64,000 nucleotides of DNA from Psychrobacillus sp. NEAU-3TGS. Lineage in GTDB: Bacteria > Bacillota > Bacilli > Bacillales_A > Planococcaceae. The notes under the pieces were generated by a model. The model ran no database searches, had not been told where the DNA came from, and saw nothing but the letters and a program-made list of their open reading frames with translations. This document shows, in pieces, positions 1 to 64,000 of this stretch; the first letter of the stretch is position 1, and each line of letters begins with the position of its first letter. Both the position numbers and the translations under genes were made by a program. The stretch lies in assembly GCF_029955155.1 (NCBI RefSeq), contig NZ_JAPNOZ010000012.1, positions 515,610 to 579,609 of the forward strand. The letters run 5' to 3'.

Positions 1-366
1 CTGTGCTGCGGTAATATCATCAATAGAGTCAGGTATAGGAACTGCAAATTCTGAAGATGTTTTAACATATTCCTGCCATGTGCCTTCTCCTCGCAATGGC
101 AAAATACGTTTACCAATTAGATGACGAGAGACTAATGGTCCTACATCTTCTACAATACCCACACCTTCATATCCCGGGATATTCGGTAGAGTAATTCGAT
201 GAGCATATGCTCCTCTAATCGGTATCAAGTCAGAAGGATTTATAGGCCGTGTTAACATTCGAACTAGTACTTCTTGTTCCATTGGTGATTCAATGATTTT
301 ATTTTCAACTTTTAAGACGTCTTTAGGTCTACCAAATTCATGAAACTTAATACATTTTGCATCCAA
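1..366 (-). CDS. Zinc-type alcohol dehydrogenase/quinone oxidoreductase, partial
   Basis: The N-terminal 122 residues of a medium-chain dehydrogenase/reductase; the gene runs off the left edge. The visible part is the GroES-like substrate domain. Landmarks are KFHEFGRPKDVLKVE near the start, NPSDLIPIRG, the conserved P-G-Y-E-G-V-G-I-V segment and WQEYV. This layout is that of quinone oxidoreductases and 2-enoyl-CoA reductase-like MDR proteins, which move hydride from NAD(P)H. No structural-zinc cysteine cluster lies in the visible part, which favours the quinone oxidoreductase branch. No ATG is in frame: an in-frame TGA lies just upstream, so translation probably starts at TTG (364-366) behind GGAGAAG. 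The substrate cannot be told from this fragment. Confidence 0.75.
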   Translation of the reverse strand, partial: MDAKCIKFHEFGRPKDVLKVENKIIESPMEQEVLVRMLTRPINPSDLIPIRGAYAHRITLPNIPGYEGVGIVEDVGPLVSRHLIGKRILPLRGEGTWQEYVKTSSEFAVPIPDSIDDITAAQ

Positions 367-592
367 AACTTTACTTCTCCTTCAATTAAATTTATTTAAA
401 TATTTATCTTCAACTTAACTTCTAGGTAAAAGGAAACCATTTATTACTTCTATGATTCTTTCTACTCCCTATCATTTATATTGGATAACGAGTTTTATTA
501 TATTGTTTCACAAAGAAATTGTTATTGTTTCAAAAATATCTTGCCTAATATCCTACGTAGTAAGACGGTCATTCTCCTTTACGGATTTTATT
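367..592. other. Gene-free AT-rich spacer
   Basis: No credible coding sequence. An open frame on the plus strand here (481-681) has no ribosome binding site and runs antisense into the VOC pseudogene. No clear terminator or repeat was seen. Confidence 0.5.
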
Positions 593-936
593 TTATTTCC
601 AATAACAAATTTGAAGTTTATTGTTATCTAGATCATAAACATCAAAAAAGTTGTTTACACCATCATTATGTAATTCACTAATATTGACGCCTAGGTCTTT
701 TAGTTTTCTATATGTTTCATTTATATCTTTTGAAAAAATATAGGATATGTTCCATTATTAGTAGACATTACATCACCTTCTTCAATCGTGAAAGGTACCG
801 CACTGTTTCCAATACTCAAAATTCGATAACCCTCACCTTTATAAGTCTCTTTAAACCCCATAATATTTTGATACCACTTACTTGATTCTTCAACATTCAT
901 TACCTTTATACATACGGTGTCAATTCTTTCAATCAT
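593..936 (-). pseudogene. VOC (glyoxalase-like) protein, frameshifted
   Basis: The gene starts MIERIDTVCIKVMNVEESSKW and reads as a vicinal-oxygen-chelate protein (repeated beta-alpha-beta-beta-beta modules, often a metal-dependent isomerase, dioxygenase or resistance protein). The frame stops after 71 codons at a run of six T on the coding strand. Adding one T restores a second half containing NETYRKLKDLGVNISELH and ending DNNKLQICYW-K-stop, for a 114-residue protein of normal VOC length. So the locus is one base short of intact. Either the gene is broken or the homopolymer was miscounted. The following gene upstream on this strand is an NTF2-like protein; no functional link is evident. Confidence 0.75.
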
Positions 937-998
937 TTATGTCACTACTTTCATTTATACTATTTGTTCTTGATCAGTATGGGAATTTACTTTTTTAC

Positions 999-1427
999 TT
1001 AACTGCTGCATTGGTTGAATATCAAGTTATTGATATTTACATAAGGAATTCCAGCTTCTATATAGCTTCTAACTAACTTCCATTCGTTCTTACTATTTTT
1101 TTGGAACGTCTGAAAGAACAAATTGGCTGTCTCTAAACTTTTACCTTGATTAACTAAAGTAGCTGATATAATAACCATGGTTTCACCTTCTCTTAAAGGA
1201 AGCATTGAAATTACATCAATCTTCCACTCGGCATTATTTTCTTTAGCAAATTTAAAACCTTGCTCCCATCCTTTTATTGACTCTTCATAACCAAAGTCAA
1301 CTATCTCTTCACCTGTTATTTCTCTTGCTTTATAATCTTTTGATAAGATATTTTTCAAGTCCGCTAAAGAAGAATTTCTCCATATTTCTAAATAATTATC
1401 TAAAAAACTTGAAAATGAATTTTGCAT
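999..1427 (-). CDS. NTF2/SnoaL-like small protein
   Basis: A 142-residue protein beginning MQNSFSSFLDNYLEIWRN. The pattern of an N-terminal helix (LDNYLEIWRNSSL), a Y-K-A-R-E-I-T loop, then strands with FKFAKENNAEWKIDVISM and WKLVRSYIEAGIPY suggests the cone-shaped NTF2-like fold (SnoaL/DUF4440 type). The biochemical role is unknown. The open frame extends 26 codons further upstream, but AAGGAG sits about 7 nt before the ATG at 1427, so I take that as the start. It lies between the broken VOC gene and a lysR gene without a visible operon partner. Confidence 0.65.
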   Translation of the reverse strand: MQNSFSSFLDNYLEIWRNSSLADLKNILSKDYKAREITGEEIVDFGYEESIKGWEQGFKFAKENNAEWKIDVISMLPLREGETMVIISATLVNQGKSLETANLFFQTFQKNSKNEWKLVRSYIEAGIPYVNINNLIFNQCSS

Positions 1428-1549
1428 AAAAAACTCCTTAAATGTGTTTATAGTTACCATTCTACATAAAAAGACTAATTCCTTTATTAAATTGCGCAAG
1501 TTCAAAAAATGATTAATATGCGCTATTCATCACAGTGGTATTCTGCACG

Positions 1550-2419
1550 TCATGGCGTCTTTTCATATCTCTCAATGATAAAGTCAATAAAATACTTACT
1601 TGCTATTGGCAATACCTTTTTATCCTGGTATGCAAGGCTAATTGTACGAATGACAGATGGCGAAATTTCTTTCGTGACAATATTATACGGACATCTACTT
1701 AGCACAAGCTTTGGTAGAATTGATATGCCAAGCCCCTGCTCAATCATGGACATAATCGTATAATCATCATGTACGCGGTATTGTATATTCGGTTCTAAGT
1801 TATTTTGTTTAAAAATAGTTAATGGCTCATTAATCTCTCCTTCATCTAAAAGGATATAAGGCCCTTCCGTTAATTCTTTTAATGTAACCTTTTCTGCTGT
1901 AGCGAGAGGATGATTTGCCGACAACACAGCAAGCAGATCATCTTCCTCCAAGGCAATGGTAGTCAAATTGGATACAGAGTTCGGATTCACAAAGCCGAAA
2001 TCTACGGATCCCTCTTTGATCCAATTCGAAATATCTGTGTATTCACCCTGATGTAATTCAAATTGAACTGCAGGATACTTTTTCTTAAAATCCTTCATCA
2101 ATACAGGTAGCCAATGACATGACACACTAGAAAAAGTTCCGATTCGTATAAGACCTCTATGTAACCCCACCATCTCCTTGTGCTTTTCTACCAATTTTCT
2201 ATGTGAGTTATAAATGTTCTTAATATATGGTAAAAATTCCTCGCCATCAGGTGTCAATGTAATACCTGTACGTGAACGTAAAATAAGCGTTGTGGAGAGT
2301 TCTTGCTCCAATGAATGGACCATTTGGCTAATGGCAGATTGAGTATAACCTAGCTCTTCAGCAGCTTTCGTAAAACTGCCTGTTTCAATGGCTTTAATAA
2401 AAGCATAATATGAATTCAT
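1550..2419 (-). CDS. LysR-family transcriptional regulator
   Basis: A 289-residue LTTR. The winged helix-turn-helix occupies about residues 3-60 (SFTKAAEELGYTQSAISQMV), followed by a linker helix and a periplasmic-binding-like effector domain from about residue 90 (IRIGTFSSVSCHWLPVLM). AAGGGGG precedes the ATG. It is divergent from the EamA transporter gene starting at 2546, the classical arrangement in which an LTTR controls its neighbour from the shared intergenic region. A second such pair follows directly (3480-5421), and the two regulators are clearly paralogous (shared TQSA-S-HTH core, RIGT-SSVS-HWLP, GLGISILP/GMGISILP). The effector is unknown. Confidence 0.88.
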   Translation of the reverse strand: MNSYYAFIKAIETGSFTKAAEELGYTQSAISQMVHSLEQELSTTLILRSRTGITLTPDGEEFLPYIKNIYNSHRKLVEKHKEMVGLHRGLIRIGTFSSVSCHWLPVLMKDFKKKYPAVQFELHQGEYTDISNWIKEGSVDFGFVNPNSVSNLTTIALEEDDLLAVLSANHPLATAEKVTLKELTEGPYILLDEGEINEPLTIFKQNNLEPNIQYRVHDDYTIMSMIEQGLGISILPKLVLSRCPYNIVTKEISPSVIRTISLAYQDKKVLPIASKYFIDFIIERYEKTP

Positions 2420-2545
2420 TCAAATCGCCCCCTTACATTAGAGTTTCTAATAGTTCTATTATAATTATTCGTTTTATTAATGCAAATATGGATGATACGA
2501 TATTGGTTAGATTTATAGAAATTGAAGAAAGGAGGAATGCTAATA

Positions 2546-3406
2546 ATGACACAACGACAAGCAAACTGGTTGTTAGCGTTGGTTTCAGCGACTTGGGGAG
2601 CATCATATATTTTTATGAAAGTTCTTGTAGATGATATCCCTCCACTAACCATTGTTGCTTTACGATTTGGCATTGCATTTATCGTGATGATAGCGATATT
2701 CTTCCGTAAAATTGTCCTGCTCAATGCTAAAACGTTGAAATACAGTGCATTAGTTGGTGTACTGCTCTTTAACATTTTCTTTGCACTCATATATGGCATG
2801 AAAAATACGACTGCTTCTACTGCGGGATTTCTGACGAGTACAACAGTAATTCTCGTTCCCATTTTACAAATTTTCATTACACGGAGGCTGCCTAGTAAAA
2901 AAATTGTATGGGGTGTTGTTATTGTAACTACCGGTTTAATATTTCTACTAGTTCGGGAGGATTTCAATATCGCAACTGGTGCATTTCTATGTTTAGTAGC
3001 AGCCTTCCTATATGCAATTCATATAATTGTGACAAACCGCTTTGTGCGTGAAGTAGATGCCTTACTGCTAGGGATATTTCAATTGGGGTTCGCAACCCTT
3101 TTTGCGACGATCGGAACTTTTTTGTTCGAAACTCCTGTCTTGCCCAAAAGCACTGTTCATTGGTTATCCATACTTGGCCTAGCACTTCTTTGTTCTGCTT
3201 TTGGCTTTGTCATGCAGTCCATCGCACAAAAGTACACGACCGCTGAAAGTGCAGGTTTTCTCTTCTCTCTTGAACCTCTTTTTTCAGCTATACTTGCATA
3301 CATCTTCCTTCATGAAATTATGGGTCTACAAGGTTATTTTGGGGCTACGCTTATTATAGCTGGCGTTCTTATAGCAAATACTACATTCAAAACAAAACTC
3401 ACTTAA
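2546..3406 (+). CDS. EamA/DMT-family transporter
   Basis: About 286 residues with ten predicted membrane helices in two EamA repeats. The first starts with ALVSATWGASYIFMKVL, the second includes FLYAIHIIVTNRFVREVDAL and ends ATLIIAGVLIANT. DMT transporters of this type usually export amino acids or metabolites. The AAGGAGG at 2530-2536 is too close to the ATG at 2537; the ATG at 2546 (MTQRQANW) has the proper spacing and is chosen. Divergent from the LysR gene at 1550-2419, which probably regulates it. A terminator hairpin follows at 3424-3461. Closely related to the transporter at 4477-5421. Confidence 0.85.
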   Translation: MTQRQANWLLALVSATWGASYIFMKVLVDDIPPLTIVALRFGIAFIVMIAIFFRKIVLLNAKTLKYSALVGVLLFNIFFALIYGMKNTTASTAGFLTSTTVILVPILQIFITRRLPSKKIVWGVVIVTTGLIFLLVREDFNIATGAFLCLVAAFLYAIHIIVTNRFVREVDALLLGIFQLGFATLFATIGTFLFETPVLPKSTVHWLSILGLALLCSAFGFVMQSIAQKYTTAESAGFLFSLEPLFSAILAYIFLHEIMGLQGYFGATLIIAGVLIANTTFKTKLT

Positions 3407-3423
3407 ATTATAGGACAAAATTA

Positions 3424-3461
3424 AAGCCTAATTCCTGACCCAAGAGGAATTAGGCATTTTT
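3424..3461. terminator. Bidirectional terminator between eamA and lysR genes
   Basis: GCCTAATTCC pairs with GGAATTAGGC around a CTGACCCAAGA loop. T-rich sequence follows on the plus strand and A-rich sequence precedes it, so it can serve the convergent genes on both sides. Confidence 0.8.
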
Positions 3462-3479
3462 ACATTGAAGCTTGTAATT

Positions 3480-4352
3480 TCAGTTAGCACTTAGCCATGA
3501 TTTCAGAAAATCAATGAACTTTTTTGTAGCTGGAGCAAGGGATTTAAAAGAAGTAGCAGCAATCCCAAGTGTACGATAATTTTCTCCCTCCAACGCAAGC
3601 ATTCGTACATTGTTTGGAACTCGATGTAAAACCATTTCAGGAAGGATACTGATCCCCATCCCCTTTTCCACCATCGAAATTATAGCTTGGTCATCTGAAA
3701 GTTCAAATTTAATATGCGGTGTGACATTGTTTTCTTTTAGTATTCGGATCAAATCGTTGTCACTGCCCTTTTTCGATTTAATGAGAGGCTCCTCTTTGAT
3801 CATTGCAAAACTGATTTCCTCTTGTTCCGCGAGCAGATGGTCTTCTGAAAGGATACAAAGCATTCTATCTTTTTTTAATGGCATCACTTCAAATTGTTGC
3901 AAGGTCGGTAGTGATACAAAGCCAAAATCAACCGAACCTGTGGAGATCCATTGCTCCACATCATCATAATCCCCTTCCATTAGTTTAATTTCGATAGAAG
4001 GGTGATGTTCATTAAATGTTTTCATAATTTCAGGTAACCAGTGGATAGAAACACTCGAAATGGTTCCAATCCGTACAGTTCCAACTTCAAGACCTTTTAT
4101 ATTCGCTATTTCTTGAAACATTTCTTCATTCCACTTAAGTATTTCACGTATGTACTTTAAGATCCGTTCACCGTTACTTGTTAGTTGGATACCCGAACGA
4201 CTTCGATTGAGTATTGTAAATCCACATTCTGATTCTAAGCTTGCAATTGCGTGACTTACTGCGGACTGAGTTAAACCAAGAGTTTCGCCCGCCTTTGTGA
4301 GGCTCCCTAATTCTACAACCGTACTAAATATTTCAAACTTGGCAAGAGACAA
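3480..4352 (-). CDS. LysR-family transcriptional regulator (second copy)
   Basis: A second LTTR of about 290 residues. The N-terminal HTH reads GSLTKAGETLGLTQSAVSHA, and the effector domain begins at VRIGTISSVSIHWLPEIM. An ATG at 4367 is part of the GGAGGGG ribosome binding site itself; the TTG at 4352, six bases after GGAGGGG, is the better start. It is divergent from the EamA gene at 4477. Similar to the regulator at 1550-2419 along its length, so the regulator/transporter pair appears to have been duplicated. The effector is unknown. Confidence 0.85.
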   Translation of the reverse strand: MSLAKFEIFSTVVELGSLTKAGETLGLTQSAVSHAIASLESECGFTILNRSRSGIQLTSNGERILKYIREILKWNEEMFQEIANIKGLEVGTVRIGTISSVSIHWLPEIMKTFNEHHPSIEIKLMEGDYDDVEQWISTGSVDFGFVSLPTLQQFEVMPLKKDRMLCILSEDHLLAEQEEISFAMIKEEPLIKSKKGSDNDLIRILKENNVTPHIKFELSDDQAIISMVEKGMGISILPEMVLHRVPNNVRMLALEGENYRTLGIAATSFKSLAPATKKFIDFLKSWLSAN

Positions 4353-4476
4353 GTTTATCCCCTCCATTTACATTAAATTATTTCATATAAGGACTTAAAA
4401 ACATTCATTTTATTAATCTACAGTTTACATTTATACTTATCAATAATCAATTTTGAAGAAGGAAGGTGAGCTAAAA

Positions 4477-5421
4477 ATGGATGGGAATAAATTGTTCGGG
4501 ATGATAAATGGAAGAGGATTAAACACTCAACTAAAAGCAGACTTCATGATGTTAATGGTGACCATGTTATGGGGTTCGTCCTACTTATTTATGAAGATGG
4601 GCCTCGATTCTCTACAAGAATTTAACTTAATAGCTTTACGTTTTGGCATAGCCTTTGTTTTAGCCGGGGCAGTATTTTACAAGCGTTTAATTCGTATTGA
4701 TTTTAAAACGTTTTTTTATGGATTTATATTAGGGACCATCTTGTTTTTAGTAATTACTGTTGTCACTATTGGATTAAAGTTCACGTCTATTTCAAATGCG
4801 GGATTTTTATTTAGTCTCTCCGTCGTATTTGTTCCGTTGTTATTAGCGATATTATTTAAAATAAAACCAGAAAAAAAAGTGATCTTTGGCGTGTGTATCG
4901 CAATACTAGGGATTGCACTTTTAACATTGAACAATGGATTAAAGATTAATTCTGGCGACTATTTAATTATCTTAGGTGCAGTATTTTATGCAACACAGAT
5001 CATTGTTACGGATAAGTTGACGAAAAATGTGGACTCGATCACACTCGGGATTATACAACTTGGGGTTGCAGGGACTTGGGGACTGCTATTTTCATTGTTT
5101 TTGGAAAAGCCACATCTTCCTAACACAACTGAATCCTGGGTTTCCATCATGGCTTTAAGTATCCTATGCAGTGCAATTGGATTTATCGGCCAAGCTGTAG
5201 CACAAAAACATACCACTCCCACGCACACGGGTCTTATATTTTCATTAGAACCAGTTTTCGCAGCCGGTTTCGCTTTTATGTTCGTTGGAGAAACACTTCC
5301 AGCTAAGGGTTACATAGGAGCAATCCTCATTTTTATAGGTGTCATAGCTGCAGAAATGAAGTTCAAGAATCCTTATATGAGAAAAAGATTTCACAAAACT
5401 GCTGAAGGCTCTAAAGCCTAG
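4477..5421 (+). CDS. EamA/DMT-family transporter (second copy)
   Basis: About 314 residues, ten predicted membrane helices. The start TMLWGSSYLFMKMGLDSL and the internal FYATQIIVTDKLTKNVDSIT match the equivalent segments of the transporter at 2546-3406, and the C-terminal helix is LIFIGVIAAEMKF. It differs by an N-terminal hydrophilic extension of about 27 residues and a basic tail (MRKRFHKTAEGSKA). The ATG at 4477 is preceded by GAAGGTGAG; a TTG at 4453 lies before that site. Divergent from the LysR gene at 3480-4352. A likely metabolite or amino-acid exporter; substrate unknown. Confidence 0.85.
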   Translation: MDGNKLFGMINGRGLNTQLKADFMMLMVTMLWGSSYLFMKMGLDSLQEFNLIALRFGIAFVLAGAVFYKRLIRIDFKTFFYGFILGTILFLVITVVTIGLKFTSISNAGFLFSLSVVFVPLLLAILFKIKPEKKVIFGVCIAILGIALLTLNNGLKINSGDYLIILGAVFYATQIIVTDKLTKNVDSITLGIIQLGVAGTWGLLFSLFLEKPHLPNTTESWVSIMALSILCSAIGFIGQAVAQKHTTPTHTGLIFSLEPVFAAGFAFMFVGETLPAKGYIGAILIFIGVIAAEMKFKNPYMRKRFHKTAEGSKA

Positions 5422-5433
5422 CTTGTATGGGGT

Positions 5434-5491
5434 GTTTTAGTTGATCCAAAAGAGAGCTGTATTATCACCTCTCTTTCCTTGTTCAACTAAA
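5434..5491 (+). terminator. Nested hairpin terminator after the second eamA gene
   Basis: An inner AAAGAGAG/CTCTCTTT hairpin (5448-5477) is enclosed by TTTAGTTGA (5436-5444) and TCAACTAAA (5483-5491). The outer arms resemble the CAACTAA/TTAGTT motif found repeatedly at 54-64 kb. Confidence 0.65.
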
Positions 5492-5496
5492 GTACT

Positions 5497-5841
5497 TTAC
5501 TGATATTTAAAAGGAAAATCCTTTATGAGATCATGGAATTTACTTTCCCATTGTAAAAAATCCGTTGTAGGTATTTTACCCCAAAACTGCAGTCCAGACG
5601 GTTCAAAAGAAACAGTGATAAAGTATTTATCTCCTTTTTCCTCATCACCGAACCAACTAGGAAGCGTGGTTTGGTTGCCTGTGTAAGAAGGCAACATTTC
5701 ATACACTTTCCCTAAAGCCTCATACGTTTTATCATTAAATTGGTATTCATCCACCATATAGACTCTTTCAAACTGTATGAAATCGGTAACAACTTCATAT
5801 CTATTATTGTAGTAATGTTCGTCTTCTATAATCCTATTCAA
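5497..5841 (-). CDS. Conserved hypothetical protein
   Basis: A 114-residue soluble protein with many aromatic and acidic residues (RYEVVTDFIQFERVYMVDEY, GLQFWGKIPTTDFLQWESKF). No membrane segment, signal peptide or recognised catalytic motif. I do not recognise the family. AAGGAGTG stands 9 nt before a TTG at 5841 and no ATG is available, so TTG is the probable start. Next upstream on this strand are a membrane protein and a P-loop kinase-like protein; no operon is evident because the gap is about 100 nt. Confidence 0.6.
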   Translation of the reverse strand: MNRIIEDEHYYNNRYEVVTDFIQFERVYMVDEYQFNDKTYEALGKVYEMLPSYTGNQTTLPSWFGDEEKGDKYFITVSFEPSGLQFWGKIPTTDFLQWESKFHDLIKDFPFKYQ

Positions 5842-5939
5842 AATATATACACTCCTTGCCGAAAGTCAATTATGCTTACTAATTTGCCTATCTGTAATTT
5901 ATAGAGAGTTTCAGTATTAACATTTCAATGATAATCACT

Positions 5940-6371
5940 TCATTTTTTAAACAAAAACTGCCAAATGATTAGCAAATGATAATAAAGAAGTGAAGCAATT
6001 ATTCCCAATAATAAAAAACTAAATGTTTCTGTATTTGATATAATTTTTCCATTTGAAATAATAAATAAAAAAATCACTGTACTACCTAGACCTGCTATTA
6101 TATATAAAATAAATTTTGTAAAATATCTTTTACTTCTTGTTAGATATTTCCTACTTATTTTATCAAAAATAAAAGACCAAATAATACCAGCAATTACGAA
6201 GACTGGACCCGAAAATAAAGCATAGATAGTAAAAAGTCCTAACAGAGAATTATAGGAAGAATCTGGTTCTCTATTAGAAGCGGGTGTGTACACAAATATT
6301 GCAAGCGAAATAGAAAATAATACTGTCGAAATAACAGCTATTAATATTCGTTTAACTATTTCATGTGTCAT
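5940..6371 (-). CDS. Small four-helix membrane protein
   Basis: 143 residues with four predicted membrane helices: ILIAVISTVLFSISLAIFVY, LFTIYALFSGPVFVIAGIIW, FILYIIAGLGSTVIFLFII and FSFLLLGIIASLLYYHLLII. No known catalytic motif; family not recognised. AGAAGGGA precedes the ATG. In the corrected frame, the upstream P-loop gene would end in TGA overlapping this ATG (ATGA), so the two were probably translationally coupled. Confidence 0.65.
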   Translation of the reverse strand: MTHEIVKRILIAVISTVLFSISLAIFVYTPASNREPDSSYNSLLGLFTIYALFSGPVFVIAGIIWSFIFDKISRKYLTRSKRYFTKFILYIIAGLGSTVIFLFIISNGKIISNTETFSFLLLGIIASLLYYHLLIIWQFLFKK

Positions 6372-6396
6372 TTGTTAAATCCCTTCTGAACCTTAT

Positions 6397-6888
6397 CTAA
6401 AAAAGTCGTACATCTCTAGGAGACATTAAAATAATAACTTTTTTATCACTAGGCAGTTGTTCAAGCTTCCTTAATACAATCGGTTTCCTTGTTTTTTTAT
6501 AATCCCAAACCCATTTTAAGAAATTAAAATCCAGCCTTTCATTGACACCCTCCGCCATATCTGGTCTCGTTTTTCCACGAAATTGAATCATCCGCTTCAA
6601 AACTCTATATACGCATATTACTCTATTAATATCTACAAAGACAACGGTATCTGCGGCATTGAGTCTTATATCCATCGTACCATTATAATTTCCGTCAATA
6701 ATCCACTCTTCTTTGATTACCAACTCGTTTTGAATTTTTATTTGCTCCTCTTTAGATGATGATGTCCAATTTGGCTTCCATAACAATGCATCTAGGTGAT
6801 AAACATTTATATTCAACTTTTGCCCTAACTTACGTGCCAGGGTAGACTTTCCTGACCCTCCCGAACCAATTAATGCAATCTTTTTCAA
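6397..6888 (-). CDS. P-loop topology-modulation (FlaR-like) protein, altered C-terminus
   Basis: A 163-residue adenylate-kinase-like P-loop protein of the kind annotated as DNA topology modulation protein. The Walker A motif is GSGGSGKST (8-16), followed by YHLDALLWKPNW and the lid-like FRGKTRPDMAEG, all typical of that family. The true biochemical activity of the family is poorly defined. The present frame ends SPRDVRLF at a run of six T. One additional T would continue as LDKVQKGFNK and stop at 6368, giving 173 residues, with the stop overlapping the ATG of the next gene. So the last 11 residues appear to be lost by a one-base deletion or a homopolymer miscount; the catalytic part is untouched. 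Confidence 0.75.
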   Translation of the reverse strand: MKKIALIGSGGSGKSTLARKLGQKLNINVYHLDALLWKPNWTSSSKEEQIKIQNELVIKEEWIIDGNYNGTMDIRLNAADTVVFVDINRVICVYRVLKRMIQFRGKTRPDMAEGVNERLDFNFLKWVWDYKKTRKPIVLRKLEQLPSDKKVIILMSPRDVRLF

Positions 6889-7194
6889 CGTCTGCCACCT
6901 CTTTATGTACTTTTTATAGTAGCTTTAGAAACAAGTAAGTAGTGTAGTTTTTCTAACCAGTCAAATGAACTACTAAATTAAGTACACATATCTAAGTATA
7001 TAAAATAAATATATATATATATACGATTAAAAAGCGATTGTTTTCAAATGATAAAGCCTGTTTCTTGAACAGCTTTAGCTTGTAGCCGAATCAATCTAGT
7101 TTTATAACTTTAAAAATACCCCATCTAAAAAATAAGATGAGGTTAACATAAAGTAGTTTGTTTTTTGATAAAAATTCCTAATAAAGCTACAAGT
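6889..7194. other. Intergenic region with (TA)n run
   Basis: No gene seen. It holds a TATA dinucleotide run at about 7008-7022 and the terminator of the VOC gene at 7111-7143. Confidence 0.5.
7111..7143 (-). terminator. Terminator of the VOC gene
   Basis: On the minus strand CCTCATCT pairs with AGATGGGG and is followed by TATTTTTA. Confidence 0.7.
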
Positions 7195-7578
7195 TTATTT
7201 CTGCACTATTTGAATAAGGTTACCACTAGTATCATTCAAGACAGCTATAGTGACTTCGCCCATTTTTGTCGGCTCCATAGTAAACTTTACACCTTTTTCC
7301 AATAGTCGTTTGTATTCCATTTGAATATCTTCTACGCCAAACATTGTTGCTGGGATACCATCGTTAAATATTTTCTTTTGATACTCTTGGGCAGCAGGAT
7401 GGTCATTTGGTTCTAGTAAAAGCTCGGTACCTTCCTGATTATTAGGTGAAACAAGCGTAATCCATCTAAATTTCCCCATTGGAACGTCCTGTTTTTTAAC
7501 AAACCCTAGCTTTTCGGTATAAAACTCCAGTGCCTTGTCTTGATCTTGTACAAATATACTCGTAACTATGATGTTCAT
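7195..7578 (-). CDS. VOC-family (glyoxalase/bleomycin resistance-like) protein
   Basis: 127 residues with the VOC pattern: MNIIVTSIFVQDQDKALEFY, LGFVKKQDVPMG, WITLVSPNN, ELLLEPNDHPAAQEY, MFGVEDIQMEYKRLLEKGV and LNDTSGNLIQIVQK. The C-terminal D-x-x-G-N-x-I-x-I is typical. Substrate unknown; related B. cereus-group proteins are annotated only as VOC family. The open frame extends 23 codons upstream, but GGGAGG is correctly spaced from the ATG at 7578. It follows the MFS gene on the same strand with an 80-nt gap, so it could be co-transcribed from the T-box promoter. Confidence 0.8.
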   Translation of the reverse strand: MNIIVTSIFVQDQDKALEFYTEKLGFVKKQDVPMGKFRWITLVSPNNQEGTELLLEPNDHPAAQEYQKKIFNDGIPATMFGVEDIQMEYKRLLEKGVKFTMEPTKMGEVTIAVLNDTSGNLIQIVQK

Positions 7579-7658
7579 ACTGTAATTGCCTCCCTTGTTA
7601 ATGATGACATATGGCAGTGTTGTGCTCCTATTCGCCATTGTTACCACTTTGACTTTAA

Positions 7659-8873
7659 CTATAACATATCTTTTTTAAAATAATCCTTCTGGTTTCCACT
7701 TGCTACTACTTTCCTGGCCACCAACGCTAATAAGCAAAAGCCAAATGATCCTATCAACCCAACCGGACGAATCGAAGTTAACTCAGCTGCTAAACCGATC
7801 AAAACCGTTAATACAACAATAAAACCTGCTTCCACAACACTGAAGATGCTTTCAAACCTCCCCATTATTTTCACAGGAACATGATTTTGATAGAAAGTTA
7901 AATACCCTGTGTTTGCAAAGGTTACAGCAAATCCGATTAAAAATACACCAAGTGCAGCACTAAAAAACCCATTCGAACTGTAAAACACTATATACCCAAT
8001 AGCGGTAAAAATGGTACCATACCCCATTAAAATATTGACTGCAAGCCGTTTAGAAAATACTGCATTAATGATGGATCCCATAATAATCCCTGCTCCAAAA
8101 ACACTTAATAAAAACCCATAATTGGTATCGGATATGGAAAGTACACCTTTAGCAAATGCAGCCTCGAGAGAATCAATTGCAGTCATGCATATAGTAGCTC
8201 CGCAAAATAATAAATAGATTTTTGTGATATAAGCATGGTCCTTACTGAAATGTAAAACAACCTGCAAGTCTTTTTTAATCATATCCCAAGTAAATCTTTG
8301 CCCCTTTATCTCTTCGAGTCTTAAATCAACATCAGGTAGCATCAAAATAATAAGTGCCGAAAAAACTAAAGCCCCTGCATTCACATGGATAGCAGTATAA
8401 GGCGTGCCCATCCAAAACAAAATCCCTGCAATGGCAGGGCCTATTAGTGATCCACATGAATTGATAAAACCACGTAATGCATTAAAGCGCTGCCGGTCTT
8501 TTTCAGGTATTAGTTTAGTCATATAAACCATCGATGTCGGCTGAAAAATAGCACTTCCCATATTAATGATAAACGCTAATATATACACATAAAAAAGGGA
8601 CGGTAAAAATGGAATAAACGCAATACATAGTGCTCGAAAAAAGTCTAATACCATCATAAGTCGCCTTGTATTAACGCGATCAATTAAACTTCCTGCCCAA
8701 ATATTCGAACATATCGTTGCAATGGGACCAAGTATATACAATAAAGCAATTGCAAGGGGAGAGCCCGACTCATTCAATATAATTAAGTTTAATGCAATTA
8801 GGTAAACCCAAGCTCCCACATTTGAGATGCCTATTCCTCCCAGTAGCATTAAAGGATACTTCCAACTAGACAT
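7659..8873 (-). CDS. MFS transporter behind a T-box leader
   Basis: 404 residues, about twelve predicted membrane helices, with the N-half motif SLIDRVNTRRLMMVLDFFRA (the DRxxRR loop between helices 2 and 3) and LRGFINSCGSLIGPAIAG in helix 5. This is the MFS_3/MefA-like group of exporters. GGAG is 8 nt before the ATG at 8873. The start lies only 27 nt from the terminator of a complete T-box leader (8900-9205), with no aminoacyl-tRNA synthetase in between, so expression is presumably induced by an uncharged tRNA. This suggests a role linked to amino-acid uptake, export or resistance to an amino-acid analogue (inference). Confidence 0.8.
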   Translation of the reverse strand: MSSWKYPLMLLGGIGISNVGAWVYLIALNLIILNESGSPLAIALLYILGPIATICSNIWAGSLIDRVNTRRLMMVLDFFRALCIAFIPFLPSLFYVYILAFIINMGSAIFQPTSMVYMTKLIPEKDRQRFNALRGFINSCGSLIGPAIAGILFWMGTPYTAIHVNAGALVFSALIILMLPDVDLRLEEIKGQRFTWDMIKKDLQVVLHFSKDHAYITKIYLLFCGATICMTAIDSLEAAFAKGVLSISDTNYGFLLSVFGAGIIMGSIINAVFSKRLAVNILMGYGTIFTAIGYIVFYSSNGFFSAALGVFLIGFAVTFANTGYLTFYQNHVPVKIMGRFESIFSVVEAGFIVVLTVLIGLAAELTSIRPVGLIGSFGFCLLALVARKVVASGNQKDYFKKDML

Positions 8874-8899
8874 ATGCACCACTCCATTTTATTTTTTGT

Positions 8900-9205
8900 A
8901 AAACAAAAATAAAAAGACTCACCCCCAAGATTTTCATCTTGGGGGCGAGTCATATCGCGGTGCCACCCCAGTTCACTTCCATATTTCTACGGAAGCCTTA
9001 TCAAGTACGGCTTAGTGAATAGATCCACTAGCGATACTCTATCTCGTTAACGTGAGAATACGTTGCATCATCATTGTTCCAAGCAAACAAATCCCCTGCA
9101 CAGCTCCAAGCCTTGTTTCAACACATTTCCTATCCCTCTTTTTCAGCTAACAGAGGTCTCTGTAGATAGTACGCATGTTTACTCTTCTCTTCATCGCTTT
9201 TTATA
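8900..9205 (-). promoter_or_regulatory. T-box leader (tRNA-sensing riboswitch)
   Basis: On the minus strand the conserved T-box GGGGTGGCACCGCG is at 8955-8970, followed by a terminator hairpin (CTCGCCCCCAAGAT pairing with ATCTTGGGGGTGAG, 8916-8951) and a T-rich run. Upstream are Stem I landmarks: GAAGAGTA, then CAGAGACCTCTG, the GTTAGCTGAAAA distal loop and GATAG-GAAATGTGTTGAAACAAGG. Reading the S-turn pairing AGTA/GAA, the specifier triplet is probably ACA (threonine); a one-base shift of the assignment would change this. The regulated gene is the MFS transporter at 7659-8873. Confidence 0.88.
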
Positions 9206-9356
9206 TAGATTTTGTATATCCTATAATATTTTGAACTAAAACGCAATAGAGAAAAGAAATAATAATTAGTGAAATTATTTTTTAAGGTTCTGTAGTAAAG
9301 TAAACAATTATCATTGTTCCACTGTCATTGTTTAATCAAAATAATTTCTTTAGCTA

Positions 9357-9503
9357 CTATTTCTCTGCTTTCTTTACTTTTTGAATATATTGGGGATTAT
9401 CTAAAACAACTCTAATATTTGAATTTCGAATAAAATCTTGAGCACTTAATTGCTCTCCACTTTCGTTGCGAAATATTGTTTTATTTGTAATTTGGACAAA
9501 ACA
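9357..9503 (-). pseudogene. Unidentified coding-like remnant
   Basis: A frame without a start codon reads VQITNKTIFRNESGEQLSAQ, then DFIRNSNIRVVLDNPQYIQ-KVKKAEK-stop. Composition looks like real protein and it ends in a normal stop, but upstream the only ATG (in GGGCAATGCTTAC) is in another frame. It may be the C-terminal rest of a decayed gene. Family not recognised. Confidence 0.3.
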
Positions 9504-9586
9504 AAGGATTAGTAAGCATTGCCCTTCTGCACAGCTTCACGATTTCGATTAATTAGGCATTAAATAAATTATATCCTAACATGCAT

Positions 9587-9631
9587 AAAAAACGGCTACT
9601 AAATCATCTGCAATCTAGTAGCGTTTTTTAT
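9587..9631. terminator. Terminator of the ABC operon (bidirectional)
   Basis: AACGGCTACTAAATCAT faces AATCTAGTAGCGTTTTTT. A runs on the left and T runs on the right allow use from both strands; the minus-strand ABC operon ends just to its right. Confidence 0.75.
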
Positions 9632-9683
9632 TAGATTATAAAAGCTAGTGAAAAGATTCTTGTAAGTATGAACAGCTCTCTGT

Positions 9684-10481
9684 TTAGACCGACAATAAAG
9701 TACGATCACTCGTTAATTTTTCACCGCGGATTCGTTGGAACTCCTCCATAAGTTTTGCAATCGTTAAATCTTTCTTTTCTTCTTCCCCTACTTCTAAGAT
9801 GATTTGCCCTTTATCCATCATGATTAATCGATTTCCAAGATCTAATGCCTGTTGCATATTATGTGTCACCATTAGTGTCGTTAATTGATCTTTTTCTACA
9901 AGCTGCTTCGTTAGATTGGATATCAATTCTGCTCTAGACGGATCTAGTGCTGCAGTATGTTCATCTAGTAATAAGATGGATGGCTTTGTAAATGTTGCCA
10001 TCAATAGCGAAAGTGCTTGTCTTTCCCCGCCAGACAAAAGTCCAACTTTTGCATTTAATCGATTTTCTAGATTTAAATGCAGCGTCTCGAGCGATTGCAG
10101 AAAAAACTCTTTTCGCTGTTTATCTACACCACTTTTTAAGCTCCGTTTTTTATTTCTAGAAAAAGCAATTGCTAAATTTTCTTCAATCGTCATTGTTGGA
10201 GCGGTGCCTGCCATAGGATCTTGAAAGACACGCCCTATTAGCTGGGAGCGCTTAAATTCTGGCAGTCTTGTTACATCTTTATTGTCAATTATTATTTCTC
10301 CAAAATCAGGGGTAAGTGCTCCTGATATCATATTTAACATCGTTGATTTTCCTGCACCATTACTACCAATAACCGTGACAAAATCTCCTGCTTTTAGCTC
10401 GAGGTTTATGTGATCTAGTGCAATCTTTTCATCCGCTGTCGCTTCATTAAAAATTTTATTGATCGCCTGTAATTTAAGCAA
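9684..10481 (-). CDS. ABC transporter ATP-binding protein (TrpZ-like)
   Basis: 265 residues. Walker A GSNGAGKST (39-47), signature LLSGGERQALSLL, Walker B SILLLDEHTAALDP and the H-loop VTHNMQQAL are present, so the ATPase is complete. Together with the permease and the lipoprotein upstream it forms an importer of the TrpXYZ type, a Firmicute system that has been associated with tryptophan/tyrosine uptake; the substrate is not shown by the sequence. It overlaps the permease gene by 8 nt. The signature glutamate after Walker B is followed by H rather than the usual P, as is common in this subfamily. Confidence 0.88.
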   Translation of the reverse strand: MLKLQAINKIFNEATADEKIALDHINLELKAGDFVTVIGSNGAGKSTMLNMISGALTPDFGEIIIDNKDVTRLPEFKRSQLIGRVFQDPMAGTAPTMTIEENLAIAFSRNKKRSLKSGVDKQRKEFFLQSLETLHLNLENRLNAKVGLLSGGERQALSLLMATFTKPSILLLDEHTAALDPSRAELISNLTKQLVEKDQLTTLMVTHNMQQALDLGNRLIMMDKGQIILEVGEEEKKDLTIAKLMEEFQRIRGEKLTSDRTLLSV

Positions 10482-11508
10482 GGTTTTTCCCCTCCTGCTC
10501 TGTTACAATAGTCGAACTTGCCATTCTTTCAGCATGTCGTTTTGCTTTTCTGCTTTTCTCTCGACGTTTATCAAAATAATTTGGTAGCACTAACGCAATA
10601 ATTACAATCAAAGCCGTAATTAGTTTCATATCTCCTGTATCCAGTAAATCGATACGAAGTGCAAACGCAAGTATGATTCGATAAATAATCGCTCCTGCAA
10701 TGACAGCAAGTGTTGTACGCACGATTGATTTTGTGCCAAATATTGCTTCTCCAATAATAACAGACGCTAAACCAATAACAATCATCCCAATACCCATTCC
10801 GATATCCGCGAACTTCGAATACTGTGCGAGTAATGCACCAGAAAACGCGACGAGTGCATTGGAAATCCCAAGCCCAACGATAACTAGATTATCTGTATTC
10901 GCTGAAAAACTGCGAATCATCTTTTTGTTATCACCTGTTGCACGAATGGCCAGACCTACTTCTGTTTTTAAGAACCAATCGAAAATCAATTTAATCAGTA
11001 CAACTAAAATAAATACGATGATAATTGTTCCCCAAGTCTGCGGTAATGACTTCACACCAATTCCGCTTAAAGCATTATTAATTGCTTCATTGACCCCTAA
11101 ACTTCCCCACCAATTGTTAAATTGACTAAACAAAGTTTCTGAATTCAATAAAGGAATATTCGGCCGTCCAACGGAATTCTCCACGGTGAATCCCATGATC
11201 CGTAAGTTAATCGAATATAAAGCAATCATCATTAAAATCCCAGACAATAAAGGATTGATTTTCCCTTTTGTATGTAATAATCCAGTAATACATCCTGCAA
11301 TAAAACCAGCTAAAATTGCAACAAGCGTTGCAATGACCGGATGATATCCTAACACAATCATCATCGCTGCTGTTCCTGCACCCGTAACGAAACTTCCATC
11401 TACGGTTAAATCAGGAAAATCTAACACTCGGAATGTTAAATACACTCCGAGTGCCATAATTGCATAGATGATTCCTTGCTCTACAGATCCAAAAATAGCT
11501 GTAAACAT
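10474..11508 (-). CDS. ABC transporter permease (TrpY-like)
   Basis: 344 residues, about eight predicted membrane helices, with a branched-chain/ribose-type permease domain (BPD_transp_2). Landmarks: IIYAIMALGVYLTFRVLDFP near the start, DLTVDGSFVTGAG, GLLHTKGKINPLLSGILMMI and the EAA-like LKTEVGLAIRATGDNKKMIR. The C-terminus is basic (DKRREKSRKAKRHAERM). Middle gene of a three-gene importer operon, overlapping the ATPase by 8 nt and 18 nt after the binding protein. Confidence 0.88.
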   Translation of the reverse strand: MFTAIFGSVEQGIIYAIMALGVYLTFRVLDFPDLTVDGSFVTGAGTAAMMIVLGYHPVIATLVAILAGFIAGCITGLLHTKGKINPLLSGILMMIALYSINLRIMGFTVENSVGRPNIPLLNSETLFSQFNNWWGSLGVNEAINNALSGIGVKSLPQTWGTIIIVFILVVLIKLIFDWFLKTEVGLAIRATGDNKKMIRSFSANTDNLVIVGLGISNALVAFSGALLAQYSKFADIGMGIGMIVIGLASVIIGEAIFGTKSIVRTTLAVIAGAIIYRIILAFALRIDLLDTGDMKLITALIVIIALVLPNYFDKRREKSRKAKRHAERMASSTIVTEQEGKNLA

Positions 11509-11526
11509 AAAGAATCAAACTCCTAT

Positions 11527-12507
11527 CTATTCAGCAAATTCTGCTTTCCACTCATCTTTTACTTCCAATCCAAGGGCATCTACAGTGTCTTTGTTTAGCA
11601 CAAAGCGTAAATTTTGTGGATATTGAACTGGTAAATCAGCTGGTGTACTTTCACCATTTAAAATCTTTACCGCCATTTCTCCTGCTTCATAACCGATATC
11701 AAAGTATTCAAAACCGTAAGCCCCTAATCCTCCACGTTTAACAGAGTCAAATTCGCCTACCATCATAGGAAGCTTATTGTCATTTGCAACAGAGATAACG
11801 GATTCAAGTGCAGAAACAACTGTGTTGTCCGTAATAATATATAAGGAATCTACTTTTCCAATTAACGATTCAGTAGCCTGTTTTACTTCAGCTGAAGTAG
11901 ATACAGACGCTTCTACTACATTTAATCCAACAGCACTCATTTGCTCTTTTACTGCATCTACTTGTGCTCGTGAGTTTTGTTCTCCTGCGTTAAACACCAT
12001 ACCTACATTTTTTGCACCTAGCTCATCTTTTAAAAAGGTGATTGTACTTGGAATTGCCTCTGGCTGCGTATCAACAGTTCCAGTGACATTTCCACCTGGT
12101 TGTTCCATTGACTGTACTAATTCAGCGCTTACTGCATCTGTAACAGATGTGAAAACGATTGGAATATCTTTTGTCACACTTGCAACTGCTTGAGCACTTG
12201 GTGTGGAGTTTGCAAAAATAAGATCTACTCCTGCGCTTACTAGGTTGTTTGCTATAGTTGTATTTTGGCTATTATCATTTTGGGCGTTTTGAACTTCATA
12301 CTCAACGTCCAAACCGGCATCCTCTAAAGCTTTTTGAAACCCGTCATATGCTGCATTTAACGATGGGTGTTCGACAATTTGTGTGACACCTATTTTAAAT
12401 GTTTTCTTGTCTTCCTTTGCATTAGCAGTAGAGCTTTGTTCACTCTCTCCTCCACATGCAGCTAAAAATAAAACAGCTGCCAATAAAATAAATGCTATTT
12501 TCTTCAT
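11527..12507 (-). CDS. ABC transporter substrate-binding lipoprotein (TrpX-like)
   Basis: A 326-residue lipoprotein. Signal peptide MKKIAFILLAAVLFLAACGG with a lipobox ending in LAAC. The mature part is the ABC_sub_bind (PF04392) fold: KIGVTQIVEHPSLNAAYDGF, IFANSTPSAQAV, VFTSVTDAVSAELV, GTVDTQPEAIP, GMVFNAGEQNS. The family is found with BPD_transp_2 permeases in the TrpXYZ group. The open frame extends 11 codons upstream, but the ATG at 12507 starts the signal peptide and follows a GGGGG-rich Shine-Dalgarno. Transcribed from the promoter at 12577-12605. Confidence 0.88.
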   Translation of the reverse strand: MKKIAFILLAAVLFLAACGGESEQSSTANAKEDKKTFKIGVTQIVEHPSLNAAYDGFQKALEDAGLDVEYEVQNAQNDNSQNTTIANNLVSAGVDLIFANSTPSAQAVASVTKDIPIVFTSVTDAVSAELVQSMEQPGGNVTGTVDTQPEAIPSTITFLKDELGAKNVGMVFNAGEQNSRAQVDAVKEQMSAVGLNVVEASVSTSAEVKQATESLIGKVDSLYIITDNTVVSALESVISVANDNKLPMMVGEFDSVKRGGLGAYGFEYFDIGYEAGEMAVKILNGESTPADLPVQYPQNLRFVLNKDTVDALGLEVKDEWKAEFAE

Positions 12508-12576
12508 CTCTATTATCCCCCCTATATCAATGGTCCACATCAGTGATTCAACTCGTTAAAGTATGGATTTAAAGAT

Positions 12577-12605
12577 ATGTTACACTGCAATTGATTGATA
12601 GTCAA
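12577..12605 (-). promoter_or_regulatory. Sigma-A promoter of the ABC operon
   Basis: TTGACT (12605-12600), 17-nt spacer, TAACAT (12582-12577) on the minus strand, about 70 nt before the lipoprotein start. Confidence 0.65.
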
Positions 12606-12740
12606 TAACATTATGAATTTTTTAATATTTTCCAATTAATAAAGAGTAAGGCATACACCTATACTTGTTCGGTTTACTTTGGACAAAGAACCCCTTTGGT
12701 GCTATGACACTGACTACAGAGCAACACATTTTAGGTGATT

Positions 12741-12860
12741 GGAGTGCAAGGCGGCGACTCCTGTGGGATTAGCGAGACTGGTGAGACCCCGCACGTAGCG
12801 TTAGCGGAGGAGGAGGCTCACCGCTCGCCCCACGGAAAGCGTCCGCCTGGAGCGGAAAAC
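12741..12860 (+). repeat. GC-rich intergenic repeat, family 1, copy 1
   Basis: A 120-bp GC-rich block in an AT-rich gap: starts GGAGTGCAAGGCGGCGACTC, contains GTGAGACCCCGCACG and AGGCTCACCGCTCGCCCCACG, ends GAAAGCGTCCGCCTGGAGCG. The block at 42441-42570 is homologous in reverse orientation, and a fragment lies at 35171-35196. Similar blocks are widespread between genes in Bacillaceae, but I cannot name the family. Confidence 0.75.
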
Positions 12861-12925
12861 ATGGCGAACATCTTAAGATCTTTACCGCGCAGTTTCCCTA
12901 TAAGGTGAAGTATCTTGGCATACTA

Positions 12926-12984
12926 TCATCCAGATAATGGTTAAAGGTAATTAATTCTATTCAAAAGCAACCAATTTAACTGGT
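12926..12984 (+). repeat. GCAACCA-type repeat, truncated copy
   Basis: CATCCAGATAATGGTTAAAG followed by AAAAGCAACCAATTTAACTGGTGAAA matches the start and end of the fuller arrays at 21149, 35221 and 35397, including the flank GTGAAGTAT further left. Only about two units remain. Confidence 0.55.
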
Positions 12985-13026
12985 GAAAAAAAGGATTGCT
13001 CAATTTTCATTGAACAATCCCTTTTC
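12985..13026 (-). terminator. Terminator of the yugP-like gene
   Basis: On the minus strand GGGATTGTTCAAT pairs with ATTGAGCAATCC, followed by seven T. Confidence 0.8.
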
Positions 13027-13032
13027 TTCATT

Positions 13033-13713
13033 TTAATCGTTTCTTGACATACCTGTGTAGATTAATACTAATCGCAATAATTCAAGTACAGCGACTGCTG
13101 TAGCTGCAACATATGTTAATGCGGCAGCACTTAATACTTTCTTCGCATGGCGCTCTTCTTCGTTCCGAATAATTCCTAACGAAACCATCTGGTCCATTGC
13201 ACGATTCGATGCATTAAACTCAACTGGCAGGGTTACAATTTGGAATACTACACCAGCAGCTAATAACAAGATACCAAGTAACAGCAATCCACTCATGGAA
13301 GCAAATATCCCAATCATAACGAAAATCCATGATGCGTTAGAAGAAATGTTCGCAATCGGTACTAGTTTATGGCGTAAAGTTAAGAAGGAATAAGCTTCTT
13401 TATGTTGAATCGCATGTCCAACTTCATGTGCAGCGATAGCAGAACCTGCAACGGAAGCTTCATGAAAGTTATGGGAAGACAATGCGACAATCTTAGTCAT
13501 CGGATTGTAATGATCACTTAAAAAACCGCTACTTTCCACTACCTTCACTTCATATAAACCATTTGCATCTAAAATAGTTCTTGCTACTTGTGCACCTGTC
13601 ATACCTGAAGTGGAGCGTACTTTTGAATACTTTTTATACGTACTTTTTACTTTCATTTGTGCATATATCGGCAATAACAAAATTATTGCAAAATATATGA
13701 TATAAGAAATCAC
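13033..13713 (-). CDS. YugP-type zinc metallopeptidase (membrane)
   Basis: 226 residues. A first membrane helix is MISYIIYFAIILLLPIYAQM, the zinc motif HEVGH is at 96-100 (context AIAAHEVGHAIQHKEAYSF), and two further hydrophobic stretches follow (IFVMIGIFASMSGLLLLGIL, then LTYVAATAVAVLELLRLVLI). This is the Zn_peptidase_2 family; B. subtilis YugP is the model. The third zinc ligand is expected in the NASNRAMDQ region. Physiological substrate unknown. Monocistronic, with its own terminator at 12985-13026; the gap to ypjA is 57 nt. Confidence 0.88.
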   Translation of the reverse strand: MISYIIYFAIILLLPIYAQMKVKSTYKKYSKVRSTSGMTGAQVARTILDANGLYEVKVVESSGFLSDHYNPMTKIVALSSHNFHEASVAGSAIAAHEVGHAIQHKEAYSFLTLRHKLVPIANISSNASWIFVMIGIFASMSGLLLLGILLLAAGVVFQIVTLPVEFNASNRAMDQMVSLGIIRNEEERHAKKVLSAAALTYVAATAVAVLELLRLVLIYTGMSRND

Positions 13714-13770
13714 GAAGCATTTCCCCTTTCTTATCTATACTTATTATTTTAATAGGTTATCCATTCTCAT

Positions 13771-14367
13771 TCAACTAATTCGCTTTGACCTTTTTTGATA
13801 AACAACAATCGCAATGCTAATACATGCAATCGATAGCCAGAAAGTAAAATAGCCAATTTGGCTAGCATATTCGCTTAAACTACGATATACGGGCATCTGA
13901 CCGAACACATAGTCTATAACATCGTTATGCAATGTCCAAACTGCCGCAATAAAAATATGTACGAATGTAAATCGGTAAAAAGGGATATAAAGAATAGCCT
14001 GTAATGCCATCGCAAAATGAGAAACGACAAGCATCCATCCCATCCATCCAATGGAACCAGTCTCCATATATGTCCAAATGTTCATGACAACTGCCCATAC
14101 TCCGTATTTAACCAATGTAATAATCGCAAGCGCCTCTATTAACTTCCAATTTTTCTTCATTAACCAACCAAGTAATGCAATTGTAAAAAATAAGCTAGCT
14201 GTTGGACTGTCGGGAACGAAAAGAAGAAATTTAGGTTCTGTTACAGAGAGCTGGCTTTCATACCAAATATACCCGTAAATGGTTCCTAACAAATTCACTA
14301 TGAACAATAACCACATAAACGACTTATTAAAAAGCACTAACTTCCCATACGCTATCAGCTCTTTCAT
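13771..14367 (-). CDS. ypjA: DUF1405 membrane protein YpjA
   Basis: 198 residues with about five predicted membrane helices: FMWLLFIVNLLGTIYGYIWY, SLFFTIALLGWLMKKNW, IITLVKYGVWAVVMNIWTYM and WMLVVSHFAMALQAILYIPF are visible. The sequence and its position just downstream of qcrC match YpjA of Bacillus (DUF1405), of unknown function. The gene starts at the ATG (14367) following TTG, with AAAGGAG at the right distance. Separated from qcrC by a terminator at 14392-14424. Confidence 0.85.
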   Translation of the reverse strand: MKELIAYGKLVLFNKSFMWLLFIVNLLGTIYGYIWYESQLSVTEPKFLLFVPDSPTASLFFTIALLGWLMKKNWKLIEALAIITLVKYGVWAVVMNIWTYMETGSIGWMGWMLVVSHFAMALQAILYIPFYRFTFVHIFIAAVWTLHNDVIDYVFGQMPVYRSLSEYASQIGYFTFWLSIACISIAIVVYQKRSKRIS

Positions 14368-14391
14368 CAAAACGCTCCTTTATTGGGTAAG

Positions 14392-14424
14392 TAAAAAAAG
14401 AGAGCCAGTTACCTGACTCTCTTA
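14392..14424 (-). terminator. Terminator of the qcrABC operon
   Basis: AAGAGAGTCAGG pairs with CTGGCTCTCTT on the minus strand, followed by a run of T. Confidence 0.8.
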
Positions 14425-14454
14425 ACTTTTATTATATCTAGCTTGCATGAATTA

Positions 14455-15234
14455 TTATTCCGATGGTTGAAGCGTTGTAATAAACTCCGCTAATTTATGA
14501 AGCTCTTCTTCCGTACCTTGGTAAGTGCCACCTGGCATCCCACCTAAACCTTCATGTGCAATGTTAACAATTTCATCAGGAGTATATTCTAAACCGATTA
14601 ACGGCTTACCTAAACCACCTTCGAATGCATTACCATGACAGCCAATACAAGACGATGCTTGGTATAACTGATAGCCTTCCGAAGTTTCATCAATCTCAAC
14701 TGCAACTTCTTCTCTAATCTCACCATATGCTTTAGCTTTTTCCCAGTCATGATTAACAACAGATTCCCATGTCAAGAAAATCATTGCAGCGATTGCTAAA
14801 AGCATAAAACCAGTTGGTAAAGGACGTTTAAATGGACGTCTTTCTTTACTTGTGTCTAGGAATGGTACTAATAGAAGTGCACCAAAAGCTAAACCTGGCA
14901 TGATAATTGCTCCGATAACGTTAAACGGACCTGAAGCAAACTCATATTTTAATAACTGGTATAAGAACAAGAAATACCAGTCTGGTACTGGAATATAGCC
15001 AGTGTCCGCTGGATCAGCAGGACGTTCCAGTGGAGACGGATGTGCTACAGTTAGAACTAGATAACCTACTAAGAAAACAGCACCGACTAACCATTCCTTC
15101 AATAAAAAGTCTGGCCAGAAAGCTTCTGTTTTACCCGGATACTCAGAATAGTCTTTCGGAGTTTTCTTTGGTCTGCTAGCTGGATCTGTGACACGTGAGT
15201 CACCAACAAATTTCATACCTTTACCGCGATGCAT
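14455..15234 (-). CDS. qcrC: Menaquinol:cytochrome c reductase, cytochrome b/c subunit
   Basis: 259 residues. It combines the subunit IV part of cytochrome b (helices around LVGAVFLVGYLVLTVAHP, FNVIGAIIMPGLAFGALLLV and FMLLAIAAMIFLTWESVV; PDWYFLFLYQLLKYE near 85-98) with a C-terminal c-type domain carrying heme motif CIGCH (196-200). This fusion is characteristic of the Bacillus menaquinol reductase. It passes electrons from menaquinol to cytochrome c at the membrane. AGGAGGGG precedes the ATG. Third gene of qcrABC. Confidence 0.96.
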   Translation of the reverse strand: MHRGKGMKFVGDSRVTDPASRPKKTPKDYSEYPGKTEAFWPDFLLKEWLVGAVFLVGYLVLTVAHPSPLERPADPADTGYIPVPDWYFLFLYQLLKYEFASGPFNVIGAIIMPGLAFGALLLVPFLDTSKERRPFKRPLPTGFMLLAIAAMIFLTWESVVNHDWEKAKAYGEIREEVAVEIDETSEGYQLYQASSCIGCHGNAFEGGLGKPLIGLEYTPDEIVNIAHEGLGGMPGGTYQGTEEELHKLAEFITTLQPSE

Positions 15235-15275
15235 AATGTCCCCTCCTTTTAAGAATTATCTGTGCCACTTACCCA

Positions 15276-15950
15276 TTATAGTGGTCCAGAAATACCTTGA
15301 CGACGAATCATGATAAAGTGTGCTGCTAGTAAACCAAATAATGCAGCTGGTAAGAAGAACACATGAATCGCAAAGAATCTTGTTAAAGTTTGTGCACCGA
15401 TGATATGCTCATCACCAGCAAGTAATGTTTTGATTATTCCACCGATAAATGGAACTGATGCAGCAATTTCGATACCTACTTTTGTTGCGAACAATGCTTT
15501 CATGTCCCAAGGTAGTAAGTATCCTGTAAAACCTAAACCTAACATAACAGCGAAGATTAATACTCCAACCATCCAGTTAAGTTCACGAGGTTTTTTATAA
15601 GAACCAGTAAAGAATACACGTAATGTATGTAAGAACATCATAACAATAACAAGCGATGCTCCCCAGTGATGCATCCCACGCACGATTTCACCGAATGCTA
15701 CTTCATTTTGAAGGTAGTAAACAGATTCCCATGCATTTTCAATATCTGGTACATAATACATAGTTAAGAACATACCGGATAGAATTTGGATTACTGTAAT
15801 GAAGAATGTTAATCCCCCGAAACAATAAACAAATGCAGAGAAATGGTGTGCAGGGTTTACGTGTTCTGGTACTTCGTGGTCTGCGATATCACGCCATATA
15901 GGTGTAATATCAAGACGTTCATCCACCCAATCATAGATTTTATTAAGCAC
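15276..15950 (-). CDS. qcrB: Menaquinol:cytochrome c reductase, cytochrome b6 subunit
   Basis: 224 residues with four core helices. Heme-ligand histidines are H94 (in GMHHWGASL) with H108 (MFLHTLRV) on the next turns, and the partner histidines lie in the helix containing FAIHVFFLPAALFGLLAAHF. GFTGYLLPWDMKA is the conserved quinone-site segment. It starts with GTG at 15950 behind AAGGGGG. Part of qcrABC; 41 nt before qcrC. A loop of this protein is mimicked by the small membrane protein at 58773-59063. Confidence 0.96.
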   Translation of the reverse strand: MLNKIYDWVDERLDITPIWRDIADHEVPEHVNPAHHFSAFVYCFGGLTFFITVIQILSGMFLTMYYVPDIENAWESVYYLQNEVAFGEIVRGMHHWGASLVIVMMFLHTLRVFFTGSYKKPRELNWMVGVLIFAVMLGLGFTGYLLPWDMKALFATKVGIEIAASVPFIGGIIKTLLAGDEHIIGAQTLTRFFAIHVFFLPAALFGLLAAHFIMIRRQGISGPL

Positions 15951-15971
15951 TGATGTCGTACCCCCTTACTT

Positions 15972-16475
15972 TTAAACTAATGTGTTAGGTATAGCTTTTC
16001 CAATTTCTAAGAAACCGTCATTTTCACGAATTTCAAATTGATCCAACGGACCTAGAGGTGGTGTTTTTGGAACGTTCTCTCCATTTTTCTCATAACGACC
16101 ATTGTGACATGGACAGAAGAATTGATTTTTGTGAGCTGGGTCACCTTCCCAGTTTACAGTACAACCTAAATGCTTACATACTGGAGAAAGTGCAATAATT
16201 TGATCTCCTTCTTTATAAACCCATGCAGCATTTGTTATATCAGACTTGTACCATGCATCCACTTGTTCAAAAGTGAAATCTACACGCTCAGGAACCTCCG
16301 TAATATCGGCAATTTTCTTCTCCGTTAATACGAAATCTCCACCTTCTGATTTTTGCAATACAGGATCAATTGCAAAACGTACCATTGGCATTAGCATCCC
16401 TGCCGCCATGAAACCGCCAACACCTGTTAATGTATAACTTAGAAATTGACGTCTTGATACTTTATTGTTACTCAT
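15972..16475 (-). CDS. qcrA: Rieske iron-sulfur subunit
   Basis: 167 residues. An N-terminal twin-arginine-like leader (SRRQFLSYTLTGVGGFMAAG) anchors the protein. The Rieske cluster ligands are C100 and H102 in CKHLGC and C121 with H124 in CPCHNG; C105 and C123 form the usual disulfide. First gene of qcrABC; the complex passes electrons from menaquinol to cytochrome c. Start ATG with a G-rich Shine-Dalgarno (GGGGGGAAAAGG). Confidence 0.96.
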   Translation of the reverse strand: MSNNKVSRRQFLSYTLTGVGGFMAAGMLMPMVRFAIDPVLQKSEGGDFVLTEKKIADITEVPERVDFTFEQVDAWYKSDITNAAWVYKEGDQIIALSPVCKHLGCTVNWEGDPAHKNQFFCPCHNGRYEKNGENVPKTPPLGPLDQFEIRENDGFLEIGKAIPNTLV

Positions 16476-16633
16476 CCTTTTCCCCCCTCTTACTTAAAGG
16501 TCAGTCCAATGGACATACTTGCTTGAAATAATAATACTAGGACATATCCATGATATATCAATAAAAAAGGAAGGTCAATATTCCTTTGACATGAATTATG
16601 AACTTTGTGAACATTTCATGCAACAATTTGTCA

Positions 16634-17080
16634 CTAATTCGCCCATTTTTTTGCGAAAATTGGGATGAGCTGTCGTAGTTGATCTTCCAACACAGAAATT
16701 CTCATTTTTTGATCCATCGAATCTAGTGGGACGGATGGAGTCCAAATTACGTCATGCCCATCCCCCATTGTACTCCACTCACGATCTGAAGTAATGAAAA
16801 ATATGTATTTAAACTCTGCTTTTAATAGTTCCTCTTTCCAAATTTCTAACAATGACTGCTTGTCCTGCCCTGCTGTATAAGAGAAGGAAGGAAATAATAC
16901 AATCCTTCCTTTAAACTGATTTTCAATTAAGTTAGCCAAAGACAATGTATAATCTGCTGCAGAAGCAGCAAAGCCAAATCCATGCTCCGAACCATCTATA
17001 ACGATTAGTGGGATGACTGCTGTATCTATATATTCTTTTTGTGCTTGAAATACTGCACTATCTTTTCCATTCCAATGCAT
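16634..17080 (-). CDS. ypiF: YpiF, DUF2487 protein
   Basis: 148 residues, soluble: MHWNGKDSAVFQAQKEYIDT, then VLFPSFSYTAGQDKQSLLEI and IFFITSDREWSTMGDGHDVI. Sequence style, length and position between qcrA and ypiB match YpiF (DUF2487) of Bacillus; function unknown. AGGAGAGAG precedes the ATG. 13 nt after ypiB, probably one operon ypiA-ypiB-ypiF. Confidence 0.82.
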   Translation of the reverse strand: MHWNGKDSAVFQAQKEYIDTAVIPLIVIDGSEHGFGFAASAADYTLSLANLIENQFKGRIVLFPSFSYTAGQDKQSLLEIWKEELLKAEFKYIFFITSDREWSTMGDGHDVIWTPSVPLDSMDQKMRISVLEDQLRQLIPIFAKKWAN

Positions 17081-17093
17081 GGTTATCTCTCTC

Positions 17094-17645
17094 CTAATTT
17101 CCTCTTTGTTGTAGTTGTTTCCACAATGCTGAAAGCTCTAGAAACCTTTCCTTGTTATTTTCATCAATCGCTTTATCGATTTGTTTTTTTAATTGCTCCA
17201 CTTGAAAGGAATGAAGACTCTCTGCTACCATATCCTCCGCTATTCTTTTATCCTTTTCGCTTATATGCAAATACTTTGGCATAAAAGGATTTTCTTCCAA
17301 CACAGCTAAATACTCCGGGCTAGGTGGCAGTGTTTGAAAATTCAATTGAATGTACATATCTTCTTCTGGGTGTAGACGTAGATCATGAAATGACTTTTCC
17401 GCATCTGCTGTCATCACACTGCCCTTATAAAAGCGAAATGGGATACCAGAGGATGTTGTAACTGACATAATCATCGCTCTAGGACAATAGTGAGCTTCCT
17501 CTACAAAATGGACATTATTCAACAGTGTTTCGTGACTTATCAAGTAATTCAAAATCCAGACGCACTCTCTTCTTTTCATTTGATATTTCTTTAAAAACCA
17601 GCGAACAAATTCTTTTTTCTCCCCAACTGAAACAGAAGCAGTCAC
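17094..17645 (-). CDS. ypiB: YpiB, UPF0302 protein
   Basis: 183 residues from the GTG at 17645, which lies 7 nt after AAGGAGAGG; an upstream in-frame start at 17687 would run into ypiA and lacks a site. Landmarks: [40 protein letters not shown] and [20 protein letters not shown], typical of UPF0302, with a helical C-terminal domain ([19 protein letters not shown]-like). B. subtilis YpiB has 179 residues. Function undefined; the neighbourhood to qcr suggests only a conserved gene order. Confidence 0.86.
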
Positions 17646-17665
17646 GTAACCTCTCCTTCCTTTTT

Positions 17666-18910
17666 TTATTCCACTAAGTCTAACCAAGTACTATTCTCAG
17701 GCTGTAATTTTTGCAGTATCGCTACTACTTCCATTGCTTCGTCTCTTTTCCCTTCTTCTAGCAGGAAATAGACGTATGTTTCCAAAAATGCAGCATCCTC
17801 TTTATGTTCATTATATGCTAGTTTATAAAATGCATATGCTTCATCGTACAATTCTAAACGCTCATAGCTTTTCGCGATAAATGGATACATAGAAGACCAC
17901 TCAAAGTGTTGTTCCTTCAACGTTTCATACAGTTCGATTAACTCCTCATCCATCTCTTCTGTCGAAAATAAGGAAGAAAGAATAAAAATGGCATCCATGT
18001 ATTCAGGATCCAGAACAATTGCTTCTCGTAAAAATGATTCTGCTTCTTTCACTCTACCCAATTTAAGCGCAATTTTACCCGCAAATAAATAATATTCTTT
18101 CTCAAATTCATCTCTTGCTATCCCATCTGTGATTGCTTTCAAAGCTTCTTCATTTTTCTCGAGCATTGCATAAGTTTCCGCAAGCAGCATATACCCTGAG
18201 AAATAGTCTGGATCGATTTCAAGTAGGCTTTCTAAATGCTTTATAGCAGTTTCATAATGCTGTACTTGGAAGGAAGCATATGCTGCATGAAATAGGATAT
18301 CCGGAGCTACTTCCTTTTCTAACGCTTTCGCGTAGTAAGGAATCGCTTCCTCATAAGCTGCTCCTGCACTATAGATTTCCGCAAGCTTGAGCGATAAGTC
18401 CACTGCAGGAATTGCTCCTGGCTGCGGAATTAAATCTTCCATGATCCTTGCTGCTTCTAAATATCTACCAGTTTCGAATAATAGTTCTCCTTTTGCATAA
18501 AGAAGTAATGGCTCATTTGGCATAATGCCGATTGCTTCATTAATCTTTTGCTCAGCGACTTCGTATAATCCAATCATTTGATAATAATCAGCTAGTGTTA
18601 GAAGTGCTTGTGGATATGCTTCACTCGATTTATCTACTTTTGTAAGTAGTTCTAGGGCAGCATCCTCCTTATCCATTTCTAAATAAAGCTGTGCCTGGTC
18701 AATTTTCAGCTGATTTTCTTCAGGAAATAAATAATGTAGATGTTCTAATACATGTACCGCTTGCTGTAAAAAACCATACTGAGCTAATAAATCCGCAAGT
18801 TCGTATTGCTCATCTGGATTACCTTCCAATAAAAAAGCTTCCAGCAGCTCTCCTAATTTTTCTAAGTCTCCCTCTTCCATTGCACGGATAAAAGGCATCA
18901 TTTTTTCCAT
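17666..18910 (-). CDS. ypiA: TPR protein YpiA
   Basis: 414 residues made almost wholly of tetratricopeptide repeats, about ten, with 34-residue period: for example [60 protein letters not shown] and [20 protein letters not shown]. No enzymatic domain. TPR arrays mediate protein-protein contacts; the partner is unknown. The ATG at 18910 has only a weak GGTGAT upstream. First gene of ypiA-ypiB-ypiF. In B. subtilis this gene directly follows aroE (here aroA), but here a chemoreceptor gene lies between. Confidence 0.88.
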
Positions 18911-18965
18911 ATCATCACCATACTTTCTCTATGTCTTTATCGTACAAGAACTATCGAATATGAAC

Positions 18966-18998
18966 AAGAAAAAAACTCTCCTAATTGATGGAGAGCTT
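18966..18998 (-). terminator. Terminator of the chemoreceptor gene
   Basis: On the minus strand GCTCTCC pairs with GGAGAGT around ATCAATTA, followed by seven T. Confidence 0.75.
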
Positions 18999-19126
18999 TT
19001 AAAAATTTCTTTAAAGTTAAATCCTAGTTGAACATTCTCCCTTTTTATGTAAATACAAGTGTAATTTTGCTACGCTTACATTCGCAAGGGAGATATGCTT
19101 TGTTATTTAATCCATTTAACAATCAA

Positions 19127-20818
19127 TTATAACTTGAATTGTCTTACGATGGCTTGTAAATCCTCCGCCATTTTGGAGAGACTAGTTGCAGAAGCTGTAA
19201 TCTCTTCCATTGAAGCAAGTTGCTCTTCTGAAGCGGAAGCTACATTTTGTGTATTAGAAGCGGAATATTGGGCAATTTTGGCCATTTCTTCTATGGAAGC
19301 ATTCACCTCTTCTACTCCTGCAGACATTTCTTCAGAAATAGCGGAAACTTCTTGGATTTGAGCGGTAACTTGTTCGATGGAAAGTAAAATTTTCTCAAAG
19401 CGCATGCCAGTTTCATCTACTATTACTTTACCGGTAGCAACTTCTTTCGTTCCTATTTCCATTACGTTTACTGCTTCGCTAGTATCTGCTTGAATTTGGT
19501 TGATGATCCCTGCTATTTGGTCTGCAGAGTCTCTGGATTGTTCTGCAAGCTTACGAACTTCATCCGCTACTACTGCAAATCCTTGTCCATGTTCTCCAGC
19601 ACGAGCGGCTTCTATCGCTGCATTTAAAGCCAGTAAATTTGTTTGGTCAGCTATTCCGGTAATAACCGCAATAATATTGCCAATTTCCTGTGAGAGGTTT
19701 CCTAATTTTTTTATACTTAAAGCAGACTCTTCTACTGCATTGTGGATGGTGTCCATTTGGTGAATCATTTGGCGAAGTGATTCATTTCCAAGGTTAGCTT
19801 CTTTATTTGTTTCAATTGCCGATTCGGAAACGGTGGATGAAGTCTCTGCTACTCGTTGAATTCCAACAGCCATTTCTTTCATAGCTTCGGATGATTCATT
19901 GGCAGTCACCACCTGTGTTTCCGATCCACTCGCTATATCCTGAATAGATGTTGCAATTTGTTCGGTTGCTTGAGAGGTCTGTTCCGCACTTGCCGTTAGT
20001 TCCTCTGCAGATGCTGCTACATGATTTGAGTTCATACCAACCTGTTCGATTACCATACGAAGATTTTCAGCCATAAGATTAAAGGAACCGACTAAATCTC
20101 CTATTTCATCTTTGTTTTTCACTTTAACCATTTCACCAGAAAGGTCCCCTTCTGCCATTTTTCTAGCTGAGTTCGCTAATGCTACAACTGGGTTGGAAAT
20201 AAGACGACCTATAACAATAGCGATGGCAATTCCAACTAAAACTGCAATGACTCCTATAGCTAAGACAAGCATGATTGTATTTTTGACCAATAAGGTGTTG
20301 TTAGCTCCACCTTCGTGTAGCAAATCATTTTGAAAGTCTGAAAGTTTAGCAACTGCCTCGTCAAGTTTGACTACTATTTCTTTTCCTTCCGTAGAAACAA
20401 GTGCCTCATATTCCTCGAATTTCTTCTGTTTTCTTAAATCGAATACCTTTTCTGAGAACTGCTCATAATCAGCTTGTATCTGATTGATATCTTCTAGCAT
20501 CTCAATTGCTACAGGAATTTTAAATTTAGATAATAAGGCATTGTATGCTGTTTTATAATTAGATACAGCAGTAGTATGCTCTTGGAGGGACCGCTCGTCT
20601 CCTAAAATTAAATACCCTCTCATCGCAATTATTTCTTGTTTGACCGCTACCTGCAATTCCCTTATTTCAACAGCTTTCATTGCTTTATCGTCCAATAAAT
20701 CAGTATATGAATTATTTACAGCAGTAATTTGGCTGTAGCTAATCCCAATCATAATGATTAATAATAGTAAAACTGCAGAAAATCCCCCAATCAGTTTTTT
20801 GTTAATCGTCCATTTCAT
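19127..20818 (-). CDS. Methyl-accepting chemotaxis protein
   Basis: 563 residues. TM1 is about 10-30 ([20 protein letters not shown]), a four-helix-bundle sensor domain spans about 35-185 (4HB_MCP type), TM2 is [24 protein letters not shown] follows at about 205-258, and the signalling domain contains the hairpin [21 protein letters not shown] with flanking methylation helices. A classic transmembrane chemoreceptor feeding CheA/CheW; ligand unknown. It sits between aroA and ypiA, where Bacillus usually has no chemoreceptor. Its GC style matches its neighbours. Confidence 0.94.
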
Positions 20819-21149
20819 AGTAAAACTCCTTAATACTTATATATTTTTTCAACTGATTCAAACCTAATGTACACAACTAAGTCTAAAGTCTTGAAAATAC
20901 ACCTTTATCAAGTTAGCACAAAGAACTACAAAAGGGAAGTTCATTTACGATTTTTTAGTAGATTAACCCGTAAACTAGTATGTATTTAGACACAATTGCA
21001 GTAAAATTAGTGGATTTTGCAGGTAAATAGATAAATACAAGACCTTAAGTGGCAACATTTTGGAGAGGGCCAAACTAGACTTGCAGATTCATTATAGCGA
21101 GTTCAATAGAAATCCAACACGGCATCTAGCTTCACTATTACCCAATTAA
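20819..21149. other. Intergenic region upstream of chemoreceptor
   Basis: No gene seen. It ends with the flank of the GCAACCA array (CACTATTACCCAATTAATGG), which resembles the flank at about 35387-35403. Confidence 0.5.
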
Positions 21150-21266
21150 TGGTTAAGGGCAATCAAACATTCATTGAAAGCAACTAATTCTGTTCTTAAA
21201 GCAATCAAATCAGCATAAGAGCAACCAAATTACTAGTGAAAGCAACCAATCCCCAAAATAACAAGT
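21149..21266 (+). repeat. GCAACCA-type 21-nt period repeat, copy A
   Basis: TTAATGGTTAAGGGCAATCA begins the array; GCAACTAATTC, AAAGCAATCAAATCAGCA, GAGCAACCAAATTACTAGTG and AAAGCAACCAATCCCCAAAA follow at about 21-22-nt steps. Very similar in order and content to copy C at 35397-35516, including the CAAATCAGCA and GAGCAACCAAAT units. It lies in a gene-free gap. Confidence 0.7.
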
Positions 21267-21349
21267 TTCTTTGAATGAAACTAACAGGACTATAGTCCAT
21301 TATTTATAAACATTGCGAGTACCGACTGAAACGTTGCGCTTATTATCAG

Positions 21350-21485
21350 GCAGTCTTCTCCAAACAAATAAAGTGGCTATAATTACCGTAATTCATCGAG
21401 CCGCAGTCACGAGATTGACTCGTGTGTAATACGAGGGGGCCCTGATTGTAGCAAAAGTGTAGGCTAGCAATTTACTTAGTGGCAT
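21350..21485 (+). repeat. GC-richer intergenic repeat, family 2, copy 1
   Basis: Shares with 42675-42835: TCTTCTCCA, a GAGCCGCAGTCA-GAGA core, GTGTG-AA-ACGAG, and AGGCTAGC followed by TTACTT. About 65% similar by eye over 140 bp. Function unknown. Confidence 0.6.
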
Positions 21486-21503
21486 CTCTGTTACTTTTCC
21501 AAA

Positions 21504-21536
21504 CTAAAAAACTCTCCTATTTGAGGGAGAGTTTTG
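21504..21536 (-). terminator. Terminator hairpin downstream of aroA (second)
   Basis: On the minus strand AAAACTCTCCC pairs with GGAGAGTTTTTT around TCAAATA. Confidence 0.65.
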
Positions 21537-21578
21537 AATGATCTTTCACGTGCAGGTCCTAGTAAATAGAATGCAAAT

Positions 21579-21611
21579 AGACCAAGGACCTTTTCTAGGT
21601 TCCTTGGTCTG
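21579..21611 (-). terminator. Terminator hairpin of aroA (first)
   Basis: AGACCAAGGAACC pairs with GGTCCTTGGTCT; the T run is poor, so the hairpin at 21504-21536 may back it up. Confidence 0.6.
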
Positions 21612-21624
21612 AAAAGATTATCGT

Positions 21625-22914
21625 TTAACTGTTTCGCACACTTTCCAATTGTTCAAAAAAGGTCGGGTAAGAAACGGCAATGCATGCTGGATCATCTAAT
21701 GTAACAGCACTTGATGTTATTAAAGAAGCAATAGCCCCCATCATTCCAATACGATGATCTCCATAAGAAGTCAGGTCGCCTCCATGAAGAGGGGTTGGCC
21801 CTTCGATAATCATTCCGTCCTCTGTTGCAGTGATGTTCGCTCCGAGCTTTTTCAGTTCATTGACAACCGCATCGATTCGGTTTGTTTCTTTTACTTTTAA
21901 CTCTTCTGCATTTTTAATGACCGTTTTTCCTTCTGCCTGCGTTGCGAGTAAGGCAATGACGGGAATTTCGTCAATAAGTCGAGGAATCAAGTCTCCGCCT
22001 ATTTCTGTTCCTTTTAGGGAAGAGGCTTCGATTTCAATAGTCCCCATTTCTTCATGGCTATTATTTTCGGAATCATTAATCGACATTTTTGCTCCCATTG
22101 CTTGAAGCACATCAATAATACCTGTTCTTGTCCCGTTTAGCCCAACATTCGTTAACGTTAGCTTACTATTAGGTACGATGGCTCCCGCAACTAAAAAGAA
22201 GGCTGCAGACGAAATATCGCCTGGTACAACGACATGCGTGCCAGTAAGCTTCTGTCCGCCTCGTAGTCGAATCGTTTTGTTATCAACCGAAATTTCCGCT
22301 CCAAAATGTTGTAGCATCTTTTCTGTGTGATCACGAGAGGTTTCCATTTCTTCTACGACTGTTTCCCCTTCTGCATGTAATGCAGCGAGCAAAATCGCAG
22401 ACTTCACCTGTGCGCTTGCAACGGGCATTTGGTAGTGGATTGCTTTCAATTTTGTTCCTTCCACCGCAATTGGTGTAAATTGAGCATCCTCTCTGCCGAT
22501 AAAATGAGCGCCCATCTGCTTTAACGGAGCTGTTACCCGCTTCATCGGACGTTTTTGAATAGACTCATCTCCGATTAACACAGACGAAACATTGGAGCCT
22601 GCTAAAATACCGAGCATGAGTCTAGTAGTTGTTCCTGAGTTACCTGTATACAAAATCTCACTCGGCTCTTTCCATGCACCAATTCCATCACTTTTGACTT
22701 GAACGCTTTCTCCATCTACCGTTATTTCTACACCAAGCTTAGAGAAGCAATCAATTGTTGCTAAGCAATCGTCACTTTGTAAAAAGCCTTCGACAGTTGT
22801 TGTCCCTTCGGCGATAGCCCCAAACATAATGGAGCGATGAGATACAGACTTATCACCAGGAATTCGCAACGTACCTTGTAATGATGGCTGTGTATAATCT
22901 AATATTTTTCCCAT
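21625..22914 (-). CDS. aroA: 3-phosphoshikimate 1-carboxyvinyltransferase (EPSP synthase)
   Basis: 429 residues, the sixth step of the shikimate pathway (aroE in B. subtilis naming). Landmarks: [20 protein letters not shown] near the N-terminus, [16 protein letters not shown] (the phosphate-binding loop), [15 protein letters not shown], the RDHTEKML segment, [15 protein letters not shown], the catalytic [10 protein letters not shown] and [11 protein letters not shown], and [10 protein letters not shown] near the end. The frame extends 45 codons upstream, but GGGAGGT lies before the ATG at 22914. Last gene of aroC-aroB-aroH-hisC-tyrA-aroA. Confidence 0.97.
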
Positions 22915-22927
22915 AACGATTACCTCC

Positions 22928-24028
22928 CTAAGAAATATATGTTTCAAATGTTGTATTGTTCGCAATACATTCGACTGCTTTTGCACGATCTTCCATCGTC
23001 TGAAAACTAATGACCAAAATACCAAAAACGTCCACACGTGTTTCGACAATTCGAATGTTTGTAATACTAATACGATCTTTCGCTAAATATCCTGTGACTT
23101 CTGAAATAACCCCTGGATAGTCAGGTACGTCCACATACAAATCATATACAGTGAACATTGCACCTTGCTCATTAATCGGCAACTCATCTCGCACTTTTTT
23201 AGCCGTCCGAAAATAAGTTTCAATATCTTCCGCATCTGATTGTAAAAGTAGGTTTTGCAGTTTTATCATTTCATCGATCCACGCTTGAAGCTGATGACTT
23301 AACTCATATCGGTTTTGAAGCGTGATGTCTCTCCACATAATAGGGTTTGACGAAGCGATTCTTGTTAAATCGCGGAAGCCCCCTGCTGCAAGCTGCTTAG
23401 TGAACGGAAATTGTTCATTTTCAAAAGCAAGCTGATGTACAAGTGATGCTGCTACTAAATGCGGGAAATGACTTACTACTGCCGTCATATGATCATGCTC
23501 CTCTGCACTCACTTGCACAACTTTTGCTTTTGTTACTTCCAACAAGCTCGATAGTCTGTTTACTTTATCTGTGCTCTCATTTGGAAAAGGAGTTAGCAAA
23601 TAATACGCATTTTCAAATAGATGCGCTCTTGCTGCTTCTACCCCACTTTTATGTGAACCAGCCATAGGGTGTCCACCGATAAAAGTGATGCCTTGCTCTT
23701 TTAAAGTTTTAGCAGCTTTCATGATTTCATTTTTTGTACTACCAGTATCTGTTACAATGACCTGTTCTTTTAGTGGCCAACCTGCCAACTCGTTCATCAA
23801 GCGAATGGTTTCATTTACAGGAGTTGCGAATATAATGATATCTGCAAACGCTGCAGCGTCTTTCATATAAACTGCCATCTCATCGATGACACCAATCCTT
23901 TTCGCTGTTCGAAGTGCATGCGTGTTGGCGTCATAACCAATAATTTTTACATCGTTATTTCTTTTTAAACCAAGCGCTAGTGATCCGCCTATTAAACCAA
24001 GTCCTATGATGAAAACCGTTTGTTTCAT
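22928..24028 (-). CDS. tyrA: Prephenate dehydrogenase
   Basis: 366 residues. The NAD-binding [15 protein letters not shown] motif is at the N-terminus, followed by [11 protein letters not shown] and [20 protein letters not shown], the prephenate-binding signature, and a C-terminal ACT domain ([20 protein letters not shown]) for tyrosine feedback. It makes 4-hydroxyphenylpyruvate. Its stop/start region overlaps hisC by one base, indicating translational coupling. Confidence 0.96.
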
Positions 24029-25128
24029 TATAAAATGCCTTCCTCGTGTAAAACTTCGTCTAATTTTTGCAATAACTCTGCGTTTTGCTCTTCCGTTCCA
24101 ATCGTAATTCGAAGATATCCAGGTTTCCCAAGCGCATTTCCGCTACGAACGATAAATCCACGTTTCATCAATCCTTGGAACACAGCATCACTATCTGCCT
24201 TCACTTCCATGAATATAAAGTTTGTATGAGAAGGATAAAAATGGAGATTGCGTTCTGCACAGTATGCTTCATATTGTGCTTTACCAGCATTATTTTTTTC
24301 TCTACACGATTCGATAAATGCTTGGTCCTCTAACCCGATGATTGCGACTTCTTGACTTAATACGGTGTTATTAAATGGCTCGCGTGTTGGCTCTAATTGA
24401 CTAATTACTTCTTCCGAACCAATTGCATAACCTACTCGGAAACTAGCTAAGCCGTAAGCTTTAGAGAAAGTGCGCATGATTAATACATTAGGGTGTTTGT
24501 CTAGTAATTGAATAGAGTCTTCATATGTTTCATCTGTTATGTATTCTGTATAAGCTTCGTCCAGCACGATTAATACATCATTCGGTACTTTTTCTACAAA
24601 TGCTTTAATTTTATCGCTAGCAATAAGTGTTCCTGTTGGATTATTCGGATTACAAATCCATACAATAGCGGTATTTTCATCCACTGTCTCCGCCATTTTA
24701 TCTAAATCATGCTCTCCATTTTCAAGTAAAGGAACCGTTCTAACTTCTGCTCCTTCTACAATCGCATTATGCTTGTATTGGCCAAATGTTAGATCTGCAA
24801 CTACTGTATTTAGGCCTGGTTGTAGTAACGCTCTTGAAACGATTAAAATATTTTCATCTGAGCCATTTCCAAATAGTAATTGCTTTTCTGAAACGTTTAG
24901 ATACTCTGCAACAGCCGTGCGTAATTTAGATGCATAACCATCCGGATAAATAGCGTAGTTGATATCAGCACTATCTAAGTATGCCTTAACTTTAGAAGAT
25001 GCTCCGTATGGATTTTCATTCGATGCAAGTTTCGTTACCTTACTTAAGTTAAACATTTTTTTTACTTCATCTGTTGTTTTTCCCGGTTGGTATGCTTGTA
25101 ATCCAGCAATTTGTTTTTTGAATTTCAT
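24028..25128 (-). CDS. hisC: Histidinol-phosphate/aromatic aminotransferase
   Basis: 366 residues, class I/II PLP aminotransferase. Landmarks: SNENPYGASSKV, YPDGYASKLRTAVAEYL, FGNGSDENILIVSRAL, WICNPNNPTGTLI, VLDEAYTEY, and the PLP lysine in MRTFSKAYGLASFRVGY. In Bacillus this enzyme serves both histidine and Tyr/Phe synthesis, which fits its place next to tyrA. Starts at ATG 25128 after GAGG; a GTG just upstream is less well placed. Here it directly follows aroH (24 nt), where B. subtilis has the trp genes. Confidence 0.95.
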   Translation of the reverse strand: MKFKKQIAGLQAYQPGKTTDEVKKMFNLSKVTKLASNENPYGASSKVKAYLDSADINYAIYPDGYASKLRTAVAEYLNVSEKQLLFGNGSDENILIVSRALLQPGLNTVVADLTFGQYKHNAIVEGAEVRTVPLLENGEHDLDKMAETVDENTAIVWICNPNNPTGTLIASDKIKAFVEKVPNDVLIVLDEAYTEYITDETYEDSIQLLDKHPNVLIMRTFSKAYGLASFRVGYAIGSEEVISQLEPTREPFNNTVLSQEVAIIGLEDQAFIESCREKNNAGKAQYEAYCAERNLHFYPSHTNFIFMEVKADSDAVFQGLMKRGFIVRSGNALGKPGYLRITIGTEEQNAELLQKLDEVLHEEGIL

Positions 25129-25152
25129 CACATAGGTCCTCGTTTCTATAAG

Positions 25153-25515
25153 TTATTTCACTAGGTCTGGTCTTAATGCAACTGCATGGTTTAAATAGAT
25201 ATGCTCGATATCTTGTTGTTTTTTTTCAGTGTTTATATGCATTAAAAGCCTAACGCATTTTTCTAGCGCATTTGGTACATCCATTTCATGTGTGCACATT
25301 ACTGGTACATAGGTCCATCCTTCTAGGCTTCTCACTGCTCTCGCAGGAAATGCGGATGTTATGTCTGTCGTCGTTGAAATAATGACCGATGCAATATCCT
25401 CGGGCTGTACATCATTTGCTTTAGCCATTTCTTGTACAAGACGGCTTGTTTCTAGCAATACTTCTTCATTTGAATCGGCTGTTACCGTTGTTGCACCTCT
25501 AACTCCCCTGATCAT
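25153..25515 (-). CDS. aroH: Chorismate mutase (AroH type)
   Basis: 120 residues, monofunctional chorismate mutase of the AroH trimeric fold. The start MIRGVRGATTVTADSNEEVL carries the active-site arginine; STTTDITSAFPARAVRSL and the VPVMCTHEMDVP segment complete the site. It converts chorismate to prephenate for tyrA and pheA. Four bases after aroB and 24 before hisC, so part of one operon. Confidence 0.96.
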   Translation of the reverse strand: MIRGVRGATTVTADSNEEVLLETSRLVQEMAKANDVQPEDIASVIISTTTDITSAFPARAVRSLEGWTYVPVMCTHEMDVPNALEKCVRLLMHINTEKKQQDIEHIYLNHAVALRPDLVK

Positions 25516-25519
25516 CTAA

Positions 25520-26602
25520 TCACTCCTTGATCCACTTTCTCAGCTGCTCGTCGCAATGTTGTACATCGCTCATCGAAATTACTTGTACAAAAGGCTCTCC
25601 AATTACTTGAAGCAATGCAAAATGGAGCTCTCCATTCGTTGTTTTCTTATCCTTTAACATAAACCCTGCTAATTGCTCAAACGAACATTCAAGTACATGC
25701 TGAAAATTGTATCCTAGTCTAGTAGCAAGCTCATATACTGTTTTGGCATAGCCTGCTTCTACATTCCCGTGCATTTCGCTCAACATTAAAGCGGGAATCA
25801 TACCAATCATCACTGCTTCACCATGTGTAATTTTACCGTACCCAACAGTTGCTTCGATCGCATGTCCATATGTATGACCAAAATTTAAATATTTGCGGTA
25901 CGATTGTTCTTTTTCATCGAGTTCCACAATACGCGCTTTGACACGAATCCCTTTTTCTAGCCATTGTAATAATGTTTCATTGTCGATAGATTCGATATTA
26001 GGTAATGCAAAAAACTCATCCACCCACTCAGCATCGCTAATTAGTGCATGTTTAATCACTTCTGCGAGTCCCGAACGAACTTCTGCTTCTGGTAAAGTAG
26101 CTAGAAAATGAAAATCGTAAATGACCGCTTGTGGCTGATAAAAAGCACCGATCATATTCTTGCCATTCGGATGATTAATGGCTGTCTTTCCACCAACCGC
26201 ACTATCATGCGCTAAAATAGTTGTAGGTATTTGATAAAATGGAATGCCGCGCATAAAAGTAGCCGCAACAAATCCCGTTAAATCTCCTACTGCTCCTCCA
26301 CCTAACGCGAACAGCGCCGAGTTCCTCGAACAATTTTCTTGTAGTAAAAATGTTTGCACATCAAAATATGCCTCGAAATTTTTACACGCTTCTCCATTTG
26401 GCACAATATAAACTTTAAATGGGAATGAAAAATGCTTGCGAACATATTGTTCATGTAGACTCCAAACATGCTCGTCCGTAATAATCACTAACTGATCGGC
26501 TTTTTCTAAAGCAGCCTTATACCGTATACAAAAATCTTTTAATATATTTTCTCCTAAATGCACTTCATATGAAGCATCGGTTGTTTTTACCGGGATATTC
26601 AC
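25520..26602 (-). CDS. aroB: 3-dehydroquinate synthase
   Basis: 360 residues. NAD-binding ALGGGAVGDLTGFVAATFMR, active-site QIPTTILAHDSAVGGKTAI, and the zinc-binding NFGHTYGHAIE plus HGEAVMIGM are all in place. Converts DAHP to 3-dehydroquinate, step two of the shikimate pathway. Three bases separate it from aroC upstream. Confidence 0.97.
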   Translation of the reverse strand: MNIPVKTTDASYEVHLGENILKDFCIRYKAALEKADQLVIITDEHVWSLHEQYVRKHFSFPFKVYIVPNGEACKNFEAYFDVQTFLLQENCSRNSALFALGGGAVGDLTGFVAATFMRGIPFYQIPTTILAHDSAVGGKTAINHPNGKNMIGAFYQPQAVIYDFHFLATLPEAEVRSGLAEVIKHALISDAEWVDEFFALPNIESIDNETLLQWLEKGIRVKARIVELDEKEQSYRKYLNFGHTYGHAIEATVGYGKITHGEAVMIGMIPALMLSEMHGNVEAGYAKTVYELATRLGYNFQHVLECSFEQLAGFMLKDKKTTNGELHFALLQVIGEPFVQVISMSDVQHCDEQLRKWIKE

Positions 26603-26605
26603 GAC

Positions 26606-27787
26606 TTAAAACCCCTTTGTATAAGCTCGATGTCTTTCTATTTCCGCTTTTAATGAATCCATTTTATCGCCATTGAATGTATCTAATACCGCTTGCGCAA
26701 TTTCCCATGCGATGACTGCTTCCGCAACTACAGACGATGCAGGTACCGCACAGCTATCAGATCTCTCAATACTCGCTTTAAACGGTTCTTTTGTATCTAT
26801 ATCAACGCTTTGTAATGGCTTATAAAGCGTCGGAATAGGTTTCATAACCCCTCTTACGACGATTGGCATTCCTGTCGACATACCGCCCTCTAAACCGCCT
26901 AAACGATTCGTATCACGTGTATATCCTTCTTCTTCACTCCAGGAAATCTGATCGTGAACTTGACTACCAAATAAATTCGCCATTTCAAACCCTAATCCAA
27001 TTTCTACACCCTTAAATGCATTAATACTCATCATAGCCATTGCCAATTTCGCATCTAATTTGCGATCATAATGAACATAGCTTCCGACACCTGCTGGCAT
27101 TCCTGAGATAATCACCTCTACAACACCACCGATTGTATCACCCGCTTTTTTCGCATTGTCGATTGCTTCCACCATTTTTTCAGAAGCTTCAGAATCCAAA
27201 CAATAGACAGGATCTGCTTCGACAATTTCACGAATCTCTTCGATCGATTTGCCATTAGCTAATCCTAAGTCCGCTTCGATTCCACCAATTTTCGTTACAT
27301 GAGCAACGATGGAGATGCCTAATTCGCTTAATAATTGTTTTGCCACTGCTCCTACTGCAACTCGTACAGTCGTTTCACGTGCCGAAGAACGCTCTAACAC
27401 ATTGCGCAAATCACGATGACCGTATTTCATTCCACCAACTAAATCGGCATGTCCTGGACGTGGTCTTGTAATTTGTCGTTTAATATCCTCTGGATCAATA
27501 TCTTCACTTAATGGTTCAATGCCCATAATATTCGTCCAATGTTTCCAGTCATCGTTGTTTACGACTAGACACACCGGTGATCCTAATGATTTTCCGTGGC
27601 GTACACCTGCAGTAATGGCTACTGTATCCTTTTCAATCTGCATTCTTCTTCCACGACCGTGGCCGCCTTGGCGACGTTTCAATTCTTTATTTATCTGTTC
27701 ACTTGTAATTTCTAATTGGGCTGGTAACCCTTCTATAATTGCTGTAAGTTGTGGTCCATGTGACTCACCTGCTGTTAAATAACGCAC
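26606..27787 (-). CDS. aroC: Chorismate synthase
   Basis: 393 residues (aroF in B. subtilis naming, 390 there). Signatures: [53 protein letters not shown] and [23 protein letters not shown]-dependent last step to chorismate. The open frame extends 14 codons upstream, but the GTG at 27787 follows AAGGGGGAAAG at normal distance and begins the conserved N-terminus. First gene of the aromatic operon, 98 nt after cheR. Confidence 0.97.
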
Positions 27788-27856
27788 AACACTTTCCCCC
27801 TTCAACTCGCTAAAGTATTTATATTCCACTATAACATAGAATCTTTCTCAAAGTAA

Positions 27857-28679
<823 letters not shown>

Positions 28680-28721
28680 CTATGTATAGTATATCGCAAT
28701 CAGTCCATTTCGAATATAGAA

Positions 28722-28756
28722 AAAGACAGACAAATGTGAACACTTGTCTGTCTTTT
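28722..28756. terminator. Bidirectional terminator between ndk and cheR
   Basis: AAAGACAGACAA pairs with TTGTCTGTCTTT around ATGTGAACAC, with A and T runs at the two ends. Confidence 0.85.
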
Positions 28757-28774
28757 TAAAATTGGATTTAAGAA

Positions 28775-28900
28775 TTGTCCAGCTGTACCTCCTAGCTTCT
28801 CGGGGTCAAATAACCTTCCCTCCATGAAGTCAAAGGGCGACTTCTTGGAGGAAAGAACATTTGCCTGTCGAAGCTGACACAGGCGGCTCCACTTTTCTTT
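28775..28900 (+). repeat. Structured intergenic repeat downstream of ndk
   Basis: A GC-rich block (GTCCAGCTGTACCTCCTAGC ... CTCGGGGTCAAATAACC) with two strong hairpins: CCTCCATGAAGTC facing GACTTCTTGGAGG and GCCTGTC facing GACACAGGC. The wording CGGGGTCAAATAACCTTCCC is familiar from many Bacillaceae intergenic regions. Only one copy is in this window. Confidence 0.65.
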
Positions 28901-29347
28901 TTAGTTAATCCAGTTGTTAGCGTCTTTAGCGTATGCTACTAATTCTTCTTGTTTGAAGAATAGACCGATTTCGCGTTCAGCGCTTTCTGGTGAGTCAGAA
29001 CCGTGGATGATGTTTTTACCAACAGTTACTGCGAAATCTCCGCGGATAGTTCCTGGAGCTGATTCTTTAGGATTTGTAGCACCCATCATAAGACGAGCTG
29101 TTGAAATAACGTTTTCCCCTTCCCAAACCATAGCGAAAACTGGTCCAGAAGTGATGAATTCTACTAATTCACCAAAGAATGGGCGTTCTTTGTGCTCTCC
29201 GTAATGTTGTTCAGCTAATTCAGTTGGGATTTGCATTAATTTTGCTCCAACTAATTGATATCCTTTTTTCTCAAAACGACTTACGATTTCACCGATTAGG
29301 TTACGTTGTACGCCATCAGGTTTTACCATTAAAAATGTTTTTTCCAT
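28901..29347 (-). CDS. ndk: Nucleoside diphosphate kinase
   Basis: 148 residues. [20 protein letters not shown] start, [20 protein letters not shown], and the phosphohistidine H115 in [15 protein letters not shown]. Balances NTP pools by gamma-phosphate transfer. The ATG at 29347 follows AGGAGTG; an ATG three codons earlier is less well spaced. Between hepT and cheR as in Bacillus. Confidence 0.97.
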
Positions 29348-29380
29348 GATTAACACTCCTCAAATAAATATAATAAGCTT

Positions 29381-29535
29381 AAGTGAAACTTCCATCAGTC
29401 GGGGTTCTTTCCCCCTATTTATGGATAGTTGAACCAATCGTGGTTTTACAGGCTGTAAGTTTATGTAGGATCTTACAACTGTTAAACCGGGATAAAATTC
29501 TCCACCGTTAAAAATAGTATCACTATGAGCTATCT
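29381..29535. repeat. Element-end-like sequence between hepT and ndk
   Basis: Starts AAGTGAAACTTCCATCAGTC-GGGG, very like AAGTGAAACTTCAAACAGTG-GGG at 49400. It is followed by the hairpin GGGGTTCTTTCCCC and by ATTATAGTGGTT-like weak structure. The 60-codon frame here has no ribosome binding site. It may be an end of an IS200/IS605-like or MITE-type element, but the assignment is not proven. Confidence 0.4.
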
Positions 29536-29542
29536 TTTTCAA

Positions 29543-30517
29543 TTAAAACTTACGCTTACTCATAAACAATGCGATATTTTGCAATGATTTTTTAGCAGAG
29601 TTCGCAGGAAGTTGTTTCACTTCATTCAAAGCTTTTTGTAAATATAAATTACTTACTTGTTTTGCCTTCGTAATTCCTTCCGAATTGCGAATTTCTTTTA
29701 ATAGATTTTGTTGATCGTCGGAAGAAATAGTTCCACTAAACATCGCATGAAGTAATGGAGCTACTGTAGGCTCATTTTTTGCGTAAAGAACTGGTAATGT
29801 AATATTCCCTTGTAATAAATCGCTTCCAGCCGGTTTCCCTAATTGCTCATCTGTTGAGACAATATCTAATATATCATCGATAATCTGGAATGACATCCCA
29901 ACGTAATAACCAAAAAGCTTTAAATGTCTTACCGTTTTAGCATCCGTTCCAGAAGCAATGGCTCCAAGCTCACAACTTGCAGAGATTAAGATAGCGGTTT
30001 TGCGCTTTATTCTTCTTAAATAATCTCGCACCGTTTGGTCTAAGAAACGCTTATCTTCCACTTGAATAATCTCTCCGATGCAAAGTTCAATCATGGTGTG
30101 AGATAACACTTCATGTGCATATGTATTTTTTACTTCTGTTATGTATTCCATCGCCTTTGCAAAGAGAAAATCGCCTGTATACATAGCGACTCGATTATTC
30201 CACTGTGCTTTGACTGTTTCTCTACCTCTTCTTGTTTCTGCATCATCTATTACGTCATCATGCACAAGGGACGCCATATGTATGAGCTCTACTGGCACAG
30301 CAACATTTTTAATGGATTCAATCGAATAATTTCCGAACTTCGCTGCAAGTAGAACAAAGACGGGGCGAATTCGTTTTCCTCCAGCGAGAAGTAAATGAAG
30401 AGAGGCTTCATTCAATAAGTGAGAGGAAGAATTCACAGCTACTGCTAGCTCTTTTTCTATGACTTCTAAATCCGACTTTAAATCGGAATAAAGTAATTTC
30501 AACTTCATCTTATCCAC
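29543..30517 (-). CDS. hepT: Heptaprenyl diphosphate synthase component II
   Basis: 324 residues, trans-prenyltransferase. First aspartate-rich motif LVHDDVIDDAETRRG, second QIIDDILDI, with GGKRIRPVFVLL near the N-terminus. The catalytic subunit of the heterodimer with HepS, making the menaquinone side chain precursor. Starts at GTG (30517) with AGAAGG about 9 nt upstream; the ATG three codons inside is an alternative. Gene order hepS-menG-hepT is the Bacillus ger locus. Confidence 0.95.
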   Translation of the reverse strand: MDKMKLKLLYSDLKSDLEVIEKELAVAVNSSSHLLNEASLHLLLAGGKRIRPVFVLLAAKFGNYSIESIKNVAVPVELIHMASLVHDDVIDDAETRRGRETVKAQWNNRVAMYTGDFLFAKAMEYITEVKNTYAHEVLSHTMIELCIGEIIQVEDKRFLDQTVRDYLRRIKRKTAILISASCELGAIASGTDAKTVRHLKLFGYYVGMSFQIIDDILDIVSTDEQLGKPAGSDLLQGNITLPVLYAKNEPTVAPLLHAMFSGTISSDDQQNLLKEIRNSEGITKAKQVSNLYLQKALNEVKQLPANSAKKSLQNIALFMSKRKF

Positions 30518-30537
30518 AGATCCAAACCTTCTCCCAC

Positions 30538-31242
30538 TTAAATATCTTTTTTGAAACCAATATGCCTTGCTGCAGCACCGCCACTATATGGTTTACTTGT
30601 TACATTCTTCATACCAACTTGTTCAAATAATTTCTTAAGCTCCGCTCTATTCGGAAAGTCTTTCGCTGACTCTTGTAACCAAGAATACTCTTTATAGCTT
30701 TTCGCAAATAGTTTACCGAACAGCGGCATTATATAGCGGAAATAAAAACGAAATCCTGCATTGAAAATTTTGGAATCTGGCTGTGATGTTTCTAAACAAA
30801 CAATCATACCACCAGGTTTTGCCACACGATTCATCTCACTAAGTACTTGCTTGTAATCAGGTACATTTCGAAGACCGAAACCAATTGTGACATAGTCGAA
30901 TGTGTTGTCCTCAAAAGGTAACTCCATGGCATTGCCTTGTAATAATTCAATTTGAGGAATATGCTTTACTTTTTCTTTTCCGACATTCAACATATTTTGA
31001 CTGAAATCTAGTCCTTTTACATTGCCAGTCGGTCCAGTTGCATTTGCTAACGCAATCGTCCAGTCGGCAGTACCGCAGCATACATCTAATGCCGAGCTGC
31101 CTGGTTTCACTTGCATTGCTTTCATCGTGTCACTACGCCATATTTTATGTTGTTGAAAACTGATCACAGAGTTCATTGAATCATAGTTATCTGATATTTT
31201 TTCAAACACTTCATGTACATGTTGCTCTTTTGATTTTCCCAC
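30538..31242 (-). CDS. menG: Demethylmenaquinone methyltransferase
   Basis: 234 residues, UbiE/MenG family SAM methyltransferase. [36 protein letters not shown] (SAM motif I), [20 protein letters not shown] and [13 protein letters not shown] at the C-terminus are characteristic. Final methylation of menaquinone. Three bases after hepS and 20 before hepT. Confidence 0.96.
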
Positions 31243-31245
31243 TGT

Positions 31246-32007
31246 TTAACCTTCTCTCAACTGCGTTTCCAGCGAACATTTCGTTACTCGTTCTACTATT
31301 GCATGTTTCACATGTTCTTTTAATAATTCCGAAGAACGAACATCTTGTATTAAACTGTTTTCTATTTTTTTTATCTCCGCCTGAAGCAAGTTTACATTCG
31401 ATTTCAAAACGGATGACTTATCGATATAAAAAGTAGCTTCCATTCGTTCATAAGCAGCAATCTCTTTTTTCAATGAAGCTAGTAATAACGCTTCTTTCAT
31501 AAAAAATACATAGTCATGGAAAGAATAGTATTCCATAAATTGTTCAATGGGTTTACTTTCTATCAGTTGAACGGACCCCATCAATTGTTCAAACGTATAA
31601 TTTTGTTGATCATAGAATCTCGTTTTGTGCTCGGTAATAGAAGCGACACATTCTGACAATTGTCGAATTAAATCTATCTTTTTATCTTTTGCTAGCAACT
31701 GATAGTATTTCCCGCTGTAATAGTCTCCTGCCAGCACTTGTAATTGCTGTTCTCTCGACGTTGCATTTTGTTCTTTCACTAAATCATGTGCAGCAAGTGC
31801 TGAGAAGATAAGAGAAATGGCGATAACAGAAATTCGTTCTGACTCGTCCCAATCCTCTCCATTGAGTAGTGGTAAAAGTGTAAAAAACAAACGTTCTTCG
31901 TCAATGATTGGAGTCCCTGTATAATTTAACAAAGTACTTTGCCGAGTTTGCATGAGAATATCGCTTTTGTATTGATTTACCTGTTGTGTGATCATTGTTT
32001 CGTTCAT
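31246..32007 (-). CDS. hepS: Heptaprenyl diphosphate synthase component I
   Basis: 253 residues, helical, with no catalytic aspartate motif; the HEPPP_synt_1 family. MITQQVNQYKSDILMQTRQS start and a conserved SVIAISLIFSALAAHDLVKE region with DYYSGKYYQLLA. It is the non-catalytic partner of HepT. The ATG at 32007 follows GGAGTAAAG; the frame extends seven codons upstream. B. subtilis HepS is 251 residues. Upstream is mtrB. Confidence 0.92.
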   Translation of the reverse strand: MNETMITQQVNQYKSDILMQTRQSTLLNYTGTPIIDEERLFFTLLPLLNGEDWDESERISVIAISLIFSALAAHDLVKEQNATSREQQLQVLAGDYYSGKYYQLLAKDKKIDLIRQLSECVASITEHKTRFYDQQNYTFEQLMGSVQLIESKPIEQFMEYYSFHDYVFFMKEALLLASLKKEIAAYERMEATFYIDKSSVLKSNVNLLQAEIKKIENSLIQDVRSSELLKEHVKHAIVERVTKCSLETQLREG

Positions 32008-32058
32008 ACACTTTACTCCATTTCCCAACCGCGCTTACTTTACTTTAGTGTAGGTCTT

Positions 32059-32280
32059 TTATTTTTTTGATTCACTTTGAATGACACCGTTTGCAGTGTG
32101 AATCGATGCTTTTCCTCTTATTTTCATAGCGGAAGTGTGCTCTGTGAACTGGGCAATCATCACTTCACCAGTATCTAGTTTTTCAGAATGATGGAACTTT
32201 GTATCCGTGCCACGAGTAAGTCCAATAACATGCACACCATCTTCTTCTGCTTTTATCACGATAAAATCTGAACTAGACAT
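32059..32280 (-). CDS. mtrB: trp RNA-binding attenuation protein (TRAP)
   Basis: 73 residues. [60 protein letters not shown] match TRAP, including the KxR-type RNA contact (KIRGK) and the tryptophan-pocket residues around the G-T-D-T and H-T-S-A turns. An 11-mer that binds GAG/UAG repeats in trp leaders. Notable because no trp gene is present in this window. Confidence 0.96.
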
Positions 32281-32347
32281 TATTTATTCTCCTTTACAGA
32301 ACAATCTTTTTTCATCATACCATATTCTAAAACATTCTCCAAAGCGG

Positions 32348-32917
32348 TTACTTCATCTGTATGAAAGATAATATTTCGGAGCGTTTAACTTCGTCTGTTT
32401 CTAAAATTCCTCTAGCTACTGCTGTTACCGTTTTTGCACCTGGTTTTTTAATGCCACGCATCGTCATACACATATGCTCCGCTTCAATGACAACATATAC
32501 GCCGTGTGGATTTAGCATTTCCATAATATCTTCTGCAATGCTAGATGTAATTCTTTCTTGGAGCTGTGGTCGTCTTGCCGTTGTTTCTACAGCTCTTGCC
32601 AATTTGCTCAAGCCAGTTACCACTCCATCGCGTGGAATATATGCTACATGTGCTTTTCCGTAAAATGGGACGAGGTGATGCTCACACATGGAATAGAACG
32701 GAATATCCTTAACTAACACAAGTTCTTCATGATCTTCGTTAAATACCGTTTTAAAGTATTCTTTTGGATCTTGATGCAATCCTTCAAACATTTCTGCGTA
32801 CATTTTAGAAACTCGCTTTGGTGTTTCAAGCAATCCTTCTCTTTCTGGATCTTCGCCAACAGCCTCTAGAATCATTTTTACTGCTTCTTCTATTTTTTTC
32901 AGATCGACATTCGTCAT
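32348..32917 (-). CDS. folE: GTP cyclohydrolase I
   Basis: 189 residues (mtrA in B. subtilis). Zinc ligands in [13 protein letters not shown] and [13 protein letters not shown]; the N-terminus has [20 protein letters not shown] with [15 protein letters not shown]. First step of folate synthesis. Upstream of mtrB as in the mtrAB operon. Confidence 0.97.
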
Positions 32918-33035
32918 CTGTTAACCCCCTAGACCAAACTATATATACCATTAGCATCTTAGCATACGAATCGAATATAATAAATATTTTTAACTATGTA
33001 TCGTCGTTATTTCTTTTTTCCCTACGCTATAATTG

Positions 33036-33080
33036 AAAAGAACGGCTACTATGAAGCAAGCTTCACAATAACCGTTCTAT
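33036..33080 (-). terminator. Terminator of hbs
   Basis: AGAACGGTTAT..GTGAAGC faces GCTTCATAGTAGCCGTTCT on the minus strand, followed by TTTTC. Confidence 0.75.
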
Positions 33081-33095
33081 GTACTACAACATCAG

Positions 33096-33368
33096 TTATT
33101 TAACTGCGTCTTTAAGTGCTTTACCTGGTTTAAAAGCAGGCACCTTGCTAGCAGCGATGTCGATTTCTTCACCTGTTTGAGGGTTACGTCCTTTACGTGC
33201 TGCACGTTCACGAACCTCAAAGTTACCAAAGCCGATTAATTGAACTTTACCTCCATCTGCAAGAGCAGATTGAATTGATTCAAATACAGCTTCAACAGCT
33301 TTAGATGCGTCTTTCTTAGAAAGTTCTGCAGCTTCCGCAACAGCGTTTACTAATTCTGTTTTATTCAT
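33096..33368 (-). CDS. hbs: DNA-binding protein HU
   Basis: 90 residues. [20 protein letters not shown] start, [20 protein letters not shown] (the DNA-intercalating arm) and [15 protein letters not shown] end. Nucleoid protein. AGGAGGTGA is the Shine-Dalgarno of the ATG at 33368; a GTG three codons upstream is part of that site. Confidence 0.97.
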
Positions 33369-33499
33369 ACCATTCACCTCCTCTCAAAGGAAGATAGCTT
33401 TAACTCTGTAAAAAGAGTATCACAACAGAAATGGCTTCGCAACACTATTTACACGTGTTTAGGGAAGATTCCTCAAAAAAAGGTGATTTTCATAAAATA

Positions 33500-33534
33500 A
33501 CAGGACTTTTCGCTTAGTCGCGAAAAGCCCTGTA
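33500..33534 (-). terminator. Terminator of spoIVA
   Basis: ACAGGGCTTTTCGCG faces GCGAAAAGTCCTGT on the minus strand, followed by TATTTTATG. Confidence 0.7.
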
Positions 33535-33540
33535 TCATAT

Positions 33541-35019
33541 TTACAGTATGAATGTTACCATTCCTCGGTCGCCTTCGTTTACCATTCGTTCGATTGTTTG
33601 ACGCATTCTATTCTTCGCAACTGCCGAAACGCTTTCTGTTTTGTAACGCAAACTCTCTTTCATCACTTCGACTAAAGAGGTGCCAAAAACTTGTGTTTGC
33701 CATAATGCATCTCGGTCGTGCAAATACCCATGCTTTAAATCTTTTAATAATTGCTGACTATGGAACTCTGAGCCGATAAGCGGAGCAAATTCTGCCTCCA
33801 TATCGACACGAATTATGTGTAGGGAAGCTGCTTTTGCCTTTAAACTAACCCCGTAGAAATTATTTTGTTTAATAATTTCTGGTGCAGAAGGCTGAAAATC
33901 TTGAATGGTCGGAAGAGATACCCCGTATCCATGGGTTTTAGCTGCTTCCAGCGCATCTGAAAATTTATTGTATGCTTTTTTCGCCGTAGATGCATCTTTG
34001 ACAAATAAAAGCCAGTCTTTTTTAGATTGAATTGGTTCTTCTAACCACTCATCACACACTTCTTGGAACACTTCAGGCTTTAATCCAATTTGAATACAAG
34101 CCGATCCTCTTCCTGGATTTGCTTCTACTACTTCCGCCGATTGTATAAACGGAACTTGTTTGAATCGCGTAGCAAGCTCTTTTACATCCTTCATTTTAGA
34201 CACAATTTGTAACCATTCATGTAAGGATGAAGTGATGGCATTGTTCACAAAATGATCCGGTTCCAGTACATCTGTCCAATCGGGCTTCACAACCTCGATA
34301 TCGGTGATCGGAAATTCATAAAGTGCTTGTTGGAGTATGTACTGAATTTCCTCCGCGGTCATTCGGTCCACAGCCACTGCTATTACAGGCACTTCATGTT
34401 TTTTCTGTAGTTCTTCACTCAGGTGAATGGTATCAATATGACCAGGGGTTTTGCTATTTAAGACAATAACAAATGGTTTACCAATTTCTTTTAACTGGGA
34501 AATTATTTGCTCTTCTGCTTCTTCCGCTGCTTTTCGCGGAATATTATTTACTGTACCATCTGTAGTTACAACAATACCAATCGTTGAATGATCACGGATT
34601 ACTTTGTCTGTACCAATTCGTGCCGCTTCTTCAAATGGAATTGCTTCACTATGCCAAGGAGTATGCACTAATTTCTGTCCATCTTCCCCCGAACCCGTGT
34701 TGATCCCATCAATCATGTAGCCGACACAGTCCACTAACCGAATCTGTAGTCGTAATTGGTCTTCTCCAAGATGAATATTCGTTCCATGTGCTGGGACAAA
34801 TTTAGGTTCTGCGGTCATAATTACATTGCCTGGAGAACTTTGCGGAAGCTCATCTTGCGCTCGTATTCTTTCGGATTCTTCTTGGATGTTCGGTATGACT
34901 ACGAGCTCCATTACACGTTTGACAAAAGTAGATTTCCCTACCCTAACTGGACCTACAACACCAATATACACATCTCCATTAGTTCGCTCTGCTATTTGTT
35001 CATAAAGTTGATTTGACAT
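33541..35019 (-). CDS. spoIVA: Stage IV sporulation protein A, coat morphogenetic ATPase
   Basis: 492 residues, B. subtilis length. Walker A GPVRVGKST (23-31), followed by TRAFAC-like DCVGYMIDGINTGSGEDGQK and IVVTTDGTVNNI, and the conserved C-terminal end MVNEGDRGMVTFIL. It hydrolyses ATP to polymerise as the base layer of the spore coat in the mother cell. Presence of this gene shows an endospore former. Expected sigma-E control was not traced here. Confidence 0.97.
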   Translation of the reverse strand: MSNQLYEQIAERTNGDVYIGVVGPVRVGKSTFVKRVMELVVIPNIQEESERIRAQDELPQSSPGNVIMTAEPKFVPAHGTNIHLGEDQLRLQIRLVDCVGYMIDGINTGSGEDGQKLVHTPWHSEAIPFEEAARIGTDKVIRDHSTIGIVVTTDGTVNNIPRKAAEEAEEQIISQLKEIGKPFVIVLNSKTPGHIDTIHLSEELQKKHEVPVIAVAVDRMTAEEIQYILQQALYEFPITDIEVVKPDWTDVLEPDHFVNNAITSSLHEWLQIVSKMKDVKELATRFKQVPFIQSAEVVEANPGRGSACIQIGLKPEVFQEVCDEWLEEPIQSKKDWLLFVKDASTAKKAYNKFSDALEAAKTHGYGVSLPTIQDFQPSAPEIIKQNNFYGVSLKAKAASLHIIRVDMEAEFAPLIGSEFHSQQLLKDLKHGYLHDRDALWQTQVFGTSLVEVMKESLRYKTESVSAVAKNRMRQTIERMVNEGDRGMVTFIL

Positions 35020-35170
35020 GGATAGTCTCCTTTCTTCGCAATCTAATATATGTACCGAAAAAACGTTTCATGCATAAAGCATAAAACGTTTTTCTGTGTA
35101 CTGATTAGCGTATATACAAGATAGTATAGAGAAATTGCGTGTTAGTGAGTTGAAAGAAGTGTCAGCTAGG
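35020..35170. other. Start of gene-free region upstream of spoIVA
   Basis: Holds a terminator-like hairpin at 35057-35094 and otherwise nothing recognised. The promoter of spoIVA is expected here but I did not identify one. Confidence 0.4.
35057..35094. terminator. Hairpin with A/T flanks
   Basis: AAAAACGTTTCATGC faces GCATAAAACGTTTTT. Bidirectional form. Confidence 0.6.
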
Positions 35171-35196
35171 TTTCCCGCCGGGTGAGCGATGAGCCA
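35171..35196 (-). repeat. Fragment of GC-rich repeat family 1
   Basis: CCGCCGGGTGAGCGATGAGCC is identical to part of the copy at 42441-42570. The rest of the element is missing. Confidence 0.6.
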
Positions 35197-35220
35197 TTCT
35201 CGAATAGACTGTGTGAATCC

Positions 35221-35321
35221 AATAAATGGCTAAGGGCAACAGATTGTTCATTGAGAGCAATCAATTCAACCATGAGAGCAACCAGATTGATGGTGAAAGC
35301 AATCATCTCTTAAAATTGCAT
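35221..35321 (+). repeat. GCAACCA-type 21-nt period repeat, copy B
   Basis: Opens AATGGCTAAGGGCAACAG; units TTGAGAGCAATCAATTC, GAGAGCAACCAGATTGATGG and GAAAGCAATCATCTC follow at about 21 nt. It ends in ATAACTACTAACGG, shared with the end of copy C (ATAACTACTAAGGG). Confidence 0.65.
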
Positions 35322-35396
35322 GATTATATGGAGCGTGACGTAGATAACTACTAACGGTATCCCCTATATTGTGAAGTATTTCGTTGCACTATCCAA

Positions 35397-35516
35397 TTAA
35401 TGGATAAGGGCAACCATTCGGTCATTGAAGGCAACCATTTCTATTCGGAAAGCAATTAAATCAGCACGAGAGCAACCAAATTGATGATGAAAGCAACCAT
35501 TTCTCAAAATAGCAAG
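35397..35516 (+). repeat. GCAACCA-type 21-nt period repeat, copy C
   Basis: Five units: AAGGGCAACCATTCGGTCA, AAGGCAACCATTTCTATT, AAAGCAATTAAATCAGCA, AGAGCAACCAAATTGATG and AAAGCAACCATTTCTCAAAA. Direct repeat of copy B, about 175 bp away, and nearly colinear with copy A at 21149. Confidence 0.7.
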
Positions 35517-35565
35517 TTTACTTCCAGCGAGACGCCGATAACTACTAAGGGATCCCCCTTTTCTA

Positions 35566-35599
35566 TGAAAATAGGGAGGTGACAAAGTCACCTCCCTAA
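35566..35599 (-). terminator. Terminator of yphF
   Basis: TAGGGAGGTGAC pairs with GTCACCTCCCTA around AAA, followed by TTTTC on the minus strand. Confidence 0.85.
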
Positions 35600-35643
35600 C
35601 TAGTATTAATATAACAATCATTTAGCTCTGAGCGTCCCGAAAC

Positions 35644-36360
35644 CTACTTAGCAGGAGTGAGCATAAATACAGGTTCGTTATTCTCATCTACCGTATATGG
35701 TAGCGAATATGCAGGAACAATGGCAAAATTATCCGTTAGTAGAAAGCGAATGTCATCTCCTGGTTTCACTTCTACCTCCTTTTCTTGAAGCAGGCGGTTT
35801 AATTCGATGGAATAGTCCACATACACTTTCCCGTCTCCAGTCGCTACTAGAGGCAATTGCGTGTCGGAATAAGGGCTTTGTACGGATAACTCGTTTTTAT
35901 ATCCCATTTTCTTGTAGTCTAGTTTATATACACCTTCAGCAATAATTTCTGCTACAGGTCCATATCCATTGATTCCTTTTCGATAGTTAATGTCCCGTAT
36001 TGCATCTGCAAGGCGCAAATCTACTAATTTAACTGTAGGATTTTCCTCCACGTCCATTAATACGTATTGGTAAATTCCTCCCGCTTCATAGGAGTTCGCT
36101 GGTACTTTCCCCATATATGCAGGTACTACTTTTTTAAAATCGATGGGGTATTTGATATATTGATCCGTTTCCATATCACGTGTTTTTATCGGTAATAATC
36201 CACCAGAATCTTCTTTAAAGCTATTGACTGCATTTTGGACAGCATTCAATTGATCTTCATATGGCAATAAATTCTCTGGCTCATACCCACTTTTATAACT
36301 ACAACCTGCTAATACTAGTATTCCTATTGTAAGAATCACTAGTAAACGTAATTTTTTCAT
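35644..36360 (-). CDS. yphF: YphF lipoprotein (DUF3939)
   Basis: 238 residues, signal peptide MKKLRLLVILTIGILVLAGC with the lipidated cysteine at 20, followed by SYKSGYEPENLLPYEDQLN. VNSFKEDSGGLLPIKTRDME, YIKYPIDFKKVVPAYMGKVP are typical of the YphF family, whose role is unknown. 13 nt after yphE, in the order gpsA-yphE-yphF known from B. subtilis. Confidence 0.85.
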   Translation of the reverse strand: MKKLRLLVILTIGILVLAGCSYKSGYEPENLLPYEDQLNAVQNAVNSFKEDSGGLLPIKTRDMETDQYIKYPIDFKKVVPAYMGKVPANSYEAGGIYQYVLMDVEENPTVKLVDLRLADAIRDINYRKGINGYGPVAEIIAEGVYKLDYKKMGYKNELSVQSPYSDTQLPLVATGDGKVYVDYSIELNRLLQEKEVEVKPGDDIRFLLTDNFAIVPAYSLPYTVDENNEPVFMLTPAK

Positions 36361-36373
36361 ATGAATCTCCTTA

Positions 36374-36562
36374 CTAAGCTTTTGTCGGATTAAAAATAAT
36401 ATAAATCATCGTGATGAAGCCTATAAATAACAATATGTATGCGATTAGACCAAAGATAAATTTCAAGAAAGCGTTTTTAAATTTTGTTTTCACAAAAAAC
36501 ATAAAAAGCATGGCTAAAAACATAGAACCCATGGAACCAAATGATATCCACATTTTATCCAT
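36374..36562 (-). CDS. yphE: YphE-like DUF2768 membrane protein
   Basis: About 62 residues with two predicted helices: MDKMWISFGSMGSMFLAMLF and FIFGLIAYILLFIGFITMIY. The KMWISF start and size match DUF2768 (B. subtilis YphE is in this group and this position). The open frame extends 26 codons further upstream, into the structured repeat, and no clear Shine-Dalgarno stands before the ATG at 36562; a GTG three codons earlier is possible. The start is therefore uncertain. Confidence 0.7.
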   Translation of the reverse strand: MDKMWISFGSMGSMFLAMLFMFFVKTKFKNAFLKFIFGLIAYILLFIGFITMIYIIFNPTKA

Positions 36563-36625
36563 TGACGACACTAACAATACAGGTAACACAAACTTTCCCA
36601 CCTTTCTACAACTTTCAAATACGCA

Positions 36626-36840
36626 TTGGCGTATTGGCATCTAGATTTTTACCGAGCTCAGGCCTGCAAAATGCTGGTCAGTTAGCCGTTGTCACACGAT
36701 GTGACGTTCTTAGGCTAACTTCCTCTTTTAAAACTTCTCTTAAACATCTGGGACATTCAGCCAACAAGATGTTGGTCACTCAGGCGTTGAGACCCTCGCC
36801 AGAGTTCCTCAAAATTCAGCGGTGATACACAGACCACAGT
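36626..36840. repeat. Structured element of serial mini-hairpins, copy 1
   Basis: Contains AATACGC/GCGTATT (36619-36636), a nested hairpin GTTAGCC...GGCTAAC (36681-36719) enclosing GTCACA-CGA-TGTGAC (36691-36705), and CCAACA-AGA-TGTTGG (36761-36775). ACAAGATGTTGGTCACTCAG aligns with ACACGATGTGGGTCACACAG at 49518, so both belong to one family. No protein gene is credible here. Confidence 0.6.
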
Positions 36841-36865
36841 TGAATTCAGTTAAATTATAACATTT

Positions 36866-36897
36866 CAAAAAAGAGTTGCTATTAAACAACTCTTTTC
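36866..36897 (-). terminator. Terminator of gpsA
   Basis: AAAAGAGTTG faces CAACTCTTTT around TTTAATAG on the minus strand, then TTTGAAATG. Confidence 0.8.
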
Positions 36898-36909
36898 TTT
36901 GTGACAAAT

Positions 36910-37929
36910 TTAGAACGATTTATAATCATCCAACTCATGCTTTTTCGTGCGATGCATCAAAATATCGACTGCTTCTTTCGGATGAATACCTTCAAACAAC
37001 ACAGAATACAAGGCTTCCGTGATCGGCATATCTACTTGTTGCTCTTTCGCTAGCTGATAAGCGGCTTTCGTCGTACGAACACCTTCTACGACCATTCCCA
37101 TCTCATCTAATACCGTTTGGAGGCTTGCACCTTTACCGAGCATATTACCAGCTCGCCAGTTTCTAGAATGGACACTTGTGCATGTCACGATTAAATCGCC
37201 CATGCCAGTTAAGCCTGAAAACGTATAGGCATCTGCTCCTAAGCTGATGCCTAGTCTCGTGATCTCTGCTAGTCCTCTTGTAATGAGAGCAGCCTTTGCA
37301 TTGTCTCCGTAACCAAGACCATCTACGATTCCAGCAGCTAAGGCAATTACATTTTTTAGCGCTCCCCCTATTTCTACACCTACCACATCATCATTTGTAT
37401 AGACACGGAAAGAATTATTCATAAACAGATCTTGCACTTTTTCTGCGGCTTCCATTTTTTCACTTGCTACAGTAACCGTAGTAGGATGTTGTAAAACCAC
37501 TTCCTCCGCATGACTAGGACCAGATAACACAACAATTGCATCTGTAAAATCAGCAGGAAGCTCCTCCTCTAGCATTTCTGAAATGCGCTTTAATGAATCG
37601 GGTTCAATCCCTTTAGAAACATGTACAAATAATTTTTTCTCCATTAAAAAAGTCTTCATATCATGACAAACTTCTCGAATCGCTTTTGTTGGTACTGCAA
37701 TTACGATAGTAGATGCATGATGAATCGCTTCCTCAAAATGACTAGTAGCTTTTAAATTGCTTGGTAACAAAGTATTCGGTAAATACTTTTTATTTGTATG
37801 ATGATCGTTAATTTCTCTTGCTTGATCTTCCCGATGTGACCATAAAAGACAATCATTATTGTTATGGGCGAGCACCATTGCTAGCGCCGTTCCCCAGCTA
37901 CCTGCACCAAGTACAGTTACTTTCTCCAT
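36910..37929 (-). CDS. gpsA: Glycerol-3-phosphate dehydrogenase [NAD(P)+]
   Basis: 339 residues. [16 protein letters not shown] dinucleotide site near the N-terminus, [26 protein letters not shown], the catalytic lysine region [34 protein letters not shown] and [12 protein letters not shown]. It makes sn-glycerol 3-phosphate for phospholipids. 20 nt after der, as in Bacillus. Confidence 0.97.
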
Positions 37930-37949
37930 TTAATTACGCCCCTTTACAC

Positions 37950-39260
37950 TCAAGTTCTTGCGCGAGTAATGATGCGTATTGGAGTCCCTTCAAAATCAAA
38001 GGATTCACGAATACGGTTTTCTAAAAAGCGCTCGTATGAGAAATGCATCAACTCTGGTTCGTTTACAAACACAACAAATGTTGGTGGTTTAATCGCCACT
38101 TGTGTTGCATAGTAAATACGTAATCTTTTCCCTTTATCAGTTGGCGCTGGATTACGAGCGACAGAATCCTCAATTACTTCATTTAATACAGAAGATTGAA
38201 CACGAAGTGAATGGTTTTCGCTTACGGTATTTATAATTGGAAACAGGCTATTCACTCGTTGCTTTGTTTTTGCGGAAACAAAAACAATCGGCGCATAGTC
38301 TAAAAATTGGAAATGCTCGCGAATCGATTTCGTCATTTCATTCATTGTTTTATCGTCTTTTTCTATTGCATCCCATTTGTTCATCACGATGATAACTGCT
38401 TTACCGCCTTCATGGGCATATCCAGCAATTTTCTTATCTTGTTCTTGAATACCTTCTTCTGCGTTTAGTACGACTAACACAACGTCTGAGCGTTCGATTG
38501 CCTTTAAAGCACGAAGCACACTGTATTTCTCAGTCGTTTCATATACTTTTCCTTTTTTACGCATTCCAGCTGTATCGATCATGACATACTCTTGCCCATC
38601 AACCGAATACTCTGTATCAATTGCATCACGAGTCGTTCCAGCAATATCACTGACAATAACGCGTTCTTGTCCTAAAAATGAATTGATCAAAGATGATTTA
38701 CCTACATTCGGTCTGCCGATTAAAGAGAACTTTATCACGTCTTCTCCGTATTCCTGCTCTTCTATATTAGGGAAGTTTTTCGCTACTTCGTCTAGTAAAT
38801 CTCCTAGGCCTAATCCGTGAGATCCTGAAATAGGAAATGGCTCACCCATCCCTAATGTATAGAAATCATAAATCATTTCACGCATATCCGGATTATCAAT
38901 TTTGTTTACTGCCAAAACAATTGGCTTTTTCGTTTTATACAAAATTTTAGCAACATACTCGTCTGCTGCTGTAACGCCTTCTCGTCCATTTGTTAAGAAG
39001 ATAATTACATCCGCTTCATCCATTGCGATTTCTGCCTGTTGTTTAATCTGTTCTAAAAAAGGTTCATCGCTTAGTTCGATACCGCCTGTATCAATAATAT
39101 TAAATTCATGTGTTAACCAATCGGCAGAACTATATATACGATCACGTGTTATACCTGGAATATCTTCCACGATAGATACACGTTCTCCTACGATACGATT
39201 AAATATAGTCGATTTGCCGACATTTGGCCTACCAACGATTGCTACTACTGGTTTTGTCAT
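37950..39260 (-). CDS. der: Ribosome-assembly GTPase Der (EngA)
   Basis: 436 residues, equal to the B. subtilis protein. Two G domains: the first P-loop GRPNVGKST (10-18) with DTGGIEL and NKID, the second [20 protein letters not shown] with DTAGMRKKG and VMNKWD; a C-terminal KH-like domain ends RIITRART. Assembly factor for the 50S subunit. The ATG at 39260 has GGAAGGATG upstream; 18 extra upstream codons are not coding. Confidence 0.97.
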
Positions 39261-39311
39261 TACTTTTTCATCCTTCCAACTTCGTCTAAGTTGTATTATA
39301 CAACAAAAAGA

Positions 39312-39349
39312 CAAAAGCAGGCGACTTCTTTGTCGAAGTCACCTGCTTT
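39312..39349 (-). terminator. Hairpin terminator upstream of der
   Basis: AAAGCAGGTGACTTCG pairs with GAAGTCGCCTGCTTT on the minus strand, then TGTCTTTTTG. The gene it once ended may be the relic at 39470-39640. Confidence 0.75.
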
Positions 39350-39748
39350 GTGAATTATAAGACTATTTTATAAATATCAATAAATGATTATTTAGCCCAA
39401 TAAAGGGCACAAAAAAGAAAGGAAGGAATAGGGGACTTTTTGTTCTTCGTTCAAGTTCATCTCACTTACTTCCTTCTAAATAAGGCTGTATACGGATGAA
39501 GAAACAATTGTTGCTCGTGTTGGAGAAGATATCATTTCTACTATCTGGTCGAGTACGAGTCATTAAATCATTAATTTTATCAAGTCGATAAGTTTCTTCT
39601 ATTGCTAGTACTTCTATTTTTTATTAGAAATGCTATCACTCTTTCAGTCAAATTTTGACGTTATTGATATATTCCAAAATTGTCCGCTTCATACCAAATA
39701 ACTGAGATTAGTATAAAGCGTTCCTTACTTGAGACGAATAAAATTAAT
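39350..39748. other. Gene-free region with a coding-like relic
   Basis: On the minus strand a frame without start codon reads EVLAIEETYRLDKINDLMTR, then TRPDSRNDIFSNTS and CFFIRIQPYLEGSK-stop (ending near 39467). It may be the rest of a decayed gene between rpsA and der; the family was not recognised. No other feature seen. Confidence 0.35.
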
Positions 39749-39784
39749 AAAGGCCAGATGCACTTAAAGAGCATCTGGCCTTTA
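39749..39784 (-). terminator. Terminator of the rpsA-like gene
   Basis: AAAGGCCAGATGC pairs with GCATCTGGCCTTT, followed by ATTAATTTT on the minus strand. Confidence 0.85.
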
Positions 39785-39795
39785 TATATCTTATA

Positions 39796-40938
39796 TTATT
39801 TCGTAAAGTCTTTTAGCTTGTCTCCAAGTACATCGCTGATAGAGAAGCCTCTGGATTCTTCAGGTAACTGATAATCCGACAAATCGAACGCTTCTTCATT
39901 TTCGATCAAATCTTTAATACTTAGAGAAAGTCTTTTTTCACTGCTATTAACATCTAGCACTTTAACTTGTACTTCATCGCCTTCTTTTAGCACTTCTTGA
40001 GGTGTGCCAATATGTTTGTGGGCGATTTGTGAAATATGAACGAGCCCTTCTACACCTGGAAGCACTTCTACAAATGCTCCGTAAGAAACAAGTCGTTTTA
40101 CTTTACCAGTTAACACAGTTCCTTTTGCAGCTTTTTCTGCGATTTCATCCCATGGTCCAGGCAATGTATCTTTGATTGACAATGAAATTCTTTCCGAATC
40201 ACGATCAATCGATAATACTTTAACTTTTACTTGCTGCCCTTCTTTTAAAACGTCCGCAACATTATCTAAATGCTCGTAGGAAACTTGTGAAATATGCACA
40301 AGACCGTCTACTCCACCGATATCCACAAACGCTCCAAAGGATGCCAAGCGTTGAACTGTACCATCTACTACATCTCCAGGTTGGATAGCATCTAATGTTT
40401 TTTGTTTGTTAACCGATTTTTCATCTTCCACCACTGCTTTATGGGAAAGGATTAAACGATTTTTATCTTTTTCTAATTCAACAATTTTAAAGGTTAAAAC
40501 TCTTCCTTTATAATCATCAAATGATTCAACGAAATGGTCTTCTATTAGAGATGCAGGGATAAATCCACGCACACCTAGATCGACTACTAGTCCGCCTTTC
40601 ACTACTTCTTTTACTTCTGTTTCAATAATTTCTCCAGATTGGAATTGCTTTTCAAGTTGATCCCATGCTTTCTCGGCATCCACTTTTCGTTTGGAAAGAA
40701 CAAAATTAGTTTCTTCCACTTTTGTAATCATAAGTTCCAGTTCATCACCGATGGAAACGGCGTCGGATGCTTTTTCAATATGCAAGCTAGATAGTTCACT
40801 AATAGGAACGATACCATCTAAAGGTGCACCTTCGATTGATACAATCACTGATTTCTCATCTACCTGTGCAACCGATGCTTTTACTAGATCTCCCTCTTTA
40901 AACTCATGTGTGTCGTTTAAGTTCATTTCTTCTGACAT
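39796..40938 (-). CDS. rpsA: S1-domain protein (YpfD/RpsA type)
   Basis: 380 residues with four S1 RNA-binding domains at about 15-85, 100-167, 185-255 and 270-341. Third and fourth have the typical GAFVDIGGVDGLVHISQVS and GAFVEVLPGVEGLVHISQIA. Firmicute S1-like proteins of this length are annotated as 30S ribosomal protein S1 homologue or YpfD; Gram-positive versions are not essential in B. subtilis. AAGGAGGAA precedes the ATG. Downstream of plsC-cmk, as in B. subtilis. Confidence 0.93.
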   Translation of the reverse strand: MSEEMNLNDTHEFKEGDLVKASVAQVDEKSVIVSIEGAPLDGIVPISELSSLHIEKASDAVSIGDELELMITKVEETNFVLSKRKVDAEKAWDQLEKQFQSGEIIETEVKEVVKGGLVVDLGVRGFIPASLIEDHFVESFDDYKGRVLTFKIVELEKDKNRLILSHKAVVEDEKSVNKQKTLDAIQPGDVVDGTVQRLASFGAFVDIGGVDGLVHISQVSYEHLDNVADVLKEGQQVKVKVLSIDRDSERISLSIKDTLPGPWDEIAEKAAKGTVLTGKVKRLVSYGAFVEVLPGVEGLVHISQIAHKHIGTPQEVLKEGDEVQVKVLDVNSSEKRLSLSIKDLIENEEAFDLSDYQLPEESRGFSISDVLGDKLKDFTK

Positions 40939-41028
40939 ATGATAATTCCTCCTTCACAACGTCTCTTATCTATTTTATGCGAACTAGCACAGAAATACAA
41001 AAAGAAGCACTTTTGAAATGGAAAAAAT

Positions 41029-41619
41029 CTAATTATTTCGTTTATATTGCTCCAATAATTCCGCAATTCGAGCCATAATTACTTCCGTTACCTCTTCCGC
41101 AGACGCTTTTCTTTCACGGTATGGTTGCATATCAATCACATCCCCGTACACTACCTTTAAGCGTTTAAAAGGTTTATAAGGGCCAATAATTGCACAAGGT
41201 ACAACATTGGCCTCTCCTCTTAAAGCAAAAAAGCCTGCTCCACTGAATCCTTTCCCTAGTTGTCCATCTTTACTTCTCGTTCCTTCCGGGAAAAGACCAA
41301 CTACTTCACCGTCTTTTAATAGCTTAATAGCGCGTCGAAGCGCATCTCGGTCGCTCATCCCTCTTTTTACAGGAAATGCACGGACACCAGGTAATATACT
41401 TTTTAAAATAGGCAAATTGAATAACTCTTCTTTTGCCATAAAATTTACTGGTCTTGGAGCATTTATTCCAACAACGGGAGGATCTAAATTATCGATATGA
41501 TTACTGCATAATAAAATGCCTCCCTCTTTAGGAAAGTTTTCTGCGCCAATCACTTCAAATCTGTAAATTGGTTTTAGAATGCCGTAAACAACTGTTTTTG
41601 CAAAGGAATAAAGATACAT
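41029..41619 (-). CDS. plsC: 1-acyl-sn-glycerol-3-phosphate acyltransferase
   Basis: 196 residues. The HX4D acyltransferase motif is H41-D46 in SNHIDNLDPP; FPEGTRSKDGQLGKG is the second conserved block; AKTVVYGILKPIYRFEVIG gives the membrane-associated N-terminus. It makes phosphatidic acid. One base separates it from cmk, so co-transcribed. Confidence 0.93.
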   Translation of the reverse strand: MYLYSFAKTVVYGILKPIYRFEVIGAENFPKEGGILLCSNHIDNLDPPVVGINAPRPVNFMAKEELFNLPILKSILPGVRAFPVKRGMSDRDALRRAIKLLKDGEVVGLFPEGTRSKDGQLGKGFSGAGFFALRGEANVVPCAIIGPYKPFKRLKVVYGDVIDMQPYRERKASAEEVTEVIMARIAELLEQYKRNN

Positions 41620-41620
41620 A

Positions 41621-42295
41621 TTACACCATCCTTTCTTTTGCTAACTGCATGATTTGTGCAGATACTTCTTCAATTGAAAGAGAAGTCGTATCAATATAGA
41701 TTGCATCCTTTGCTTGCGTTAAAGGCGATGCTTCTCGTTCACTATCGAGTTTGTCCCGAAGAGCGATCTCTTCTATCAATTCTTCTAAACTTGTAGGAAT
41801 TCCTCTTTTTTGGTTTTCTAAATATCTTCTTTTTGCACGTTCTTCCACACTAGCAGACATGAAAACCTTTAGTTCCGCATTTGTTAATACATGCGTTCCA
41901 ATATCACGGCCGTCCATGACGATACCACCGTTTTTTCCCATCTCCACTTGTCTTTTGACCATTTCTTCTCGCAAATCTGCATGCGCAGAAACTGCGGAAA
42001 CGGAACTTGTAACTTCTTTGGAACGAATTTCATCTGTTACTTCCACATTGTCCAAAAATACTAGTTGTCCATTTTCAGAAGGTTTTAAGTCGATTTTAGT
42101 ATCGTGTAATAAATTCGTTAATTTTTCCCCGTCTTGCAAATCTATGTTTAAGCGAATGGCTTTATACGTAATCGCGCGATACATTGCTCCAGTATCCACA
42201 TATGTATACCCTAATAATTCTGCTGTTTTTTTAGCTATTGTGCTTTTTCCGGCAGCTGCCGGTCCATCGATTGCGACTTGAATTCTTTTTGTCAT
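41621..42295 (-). CDS. cmk: Cytidylate kinase
   Basis: 224 residues. P-loop GPAAAGKST (11-19), then YTYVDTGAMYRAITYKA, the CMP-binding VMDGRDIGTHVL and RYLENQKRGIPTS. Phosphorylates CMP/dCMP. Upstream of plsC and rpsA in the conserved Firmicute order. Confidence 0.97.
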   Translation of the reverse strand: MTKRIQVAIDGPAAAGKSTIAKKTAELLGYTYVDTGAMYRAITYKAIRLNIDLQDGEKLTNLLHDTKIDLKPSENGQLVFLDNVEVTDEIRSKEVTSSVSAVSAHADLREEMVKRQVEMGKNGGIVMDGRDIGTHVLTNAELKVFMSASVEERAKRRYLENQKRGIPTSLEELIEEIALRDKLDSEREASPLTQAKDAIYIDTTSLSIEEVSAQIMQLAKERMV

Positions 42296-42440
42296 ACTTT
42301 TGCCTCCACTCTATTCAAATCTATTTTACCATATAACTTAAAAAGCGTAAGCGCCTATGTCTGTATGAAGTGGCAAGAGGCTGTTGCTTGTTGAAATTAA
42401 TGGGATGTCGCACGTAATAAAGATAATGTGTAATAGAGCG

Positions 42441-42570
42441 TGGAATGAAGTGTCCGCTGAGATTTTCTCGACAGGGCGGACGCTTTCCGCCGGGTGAGCG
42501 ATGAGCCTTCACCTTTGTGAAGTCTCATTTTGCTCCCTCATCCGGCAGGAGTCGCCGCCTGCCTCGAAAA
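42441..42570 (-). repeat. GC-rich intergenic repeat, family 1, copy 2
   Basis: In reverse orientation to the copy at 12741-12860: GAGGCAGGCGGCGACTCCTG, GGCTCATCGCTCACCCGGCG and GAAAGCGTCCGCCCTGTCGA appear in the same order on the minus strand. The 63-codon frame through it (42321-42512) is not a gene. Confidence 0.75.
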
Positions 42571-42674
42571 TCAATGAAAATGCATTATCAATACCAACCC
42601 GCATTATTTGTCCATGTTGTGCAATGCTCCATTACGCTGTGCGTTTGAATAAAAACGTTGCGTATTTTTGTTGG

Positions 42675-42835
42675 GCCATCTTCTCCAGCTAAATAGCTCG
42701 GATATATTTGCCGTAGCGCGCCGGGCCGCATGAGCCGCAGTCATGAGACCGATTAGTGTGCAACACGAGTTGGCTCATGCAAGGTGCGGCAAGTGCGGAG
42801 GCTAGCGGTTACTTTACGACGCTTTCTCCCAATAA
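42675..42835 (+). repeat. GC-richer intergenic repeat, family 2, copy 2
   Basis: Matches 21350-21485: TCTTCTCCAGC, ATGAGCCGCAGTCATGAGAC, GTGTGCAACACGAG and AGGCTAGCGGTTACTT. Between cmk and ypfA, with no gene inside. Confidence 0.6.
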
Positions 42836-42895
42836 TGCGTTCGATTTATTAAAATTACTTAACCTACTAATGTTAAAAAGTTTTACACTTCCCAA

Positions 42896-42923
42896 AGAAA
42901 AAAAGCCTGTTTATACAGACTTT
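42896..42923 (-). terminator. Terminator of ypfA
   Basis: AAAGTCTGT pairs with ACAGGCTTT around ATAA; seven T follow on the minus strand. Confidence 0.75.
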
Positions 42924-43570
42924 TAATCCCTGCTTTTTTTCCTAAGCATTACTTGCCGTTCAAAGCAATAACGGACAATCAGTTGCTTATCCACTTCATC
43001 TGTATCAGAAAATTGCAATGATGCCAATGTGATCGAATCTCTTTGGAAAATTCGAATCGCCTTAGCTGTTGTCGATACATATTTAATATCTCCATTATTA
43101 AACGGAAGCGGTATCAATAAAGAAACCTCATCATCAGCGTTAAATTTCACCGGACGATTCAACACGACAGCAGTCCCACCGGCACTAATATCATCGGTCA
43201 CAAATTGATACCTTTCGTCTTCAAATTGTACCGATATATCAAGCCTCGCTGCAACCCGGACAAAATCTCTACGTTGTATTTTGATAATTTCTGTATCTCC
43301 TGGATAAGAAAGCTTAATCATTGGGATTTGCCCTTTTTTCTTGCTTAAAACTTCTGTTTGAAATGCAAATGCGGCTTTTGACTCCTCTGTAAAAGAAACA
43401 CGAAGCTGTGTTCCGTCCATAAGAAAAACGGTTCTACCTGTAATTGTATCTACTGGATAATCAACATAAATCGAGTGATCATCGCTGTCTATAATTTTGC
43501 ATCGATATTTTTCTGCTTTTTCTGAAGTGGATGGCTCTAAAGTGAGTACAGTTCCAAGTTTAATATTCAT
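42923..43570 (-). CDS. ypfA: PilZ c-di-GMP receptor (YpfA/MotI type)
   Basis: 215 residues. N-terminal YcgR_2-like flagellar-brake domain (MNIKLGTVLTLEPSTSEKAE) and a C-terminal PilZ domain with the c-di-GMP motif QRRDFVRVAAR and the DDISAGGTAVVL box. In B. subtilis this protein acts as a clutch on the flagellar stator. GAGG lies before the ATG at 43570; a TTG two codons earlier is the alternative. Consistent with a motile cell, as is the chemoreceptor. Confidence 0.9.
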   Translation of the reverse strand: MNIKLGTVLTLEPSTSEKAEKYRCKIIDSDDHSIYVDYPVDTITGRTVFLMDGTQLRVSFTEESKAAFAFQTEVLSKKKGQIPMIKLSYPGDTEIIKIQRRDFVRVAARLDISVQFEDERYQFVTDDISAGGTAVVLNRPVKFNADDEVSLLIPLPFNNGDIKYVSTTAKAIRIFQRDSITLASLQFSDTDEVDKQLIVRYCFERQVMLRKKSRD

Positions 43571-43644
43571 AAGCAACCCTCATTAAGTGTCATAATATAC
43601 TTATTATGACACTTAATAAGGCATATTTCTATCTAAAGTTATGT

Positions 43645-44928
43645 TTAAGGTAATTTTTCCGTGTGTAATATTTCATGTGTTTGGGCATCTATATACGTTC
43701 TATGTGTGCCTATTGAATCATTTCTTGTTAACACTTCATAGGCAAGACGTTGTTGTAGCTCCTTGTTCTCTACATATGCCAATCTTTCTTCTTCAATTGT
43801 GAAGTCACCTGAAAAGATCTCTTTGTAATCGATTGGCACAACCTTTTGATCTCCAATATTTTCTTTTTGAATATATTCCATTGCATTTAAACCTAAAAGT
43901 TCCCCATTATCTTTTGCGATTTTCAGATGCATGCCATCCGCATAGATGAGCGCATCATTTTTTGCATCCACACGGGCAAAAGCTAAATGCCAGGCAATAT
44001 GGTTTTCTCGATACTCTACCATTTCTGTGTCTGTATAGCCGAAAGATTTCATATAAGTACTTGCTTTTTCTTTCATTGTTTCTGCACTTATCGTTGTCTT
44101 ATCGAAAGGTCGCTCCAATAAATAAGAAAGTAAATGACCACCTTTTTTTGTGAAATCTGCATACCCTATTCTTATCCCTTTATGGAATTGAACGTGGTAG
44201 AAAGGATACGGCGCATCTTCTGCACTTTCTGTTATATGAATTGTCGCGTCTTTCAACTCCGGAAATAGCTTAGCGAAAGTTTGCTTTACTTGCTCCACTG
44301 TTACTTCCGAGTCTTTAATATGTTGCAAATCTTTCTTTTTTTGTTTGTCCGTTTCACTTGCTGTCATAGGAAAGTCACTTTCTGTGTAAGCTTTTACTGA
44401 ATCTCCTAGTGCCTTCCAGTTTTTATCATTTTCTTTATTGGCTTTATTGTTTACAAAGGATGCAACGATATAATCCTTTTTGCCATCATTTCTATTAGTA
44501 AAAGCCCATTGGTCGGATAGAGATAGTAAATTACCTCTTGCATCCTTCATGCTTTTTTGCCATTCCTCGACCGGTATTTTACCTTCCTTTACTAGAGAAG
44601 CACTATTTCCGATTCGATTTAAATAATTCATCCAAACAGTAGAGGTCTCATGATCTATCGGCAAGGAGGATATTGAATCACGAACATCGGAAGATAGTCT
44701 CCACACGTCTTCCAAAGGCTGATCGAGTGCCTCTTTATCCTGAAAGAGTAAAGTTTGATCAATGGATTCACTCAATGTTACTAACTTCTCGGAAGCAGAG
44801 GTTAATTGATTGGAGTATTGACTTGCCAAGGCATTTTCTAGCCGAGTATTTTTAGATTGAACGTTAAAATGGTACACAAGGAATACGATTGCGGCAGTAG
44901 CGACGATTACCCATATAAATTTTTTCAT
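43645..44928 (-). CDS. ypeB: Germination protein YpeB
   Basis: 427 residues. A membrane anchor at the N-terminus (KKFIWVIVATAAIVFLVYHF), a long helical domain, then PepSY-like domains in the C-terminal half (LQHIKDSEVTVEQVKQTFAK, TMKEKASTYMKSFGYTDTEM). Required for stable SleB in spores. It follows sleB by 9 nt; the pair is a conserved sporulation operon. Confidence 0.94.
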   Translation of the reverse strand: MKKFIWVIVATAAIVFLVYHFNVQSKNTRLENALASQYSNQLTSASEKLVTLSESIDQTLLFQDKEALDQPLEDVWRLSSDVRDSISSLPIDHETSTVWMNYLNRIGNSASLVKEGKIPVEEWQKSMKDARGNLLSLSDQWAFTNRNDGKKDYIVASFVNNKANKENDKNWKALGDSVKAYTESDFPMTASETDKQKKKDLQHIKDSEVTVEQVKQTFAKLFPELKDATIHITESAEDAPYPFYHVQFHKGIRIGYADFTKKGGHLLSYLLERPFDKTTISAETMKEKASTYMKSFGYTDTEMVEYRENHIAWHLAFARVDAKNDALIYADGMHLKIAKDNGELLGLNAMEYIQKENIGDQKVVPIDYKEIFSGDFTIEEERLAYVENKELQQRLAYEVLTRNDSIGTHRTYIDAQTHEILHTEKLP

Positions 44929-44937
44929 ATGATCTCC

Positions 44938-45726
44938 TTATGCACAGAAAATATGCTGTCCGATTGTTTTTATTTGTGGTCTTGACCAAATCCATTTACT
45001 CGTTGCTGTCTTTGGATTAAAGTAATAGATAGCATTTTCTGTTGGGTCCCATCCATTCAATGCATCGAGTACCGCTTCTTTTGCACGTTCATTTGGCTCT
45101 AGCCAGATTTGACCGTCTGCAACTGCAGTAAACGCTAGTGGCTGGAAAATTACCTCTGAAATTGTATTTGGAAAATCGGGATGTTCTACTCTATTTAATA
45201 TTACGGCAGCAACTGCTACTTGCCCTTCATAGGGTTCTCCTCTTGCTTCCCCATACACAGCATTGGCAATAAGTTTTAAATCTTTTTCCGAATACTTCGG
45301 TGGAAGCTGCATATTGGAACTTTCCGCTTGCTGATTCTTCACTTGTTTTTCTAAATCCTGTCCACCATAAGTTGTAAAGCTATTTCCTTTTTTGATTTGT
45401 TCATGGACGAATTCTTTATTGAACTCAGATACACTTACTAACTTTTTCTTCGTATCCTCTCCTAGCAATCCATCGACCGGAAGGCCATACTTTTCTTGAA
45501 AGTTACGAAGCGCCCAATATGTGTTATAACCAAATTTCCCATCTATTTGACTTGTATAAAATCCCGTGTATTGAAGTCTAGACTGTAATTCAATTACATC
45601 GTCTCCATAGGCTCCACGTTCAACTATTTGCGTGGAGAAAGCCTGTGTAGGTTGTTCTTCCTGGAAGATCACATAGCTCGCCGTACAAAATATTAAGCTA
45701 ATTAGGATATACTTTAGTTGTTTCAA
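44938..45726 (-). CDS. sleB: Spore cortex-lytic enzyme SleB
   Basis: 262 residues, somewhat shorter than many SleB proteins. Signal/anchor (KYILISLIFCTASYVIF), a peptidoglycan-binding domain with VIELQSRLQYTGFYTSQIDG and GYNTYWALRNFQEKYGLPVD, and the C-terminal lytic transglycosylase domain with NAVYGEARGEPYEGQVAVAA, where the glutamate is the likely catalytic residue, ending GQHIFCA. It degrades cortex during germination. TTG start at 45726 after AAAGGAG. Confidence 0.95.
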   Translation of the reverse strand: MKQLKYILISLIFCTASYVIFQEEQPTQAFSTQIVERGAYGDDVIELQSRLQYTGFYTSQIDGKFGYNTYWALRNFQEKYGLPVDGLLGEDTKKKLVSVSEFNKEFVHEQIKKGNSFTTYGGQDLEKQVKNQQAESSNMQLPPKYSEKDLKLIANAVYGEARGEPYEGQVAVAAVILNRVEHPDFPNTISEVIFQPLAFTAVADGQIWLEPNERAKEAVLDALNGWDPTENAIYYFNPKTATSKWIWSRPQIKTIGQHIFCA

Positions 45727-45775
45727 ACGACATCTCTCCTTTATATCTAGCTTGGATAAGATGTGCGCAAATATA

Positions 45776-45804
45776 CAAAAAAAATCTAGCTAATCGCTAG
45801 ATTT
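45776..45804 (-). terminator. Terminator of prsW
   Basis: AAATCTAGC pairs with GCTAGATTT around GATTA on the minus strand; eight T follow. It overlaps the last codons of prsW. Confidence 0.8.
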
Positions 45805-46489
45805 CTTCTCTAATAAAATATTCATGCTGCTCCATTCTTTTATGACGCGATAAAATATGAGCTTTTTTTGCTTTCGATAAACCAAATAACCATAAAAATA
45901 ACATGAAAGGTACGATTAACAGTAATTCCAAACCTTTAATGATCAAAATGCTATTATAAATAGTATGTAATACAAAGGAGGCTATAAAAGCATACATAAT
46001 TTCATTTTTAGCTTTTTTAGATGCAGCAAATTTTGCTCTTCCTAAATAATAGCCCATTACTACACCGAATAAGGCATGACTTGATACTGGTAGTAATGCA
46101 CGCATAAATGCCGCATCCATGCCAAAGTTTAGTAAAAACAAAATATTTTCGACAGTCGCAAATCCGAGTGCAACACTAGCACCATACAAGATCCCATCAT
46201 ATGGGTCGTCGAACTCTATATGTTTGTATATAGCGATAACCAATATCAGCCATTTAAAAAATTCTTCCAAAGCACTAGTAATAAGTGCTTGATGAATAAA
46301 TAAAGAACTAAATAGCTCTTCCTCTTCAATCACATGTTGAATAAATAAGATGGGAAATGTTAAGATGGCACCATATATAAAAGAATGTAATAATAATTTG
46401 GAAGGCTCTTTTGCGATTTCTTTTCGTAAATAAAAATAACTTAAAAGTGCAAGTGCTGGCGCAATTGCAACGGAAAGCAGTATGAACAT
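45797..46489 (-). CDS. prsW: Intramembrane protease PrsW
   Basis: 230 residues with about six predicted helices. Key motifs: ALEEFFKWLILVIAIYKHIE (the EExxK-type glutamates), GFATVENILFLLNFG (E and N), and VSSHALFGVVMGYYLG/IASFVLHTIYNSIL (histidines). PrsW performs site-1 cleavage of anti-sigma RsiW in B. subtilis. The start ATG is at 46489. Divergent from ansA. Confidence 0.92.
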   Translation of the reverse strand: MFILLSVAIAPALALLSYFYLRKEIAKEPSKLLLHSFIYGAILTFPILFIQHVIEEEELFSSLFIHQALITSALEEFFKWLILVIAIYKHIEFDDPYDGILYGASVALGFATVENILFLLNFGMDAAFMRALLPVSSHALFGVVMGYYLGRAKFAASKKAKNEIMYAFIASFVLHTIYNSILIIKGLELLLIVPFMLFLWLFGLSKAKKAHILSRHKRMEQHEYFIREEI

Positions 46490-46567
46490 ATGCGTACTCC
46501 TTCCAATAGATTATCTTTATTATACATCTTTTTATCGATAAATTGTAAAAATTACGGAGGTTTTATT

Positions 46568-47497
46568 GTGAAATCTATTTTACTTATCCATACAGGCGGA
46601 ACTATTTCTATGCAAGTACACGCGGATACCGGTGCTGTCGTTCCCGCGGAGAATAATCCTCTTATTTTAGAAGGCGAAAAACTGAAGCATTTTGCCAATA
46701 TTATAGAAATAGAAGCTTTCAATTTGCCATCACCACATATTACGCCAAAAGAAATGTTCAAGCTGAAGCAAATAATAGAACAATATATGCGGGAACAATC
46801 GATTGACGGAGTAGTAATTACCCACGGAACGGACACATTGGAGGAAACTGCTTACTTTTTAGACTTAACTCTTAATACTTCTATACCAGTTGTCATTACA
46901 GGGGCAATGCGTTCTTCCAATGAAATAGGATCAGATGGCCTATATAATTTAGTTTCTGCTATCAAAGTTGCTTGTTCAGAAGAAGCGAAGGATAAAGGAG
47001 TTTTAGTAGTATTAAATGATGAAATACATACTGCGGAGAATGTCACAAAGACGCACGCCAGCAATGTAAGCACATTCCAGAGCCCTCAGTACGGTCCGAT
47101 TGGCTTTATCTCGAAAAGTATTGTACATTTTCACCATACGCCTCTACATCGTACTGTATTGCCTATCGATGGTATTTCAAAGAGAGTTGGACTATTCAAA
47201 GTATACGCGGGTATGGAGCCGGATTTGTTGGCAGCATCCGTTGAATTAGGATATTCGGGTATTGTATTGGAGGGTTTGGGACAAGGAAATGTTCCTCCTA
47301 GTCTAACTCCAATCATTGATGAAATTCTTAAAAAAGAAATACCAATTGTTATTGTCTCAAGATGCTTTAATGGGATAGCCCAAGACGTATATGGTTACTT
47401 AGGTGGCGGGAAGGGATTAAAAGATTTAGGGGTTATGTTTGCCAATGGTCTAAATGGACAAAAGGCAAGACTAGCGCTCTCTCGTCGCGTTGCATAA
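46568..47497 (+). CDS. ansA: L-asparaginase
   Basis: 309 residues, type I asparaginase. The catalytic threonine lies in HTGGTISMQ near the N-terminus; the second site THGTDTLEETAYFLDLTL and VITGAMRSSNEIGSDG complete the active centre. Cytoplasmic, no signal peptide. Starts at GTG (46568) 7 nt after GGAGG; the longer open frame overlapping prsW upstream is not coding. It is one of the few plus-strand genes of the core and shares a terminator with ypdA. Confidence 0.94.
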   Translation: MKSILLIHTGGTISMQVHADTGAVVPAENNPLILEGEKLKHFANIIEIEAFNLPSPHITPKEMFKLKQIIEQYMREQSIDGVVITHGTDTLEETAYFLDLTLNTSIPVVITGAMRSSNEIGSDGLYNLVSAIKVACSEEAKDKGVLVVLNDEIHTAENVTKTHASNVSTFQSPQYGPIGFISKSIVHFHHTPLHRTVLPIDGISKRVGLFKVYAGMEPDLLAASVELGYSGIVLEGLGQGNVPPSLTPIIDEILKKEIPIVIVSRCFNGIAQDVYGYLGGGKGLKDLGVMFANGLNGQKARLALSRRVA

Positions 47498-47592
47498 TAC
47501 AGATCCCCGTGATGCTATGAGCAAAATTTTTTCTGTCTAATTAGTGTGAAAAATAACGGCATATTACATTCCCAATTCCACTTTTTTGCTGT

Positions 47593-47631
47593 AAAAGGCG
47601 CAAAGATTTTATCTTTCTTTGCGCTTTTTTT
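47593..47631. terminator. Shared terminator of ansA and ypdA
   Basis: AAAAGGCGCAAAGA pairs with TCTTTGCGCTTTT, with A and T runs at either end. Convergent genes; the right arm runs over the last codons of ypdA. Confidence 0.85.
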
Positions 47632-48583
47632 CTATTTCTTTTGCTATTTGGTTTCCGTGGAAACGACCATTTTCTATAAATATTTCATTGGCATTGTTAC
47701 CTGCAGCAATAACCCCCGCTATAAAAATTCCTTCGATATTGGTTTCCATTGTTTCTGCATTATATGTAGGCCGGCCGGTAGTAGGATCAATTTGAATCCC
47801 CATTTGCTTTAAAAAACTATGATCGGGATGGTAGCCGGTCATTGCAAATACGAAATCATTTTCTATTTGAAATTCCCCGTTTGGCCCTTTTAAGGTGACT
47901 TCCTTTTCATCTATAGATATTACTTCTGTGTCAAAGTGCATGTCGATTTCACCACTTCGAACGAGCCCCTCAAACTCTGGCAACACCCATGGTTTTATAC
48001 TTGGAGAATAAGTACTTCCACGATACACAACCGTTACATTCGCTCTTGCTTTATTTAACTCAAGCGCAGCATCAATTGCCGAGTTTTTTCCACCAATTAC
48101 TAATACTCGGTGATCAAAAAATGGATGACCCTCCTTAAAATAATGGCTTACTTTCGGCAAATCCTCTCCTTGTATGCCTATAAAATTCGGATGATCATAA
48201 TATCCGGTTGCAATAATGACGTACGTTGAATGATATGTGGCTTTCGAAGTTTGGACGATGAAATGATCCCTTTCTTTTTCCACCTGACTAACATATTCAT
48301 ATTTGTTCACTTGTATGTTTTTCAACTTTGCAACTTCTCTATAGTAGACCAATGCTTGATTGCGCTTTGGTTTCCGTTCTTCCACGATAAAAGGAACATC
48401 TCCAATTGCTAGCTTTTCACTTGTGCTAAAAAATGTTTGATGTGTTGGATACTTATAAATAGCCTCCACAATATTCCCTTTTTCAATTACTAGTGTATGT
48501 AAACCAATATTTTGCATGGAAATAGCAGCTGCTAGCCCACATGGTCCACCTCCAACGATAATGACATCCACATGTTGTACCAC
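47609..48583 (-). CDS. ypdA: Bacillithiol disulfide reductase YpdA
   Basis: 324 residues, FAD/NADPH-dependent. FAD loop GGGPCGLAAAI (11-21), the second dinucleotide site GGKNSAIDAALELNKA, and FAMTGYHPDHSFLKQMGI. Family members reduce bacillithiol disulfide, so this organism probably uses bacillithiol. Convergent with ansA. Confidence 0.92.
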   Translation of the reverse strand: MVQHVDVIIVGGGPCGLAAAISMQNIGLHTLVIEKGNIVEAIYKYPTHQTFFSTSEKLAIGDVPFIVEERKPKRNQALVYYREVAKLKNIQVNKYEYVSQVEKERDHFIVQTSKATYHSTYVIIATGYYDHPNFIGIQGEDLPKVSHYFKEGHPFFDHRVLVIGGKNSAIDAALELNKARANVTVVYRGSTYSPSIKPWVLPEFEGLVRSGEIDMHFDTEVISIDEKEVTLKGPNGEFQIENDFVFAMTGYHPDHSFLKQMGIQIDPTTGRPTYNAETMETNIEGIFIAGVIAAGNNANEIFIENGRFHGNQIAKEIEKKRKER

Positions 48584-48617
48584 TTGTAAAAACTTCCTTC
48601 CCTTTCACACGGTGTTA

Positions 48618-49379
48618 TTATTCACCGTACATTGTAATCACATGACACTCAGATTTTGCACCTAATCGAAGAGGCACGCCTGTCGTTCCAAAACCATTAC
48701 TAATAAGCTCCGCACTAAAATCTTTTTCCTTAAAAGTACCATTTTCATAAATACCAAATGGCCCAAACCGAATTTGGCCACCATGAAGATGTCCCGCTAA
48801 GAACAAATGCGGTTTACTTACTTTTTTAGCGTTATTAAAATATGCTGGCGCATGAGTGATGAAGATAACTATATCCTCTTCTCTTACATCTTGAAACGCT
48901 TCATATATATTTACTTTACCACTAAATCCATCGTTGACTCCAACGAGGCGAATCGGTGTACCAGCAACAGTCAGTTCAACGGATCGGTTCACCAACAGCA
49001 GAACATCATTTTTTTCTAATATGCGAATTAAATTTTGCTCTCCCACTTCCCGGTCATTGTTGCCAAAGACGTAAAAAACATCTCCCATTTTTTTAAGCTG
49101 CTCGATATTATGCTCCGTTCGTTGTAAAGGAACCCCTTTTTCGGTGAGATCCCCTCCGATAATCACGATATCTACTTTACCCATAAGCGAGTCAATGAAC
49201 TTACTATCTATTTTACGACGGTGAATATCTGAAATAAAAAAAAGATGCACCTGGGAACCTGGTCTCATTTCTTTCACATGAAGCTTATGGGTTTTTACAT
49301 TAACTTGAAATGCCAAGTAAAGCATGTAAAGTAAAAGGCAGACTGCCAAACCGGCTACTAACAAAAGAAAATATACCAA
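48618..49379 (-). CDS. ypbG: Metallophosphoesterase YpbG
   Basis: 253 residues. N-terminal hydrophobic anchor YFLLLVAGLAVCLLLYMLYL; metal-site motifs FFISDIHRRKID, IIGGDLTEKG, VFGNNDREVG, ITHAPAYF and GHLHGGQIRFG follow in the calcineurin-like order. Complete. Substrate unknown; YpbG in B. subtilis has this location. Confidence 0.87.
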   Translation of the reverse strand: MVYFLLLVAGLAVCLLLYMLYLAFQVNVKTHKLHVKEMRPGSQVHLFFISDIHRRKIDSKFIDSLMGKVDIVIIGGDLTEKGVPLQRTEHNIEQLKKMGDVFYVFGNNDREVGEQNLIRILEKNDVLLLVNRSVELTVAGTPIRLVGVNDGFSGKVNIYEAFQDVREEDIVIFITHAPAYFNNAKKVSKPHLFLAGHLHGGQIRFGPFGIYENGTFKEKDFSAELISNGFGTTGVPLRLGAKSECHVITMYGE

Positions 49380-49394
49380 CGAAAAACCTCCTAA

Positions 49395-49700
49395 TCATAA
49401 AGTGAAACTTCAAACAGTGGGGATTTTTAGACGCACAGGACGTGCTAATGGGGACGTTGCGACATGGACGTCGCGCTTATAGTCCCCTTATCCCCCACTG
49501 ATTGTTAGTTGTGTCCCACACGATGTGGGTCACACAGACGTTGCAAACGCTCTTTTATTTTGCGACGAGCTTTGCGCAGGAGCAACACAATGTTGCGTAC
49601 TTAGTCTGGAATCATTTCATCGGGCGCATGTCAGCAGTTGATCTCCCACTTATCTTTTCGCTTTTCTTAAATCTTGAAGTGGGAGTCTTTACTGTCCGTT
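49395..49700. repeat. Structured element of serial mini-hairpins, copy 2
   Basis: About 300 bp without a gene. AAACAGTGGGGAT (49411-49424) faces ATCCCCCACTGATTG (49489-49503). Inside are GCAC/GTGC (49433-49445), GCGAC/GTCGC (49459-49474) and GGGGAC/GTCCCC. Beyond are CCCACA-CGA-TGTGGG (49515-49529), GCAACA-CAA-TGTTGC (49582-49596) and CTCCCACTT/AAGTGGGAG (49643-49685). The 66-codon frame at 49502 is not a gene. It could be an ncRNA, MITE or IS605-type remnant; undecided. Confidence 0.6.
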
Positions 49701-49718
49701 AATGCGGGGTAAAGTACA

Positions 49719-49748
49719 AAAGGACAGGGAAGCCCCCCCTGTCCTTTC
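49719..49748 (-). terminator. Terminator of ypbE
   Basis: AAAGGACAGGG faces CCCTGTCCTTT around GGGGCTT on the minus strand, then TGTAC. Confidence 0.8.
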
Positions 49749-49851
49749 AAGTCTACACTACCTAAACTTATGAATCGTCTTTTGGAAAATAGAACCTTCT
49801 GTATCTATATATGCAACGAGGATTCTAAGTGACCTTCTTTCGATACATTTA

Positions 49852-50463
49852 TTAAGGCAGGATTAACTTTTGACCTGCTGAAATAGCATTGGATGATAGA
49901 CCATTAGCAGATTTAATTTTTTCAACTGCATTTGGGTCCTTGTAATAATTGACTGCAATACGGTATAGTGTTTCATTTTCTTTAACAATATGTGTTCTAG
50001 ATGGAGTTTCCTTTTTTGGTTGTTCCACTTTCGGCTCTTCTACTTTAGGCTTTTCCACTTTAGATTGCTCTGTCTTTGGTTGTTCTACTTTAGGCTCTTC
50101 CACTTTTGGTTCTTCCTTTACGGGTGCCTCTTCTTCTTTTTTGTTTTCTTCTGAAGCTTCTTTTTCTTCTTCCTCTTCTTTAGGGCTATTCGTAATTGTC
50201 TTCGTTTCCACTTGAATAATGCCCGCTTCCTGTACCTCTTCGGTATCCTTCGGTGTGTAAATAAACTGCACATATAGAAAGATGCAAACCGGTATTAGAA
50301 TAAAAATAAAAAATAAAGTCGGTAATAGGATGTTTTTCGATTTTCTCTTTGCTTTTTTTCCAGAATTTGATCTTCTACGACTTCTTAGCTCTACGTTTTC
50401 GTCCTCTACATGGATGGATTGTCTATGTTCATCTATTTTCTTTTGATAGTCGTCTTGGTTCAT
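49852..50463 (-). CDS. ypbE: LysM protein YpbE
   Basis: 203 residues. Basic N-terminus (RSRRRSNSGKKAKRKSKN), one membrane helix ILLPTLFFIFILIPVCIFLY, a low-complexity linker with repeated EEPKVEQPK and K-E blocks, and a C-terminal LysM domain HIVKENETLYRIAVNYYKD. The LysM binds peptidoglycan. ATG at 50463 with GGAG about 10 nt upstream. Position next to recQ as in B. subtilis. Confidence 0.88.
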   Translation of the reverse strand: MNQDDYQKKIDEHRQSIHVEDENVELRSRRRSNSGKKAKRKSKNILLPTLFFIFILIPVCIFLYVQFIYTPKDTEEVQEAGIIQVETKTITNSPKEEEEEKEASEENKKEEEAPVKEEPKVEEPKVEQPKTEQSKVEKPKVEEPKVEQPKKETPSRTHIVKENETLYRIAVNYYKDPNAVEKIKSANGLSSNAISAGQKLILP

Positions 50464-50543
50464 ATTTTTCAAACTCCATTTCTGCCATTATATCTACTAC
50501 TATTATGCCGAATTTTGTTGAAAAAGTAAACTTCTCGCCTGCA

Positions 50544-51959
50544 TTACGAATGTAACAGTTCATCTAATTTAATCTTCCAATTCATTTCTTCCTTATGTTC
50601 GGGTGGGTGTTTTCTGTCAACTAGAATTTCTTGTAAAGGTATAGTACACTTAGAGCAGCAATACTTTGGCCGCTTCGTCAGCTCTTCATCGAAGTAACGT
50701 AATAGTTGCTCTCGTATGCATGTTTCATTTTGTAGCATCGTATATAAAGCGAGTATTTCAGCCCATTTTTTTTGTTTAATTGTTTGAAATAATTGAATTG
50801 TCTCTTGCTCCTTTAACTCCTCTTTCCAGTAATCCAATATTCTCGTGGTAGTTTCCGGTAGCTGCAATTGTATATTCTCGGATTCATAAGCAAGGCGAAT
50901 ATCCGCTTCTTCTGGGAAATCTTGCATCGCGACATAGAAAGCCTGCTCTACATCCGTAGCTGTAAATAGCAAGGAGGCAATAGACTGCGCTCCGTCCCGT
51001 GCTGCTCTACCCACTTCTTGCATATAGCTTGCTATGGACGTCGGAATATGGTCATGTATGATTTGTCGAATATTATCTTTATGTATCCCCATTCCAAAGG
51101 CATTTGTTGCGCAAATCCAATCTAGCTGTCCTTGTTGAAACTGTTGTTGGACTAAAATACGATCATCCTGCTCCATTTTGGCATGATAGTAAGCGACTCG
51201 AATCCCTCTTTTTTGTAACTCATGTGCGTACATCTCTGTTTTTTTACGGGACTGTGTATACAAAATACCAGGACCTTCGGTGGACGAAACTCTACCGATT
51301 ATCCAGGCAAGCTTTTCTTGCGCATCTTTAACTTCAATCGCTTCATACGCAATGGCGGGTCGATCAAGGGAATGGATATACTCAAACGGCTCTCTCATTA
51401 ATAAGGTCGTTTTAATATCTTCCACTACTTTACTAGTTGCCGTAGCAGTTAAAGCAAGGACGTTTGTTTGCCGGAATTGCTGCAGCCATTTGGCAATTCG
51501 TAAATAGTCCGGCCGAAAATCAAATCCCCATTGAGAAATACAATGGGCTTCATCCGCAACGATATAGGCTATACGGATAGCGGAAAGTGCATGATTAAAA
51601 CGGTCGTTTTGCAGCATTTCCGGGGAAGTAAATATAAATTTGTAAGTAGACAAATTTCGAAAAACCATTTCCTTTTGCTCAAAGGATAAAAAAGAGTTAA
51701 TCGCAACAACTCTTTTTTCACCTAACATTTTCAATTGCTCCACTTGGTCTTGCATTAAAGAAAGTAAGGGAGAAACAATGACGACTGAGCCTTCCATCAA
51801 ATATCCTGGCAATTGATATAATAATGATTTACCCATACCAGTTGGTAATATGGCAACGACGTCTTGTCCTGCAATGACGTTTTCAATTATTTCTTTTTGC
51901 CCTTCCCTAAATGAATCGTAACCAAATTTACGCTTTAATACTTCAGTTAACTTATCCAT
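50544..51959 (-). CDS. recQ: RecQ-type DNA helicase (RecS-like)
   Basis: 471 residues. Walker A LPTGMGKSLLYQLPG (GMGKS 41-45), VADEAHCISQWGFDFRPDYL, ALTATAT, and helicase motifs V-VI (TNAFGMGIHKDNIR, EVGRAARDG). A short cysteine-containing C-terminus (RPKYCCSKCTIPLQ) resembles the RecQ zinc region; there is no HRDC domain. In B. subtilis the gene at this place is recS/ypbC. Overlaps ypbB by 8 nt. Confidence 0.93.
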   Translation of the reverse strand: MDKLTEVLKRKFGYDSFREGQKEIIENVIAGQDVVAILPTGMGKSLLYQLPGYLMEGSVVIVSPLLSLMQDQVEQLKMLGEKRVVAINSFLSFEQKEMVFRNLSTYKFIFTSPEMLQNDRFNHALSAIRIAYIVADEAHCISQWGFDFRPDYLRIAKWLQQFRQTNVLALTATATSKVVEDIKTTLLMREPFEYIHSLDRPAIAYEAIEVKDAQEKLAWIIGRVSSTEGPGILYTQSRKKTEMYAHELQKRGIRVAYYHAKMEQDDRILVQQQFQQGQLDWICATNAFGMGIHKDNIRQIIHDHIPTSIASYMQEVGRAARDGAQSIASLLFTATDVEQAFYVAMQDFPEEADIRLAYESENIQLQLPETTTRILDYWKEELKEQETIQLFQTIKQKKWAEILALYTMLQNETCIREQLLRYFDEELTKRPKYCCSKCTIPLQEILVDRKHPPEHKEEMNWKIKLDELLHS

Positions 51960-52986
51960 TTATTTCTTCTCCTTTAGTTAGCGCTAATCTAATTTGAAAA
52001 TAACTTAAATCAGGAAGTTCCTCGCGAATGATTTTTAACTTTTTTGTTTGTCGTTCCTGTGCAATATGTAATACTTTTTGAACTTGTTCTTTTGAAATAA
52101 AGGCTTGAAGAGGAAAAGTTGGATCTGCTGAAACAATTTCAATCACATGGTCTTCTATCGTATTTTCTTTTAAAAAACGCATCCGTGCTATTTCCTCGAT
52201 CGTGTAGCCTTTCTCAAATAATTTACTCGTTTTGAATGCGGAATCTGTTAAAGGAGTTTGTACGTAAATACCCTTCGTCAATGCGTGTAAATCTGGATAT
52301 TTCTCTTCTGTTATGTCGTTTAAAAGAATATGTAAGCATTCGATGAATAAAAACTTCACATCTAAAACAGTCATGTGATGGTGACTAGCAAGTTGCTCCC
52401 AAGTCAACCCACTATTTTTGTACCCACTTAAACGGTAAACAAACAAATTACGATGGATTTCTAGTAATAGAGGATTTTCAAGCAAATGAAACAACTGCTT
52501 TTTAAAATGAGCACCAAAAGAACTCGATTGAAAATCTCTTTCCTGCAAAAATACTTTAACAAAGTGATGAATCTCATTGCTTTTTTGAACAGGCACAAAC
52601 TTCTTTTCATTTCCTTGAAACTGGGATAGGGTCTGAACGATCAATTCCACTCGTCCCCAAAAAATAAATTCTTTTCCCCGGAGAATCCATCCACTATAAA
52701 AAGGACGTCGTATAGAAACTATTTGATGCAAACCTTTTTCTGTAATAGCTACTCTGGATTCATTCATAACGATGAGGCCTTCTGCATGGAGATTCTTTAT
52801 AGCTTCCTCATATGTTTCTTTTGCTAGTTTTGGATATAAACTAAAGTAAGAATGCAGTTGAAAGTACGTCACATCTTGAATGGTTTGACCTGATTTTTTC
52901 CCTTTTAATAAATAATAAGGTGCAGTAGATGACCTTTCTCCTTGAAATTTGTGTATAATTAATAACAGTAGTTGTTGAAAATACAA
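51952..52986 (-). CDS. ypbB: Helix-turn-helix protein YpbB
   Basis: 344 residues. The C-terminal part has an HTH-like segment (LFEKGYTIEEIARMRFLKEN), used with RecQ in Firmicutes; the N-terminus is rich in aromatic residues (YFQLHSYFSLYPKLAKETYE). TTG start at 52986 with GAGGG 7 nt upstream. Its overlap with recQ suggests a common function in DNA metabolism (inference). Confidence 0.82.
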   Translation of the reverse strand: MYFQQLLLLIIHKFQGERSSTAPYYLLKGKKSGQTIQDVTYFQLHSYFSLYPKLAKETYEEAIKNLHAEGLIVMNESRVAITEKGLHQIVSIRRPFYSGWILRGKEFIFWGRVELIVQTLSQFQGNEKKFVPVQKSNEIHHFVKVFLQERDFQSSSFGAHFKKQLFHLLENPLLLEIHRNLFVYRLSGYKNSGLTWEQLASHHHMTVLDVKFLFIECLHILLNDITEEKYPDLHALTKGIYVQTPLTDSAFKTSKLFEKGYTIEEIARMRFLKENTIEDHVIEIVSADPTFPLQAFISKEQVQKVLHIAQERQTKKLKIIREELPDLSYFQIRLALTKGEEING

Positions 52987-53017
52987 TGGAAATCCCTCAC
53001 ATATGAAAGTATTTTGG

Positions 53018-53046
53018 TTGAAATGTAGCGAAAATATCTTTAGAAT
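53018..53046 (+). promoter_or_regulatory. Promoter of fer
   Basis: TTGAAA (53018-53023), 17-nt spacer, TAGAAT (53041-53046), 51 nt before the fer ATG. Confidence 0.6.
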
Positions 53047-53093
53047 GAATAAGATAGCAGATTCGTGAAAGCAGATATAAAGGAGAGAATTAA

Positions 53094-53345
<252 letters not shown>

Positions 53346-53359
53346 ACTTTGAAACCCGT

Positions 53360-53405
53360 AAAGAATGTGTAAGGTGCTTAAAACCCTTGCATGTTCTTTT
53401 TTTCT
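53360..53405 (+). terminator. Terminator of fer
   Basis: AAGAATGTGTAAGG faces CCCTTGCATGTTCTT, then TTTTTTC. Confidence 0.75.
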
Positions 53406-53518
53406 TTTCTAAATTACTGCTCAAATCATCCTAAAACAAATATAACATATACGAACGTACATTTTCATTATTTGAAAAATGGAGAAGCAGCCTCTACGTA
53501 TAAAACTGTTTATTCTTT

Positions 53519-53559
53519 AAAAAAGGTCGTCTCTCTTAAATAAGAGAAACGACCTTTTA
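53519..53559 (-). terminator. Terminator of ribU
   Basis: AAAAGGTCGTTTCTCTTA faces TAAGAGAGACGACCTTTT on the minus strand, with a T run. Confidence 0.85.
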
Positions 53560-53562
53560 ACG

Positions 53563-54156
53563 TTAATTTATATTGGCTGTGCCAAATGAATGTGTCACTT
53601 TATCTAGTAATGGCTTCATTCGTTTAAATAAAACAATCATGACAATTGCTACTAAAATACCTTTTATAAGATTAAACGGTAAAATACCGAAAATGATAGA
53701 ATTGAATAATGCTGTTCCTGTTTCCATTGGGAAATTTAAGAAATAAGCATACATCGGTAAAAATACATAATAGTTTAATACACTCATACCGATTGCCATG
53801 GAAATCGTCCCACAAGCTAATCCGAACGTAATTCCTTTAGATGATGTAGCTTTGCGATAAATAAGATAAACTGGCGTCAAAAACAAAATGCTTGTTACGA
53901 AGTTTGCCATATGTCCTACTGGAACACCAGTCGGGCTACCTGCAAACAACCAATCTAACACATTCTTCAAAAATGCTACAAGAATACCAGCAAGTGGTCC
54001 CATCGTGATTGCTGCAATTAGTGCAGGAATATCACTAAAATCCACTTTCAAATAAGCTGGTAACGCTGGTAATGGAAATGCAAGAAGCATTAATACAAAA
54101 GAAATACTACTTAACATAGCGATTGCGATCAGCATTCGCGTCTTACCTTTTAACAT
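53563..54156 (-). CDS. ribU: Riboflavin ECF transporter substrate-binding protein
   Basis: 197 residues, about six helices: MLIAIAMLSSISFVLMLLAF, PALIAAITMGPLAGILVAFL, ITFGLACGTISMAIGMSVLN and LFNSIIFGILPFNLIKGILV. The conserved KVDFSDIPALIAAI and N-W-L-F-A-G segments match RibU/YpaA. It binds riboflavin for import with the shared ECF module. Controlled by the FMN riboswitch. The ATG at 54156 follows AGGAGAGAGG; the 17 upstream codons in the open frame are leader. Confidence 0.93.
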   Translation of the reverse strand: MLKGKTRMLIAIAMLSSISFVLMLLAFPLPALPAYLKVDFSDIPALIAAITMGPLAGILVAFLKNVLDWLFAGSPTGVPVGHMANFVTSILFLTPVYLIYRKATSSKGITFGLACGTISMAIGMSVLNYYVFLPMYAYFLNFPMETGTALFNSIIFGILPFNLIKGILVAIVMIVLFKRMKPLLDKVTHSFGTANIN

Positions 54157-54218
54157 AAAATCCTCTCTCCTTTTGCGATTCACTCCACAAGAAGAAAGGT
54201 TCAGCACGTTTTTTTACT

Positions 54219-54257
54219 CAAAAAATCCCTTAAGCTATTGAATTTAGGCTTAAAGGA
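54219..54257 (-). terminator. FMN riboswitch terminator
   Basis: CCTTTAAGC faces GCTTAAGGG around CTAAATTCAATA, then TTTTTT on the minus strand, between the aptamer and ribU. Confidence 0.75.
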
Positions 54258-54311
54258 GTAAAAGGTACACTTAAATAAGCGTATCCGTATAAGAGCATAC
54301 GAAAAACGACT

Positions 54312-54452
54312 GCACCTTCACCTTCTCCCATCCAGACTATACTGTCGGCTTTGGAATTTAACCAAATCAACCTTAACTTAACGGCTCGCGGGCTGAAGAA
54401 ATAAATTTCTAATACCGCCGGTCGGGAATTTCACCCTGCCCCGAAGATGAAT
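54312..54452 (-). promoter_or_regulatory. FMN riboswitch (RFN element)
   Basis: On the minus strand: ATCTTCGGGGCAGGGTGAAA, TTCCCGACCGGCGGTA, GCCCGCGAGCC, GATTTGGTTAAATTCCAAAG, CCGACAGTATAGTCTGGATG and GGAGAAGGTG, which are the conserved RFN segments in the right order. It represses ribU when FMN is plentiful. Confidence 0.95.
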
Positions 54453-54597
54453 CAATATTTTATTATCCTTCAAGCTTTATCTTGAATTAAATACATCTTA
54501 TCAAAGTTTCATATGTAATGCAATACAGTTGCTTAAAAACATTTAATACCTATCATTTTACTGTGTATTGTATAAATAAATAGAATATGAAGGCGTT

Positions 54598-54700
54598 CTA
54601 AGTTGCTATATAAGTGTATCCTTCTCCTTTAAACAACATCCAAGATAAAAGTTCAAGCATCGGCTCATGACCAGATATAGGAAGGGAAGACGAGTGATGG
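54598..54700 (-). pseudogene. Unidentified coding-like fragment
   Basis: On the minus strand SGHEPMLELLSWMLFKGEGY then TYIAT-stop, continuing directly after the stop of the plsY fragment in the same frame. It looks like a C-terminus of a soluble protein; not recognised. Confidence 0.3.
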
Positions 54701-54711
54701 AATGATGTACA

Positions 54712-54840
54712 TTATAGATTTGCACCAAGATTACCACTACCGTAATCACGAATATCTTTCTTATAAAATATTTTACCGATTACTAAACCAATAGAGATTG
54801 AGCCAATTAAATAACTTAGATCAAAAGTTAAAATGTTCAA
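54712..54840 (-). pseudogene. plsY-like fragment (N-terminal 42 residues)
   Basis: TTG start, then [40 protein letters not shown] and a stop. The first helix and the KDIR-YGSGN-GA motif are those of glycerol-3-phosphate acyltransferase PlsY, normally about 190-200 residues; here it stops right after the G-A. A degraded paralogue; the functional plsY is presumably elsewhere. Confidence 0.65.
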
Positions 54841-54912
54841 AGTATTTTCTCTTTTGATAGTTTGTTAATTAAGTATTTCTATTTATTGCACATGTTTTCC
54901 TGCAATCCTTCT

Positions 54913-54941
54913 TTAGGTAAACTGCCCCTTTAGTTTAAGTG
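54913..54941 (+). repeat. CAACTAA/TTAGTT element 1
   Basis: GGTAAACTGCCCCTTTAGTT-TAAGTG, one of about eight similar short elements between 54.9 and 63.9 kb. Variant left arm. Confidence 0.45.
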
Positions 54942-55020
54942 TAACATTTCAAATTGCATATCTGCGATCAACTTAATGTTTTGGACATAAAAATAGACCT
55001 TCGAAATGATGGCCATGTTT

Positions 55021-55045
55021 GCTAAAGTACCCGTTAGTTGAACAA
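55021..55045 (+). repeat. CAACTAA/TTAGTT element 2
   Basis: GCTAAAGTACCCGTTAGTTG-AAC, preceded by an imperfect hairpin (AGACCTTCG/TGATGGCC). Confidence 0.45.
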
Positions 55046-55067
55046 GATAATTTCGATTTATGTAACT

Positions 55068-55541
55068 CTAATCCCAACAGTTAAATATTATCTCACCAAT
55101 CCTTAAAGGCTTCCAATAAGCTATTTGTTCCAATTCATCACTATTCAATTCATTGTCATTTTGTAAAACGGTATTTTTAGAACCTAACCTTAGTATTACA
55201 GGTGCATTCAGTTCCTTAGTCTCCAGAACATTGTAAAAAGAGTTAAAGTGTTTAAATAACTCAGGTTCATTAATAAAAGTAATCTTTCCATATTCCACAT
55301 CTAAAGCAAAAGCCATAAAAGGATAATGTACATTAAGCAATATATGTAAATGTTTATTAAAAACTTTAGCTTCAACATCAAAAAATTTAGTGGCTACCTG
55401 TGATTCTTTAAAATCTAACACTTCTCCGCCATTATTACTAATGAGATTAAAACATATCTGTTTAAATTGTTTTTCATCAATTTTTGGTGGTTTATTATGT
55501 TTTGCATTATAAAAACCAGTTACTCCATTAGGAAGTTTCAT
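55068..55541 (-). CDS. Hypothetical protein
   Basis: 157 residues, soluble: LPNGVTGFYNAKHNKPPKID start, FDVEAKVFNKHLHILLNVHY, FMAFALDVEYGKITFINEPE and a final ILRLGSKNTVLQND - YWKPLRIGEIIFNCWD. The layout (short alpha/beta protein with a terminal W-G-x-I-x-N-x-W) resembles small Bacillus proteins of unknown role, sometimes immunity-like, but I do not recognise a family. The ATG has a GGAGGG-like site (AGGAGGG) upstream. Flanked on both sides by CAACTAA/TTAGTT elements. Confidence 0.55.
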   Translation of the reverse strand: MKLPNGVTGFYNAKHNKPPKIDEKQFKQICFNLISNNGGEVLDFKESQVATKFFDVEAKVFNKHLHILLNVHYPFMAFALDVEYGKITFINEPELFKHFNSFYNVLETKELNAPVILRLGSKNTVLQNDNELNSDELEQIAYWKPLRIGEIIFNCWD

Positions 55542-55583
55542 TAAGTAACCCTCCTTTATTTAAGTTTTCAAATCCTAATCCTT

Positions 55584-55611
55584 CTTCAACTAAACTGCCG
55601 CTTTAGTTCAA
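55584..55611 (+). repeat. CAACTAA/TTAGTT element 3
   Basis: TTCAACTAAACTGCCGCTTT-AGTTCAA. Confidence 0.5.
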
Positions 55612-55648
55612 TAACAACAATAAAAGCTGTCTCCTGACAGCCCTATTT

Positions 55649-55673
55649 TGCTAAAGCACCCGTTAGTTTAAGT
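55649..55673 (+). repeat. CAACTAA/TTAGTT element 4
   Basis: GCTAAAGCACCCGTTAGTTT-AAGT, preceded by the hairpin GCTGTC-TCC-TGACAGC. Nearly the same as element 2. Confidence 0.5.
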
Positions 55674-55681
55674 ACATTAGT

Positions 55682-55965
55682 TCACAAAGACTCTTTATAA
55701 GTAACAAGAAAAGGTGCCAACAAAGAACCAATTATTAAAATATAAATAGCTATGCCAAATGTCACAAGATCATTGTTAAAAGGAGACAGAAAATAACCAA
55801 AGGTGAGCACTGTAAGAATAGTATAAGATACAAAAATTAACCTGCTATTGTTATCTTATGTGTTGTATCGCATTCGTTTCTTTTTATAGGATAATAACTC
55901 CGCCAGAAGGATTCATAGATTTTACTCCAGCTAAAATGTGCATTGCATTTCTCGCATTTTTGCAA
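55682..55965 (-). pseudogene. cxxc_20_cxxc-type membrane protein, frameshifted
   Basis: Starts at TTG (55965) 9 nt after GGAGG: MQKCEKCNAHFSWSKIYESF, then WRSYYPIKRNECDTTHKITI-AG-stop. The next frame continues LIFVSYTILTVLTFGYFLSP and FNNDLVTFGIAIYILIIGS to LVTYKESL-stop. Together (one base missing) about 94 residues with a CxxC head, a second partial cysteine motif (only one C, an R replaces the expected first C) and two helices, like the TIGR04104 family. Function unknown. A one-base deletion plus a lost cysteine argues for real decay. Confidence 0.6.
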
Positions 55966-55967
55966 AG

Positions 55968-56111
55968 CTAATAACCTCCATTATAATTTTCGAATTTTCT
56001 AAGGCGTTGATTTATTAACCTGCTCACTTGAAATTTATGGTAATTAGCTAACCATTTTTCTATTTGTATAATTGATAAATTTGGTGCACCGTAAAATGCA
56101 GTTATTATTAG
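55968..56111 (-). pseudogene. Unidentified coding-like fragment
   Basis: A frame without start codon between stops: LIITAFYGAPNLSIIQIEK, then WLANYHKFQVSRLINQRLRK and FENYNGGY-stop. Looks like a helical C-terminus of a larger protein; its stop lies in front of the cxxc gene's ribosome binding site. Not recognised. Confidence 0.3.
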
Positions 56112-56126
56112 TTAGGGTCTTATACA

Positions 56127-56603
56127 TTATTTTATTGATAGTCTCATGATAATTTCTTCGCCGATACGCCCTATTTGTCTCTCATTTGTATCTTCGAATC
56201 CTACTTTTAAATATAGTTTTTGAGCTGGAATATTATCTATATCTACTACTAATACAATTTCATCACATTCAGGGAATTCTGATTTAACAAATTCAATCAG
56301 TAATGACATCCCTTGTTTAGCGTAGCCTTTTCCTTGCTCTGTATTATTAATTGATAGTGCAGTTAATAACAAAGCGTTCAAATTAGTGGAGTATTTCTTA
56401 ACTCGATCATTTGAATTTAGAAGAAAGAAACCAACAGGAGTTTTATCACTTAAAATAACAATACGATACTGTCCTTCTGTAACTTCCCCAAATTTGTTTG
56501 GTAATGCAGAAAATTGTTTTTGTTCTTCTGTAAGTACAAAAGAGTTCAATACTCTCATATGCTCACTTGAAAAATGCTTCAGTTCAACACCGCTATTTTC
56601 CAT
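56127..56603 (-). CDS. GNAT-family N-acetyltransferase
   Basis: 158 residues. LKHFSSEHMRVLNSFVLTEE start; the acetyl-CoA-binding motif A is GKGYAKQGMSLLIEFVK (Q/R-x-x-G-x-G/A pattern), with VLVVDIDNIPAQKLYLKVGF as motif B. Substrate unknown. The ATG at 56603 is 9 nt after GGAG; an ATG five codons earlier is part of that site. Surrounded by short repeats in the accessory block. Confidence 0.82.
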   Translation of the reverse strand: MENSGVELKHFSSEHMRVLNSFVLTEEQKQFSALPNKFGEVTEGQYRIVILSDKTPVGFFLLNSNDRVKKYSTNLNALLLTALSINNTEQGKGYAKQGMSLLIEFVKSEFPECDEIVLVVDIDNIPAQKLYLKVGFEDTNERQIGRIGEEIIMRLSIK

Positions 56604-56689
56604 AATATAATTCTCCATTCATTTTTACTATATCCTACCACTCTTAATGTAGTGATTACATCACTAAAAATAATTTAATTAACTATCTT

Positions 56690-56724
56690 TGTTCAACTAA
56701 CCTGCCCCGTTAGTTTAAGTGAAA
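56690..56724 (+). repeat. CAACTAA/TTAGTT element 5
   Basis: GTTCAACTAACCTGCCCCGT-TAGTTTAAGTG, the fullest copy. Confidence 0.55.
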
Positions 56725-56900
56725 CCTTTCATAAACTTCCTCAATTCAATAAAAATGAGCACTTGTATTGCCCTGATTGAAAATTAGTAACTGGAACTGT
56801 TTCAGAAGATAGTACTGTTTGAAGAAATATATATTGAGAGTTTATCTTTTATCATAATCTTATTTGTCGGTTCTAAATTAATTCCCAACATCTCTTCTCA

Positions 56901-57575
56901 TTACAATGCAAATATTTTTTCGAGCTTCTTTAGTGATTCATTACTACATACATTAGAAAAAAAGGATAAAAGATATTTTCTTGATTCCGCTTTGTCTATA
57001 TTTATTGTTTCTATTTTATTTCTTTTAGCCCAAGAATCATATGTTTCAAAAGCTGTACTGCTCCACCCATTCTTTTCCCCGACTTCATTTCTTTTCTCCT
57101 CTATGCCTGAAATGACAATATCCATTGATCCTTGCAATTCTAATAACGCGTTTTCAAATAGCTTCTTTTTATCGCGTTCCTTTAGACCTGCTTTTATTCT
57201 TAAAGCCCTTGTATCTATCCCTTCCAACTGGGTAATGATTTTGTAAATTTCAAACGCTTCTTTTGATACATTCCCTTTAAAGTAGCGCTCCTCAACAGAC
57301 TCATCATACCCTATGACCTTTTTCACATATGGAAGAAGCCGGATTGAAACTAAAATCGATTTTTTCTTTATGAATTTGCCGTATCCTGCAACTCCATCAG
57401 CTGAGAATTTTGTTCTCCAAATCCAAGGATCGAACTCTGTATCAGAATGCCAGTACTCTGGCTGAGTAATGGTATTTAATGAAGGGAAATCCGGTATTAA
57501 AGGGGCAAGGGGGAGTAATCCGATTTCTTCTATTACCTTTACCGCATCTTCATAGGTTTTTACTTTATATTCCAC
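56901..57575 (-). CDS. AlkZ-related protein
   Basis: 224 residues from a GTG (57575) 8 nt after AAAGGAG. Landmarks: TYEDAVKVIEEIGLLPLAPL, IPDFPSLNTITQPEYWHSDT, PWIWRTKFSADGVAGYGKFI and LLELQGSMDIVISG. Bacillus proteins of this sort are called AlkZ-related, after the DNA glycosylase that unhooks alkylated bases; whether this short form is an enzyme is not known. A start nine codons earlier is less well placed. Confidence 0.6.
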   Translation of the reverse strand: MEYKVKTYEDAVKVIEEIGLLPLAPLIPDFPSLNTITQPEYWHSDTEFDPWIWRTKFSADGVAGYGKFIKKKSILVSIRLLPYVKKVIGYDESVEERYFKGNVSKEAFEIYKIITQLEGIDTRALRIKAGLKERDKKKLFENALLELQGSMDIVISGIEEKRNEVGEKNGWSSTAFETYDSWAKRNKIETINIDKAESRKYLLSFFSNVCSNESLKKLEKIFAL

Positions 57576-57656
57576 TTTTTTATCTCCTTTTTGAATAGAC
57601 ATATATCAAAGGCTTTGTTAAGTAGTATGGTTGTTTGGTTGTTTTAAGACATAAAA

Positions 57657-57690
57657 TATGGGGACGTCCGAATCGAAAGTCCCCGTTTTC
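57657..57690 (-). terminator. Hairpin downstream of the DinB gene
   Basis: GGGGAC and GTCCCC around GTCCGAATCGAAA; weak T run on the minus strand. Confidence 0.5.
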
Positions 57691-57718
57691 GAGCTTTTTA
57701 ATAGCTACGTTTCCCTGC

Positions 57719-58189
57719 TCAAGCTCTTTGCATTTTACTTAGGAATACAATTTGCCCAATATGATATGCATCGTGCATTGCTAAACTCTTCATCTCCAGC
57801 ACTAATGATCTTTCTCCAGGGATCTGTCTATACAAATCTTCCTGTTCTGATTTTGCTAGTATTTTTTCAAGTTCTCGATGAACATAAAAGTATTCTTGTT
57901 TTGTTTTCTTCCAATTTTCAGATGTCTCAGTTGGTATTCTAAATGTAGACTTATTATTTTCTGCTTGGGGTTCATTCGCTGTTTCACCAAGGAATCGCAA
58001 AAGAAGTCTCTTTTTATAGAAAAGCAAATGACAAACTAATTCCCAAATGGAATTCATCGCTCCGTCGGCTGGCTTCCAAAGTGCCTGCTCTAAACTGATA
58101 TTCTCTAGCACTTTTTCAAGTGGTGGAAACCAGTCTTCTTCATCTAAGCAGCTTGCCCATTGTTGTAACAAAAGTGTCTTTACTTCCAT
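57719..58189 (-). CDS. DinB-family (YfiT-like) protein
   Basis: 156 residues, four-helix bundle. Metal-binding histidines H54 (ELVCHLLFYKK), H139 and H143 (MHDAYHIGQIVFL) have DinB spacing. Members act as thiol-dependent transferases or have unknown roles. WKPADGAMNSIWELVCHLLF is the family's N-terminal helix signature. Accessory gene flanked by other small genes. Confidence 0.84.
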   Translation of the reverse strand: MEVKTLLLQQWASCLDEEDWFPPLEKVLENISLEQALWKPADGAMNSIWELVCHLLFYKKRLLLRFLGETANEPQAENNKSTFRIPTETSENWKKTKQEYFYVHRELEKILAKSEQEDLYRQIPGERSLVLEMKSLAMHDAYHIGQIVFLSKMQRA

Positions 58190-58252
58190 TTCTTTTCCCT
58201 CCCATTTAATAACTTCCTCTATATACTTCGATTTTCTTATCTAAAGTCCTTT

Positions 58253-58284
58253 TGTTCAACTAAACTGCGATGTTAGTTTGAGTG
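58253..58284 (+). repeat. CAACTAA/TTAGTT element 6
   Basis: TTCAACTAAACTGCGATGTT-AGTTTGAGTG; its right half covers the stop region of the SRPBCC gene. Confidence 0.5.
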
Positions 58285-58740
58285 TGCCAAAGCATTATTA
58301 TTTTTTTCAGCGCACTGTTTCAATTCCTTCATTTGTTTCTCTAAGCCTTTTTTCATAAATACACGAAAAATGATACTTATTATCTTTCCTGAAACAGTCT
58401 TAGCTGTTAGTTCTTCTGTAATGTAAAGAATGCTAGAATTCGTACTAATTTCTTGAAGTTTATAAGAAAGATTGATCAAGAAAGAAGGATGATTCATTTG
58501 AATACTTAATCTATTATTTTTATTGTATTCCGTAACTTGTCCTTCATATTCTTGAATACGGTTTCCTTCTCTTAACCTTTGTTTGAACTTTATACCAACC
58601 GGATTATTACTATCAAACTCCGTTAAATACTCCGTTCCTTCTAATCCTGTCATCCATTCTTTTTGTTTCTCATTATCTTCTAAGTAAGAGAATACTACCT
58701 CCTTAGATGCTTGAATCTCCGTTTGGCTTGTTATTAACAA
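58273..58740 (-). CDS. SRPBCC/polyketide-cyclase-like protein
   Basis: 155 residues with the START/SRPBCC lay-out: ITSQTEIQASKEVVFSYLED, NEKQKEWMTGLEGTEYLTEF, VGIKFKQRLREGNRIQEYEG and the long C-terminal helix RVFMKKGLEKQMKELKQC. Ligand-binding cavity protein, substrate unknown. TTG start at 58740 with GGGAGGG upstream. The 3' end lies in a repeat element. Confidence 0.75.
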   Translation of the reverse strand: MLITSQTEIQASKEVVFSYLEDNEKQKEWMTGLEGTEYLTEFDSNNPVGIKFKQRLREGNRIQEYEGQVTEYNKNNRLSIQMNHPSFLINLSYKLQEISTNSSILYITEELTAKTVSGKIISIIFRVFMKKGLEKQMKELKQCAEKNNNALAHSN

Positions 58741-58772
58741 TGTGTGGACCCTCCCTATATAAGTTTTTCCTT

Positions 58773-59063
58773 TTATGCGCTAACCCTTCTTGAAGTACTT
58801 ACCTTCTTCTTAAATAATTTTTCATAAGCAAATAGGATAATGGCACAAATAACAGTTACACTCAAAATAGAATATAAAAAGAAATATGGGGAAATGATCA
58901 TGCCGAACGCTACTTCATTTTGAAGCACGTCCACTGTTTCCCATCCTTTTGGTATATCTGGATTATAATATTTTGTTTTTATATAACCACCCATAATCGT
59001 ATAAGCTGTATAAATTATATGAATGATGATCGAACCAATAAATGCTTGAAGAATTATCTTCAT
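58773..59063 (-). CDS. Small membrane protein with a QcrB-like loop
   Basis: 96 residues with two predicted helices (QAFIGSIIIHIIYTAYTIMG and FFLYSILSVTVICAIILFAY) and a basic tail. The intervening loop KYYNPDIPKGWETVDVLQNE continuing VAFGMI aligns with MYYVPDIENAWESVYYLQNE/VAFGEI of QcrB, about 17 of 30 identical. The heme-ligand histidines of QcrB are absent. ATG at 59063 after GGAGGGATG; an extra ten upstream codons are not needed. Function unknown. Confidence 0.7.
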   Translation of the reverse strand: MKIILQAFIGSIIIHIIYTAYTIMGGYIKTKYYNPDIPKGWETVDVLQNEVAFGMIISPYFFLYSILSVTVICAIILFAYEKLFKKKVSTSRRVSA

Positions 59064-59147
59064 TTGAACATCCCTCCTCAATCCATAAAACATAAAAAGA
59101 AAGGACCAAAAAGTGGCCCATTCTTATTAAATCATCATATTTAGCTC

Positions 59148-59603
59148 TCAGTCGTTTACATTTAAGATAACTGCCATTTCCTTACCGAATCTATCGCCAT
59201 GATCAATAAATCCTAAACTTGAGTATAAATTATGTGCTCCCAAATTTTCTAGATGATAACCTACGATAATTTTTTTCGCATCAGGTAATTTAGCCATTTC
59301 TAATATCATTAACTCAGTTGCAGCTTTACCTATACCCTTACCTTGAAATTTCTTATCTACCATTATTCGATAAATCCAATAACCATCCAGTTCTTCTTGA
59401 ACAGAATTGTACATGAGAAAACCAACTATCTTCTCTTCTGCATAAATAGCATATGGCTTTAAAGTCGTCTCAAATTTGGATTGAGCTATTGATATAGCAT
59501 TGGGCTCCATGTATTCTTTCTGTTCTGGTGATACCTCTAATTCACAACAATCGTACCAGTTCTCGGCATTTAATTCTGCTATTTTCACATTTTCTTTATT
59601 CAT
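59148..59603 (-). CDS. GNAT-family N-acetyltransferase (BltD/SpeG-like)
   Basis: 151 residues. KIAELNAENWYDCCELEVSP, KPYAIYAEEKIVGFLMYNSV, acetyl-CoA motif FQGKGIGKAATELMILEMA (Q-x-x-G-I-G-x-A) and NLGAHNLYSSLGFID. The N-terminus resembles spermidine/spermine acetyltransferases, but substrate is not established. AAGGGGAA precedes the ATG. An 18-codon open frame with a good Shine-Dalgarno lies just upstream. Confidence 0.84.
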   Translation of the reverse strand: MNKENVKIAELNAENWYDCCELEVSPEQKEYMEPNAISIAQSKFETTLKPYAIYAEEKIVGFLMYNSVQEELDGYWIYRIMVDKKFQGKGIGKAATELMILEMAKLPDAKKIIVGYHLENLGAHNLYSSLGFIDHGDRFGKEMAVILNVND

Positions 59604-59646
59604 AATTTTCCCCTTCCATAATGTAGGGAAACGCTAAACAACCTTG

Positions 59647-59703
59647 TTAATTAATCGTTATCCCCATGTTATCATTCATAATATTTGTTTTAATATTTGT
59701 CAT
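59647..59703 (-). CDS. Possible 18-residue leader peptide
   Basis: ATG at 59703 behind AGAGGAGGCG, reading MTNIKTNIMNDNMGITIN-stop. It ends 43 nt before the acetyltransferase start. The strong ribosome binding site is the only evidence; it could be a leader peptide or chance. Confidence 0.3.
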   Translation of the reverse strand: MTNIKTNIMNDNMGITIN

Positions 59704-59820
59704 AATGAACGCCTCCTCTAACAACTATGTCTAATTAATTGCAATTAATTTTTAGACTATTTTAATTATACTATTTTTCTTCATTCAAATCCTCCCTAAA
59801 ATCCGCCCGATATTCTAGAC

Positions 59821-59850
59821 GTAAAAATAGACCATCGAAAAGATGGTCTA
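59821..59850 (-). terminator. Terminator of the stress-protein gene
   Basis: AGACCATC faces GATGGTCT around TTTT, with TATTTTTAC after it on the minus strand. Confidence 0.8.
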
Positions 59851-59892
59851 AGATATTATTAATAGTATCAACCTGAACTATCTAATCCTCTC

Positions 59893-60330
59893 TCAATCTT
59901 TGGGATGAAGAAATACTAGGATTTTTCCCTCATCCGCATCATTAGAATAGCGTTCGGCTTCCTCATCGGGAACTCCAATTTCCATTAGAGCATGCTTTAG
60001 TCCGCCAGCACCAGCGTTTGCCCCTATTACTGCTCCTCCAATTGTTGTAAGGATTGGACCTGCAGCCAACACAGCGCCAAATCCGGGAATCAACACAGTG
60101 GATAACCCTGCTATTACACCCGCTATACCAATGGCTCCGCCAGTTACAGCTCCTGCGATGGCTCCATCCCTAGTGGAAGGTTTTACTTCCTGTGTGATCT
60201 CCGATAGTTCTTCTGTATTTTTAGCAATAACTGAAATTTCCTCTGTTGTATAGCCTTTTTCTTTTAATTCCTCCACAACTTCAGCCGCTTGTTGTTCATT
60301 TTCGTATACACCAAAAATATGATTAGTCAT
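59893..60330 (-). CDS. General stress protein (YflT/GSP17M-type)
   Basis: 145 residues. The N-terminal GSP17M fold is HIFGVYENEQQAAEVVEEL, with EEISVIAKNTEELSEI; then a glycine-zipper region (DGAIAGAVTGGAIGIAGVIA, then GFGAVLAAGPILTTIGGAVI-GANAG), possibly membrane-active, and an acidic end with EIGVPDEEAERYSNDADEGK. Such proteins are often under sigma-B in Bacillus; the promoter was not traced. Terminator at 59821. Confidence 0.85.
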   Translation of the reverse strand: MTNHIFGVYENEQQAAEVVEELKEKGYTTEEISVIAKNTEELSEITQEVKPSTRDGAIAGAVTGGAIGIAGVIAGLSTVLIPGFGAVLAAGPILTTIGGAVIGANAGAGGLKHALMEIGVPDEEAERYSNDADEGKILVFLHPKD

Positions 60331-60449
60331 TAATAATTACCTCCTGTTTACTCCAACTATGTATTCTATACCCGTTCTTTCGGTTTTCTAGACATCGTTT
60401 CACCTTCTCGCTACCTTTAACAATCTTTAGAATGTTTTTTTAACGTTAA

Positions 60450-60484
60450 AAAGCACGGCCCAACAATTTTGGGACGTGCTTTAC
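60450..60484 (-). terminator. Terminator of the trmB gene
   Basis: AAAGCACGTCCCA faces TGGGCCGTGCTTT on the minus strand, then TTAACG. Confidence 0.75.
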
Positions 60485-60525
60485 TTCAACTTTTCTCATT
60501 TAGATGACCATCTAAATGATGATTT

Positions 60526-60545
60526 TGTTTAACTAAAGTATCAGT
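60526..60545 (+). repeat. Partial CAACTAA element
   Basis: GTTTAACTAAAGTATCAGTA; only the left arm of the element is present. Confidence 0.35.
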
Positions 60546-60576
60546 ATGTTTAATAATAGCCAAGTACAGTACAAAT

Positions 60577-61404
60577 CTATTTCACATAATGTTTTTTAAA
60601 ATCTGGATGGATGGAAAATTTGCGACGTAAATTGACGAGGTTCTTCCCAAAGCTCTGCTCCAAAAGTTCTTTATGTTGTTCCATAATTTCCATAAGATAT
60701 AAATCATGAATCATCACTTCTGTAATTGGCATGACTAAACCTACATGCATGGTCCATGCTGCACGGCTATCTTTACCCAGCGAGACAATACCCGCTACAA
60801 CTTCTGTATCGTCTCCACTGATGACAATCCATCGTCCCCCATACTCTTCGGTAATTTCATGCCCCATATAATGGAGGTACACATTAGCAAAATCAGAGGC
60901 GATTTCCCCATAAGCAATAATCGTTACGTTTACTCCTCTTTTTGCTGCCTGTCTCAGTTCAGTCTCCATTTCTTCAAAATCCTCTTTCCAGACTTCTAAG
61001 AGAATTCTTTTTTGGGAAGATGTTATACAAGCTTTTACCTTATCAAGTATTTCATTGCGTCCCGTAATGTTCCAGATGTTTTCACGGTCATTTGCTGATT
61101 GTTTATACTCTGCTAATGATTTTTCTGCCAGTTCAAAATGCTCTTCTGCTTTCATTCGGCGATTTTTAATTAGTTCCTTTGCAGGAATAGGAGAGTAGAG
61201 TGGTGTGTTTCCGGGACTGATCAGAATATCTCCTCGCATGGCGAGACTTTCCAGAACTTCATAAATCTTCGATCGGGGCACACCTGAATGTTTTGCAACT
61301 GCATAGCCAGTTAATGGTGATTCTTGTAATAAGGTAAGATATGCTTTTGCTTCATATTCGGTAAAATTCAAATTTTTTAATGTATCTAAAATGTTTTCCT
61401 TCAT
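60577..61404 (-). CDS. TrmB-family transcriptional regulator
   Basis: 275 residues. N-terminal winged HTH of the TrmB type (TLKNLNFTEYEAKAYLTLLQ, GYAVAKHSGVPRSKIYEVLE), a coiled linker (KNRRMKAEEHFELAEKSLAE), and a C-terminal effector domain with phospholipase-D-like ILLEVWKEDFEEMETELRQA. Divergent from the LysE gene at 61544; mirrored operators in between (61424-61444 and 61499-61519) suggest that it regulates both. Effector unknown. Confidence 0.87.
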   Translation of the reverse strand: MKENILDTLKNLNFTEYEAKAYLTLLQESPLTGYAVAKHSGVPRSKIYEVLESLAMRGDILISPGNTPLYSPIPAKELIKNRRMKAEEHFELAEKSLAEYKQSANDRENIWNITGRNEILDKVKACITSSQKRILLEVWKEDFEEMETELRQAAKRGVNVTIIAYGEIASDFANVYLHYMGHEITEEYGGRWIVISGDDTEVVAGIVSLGKDSRAAWTMHVGLVMPITEVMIHDLYLMEIMEQHKELLEQSFGKNLVNLRRKFSIHPDFKKHYVK

Positions 61405-61423
61405 ATATCCTCCAAGACAAATT

Positions 61424-61444
61424 TAGTCGCTACCTTTGTAACTA
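61424..61444 (-). promoter_or_regulatory. Predicted TrmB operator, copy 1
   Basis: TAGTTACAAAGGTAGCGACTA on the minus strand, a mirror image of copy 2 on the plus strand (16 of 21 shared). It lies just upstream of the trmB start. Confidence 0.55.
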
Positions 61445-61462
61445 ATAGTTTAACAAAATCTA

Positions 61463-61492
61463 TTGATTTTATCCAAAATATTCTGATATAAT
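61463..61492 (+). promoter_or_regulatory. Promoter of the lysE-type gene
   Basis: TTGATT (61463-61468), 18-nt spacer, TATAAT (61487-61492) with TG one base upstream of it. Confidence 0.7.
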
Positions 61493-61498
61493 TATAAG

Positions 61499-61519
61499 TA
61501 GTTACTGCGGTAGTCACTA
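61499..61519 (+). promoter_or_regulatory. Predicted TrmB operator, copy 2
   Basis: TAGTTACTGCGGTAGTCACTA at the expected transcription start of the lysE-type gene, which would fit repression. Confidence 0.55.
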
Positions 61520-61543
61520 ACAGAAAGAGAAGGGAGAAACAAC

Positions 61544-62174
61544 ATGGATAGCTTACTAATATATATTTCAATTGCTGCAATGATGGTTATCATACCTGGA
61601 GTAGATACGATGTTGCTAGTGAAAAATACGCTCGCTTATGGTCCAAAAGCTGGACGTTTTACGGTACTCGGTATGGCAGCGGGACTCTCTTTTTGGACGC
61701 TTATCGCCATTCTCGGTTTATCTGTTGTCATTGCAAAGTCTGTTGTTCTTTTCAGTATCATTAAATATTTGGGAGCCGCCTACTTAATTTATTTAGGGAT
61801 AAGAAGTTTTTTTTACTAAAAGCATGTTTTCTTTAGAAGAGATTCAATCACAAGCAAACACACCTACAAAATATTCAAATCAACATAATAAAAGTTCCTT
61901 TATGCAAGCATTACTTAGTAATGTTCTCAATCCAAAGACTGTTTTGGTTTATATAACGATCATGCCTCAATTTATCGATTTGAATGAAAATGTAAATCAG
62001 CAATTGATTATGTTAGCCTTCATCCTTACTTTACTCGCTGTTTGTTGGTTTCTAACTCTTGTTTATGTGATTGATTATGCAAAAAAATGGTTGAACAACT
62101 CCAAATTCCAGAAGGCATTCCAAAAATCAACGGGATTAATTTTAATTGGGTTTGGCATAAAAACAGGCATATAA
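61544..62174 (+). pseudogene. LysE/RhtB-family exporter, frameshifted
   Basis: First frame: MDSLLIYISIAAMMVIIPGV, DTMLLVKNTLAYGPKAGRFT, GMAAGLSFWTLIAILGLSVV and LGAAYLIYLGIRSFFY-stop. After a run of eight T, dropping one T gives SFFTKSMFSLEEIQSQ and joins the second frame with FMQALLSNVLNPKTVLVYIT through LILIGFGIKTGI. The result is 209 residues, normal for this exporter family of amino acids. So it is a one-base insertion in a homopolymer, or a miscount. Divergent from trmB. GAAGGGAG precedes the ATG. Confidence 0.85.
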
Positions 62175-62196
62175 GAAAAAGAATTTCAGACAATAA

Positions 62197-62254
62197 AAAA
62201 CCGGACTAACCCACGAAACTTTAATTTATTGTTTCGTCGTAGTTCGGCTTTTCT
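62197..62254. terminator. Large hairpin terminator of the lysE-type gene
   Basis: AAACCGGACTAACCCACGAAAC faces GTTTCGTCGTAGTTCGG around TTTAATTTATT, with A and T runs at both ends. Confidence 0.75.
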
Positions 62255-62256
62255 TT

Positions 62257-62515
62257 TTATCTTGTTTGGTTAAATCAAATATTATTCGGCTTTTGCAAAG
62301 GGAAATTAGATATGTACTAGGCACTGTATAACTAAATCCAAATTATTTTCTAGCCAAATCACCGAAGGCAGAAGTAAATATATCTATTCTAATAATGAAT
62401 GTCATGTTGGCTTATTTATTCAACTACTCCCCCATTATCTGAAATAGGATCTTTAAATTCTACTTCGAGAAGTTGCTTTTTCATCACCAGATTATCTCTT
62501 CATGATTGCATAGTC
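62257..62515. other. Gene-free region
   Basis: No intact gene. On the minus strand a 22-codon frame reads MKKQLLEVEFKDPISDNGGV-VE and has GGTG upstream; too short to call and probably a remnant. Confidence 0.4.
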
Positions 62516-63028
62516 CTAAGCATCAGTCACTACATAATCAAATAGCCATTGTCCCTCCTGTTTGATAAATCCAATGTTGATAGTACTATGTCCCTCAGAA
62601 AAATAATTTGCAAAGCCAATTGTCAGCTTATCGTTTTCCATTTGATAATAACGATACTCTAGGTTTTCTAATAGATAAGGCATATCATTCATTTTATAGC
62701 TATAGTCAGTAGAGTAGATCGTTCTTTCTTCTACATTCACTCGAATATTGGAGGAAGAAATGGATGTAATGTACTCATAATCTTTATTATTTATTGCAGT
62801 GAGAAGTTGGAATGCTAAATTCAACGTTGTCCTTAATGCTTCTTTTTCTTCCTCATCCTTCTTTTCCATATCAGATATTTGCTTTTTCATTTGCTCATTT
62901 GTCATTTCCAACTTTTCTATTTGGGTTATATTATTTACATCACTATTTTCCCATACTGAGCTTGATGGATCCTTACATCCTGCTAGTATTAAAATGAAAA
63001 CAATTATAATAAACATCTGTCTTTTCAT
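62516..63028 (-). CDS. Hypothetical lipoprotein
   Basis: 170 residues. Signal peptide MKRQMFIIIVFILILAGC with lipidated cysteine, then a coiled-coil segment QIEKLEMTNEQMKKQISDME and an alpha/beta domain (LAFQLLTAINNKDYEYITSI). The region after the coil has the NTF2-like look of bacterial lipoproteins of unknown role (STINIGFIKQEGQWLFDYVV). GGAGG is 5 nt before the ATG at 63028. Confidence 0.75.
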   Translation of the reverse strand: MKRQMFIIIVFILILAGCKDPSSSVWENSDVNNITQIEKLEMTNEQMKKQISDMEKKDEEEKEALRTTLNLAFQLLTAINNKDYEYITSISSSNIRVNVEERTIYSTDYSYKMNDMPYLLENLEYRYYQMENDKLTIGFANYFSEGHSTINIGFIKQEGQWLFDYVVTDA

Positions 63029-63050
63029 ATTATCCTCCAAAATTTGATAG

Positions 63051-63072
63051 ATACTGCCTGTTAGTTGAATTA
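63051..63072 (+). repeat. CAACTAA/TTAGTT element 7
   Basis: ATACTGCCTGTTAGTTGAAT; right half of the element. Confidence 0.4.
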
Positions 63073-63091
63073 GAAAGCATGTTCATTTCAG

Positions 63092-63515
63092 TTATTTTCG
63101 TAATTTTAAAGTTATTTGAATGGTAAGAAGGATGCTTAATAAAGGGATTAGCAGAAATAAAACCTGATCACCTTTAGTCAAATTAGGAATATCACTAACA
63201 ATCAACCAAAGCAGACAACTAAATGTGTTTAACCCGAGGAGAACTCCCCAAACAACTTCTTTTACAATTTTATATAATCTATTACCAGTTAGATATCGTA
63301 TTTACAAGAAAATAATCAAAGCCATCCCTAACACTATAAACAATGACTTCTCGAAGGAATAAGTTAAGGAAACGGCTCTTCCCAAGGCATATCTATATAG
63401 ATTAAGTTAAAGAGACTAATTATATTATAGATAAAGACAAATAGCAGAGCATAAAGATATACAACCCATTCACATACATAAATAATTGGAATATTATCTT
63501 TCTCACCCTTTTCAC
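63092..63515 (-). pseudogene. Decayed membrane protein gene
   Basis: On the minus strand, GTG (63515) overlaps the TGA of the next gene. After one missing A the frame reads GEKDNIPIIYVCEWVVYLYA, LLFVFIYNIISLFNLIYIDM, then shifts to SLTYSFEKSLFIVLGMALII, meets TAA (63302-63304) and goes on RYLTGNRLYKIVKEVVWGVL to LLSILLTIQITLKLRK-stop. So at least two frame changes and one stop: a real pseudogene of a polytopic membrane protein. Family not recognised. Confidence 0.55.
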
Positions 63516-63786
63516 CTACTCAGTTGATTATATTTTCTTTCATTCCTTCTCCATGAATAACTGATAGCAAATGAGGCTATAAAAAAAGCGGTCACAAAAT
63601 AAAGGGACAACACGAAAATTTGAATAGCAAAGGAAGGTTCTAAAAAATTGTATGATCTATAAATACAAACAATATTAATAAAACTATCATATAGTATTTA
63701 AGAATATTACCTTTATAGAAAGTTGAATAACCGCCCGTTCTGATTCTTTTCCATTTTTCATGAAATTCAGTTTCCTTCGTTTCCAT
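63512..63786 (-). pseudogene. Small membrane protein, frameshifted
   Basis: ATG at 63786 after GAGGTG: METKETEFHEKWKRIRTGGY, STFYKGNILKYYMIVLLILF, then VFIDHTIF-stop at a run of six T. One more T gives LEPSFAIQIFVLSLYFVTAF-FIASFAISYSWRRNE and stop, 91 residues with two helices. Partner of the broken membrane protein downstream (GTG/TGA overlap). Function unknown. Confidence 0.6.
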
Positions 63787-64000
63787 AAAAGAGCACCTCA
63801 TTTAATCTTAATATTAATTATGAGATTACCTCATTTTAGATTCAATAATCTTTTTGTTCCAGTGGTGGACAACTTGCCTCGTTAATTTGACTCCAACAGC
63901 TATGTGACAAAGCCTGGTGCACTTAACTTCCTCTTAACGCAACTGCTTCCGAATTACCCCAGTTTTTCTCTTATGTATAAACCAAAAAAATATAGTTAGA
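63787..64000. other. Right edge, no gene seen
   Basis: Contains only the CAACTAA-like element at 63868-63893 (GGACAACTTGCCTCGTTAAT-TTGACTCC). Confidence 0.4.

Follow-up and report, generated by a model that had tools for sequence, protein, structure and literature searches.

A family of two-helix membrane proteins in Bacilli that very probably derives from the cytochrome b6 AB hairpin

A small gene in a 64,000-nucleotide stretch of the Psychrobacillus sp. NEAU-3TGS genome (hereafter, the window) raises the question of why its 96-residue product resembles QcrB, which is the b6-type cytochrome b subunit in menaquinol:cytochrome c reductase and is encoded in the same window, and of what such a protein might do. 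The gene lies on the minus strand at 58773–59063 (ATG at 59063, stop codon at 58773–58775), and a Shine–Dalgarno sequence, GGAGGG, can be read 8 nt before the ATG (59077–59072, minus strand). A GNAT gene is located upstream, with a terminator-like hairpin (59119–59103, minus strand; consensus match only) between the two genes, and a START-like gene follows at 58273–58740. No known RNA element was found at this locus. The nearest named record carrying the gene is Psychrobacillus lasiicapitis (78% identity). The AlphaFold model of the protein (six sequences; pLDDT 74, pTM 0.50), which is of medium confidence, consists of two long helices and an extra helix in the loop, and its comparison with PDB folds gave no meaningful match. 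Further along the window (61544–62174, plus strand), a homoserine/threonine-efflux-type transporter gene is split by a frameshift near a run of eight T (approximately 61807–61814). Its halves match positions 1–74 and 75–185 of TIGR00949, and it is either a pseudogene or the product of a sequencing error.

The qcr genes of the window span 14455–16475, with qcrB at 15276–15950 on the minus strand. BLASTP aligned the 96-residue protein with this QcrB at 21 identical residues of 39 (E = 4e-11) in the region of helix A and the ab loop, where the matching QcrB residues 52–90 are encoded at 15681–15797. A gap-free stretch, KYYNPDIPKGWETVDVLQNEVAFG in the small protein and MYYVPDIENAWESVYYLQNEVAFG in QcrB, contains 16 identities in 24 residues. 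The loop resemblance pointed out in an earlier note on this DNA is thus real and not a chance match, and QcrB is the sole other protein of the same genome that the small protein matches significantly. In the sequence alignment, the conserved cytochrome-b-like ab loop comprises residues 26–54 (GYIKTKYYNPDIPKGWETVDVLQNEVAFG; 58902–58988, minus strand). The hairpin as a whole aligns without gaps, residue 1 falling near QcrB residue 34 and the basic end of TM2 on QcrB K119–K120, as judged from the sequences. The best NCBIfam match of the protein is cytochrome b6 PRK03735 (NF002990; E = 1.2e-7) with 31.8 bits, which is below the cut-off of 325, and the second-best profile match, over the same AB region, is ExtP (NF040969; E = 1.9e-5). 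Pfam Cytochrome_B (PF00033) was likewise matched below its cut-off (E = 0.02; 15.2 bits versus 27.2).

The residues that QcrB uses to bind heme are missing from the small protein. The heme contacts of QcrB were assigned partly from what we take to hold for cytochrome b in general. Another part of the assignment came from a study of cytochrome b6 (PMC5730185). At a fixed offset of 33, His94, His95, His108, Arg91, and Cys43 of QcrB correspond to Phe61, Phe62, Ile75, Ser58, and Gly10 of the window protein. All five are replaced; therefore, no known heme contact is left, and the absence of the heme histidines noted earlier is confirmed. The GG pair of helix A is also gone. Helices C and D are absent, so that the protein has neither the four-helix core nor the heme-ligating histidine pairs of helices B and D. 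Quinone binding, which the earlier note had considered, gained no support from the analysis. The loop is largely retained: across nine lineages, G, T, Y, P, D, W/Y, V, L, Q, E, V, A, F, and G are found at the cytochrome b positions, the exceptions being single members and the lineage coded f16 (f16, f22, f27, f44, and f52 are lineage codes). The family has also acquired residues of its own, of which His15 and Pro59 are invariant and Tyr18 and Ser58 nearly invariant; none of them is QcrB-like.

The protein belongs to an unnamed family of two-helix proteins of about 80–105 residues. With the 96-residue protein as the sole query, at E ≤ 1e-9 (a threshold that excludes QcrB), homologues were found in 61 of 261 genomes from its taxonomic family. 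When a profile built on 23 members was used, it identified carriers in 33 of 398 sampled Bacilli genomes, which represent nine taxonomic families, and none in a phylum-wide draw outside Bacilli. Several genomes hold second copies. Individually, 22 of the 23 aligned members match NCBIfam cytochrome b6 (best E = 1.7e-8), and hhalign of the family profile with QcrB gave a probability of 97.5% (E = 7.6e-12). Together with the match of the 96-residue protein itself, these results answer the profile search proposed in the earlier note in favor of homology. Apart from cytochrome b, no convincing family for the small protein was found in Pfam, NCBIfam, PHROGs, or PADLOC, and no account of a protein of this kind emerged from full-text searches of the literature. 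The family is undescribed and patchily distributed across the class Bacilli. The dN/dS values between pairs of close relatives are mostly 0.1–0.45; the genes are therefore functional and moderately fast-evolving.

The similarity was located by sliding the family profile along QcrB and scoring each register. For the whole family, the 29-residue loop ranked first (z = 8.3), and neither of the two helices stood out (rank 31 of 198 and rank 34 of 194). A signal confined to the loop would, on its own, allow convergence, in which an unrelated two-helix protein acquired a cytochrome-b-like loop, and the limitation of the main-family similarity to about 29 residues is what that explanation has in its favor. 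Against it, members of lineage f22 resemble QcrB beyond the loop, as in locus L190, where PILSGLYLTHFYVPDITEAYDEVNVLQNEVAFG stands against QILSGMFLTMYYVPDINNAYESVKYLQNEVAFG of its own QcrB. Helix A of f22 is in register with QcrB at rank 1 of 197 (z = 4.2–4.5) in three sequences and at rank 3 in two. The member at locus L196 has helix B in register as well (rank 1 of 169, z = 2.6) and exceeds the Pfam Cytochrome_B cut-off (31.4 versus 27.2 bits) over residues 14–86, which include both helices; all of its 34 PDB matches are cytochrome b or b6. The f22 members are in turn connected to the main family independently of the loop, since their TM1 segments match at a one-residue shift far better than at any other (score of 20.4 versus 1.8) and have in common an S-x3-[H/N]-x2-[Y/F] motif that QcrB lacks. 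In a tree of the hairpins, QcrB attaches beside f22 with weak node support. This chain from the main family through f22 to QcrB, together with the tree, favors the view that the family arose once, from the qcrB AB hairpin. Convergence is accordingly quite improbable. Common ancestry with the cytochrome b AB hairpin is well supported, most strongly through f22, and the family has very probably descended from the QcrB segment of helix A, ab loop, and helix B with loss of the heme ligands. Descent from a qcrB fragment, one of the options raised earlier, thus stands on the family-wide profile matches and the f22 and L196 results. The likeness to QcrB is due to shared descent, and the idea that the protein imitates a cytochrome b6 loop was not borne out.

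A further explanation would be that a fragment of qcrB was copied recently within this genome, as a pseudogene or by gene conversion. The DNA similarity reported earlier bears on this point. The 17-mer GCTACTTCATTTTGAAG is present at 58909–58925 (minus strand), where 17 nt are the same as in qcrB (CTTCAAAATGAAGTAGC), and in this single genome the same codon is used at 16 of 21 shared residues, compared with about 10 expected (p ~0.003). Over 35 genomes, however, 264 identical codons were counted against 257 expected. Copying has therefore left no trace in the DNA, and the window represents an upper-tail case. Recent copying is also at odds with the purifying selection on the family and with its presence in nine taxonomic families. 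The shared nucleotides reported earlier are present, but they do not testify to copying. The codon tests indicate that the DNA match of the 96-residue gene to qcrB is a coincidence of codons and not a recent copy; despite the excess in this genome, the 35-genome totals rule out recent copying or gene conversion, to which we give a negligible probability.

What the heme-less hairpin does can be addressed through its relation to the bc complex. QcrB is encoded by all 33 carriers, as compared with 288 of the 398 genomes overall; the carriers come from only nine families and the co-occurrence is not independent of phylogeny, so this association is no more than suggestive. Loop sequences are closer to the QcrB of their own lineage than to those of others (permutation p = 0.013), although p rises to 0.07 without f16. 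Examples of such tracking are Tyr in place of Trp in f22 and f27 and the loss of the aromatic residue at the Phe position in f16. Lineages f44 and f52 do not follow this pattern. In f16, the ab loop of QcrB itself (L181–L183, L186, and L187) departs from the Bacilli norm, with Trp changed to His and Phe to His (INAHASVYYLQNEIAHG), and the small proteins of this lineage are likewise without both aromatic residues.

Cytochrome b6 can be divided into an AB and a CD hairpin, and the AB half has been reported to assemble alone in vitro (PMC5730185). Because the hairpins are separable, an AB half devoid of heme could take the AB position of QcrB or compete for it. It would dock on the surface usually contacted by the hairpin of QcrB itself, namely that of the CD half, QcrC, or the Rieske protein, and the docked protein would act as an accessory subunit, an assembly competitor, or a regulator of menaquinol:cytochrome c reductase. 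Assembly with the qcr complex, as the earlier note had suggested, is plausible on circumstantial grounds, namely the presence of QcrB in all carriers and the weak tracking of the loop. Docking on the bc complex is nevertheless a tentative proposal. Counting against it are the unlikeness of the main-family helices to those of QcrB, the lack of a qcr-adjacent locus and of a conserved neighbor, and the medium-confidence model with no PDB match. The combined reading, in which an AB-hairpin origin with loss of the heme ligands goes together with docking, is to be held just as tentatively. Rather unlikely is the fuller version, in which a natural heme-less AB half replaces or competes with the QcrB hairpin and the gene serves as an optional element of respiratory control in Bacilli.

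About as likely as docking is that a hairpin of qcrB origin was repurposed, its loop being kept for the fold of the hairpin itself, with a role unrelated to the bc complex that is perhaps exerted through His15, Tyr18, and Ser58–Pro59. The invariance or near-invariance of these non-QcrB-like residues, the divergence of the helices from QcrB, and the lack of a link to qcr loci agree with such repurposing, while the presence of QcrB in all sampled carriers and the weak tracking of the host QcrB by the loop speak for the bc complex. Repurposing is a real possibility that we stop short of calling probable.

Comparison of the neighbors within 5 kb across 43 loci revealed no conserved operon or neighbor, and an explanation by operon logic was rejected on this basis. 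Little recurs beyond close strains, and the sole recurrent neighbor at that distance is a DUF4181-type membrane protein, found at six loci of three genera (L123 at 5933, L139 at 4374–4796, L143 at 5427, L149 at 3912, L152, and L146). The small gene was near qcr genes in none of the inspected loci. Neither the phage nor the plasmid collection contained a match to the small protein, and carriage as phage or plasmid cargo was discarded as well.

In several genomes of the genus, the small gene is embedded in arrays of short repeats. At L137 (1659–8712; genome G156), it is flanked by two 99% identical transposase ORFs of 440 residues on the same strand, presumably IS110-like, in a composite-transposon-like arrangement. 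The short-repeat arrays and the flanking IS110-like genes are consistent with an optional, mobile gene. At L123 (3300–8350; genome G017), small genes on the same strand alternate with pairs of short palindromic sites, AACTAACGGGTGCTTTAGTT after one gene and AACTAACGGGGCAGGTTAGTT before the next, in a pattern that resembles a gene-cassette array; the small gene of this locus ends within one such site. Similar arrays were observed at L124, L126, L127, L129, L130, and L137, and sites in the window lie at 55020–55039, 55588–55608, 55649–55668, 56695–56715, and 58258–58278. The first site (AACTAACGGGTGCTTTAGTT) is present in 19 of 19 genomes of the genus; copy numbers range from 3 to 214, and the copies often cluster and show a strand bias. 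The reversed control pattern gave zero copies, and the 30 qcrB loci contained none of these sites. No Rfam family matched the palindromic repeats at the gathering score, and full-text searches found no description of them.

These accessory or mobile surroundings, including the repeat arrays and IS copies, together with the patchy distribution, the second copies in several genomes, and the fast change, would suit a decoy or immunity function, in which the small protein protects QcrB against a toxin, bacteriocin, or phage factor recognizing the ab loop. The small protein has none of the marks expected of anti-phage defense or immunity, as it matches no PADLOC defense model and nothing in the phage or plasmid collections, and its loci have no conserved toxin-like neighbor. 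A decoy function is improbable, and less likely than either docking or repurposing.

Should the hairpin act on the bc complex, it would offer a natural handle, small in size, on a complex targeted by drugs in other bacteria, and the partner served by the ab loop of cytochrome b would become testable. Even if its function is unrelated, the family clearly illustrates the birth of a two-helix protein from a portion of a four-helix cytochrome, and intermediates can still be seen in f22 and f27. To our knowledge, fragments of core respiratory subunits that persist without cofactor as separate conserved proteins have rarely been documented.

Among known systems, the closest is the AB hairpin of QcrB/cytochrome b6 (PF00033; NF002990), with which the small protein has in common the loop sequence, the gap-free hairpin length, and the two predicted helices, as well as helix A in the f22 members. 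It differs from QcrB in having two helices in place of four, in lacking the heme ligands, the heme-c cysteine, and Arg91, in being encoded alone and away from the qcr genes, and in scoring far below the NCBIfam cut-off. ExtP, a b-type cytochrome of selenite/tellurite reduction, is matched over the same AB region because of common cytochrome b ancestry, and is itself a full heme-bearing cytochrome b. CydX, a single-helix accessory protein of a respiratory enzyme, is a tiny membrane protein as well, and the small protein described here may likewise associate with a respiratory complex. CydX is not derived from a catalytic subunit.
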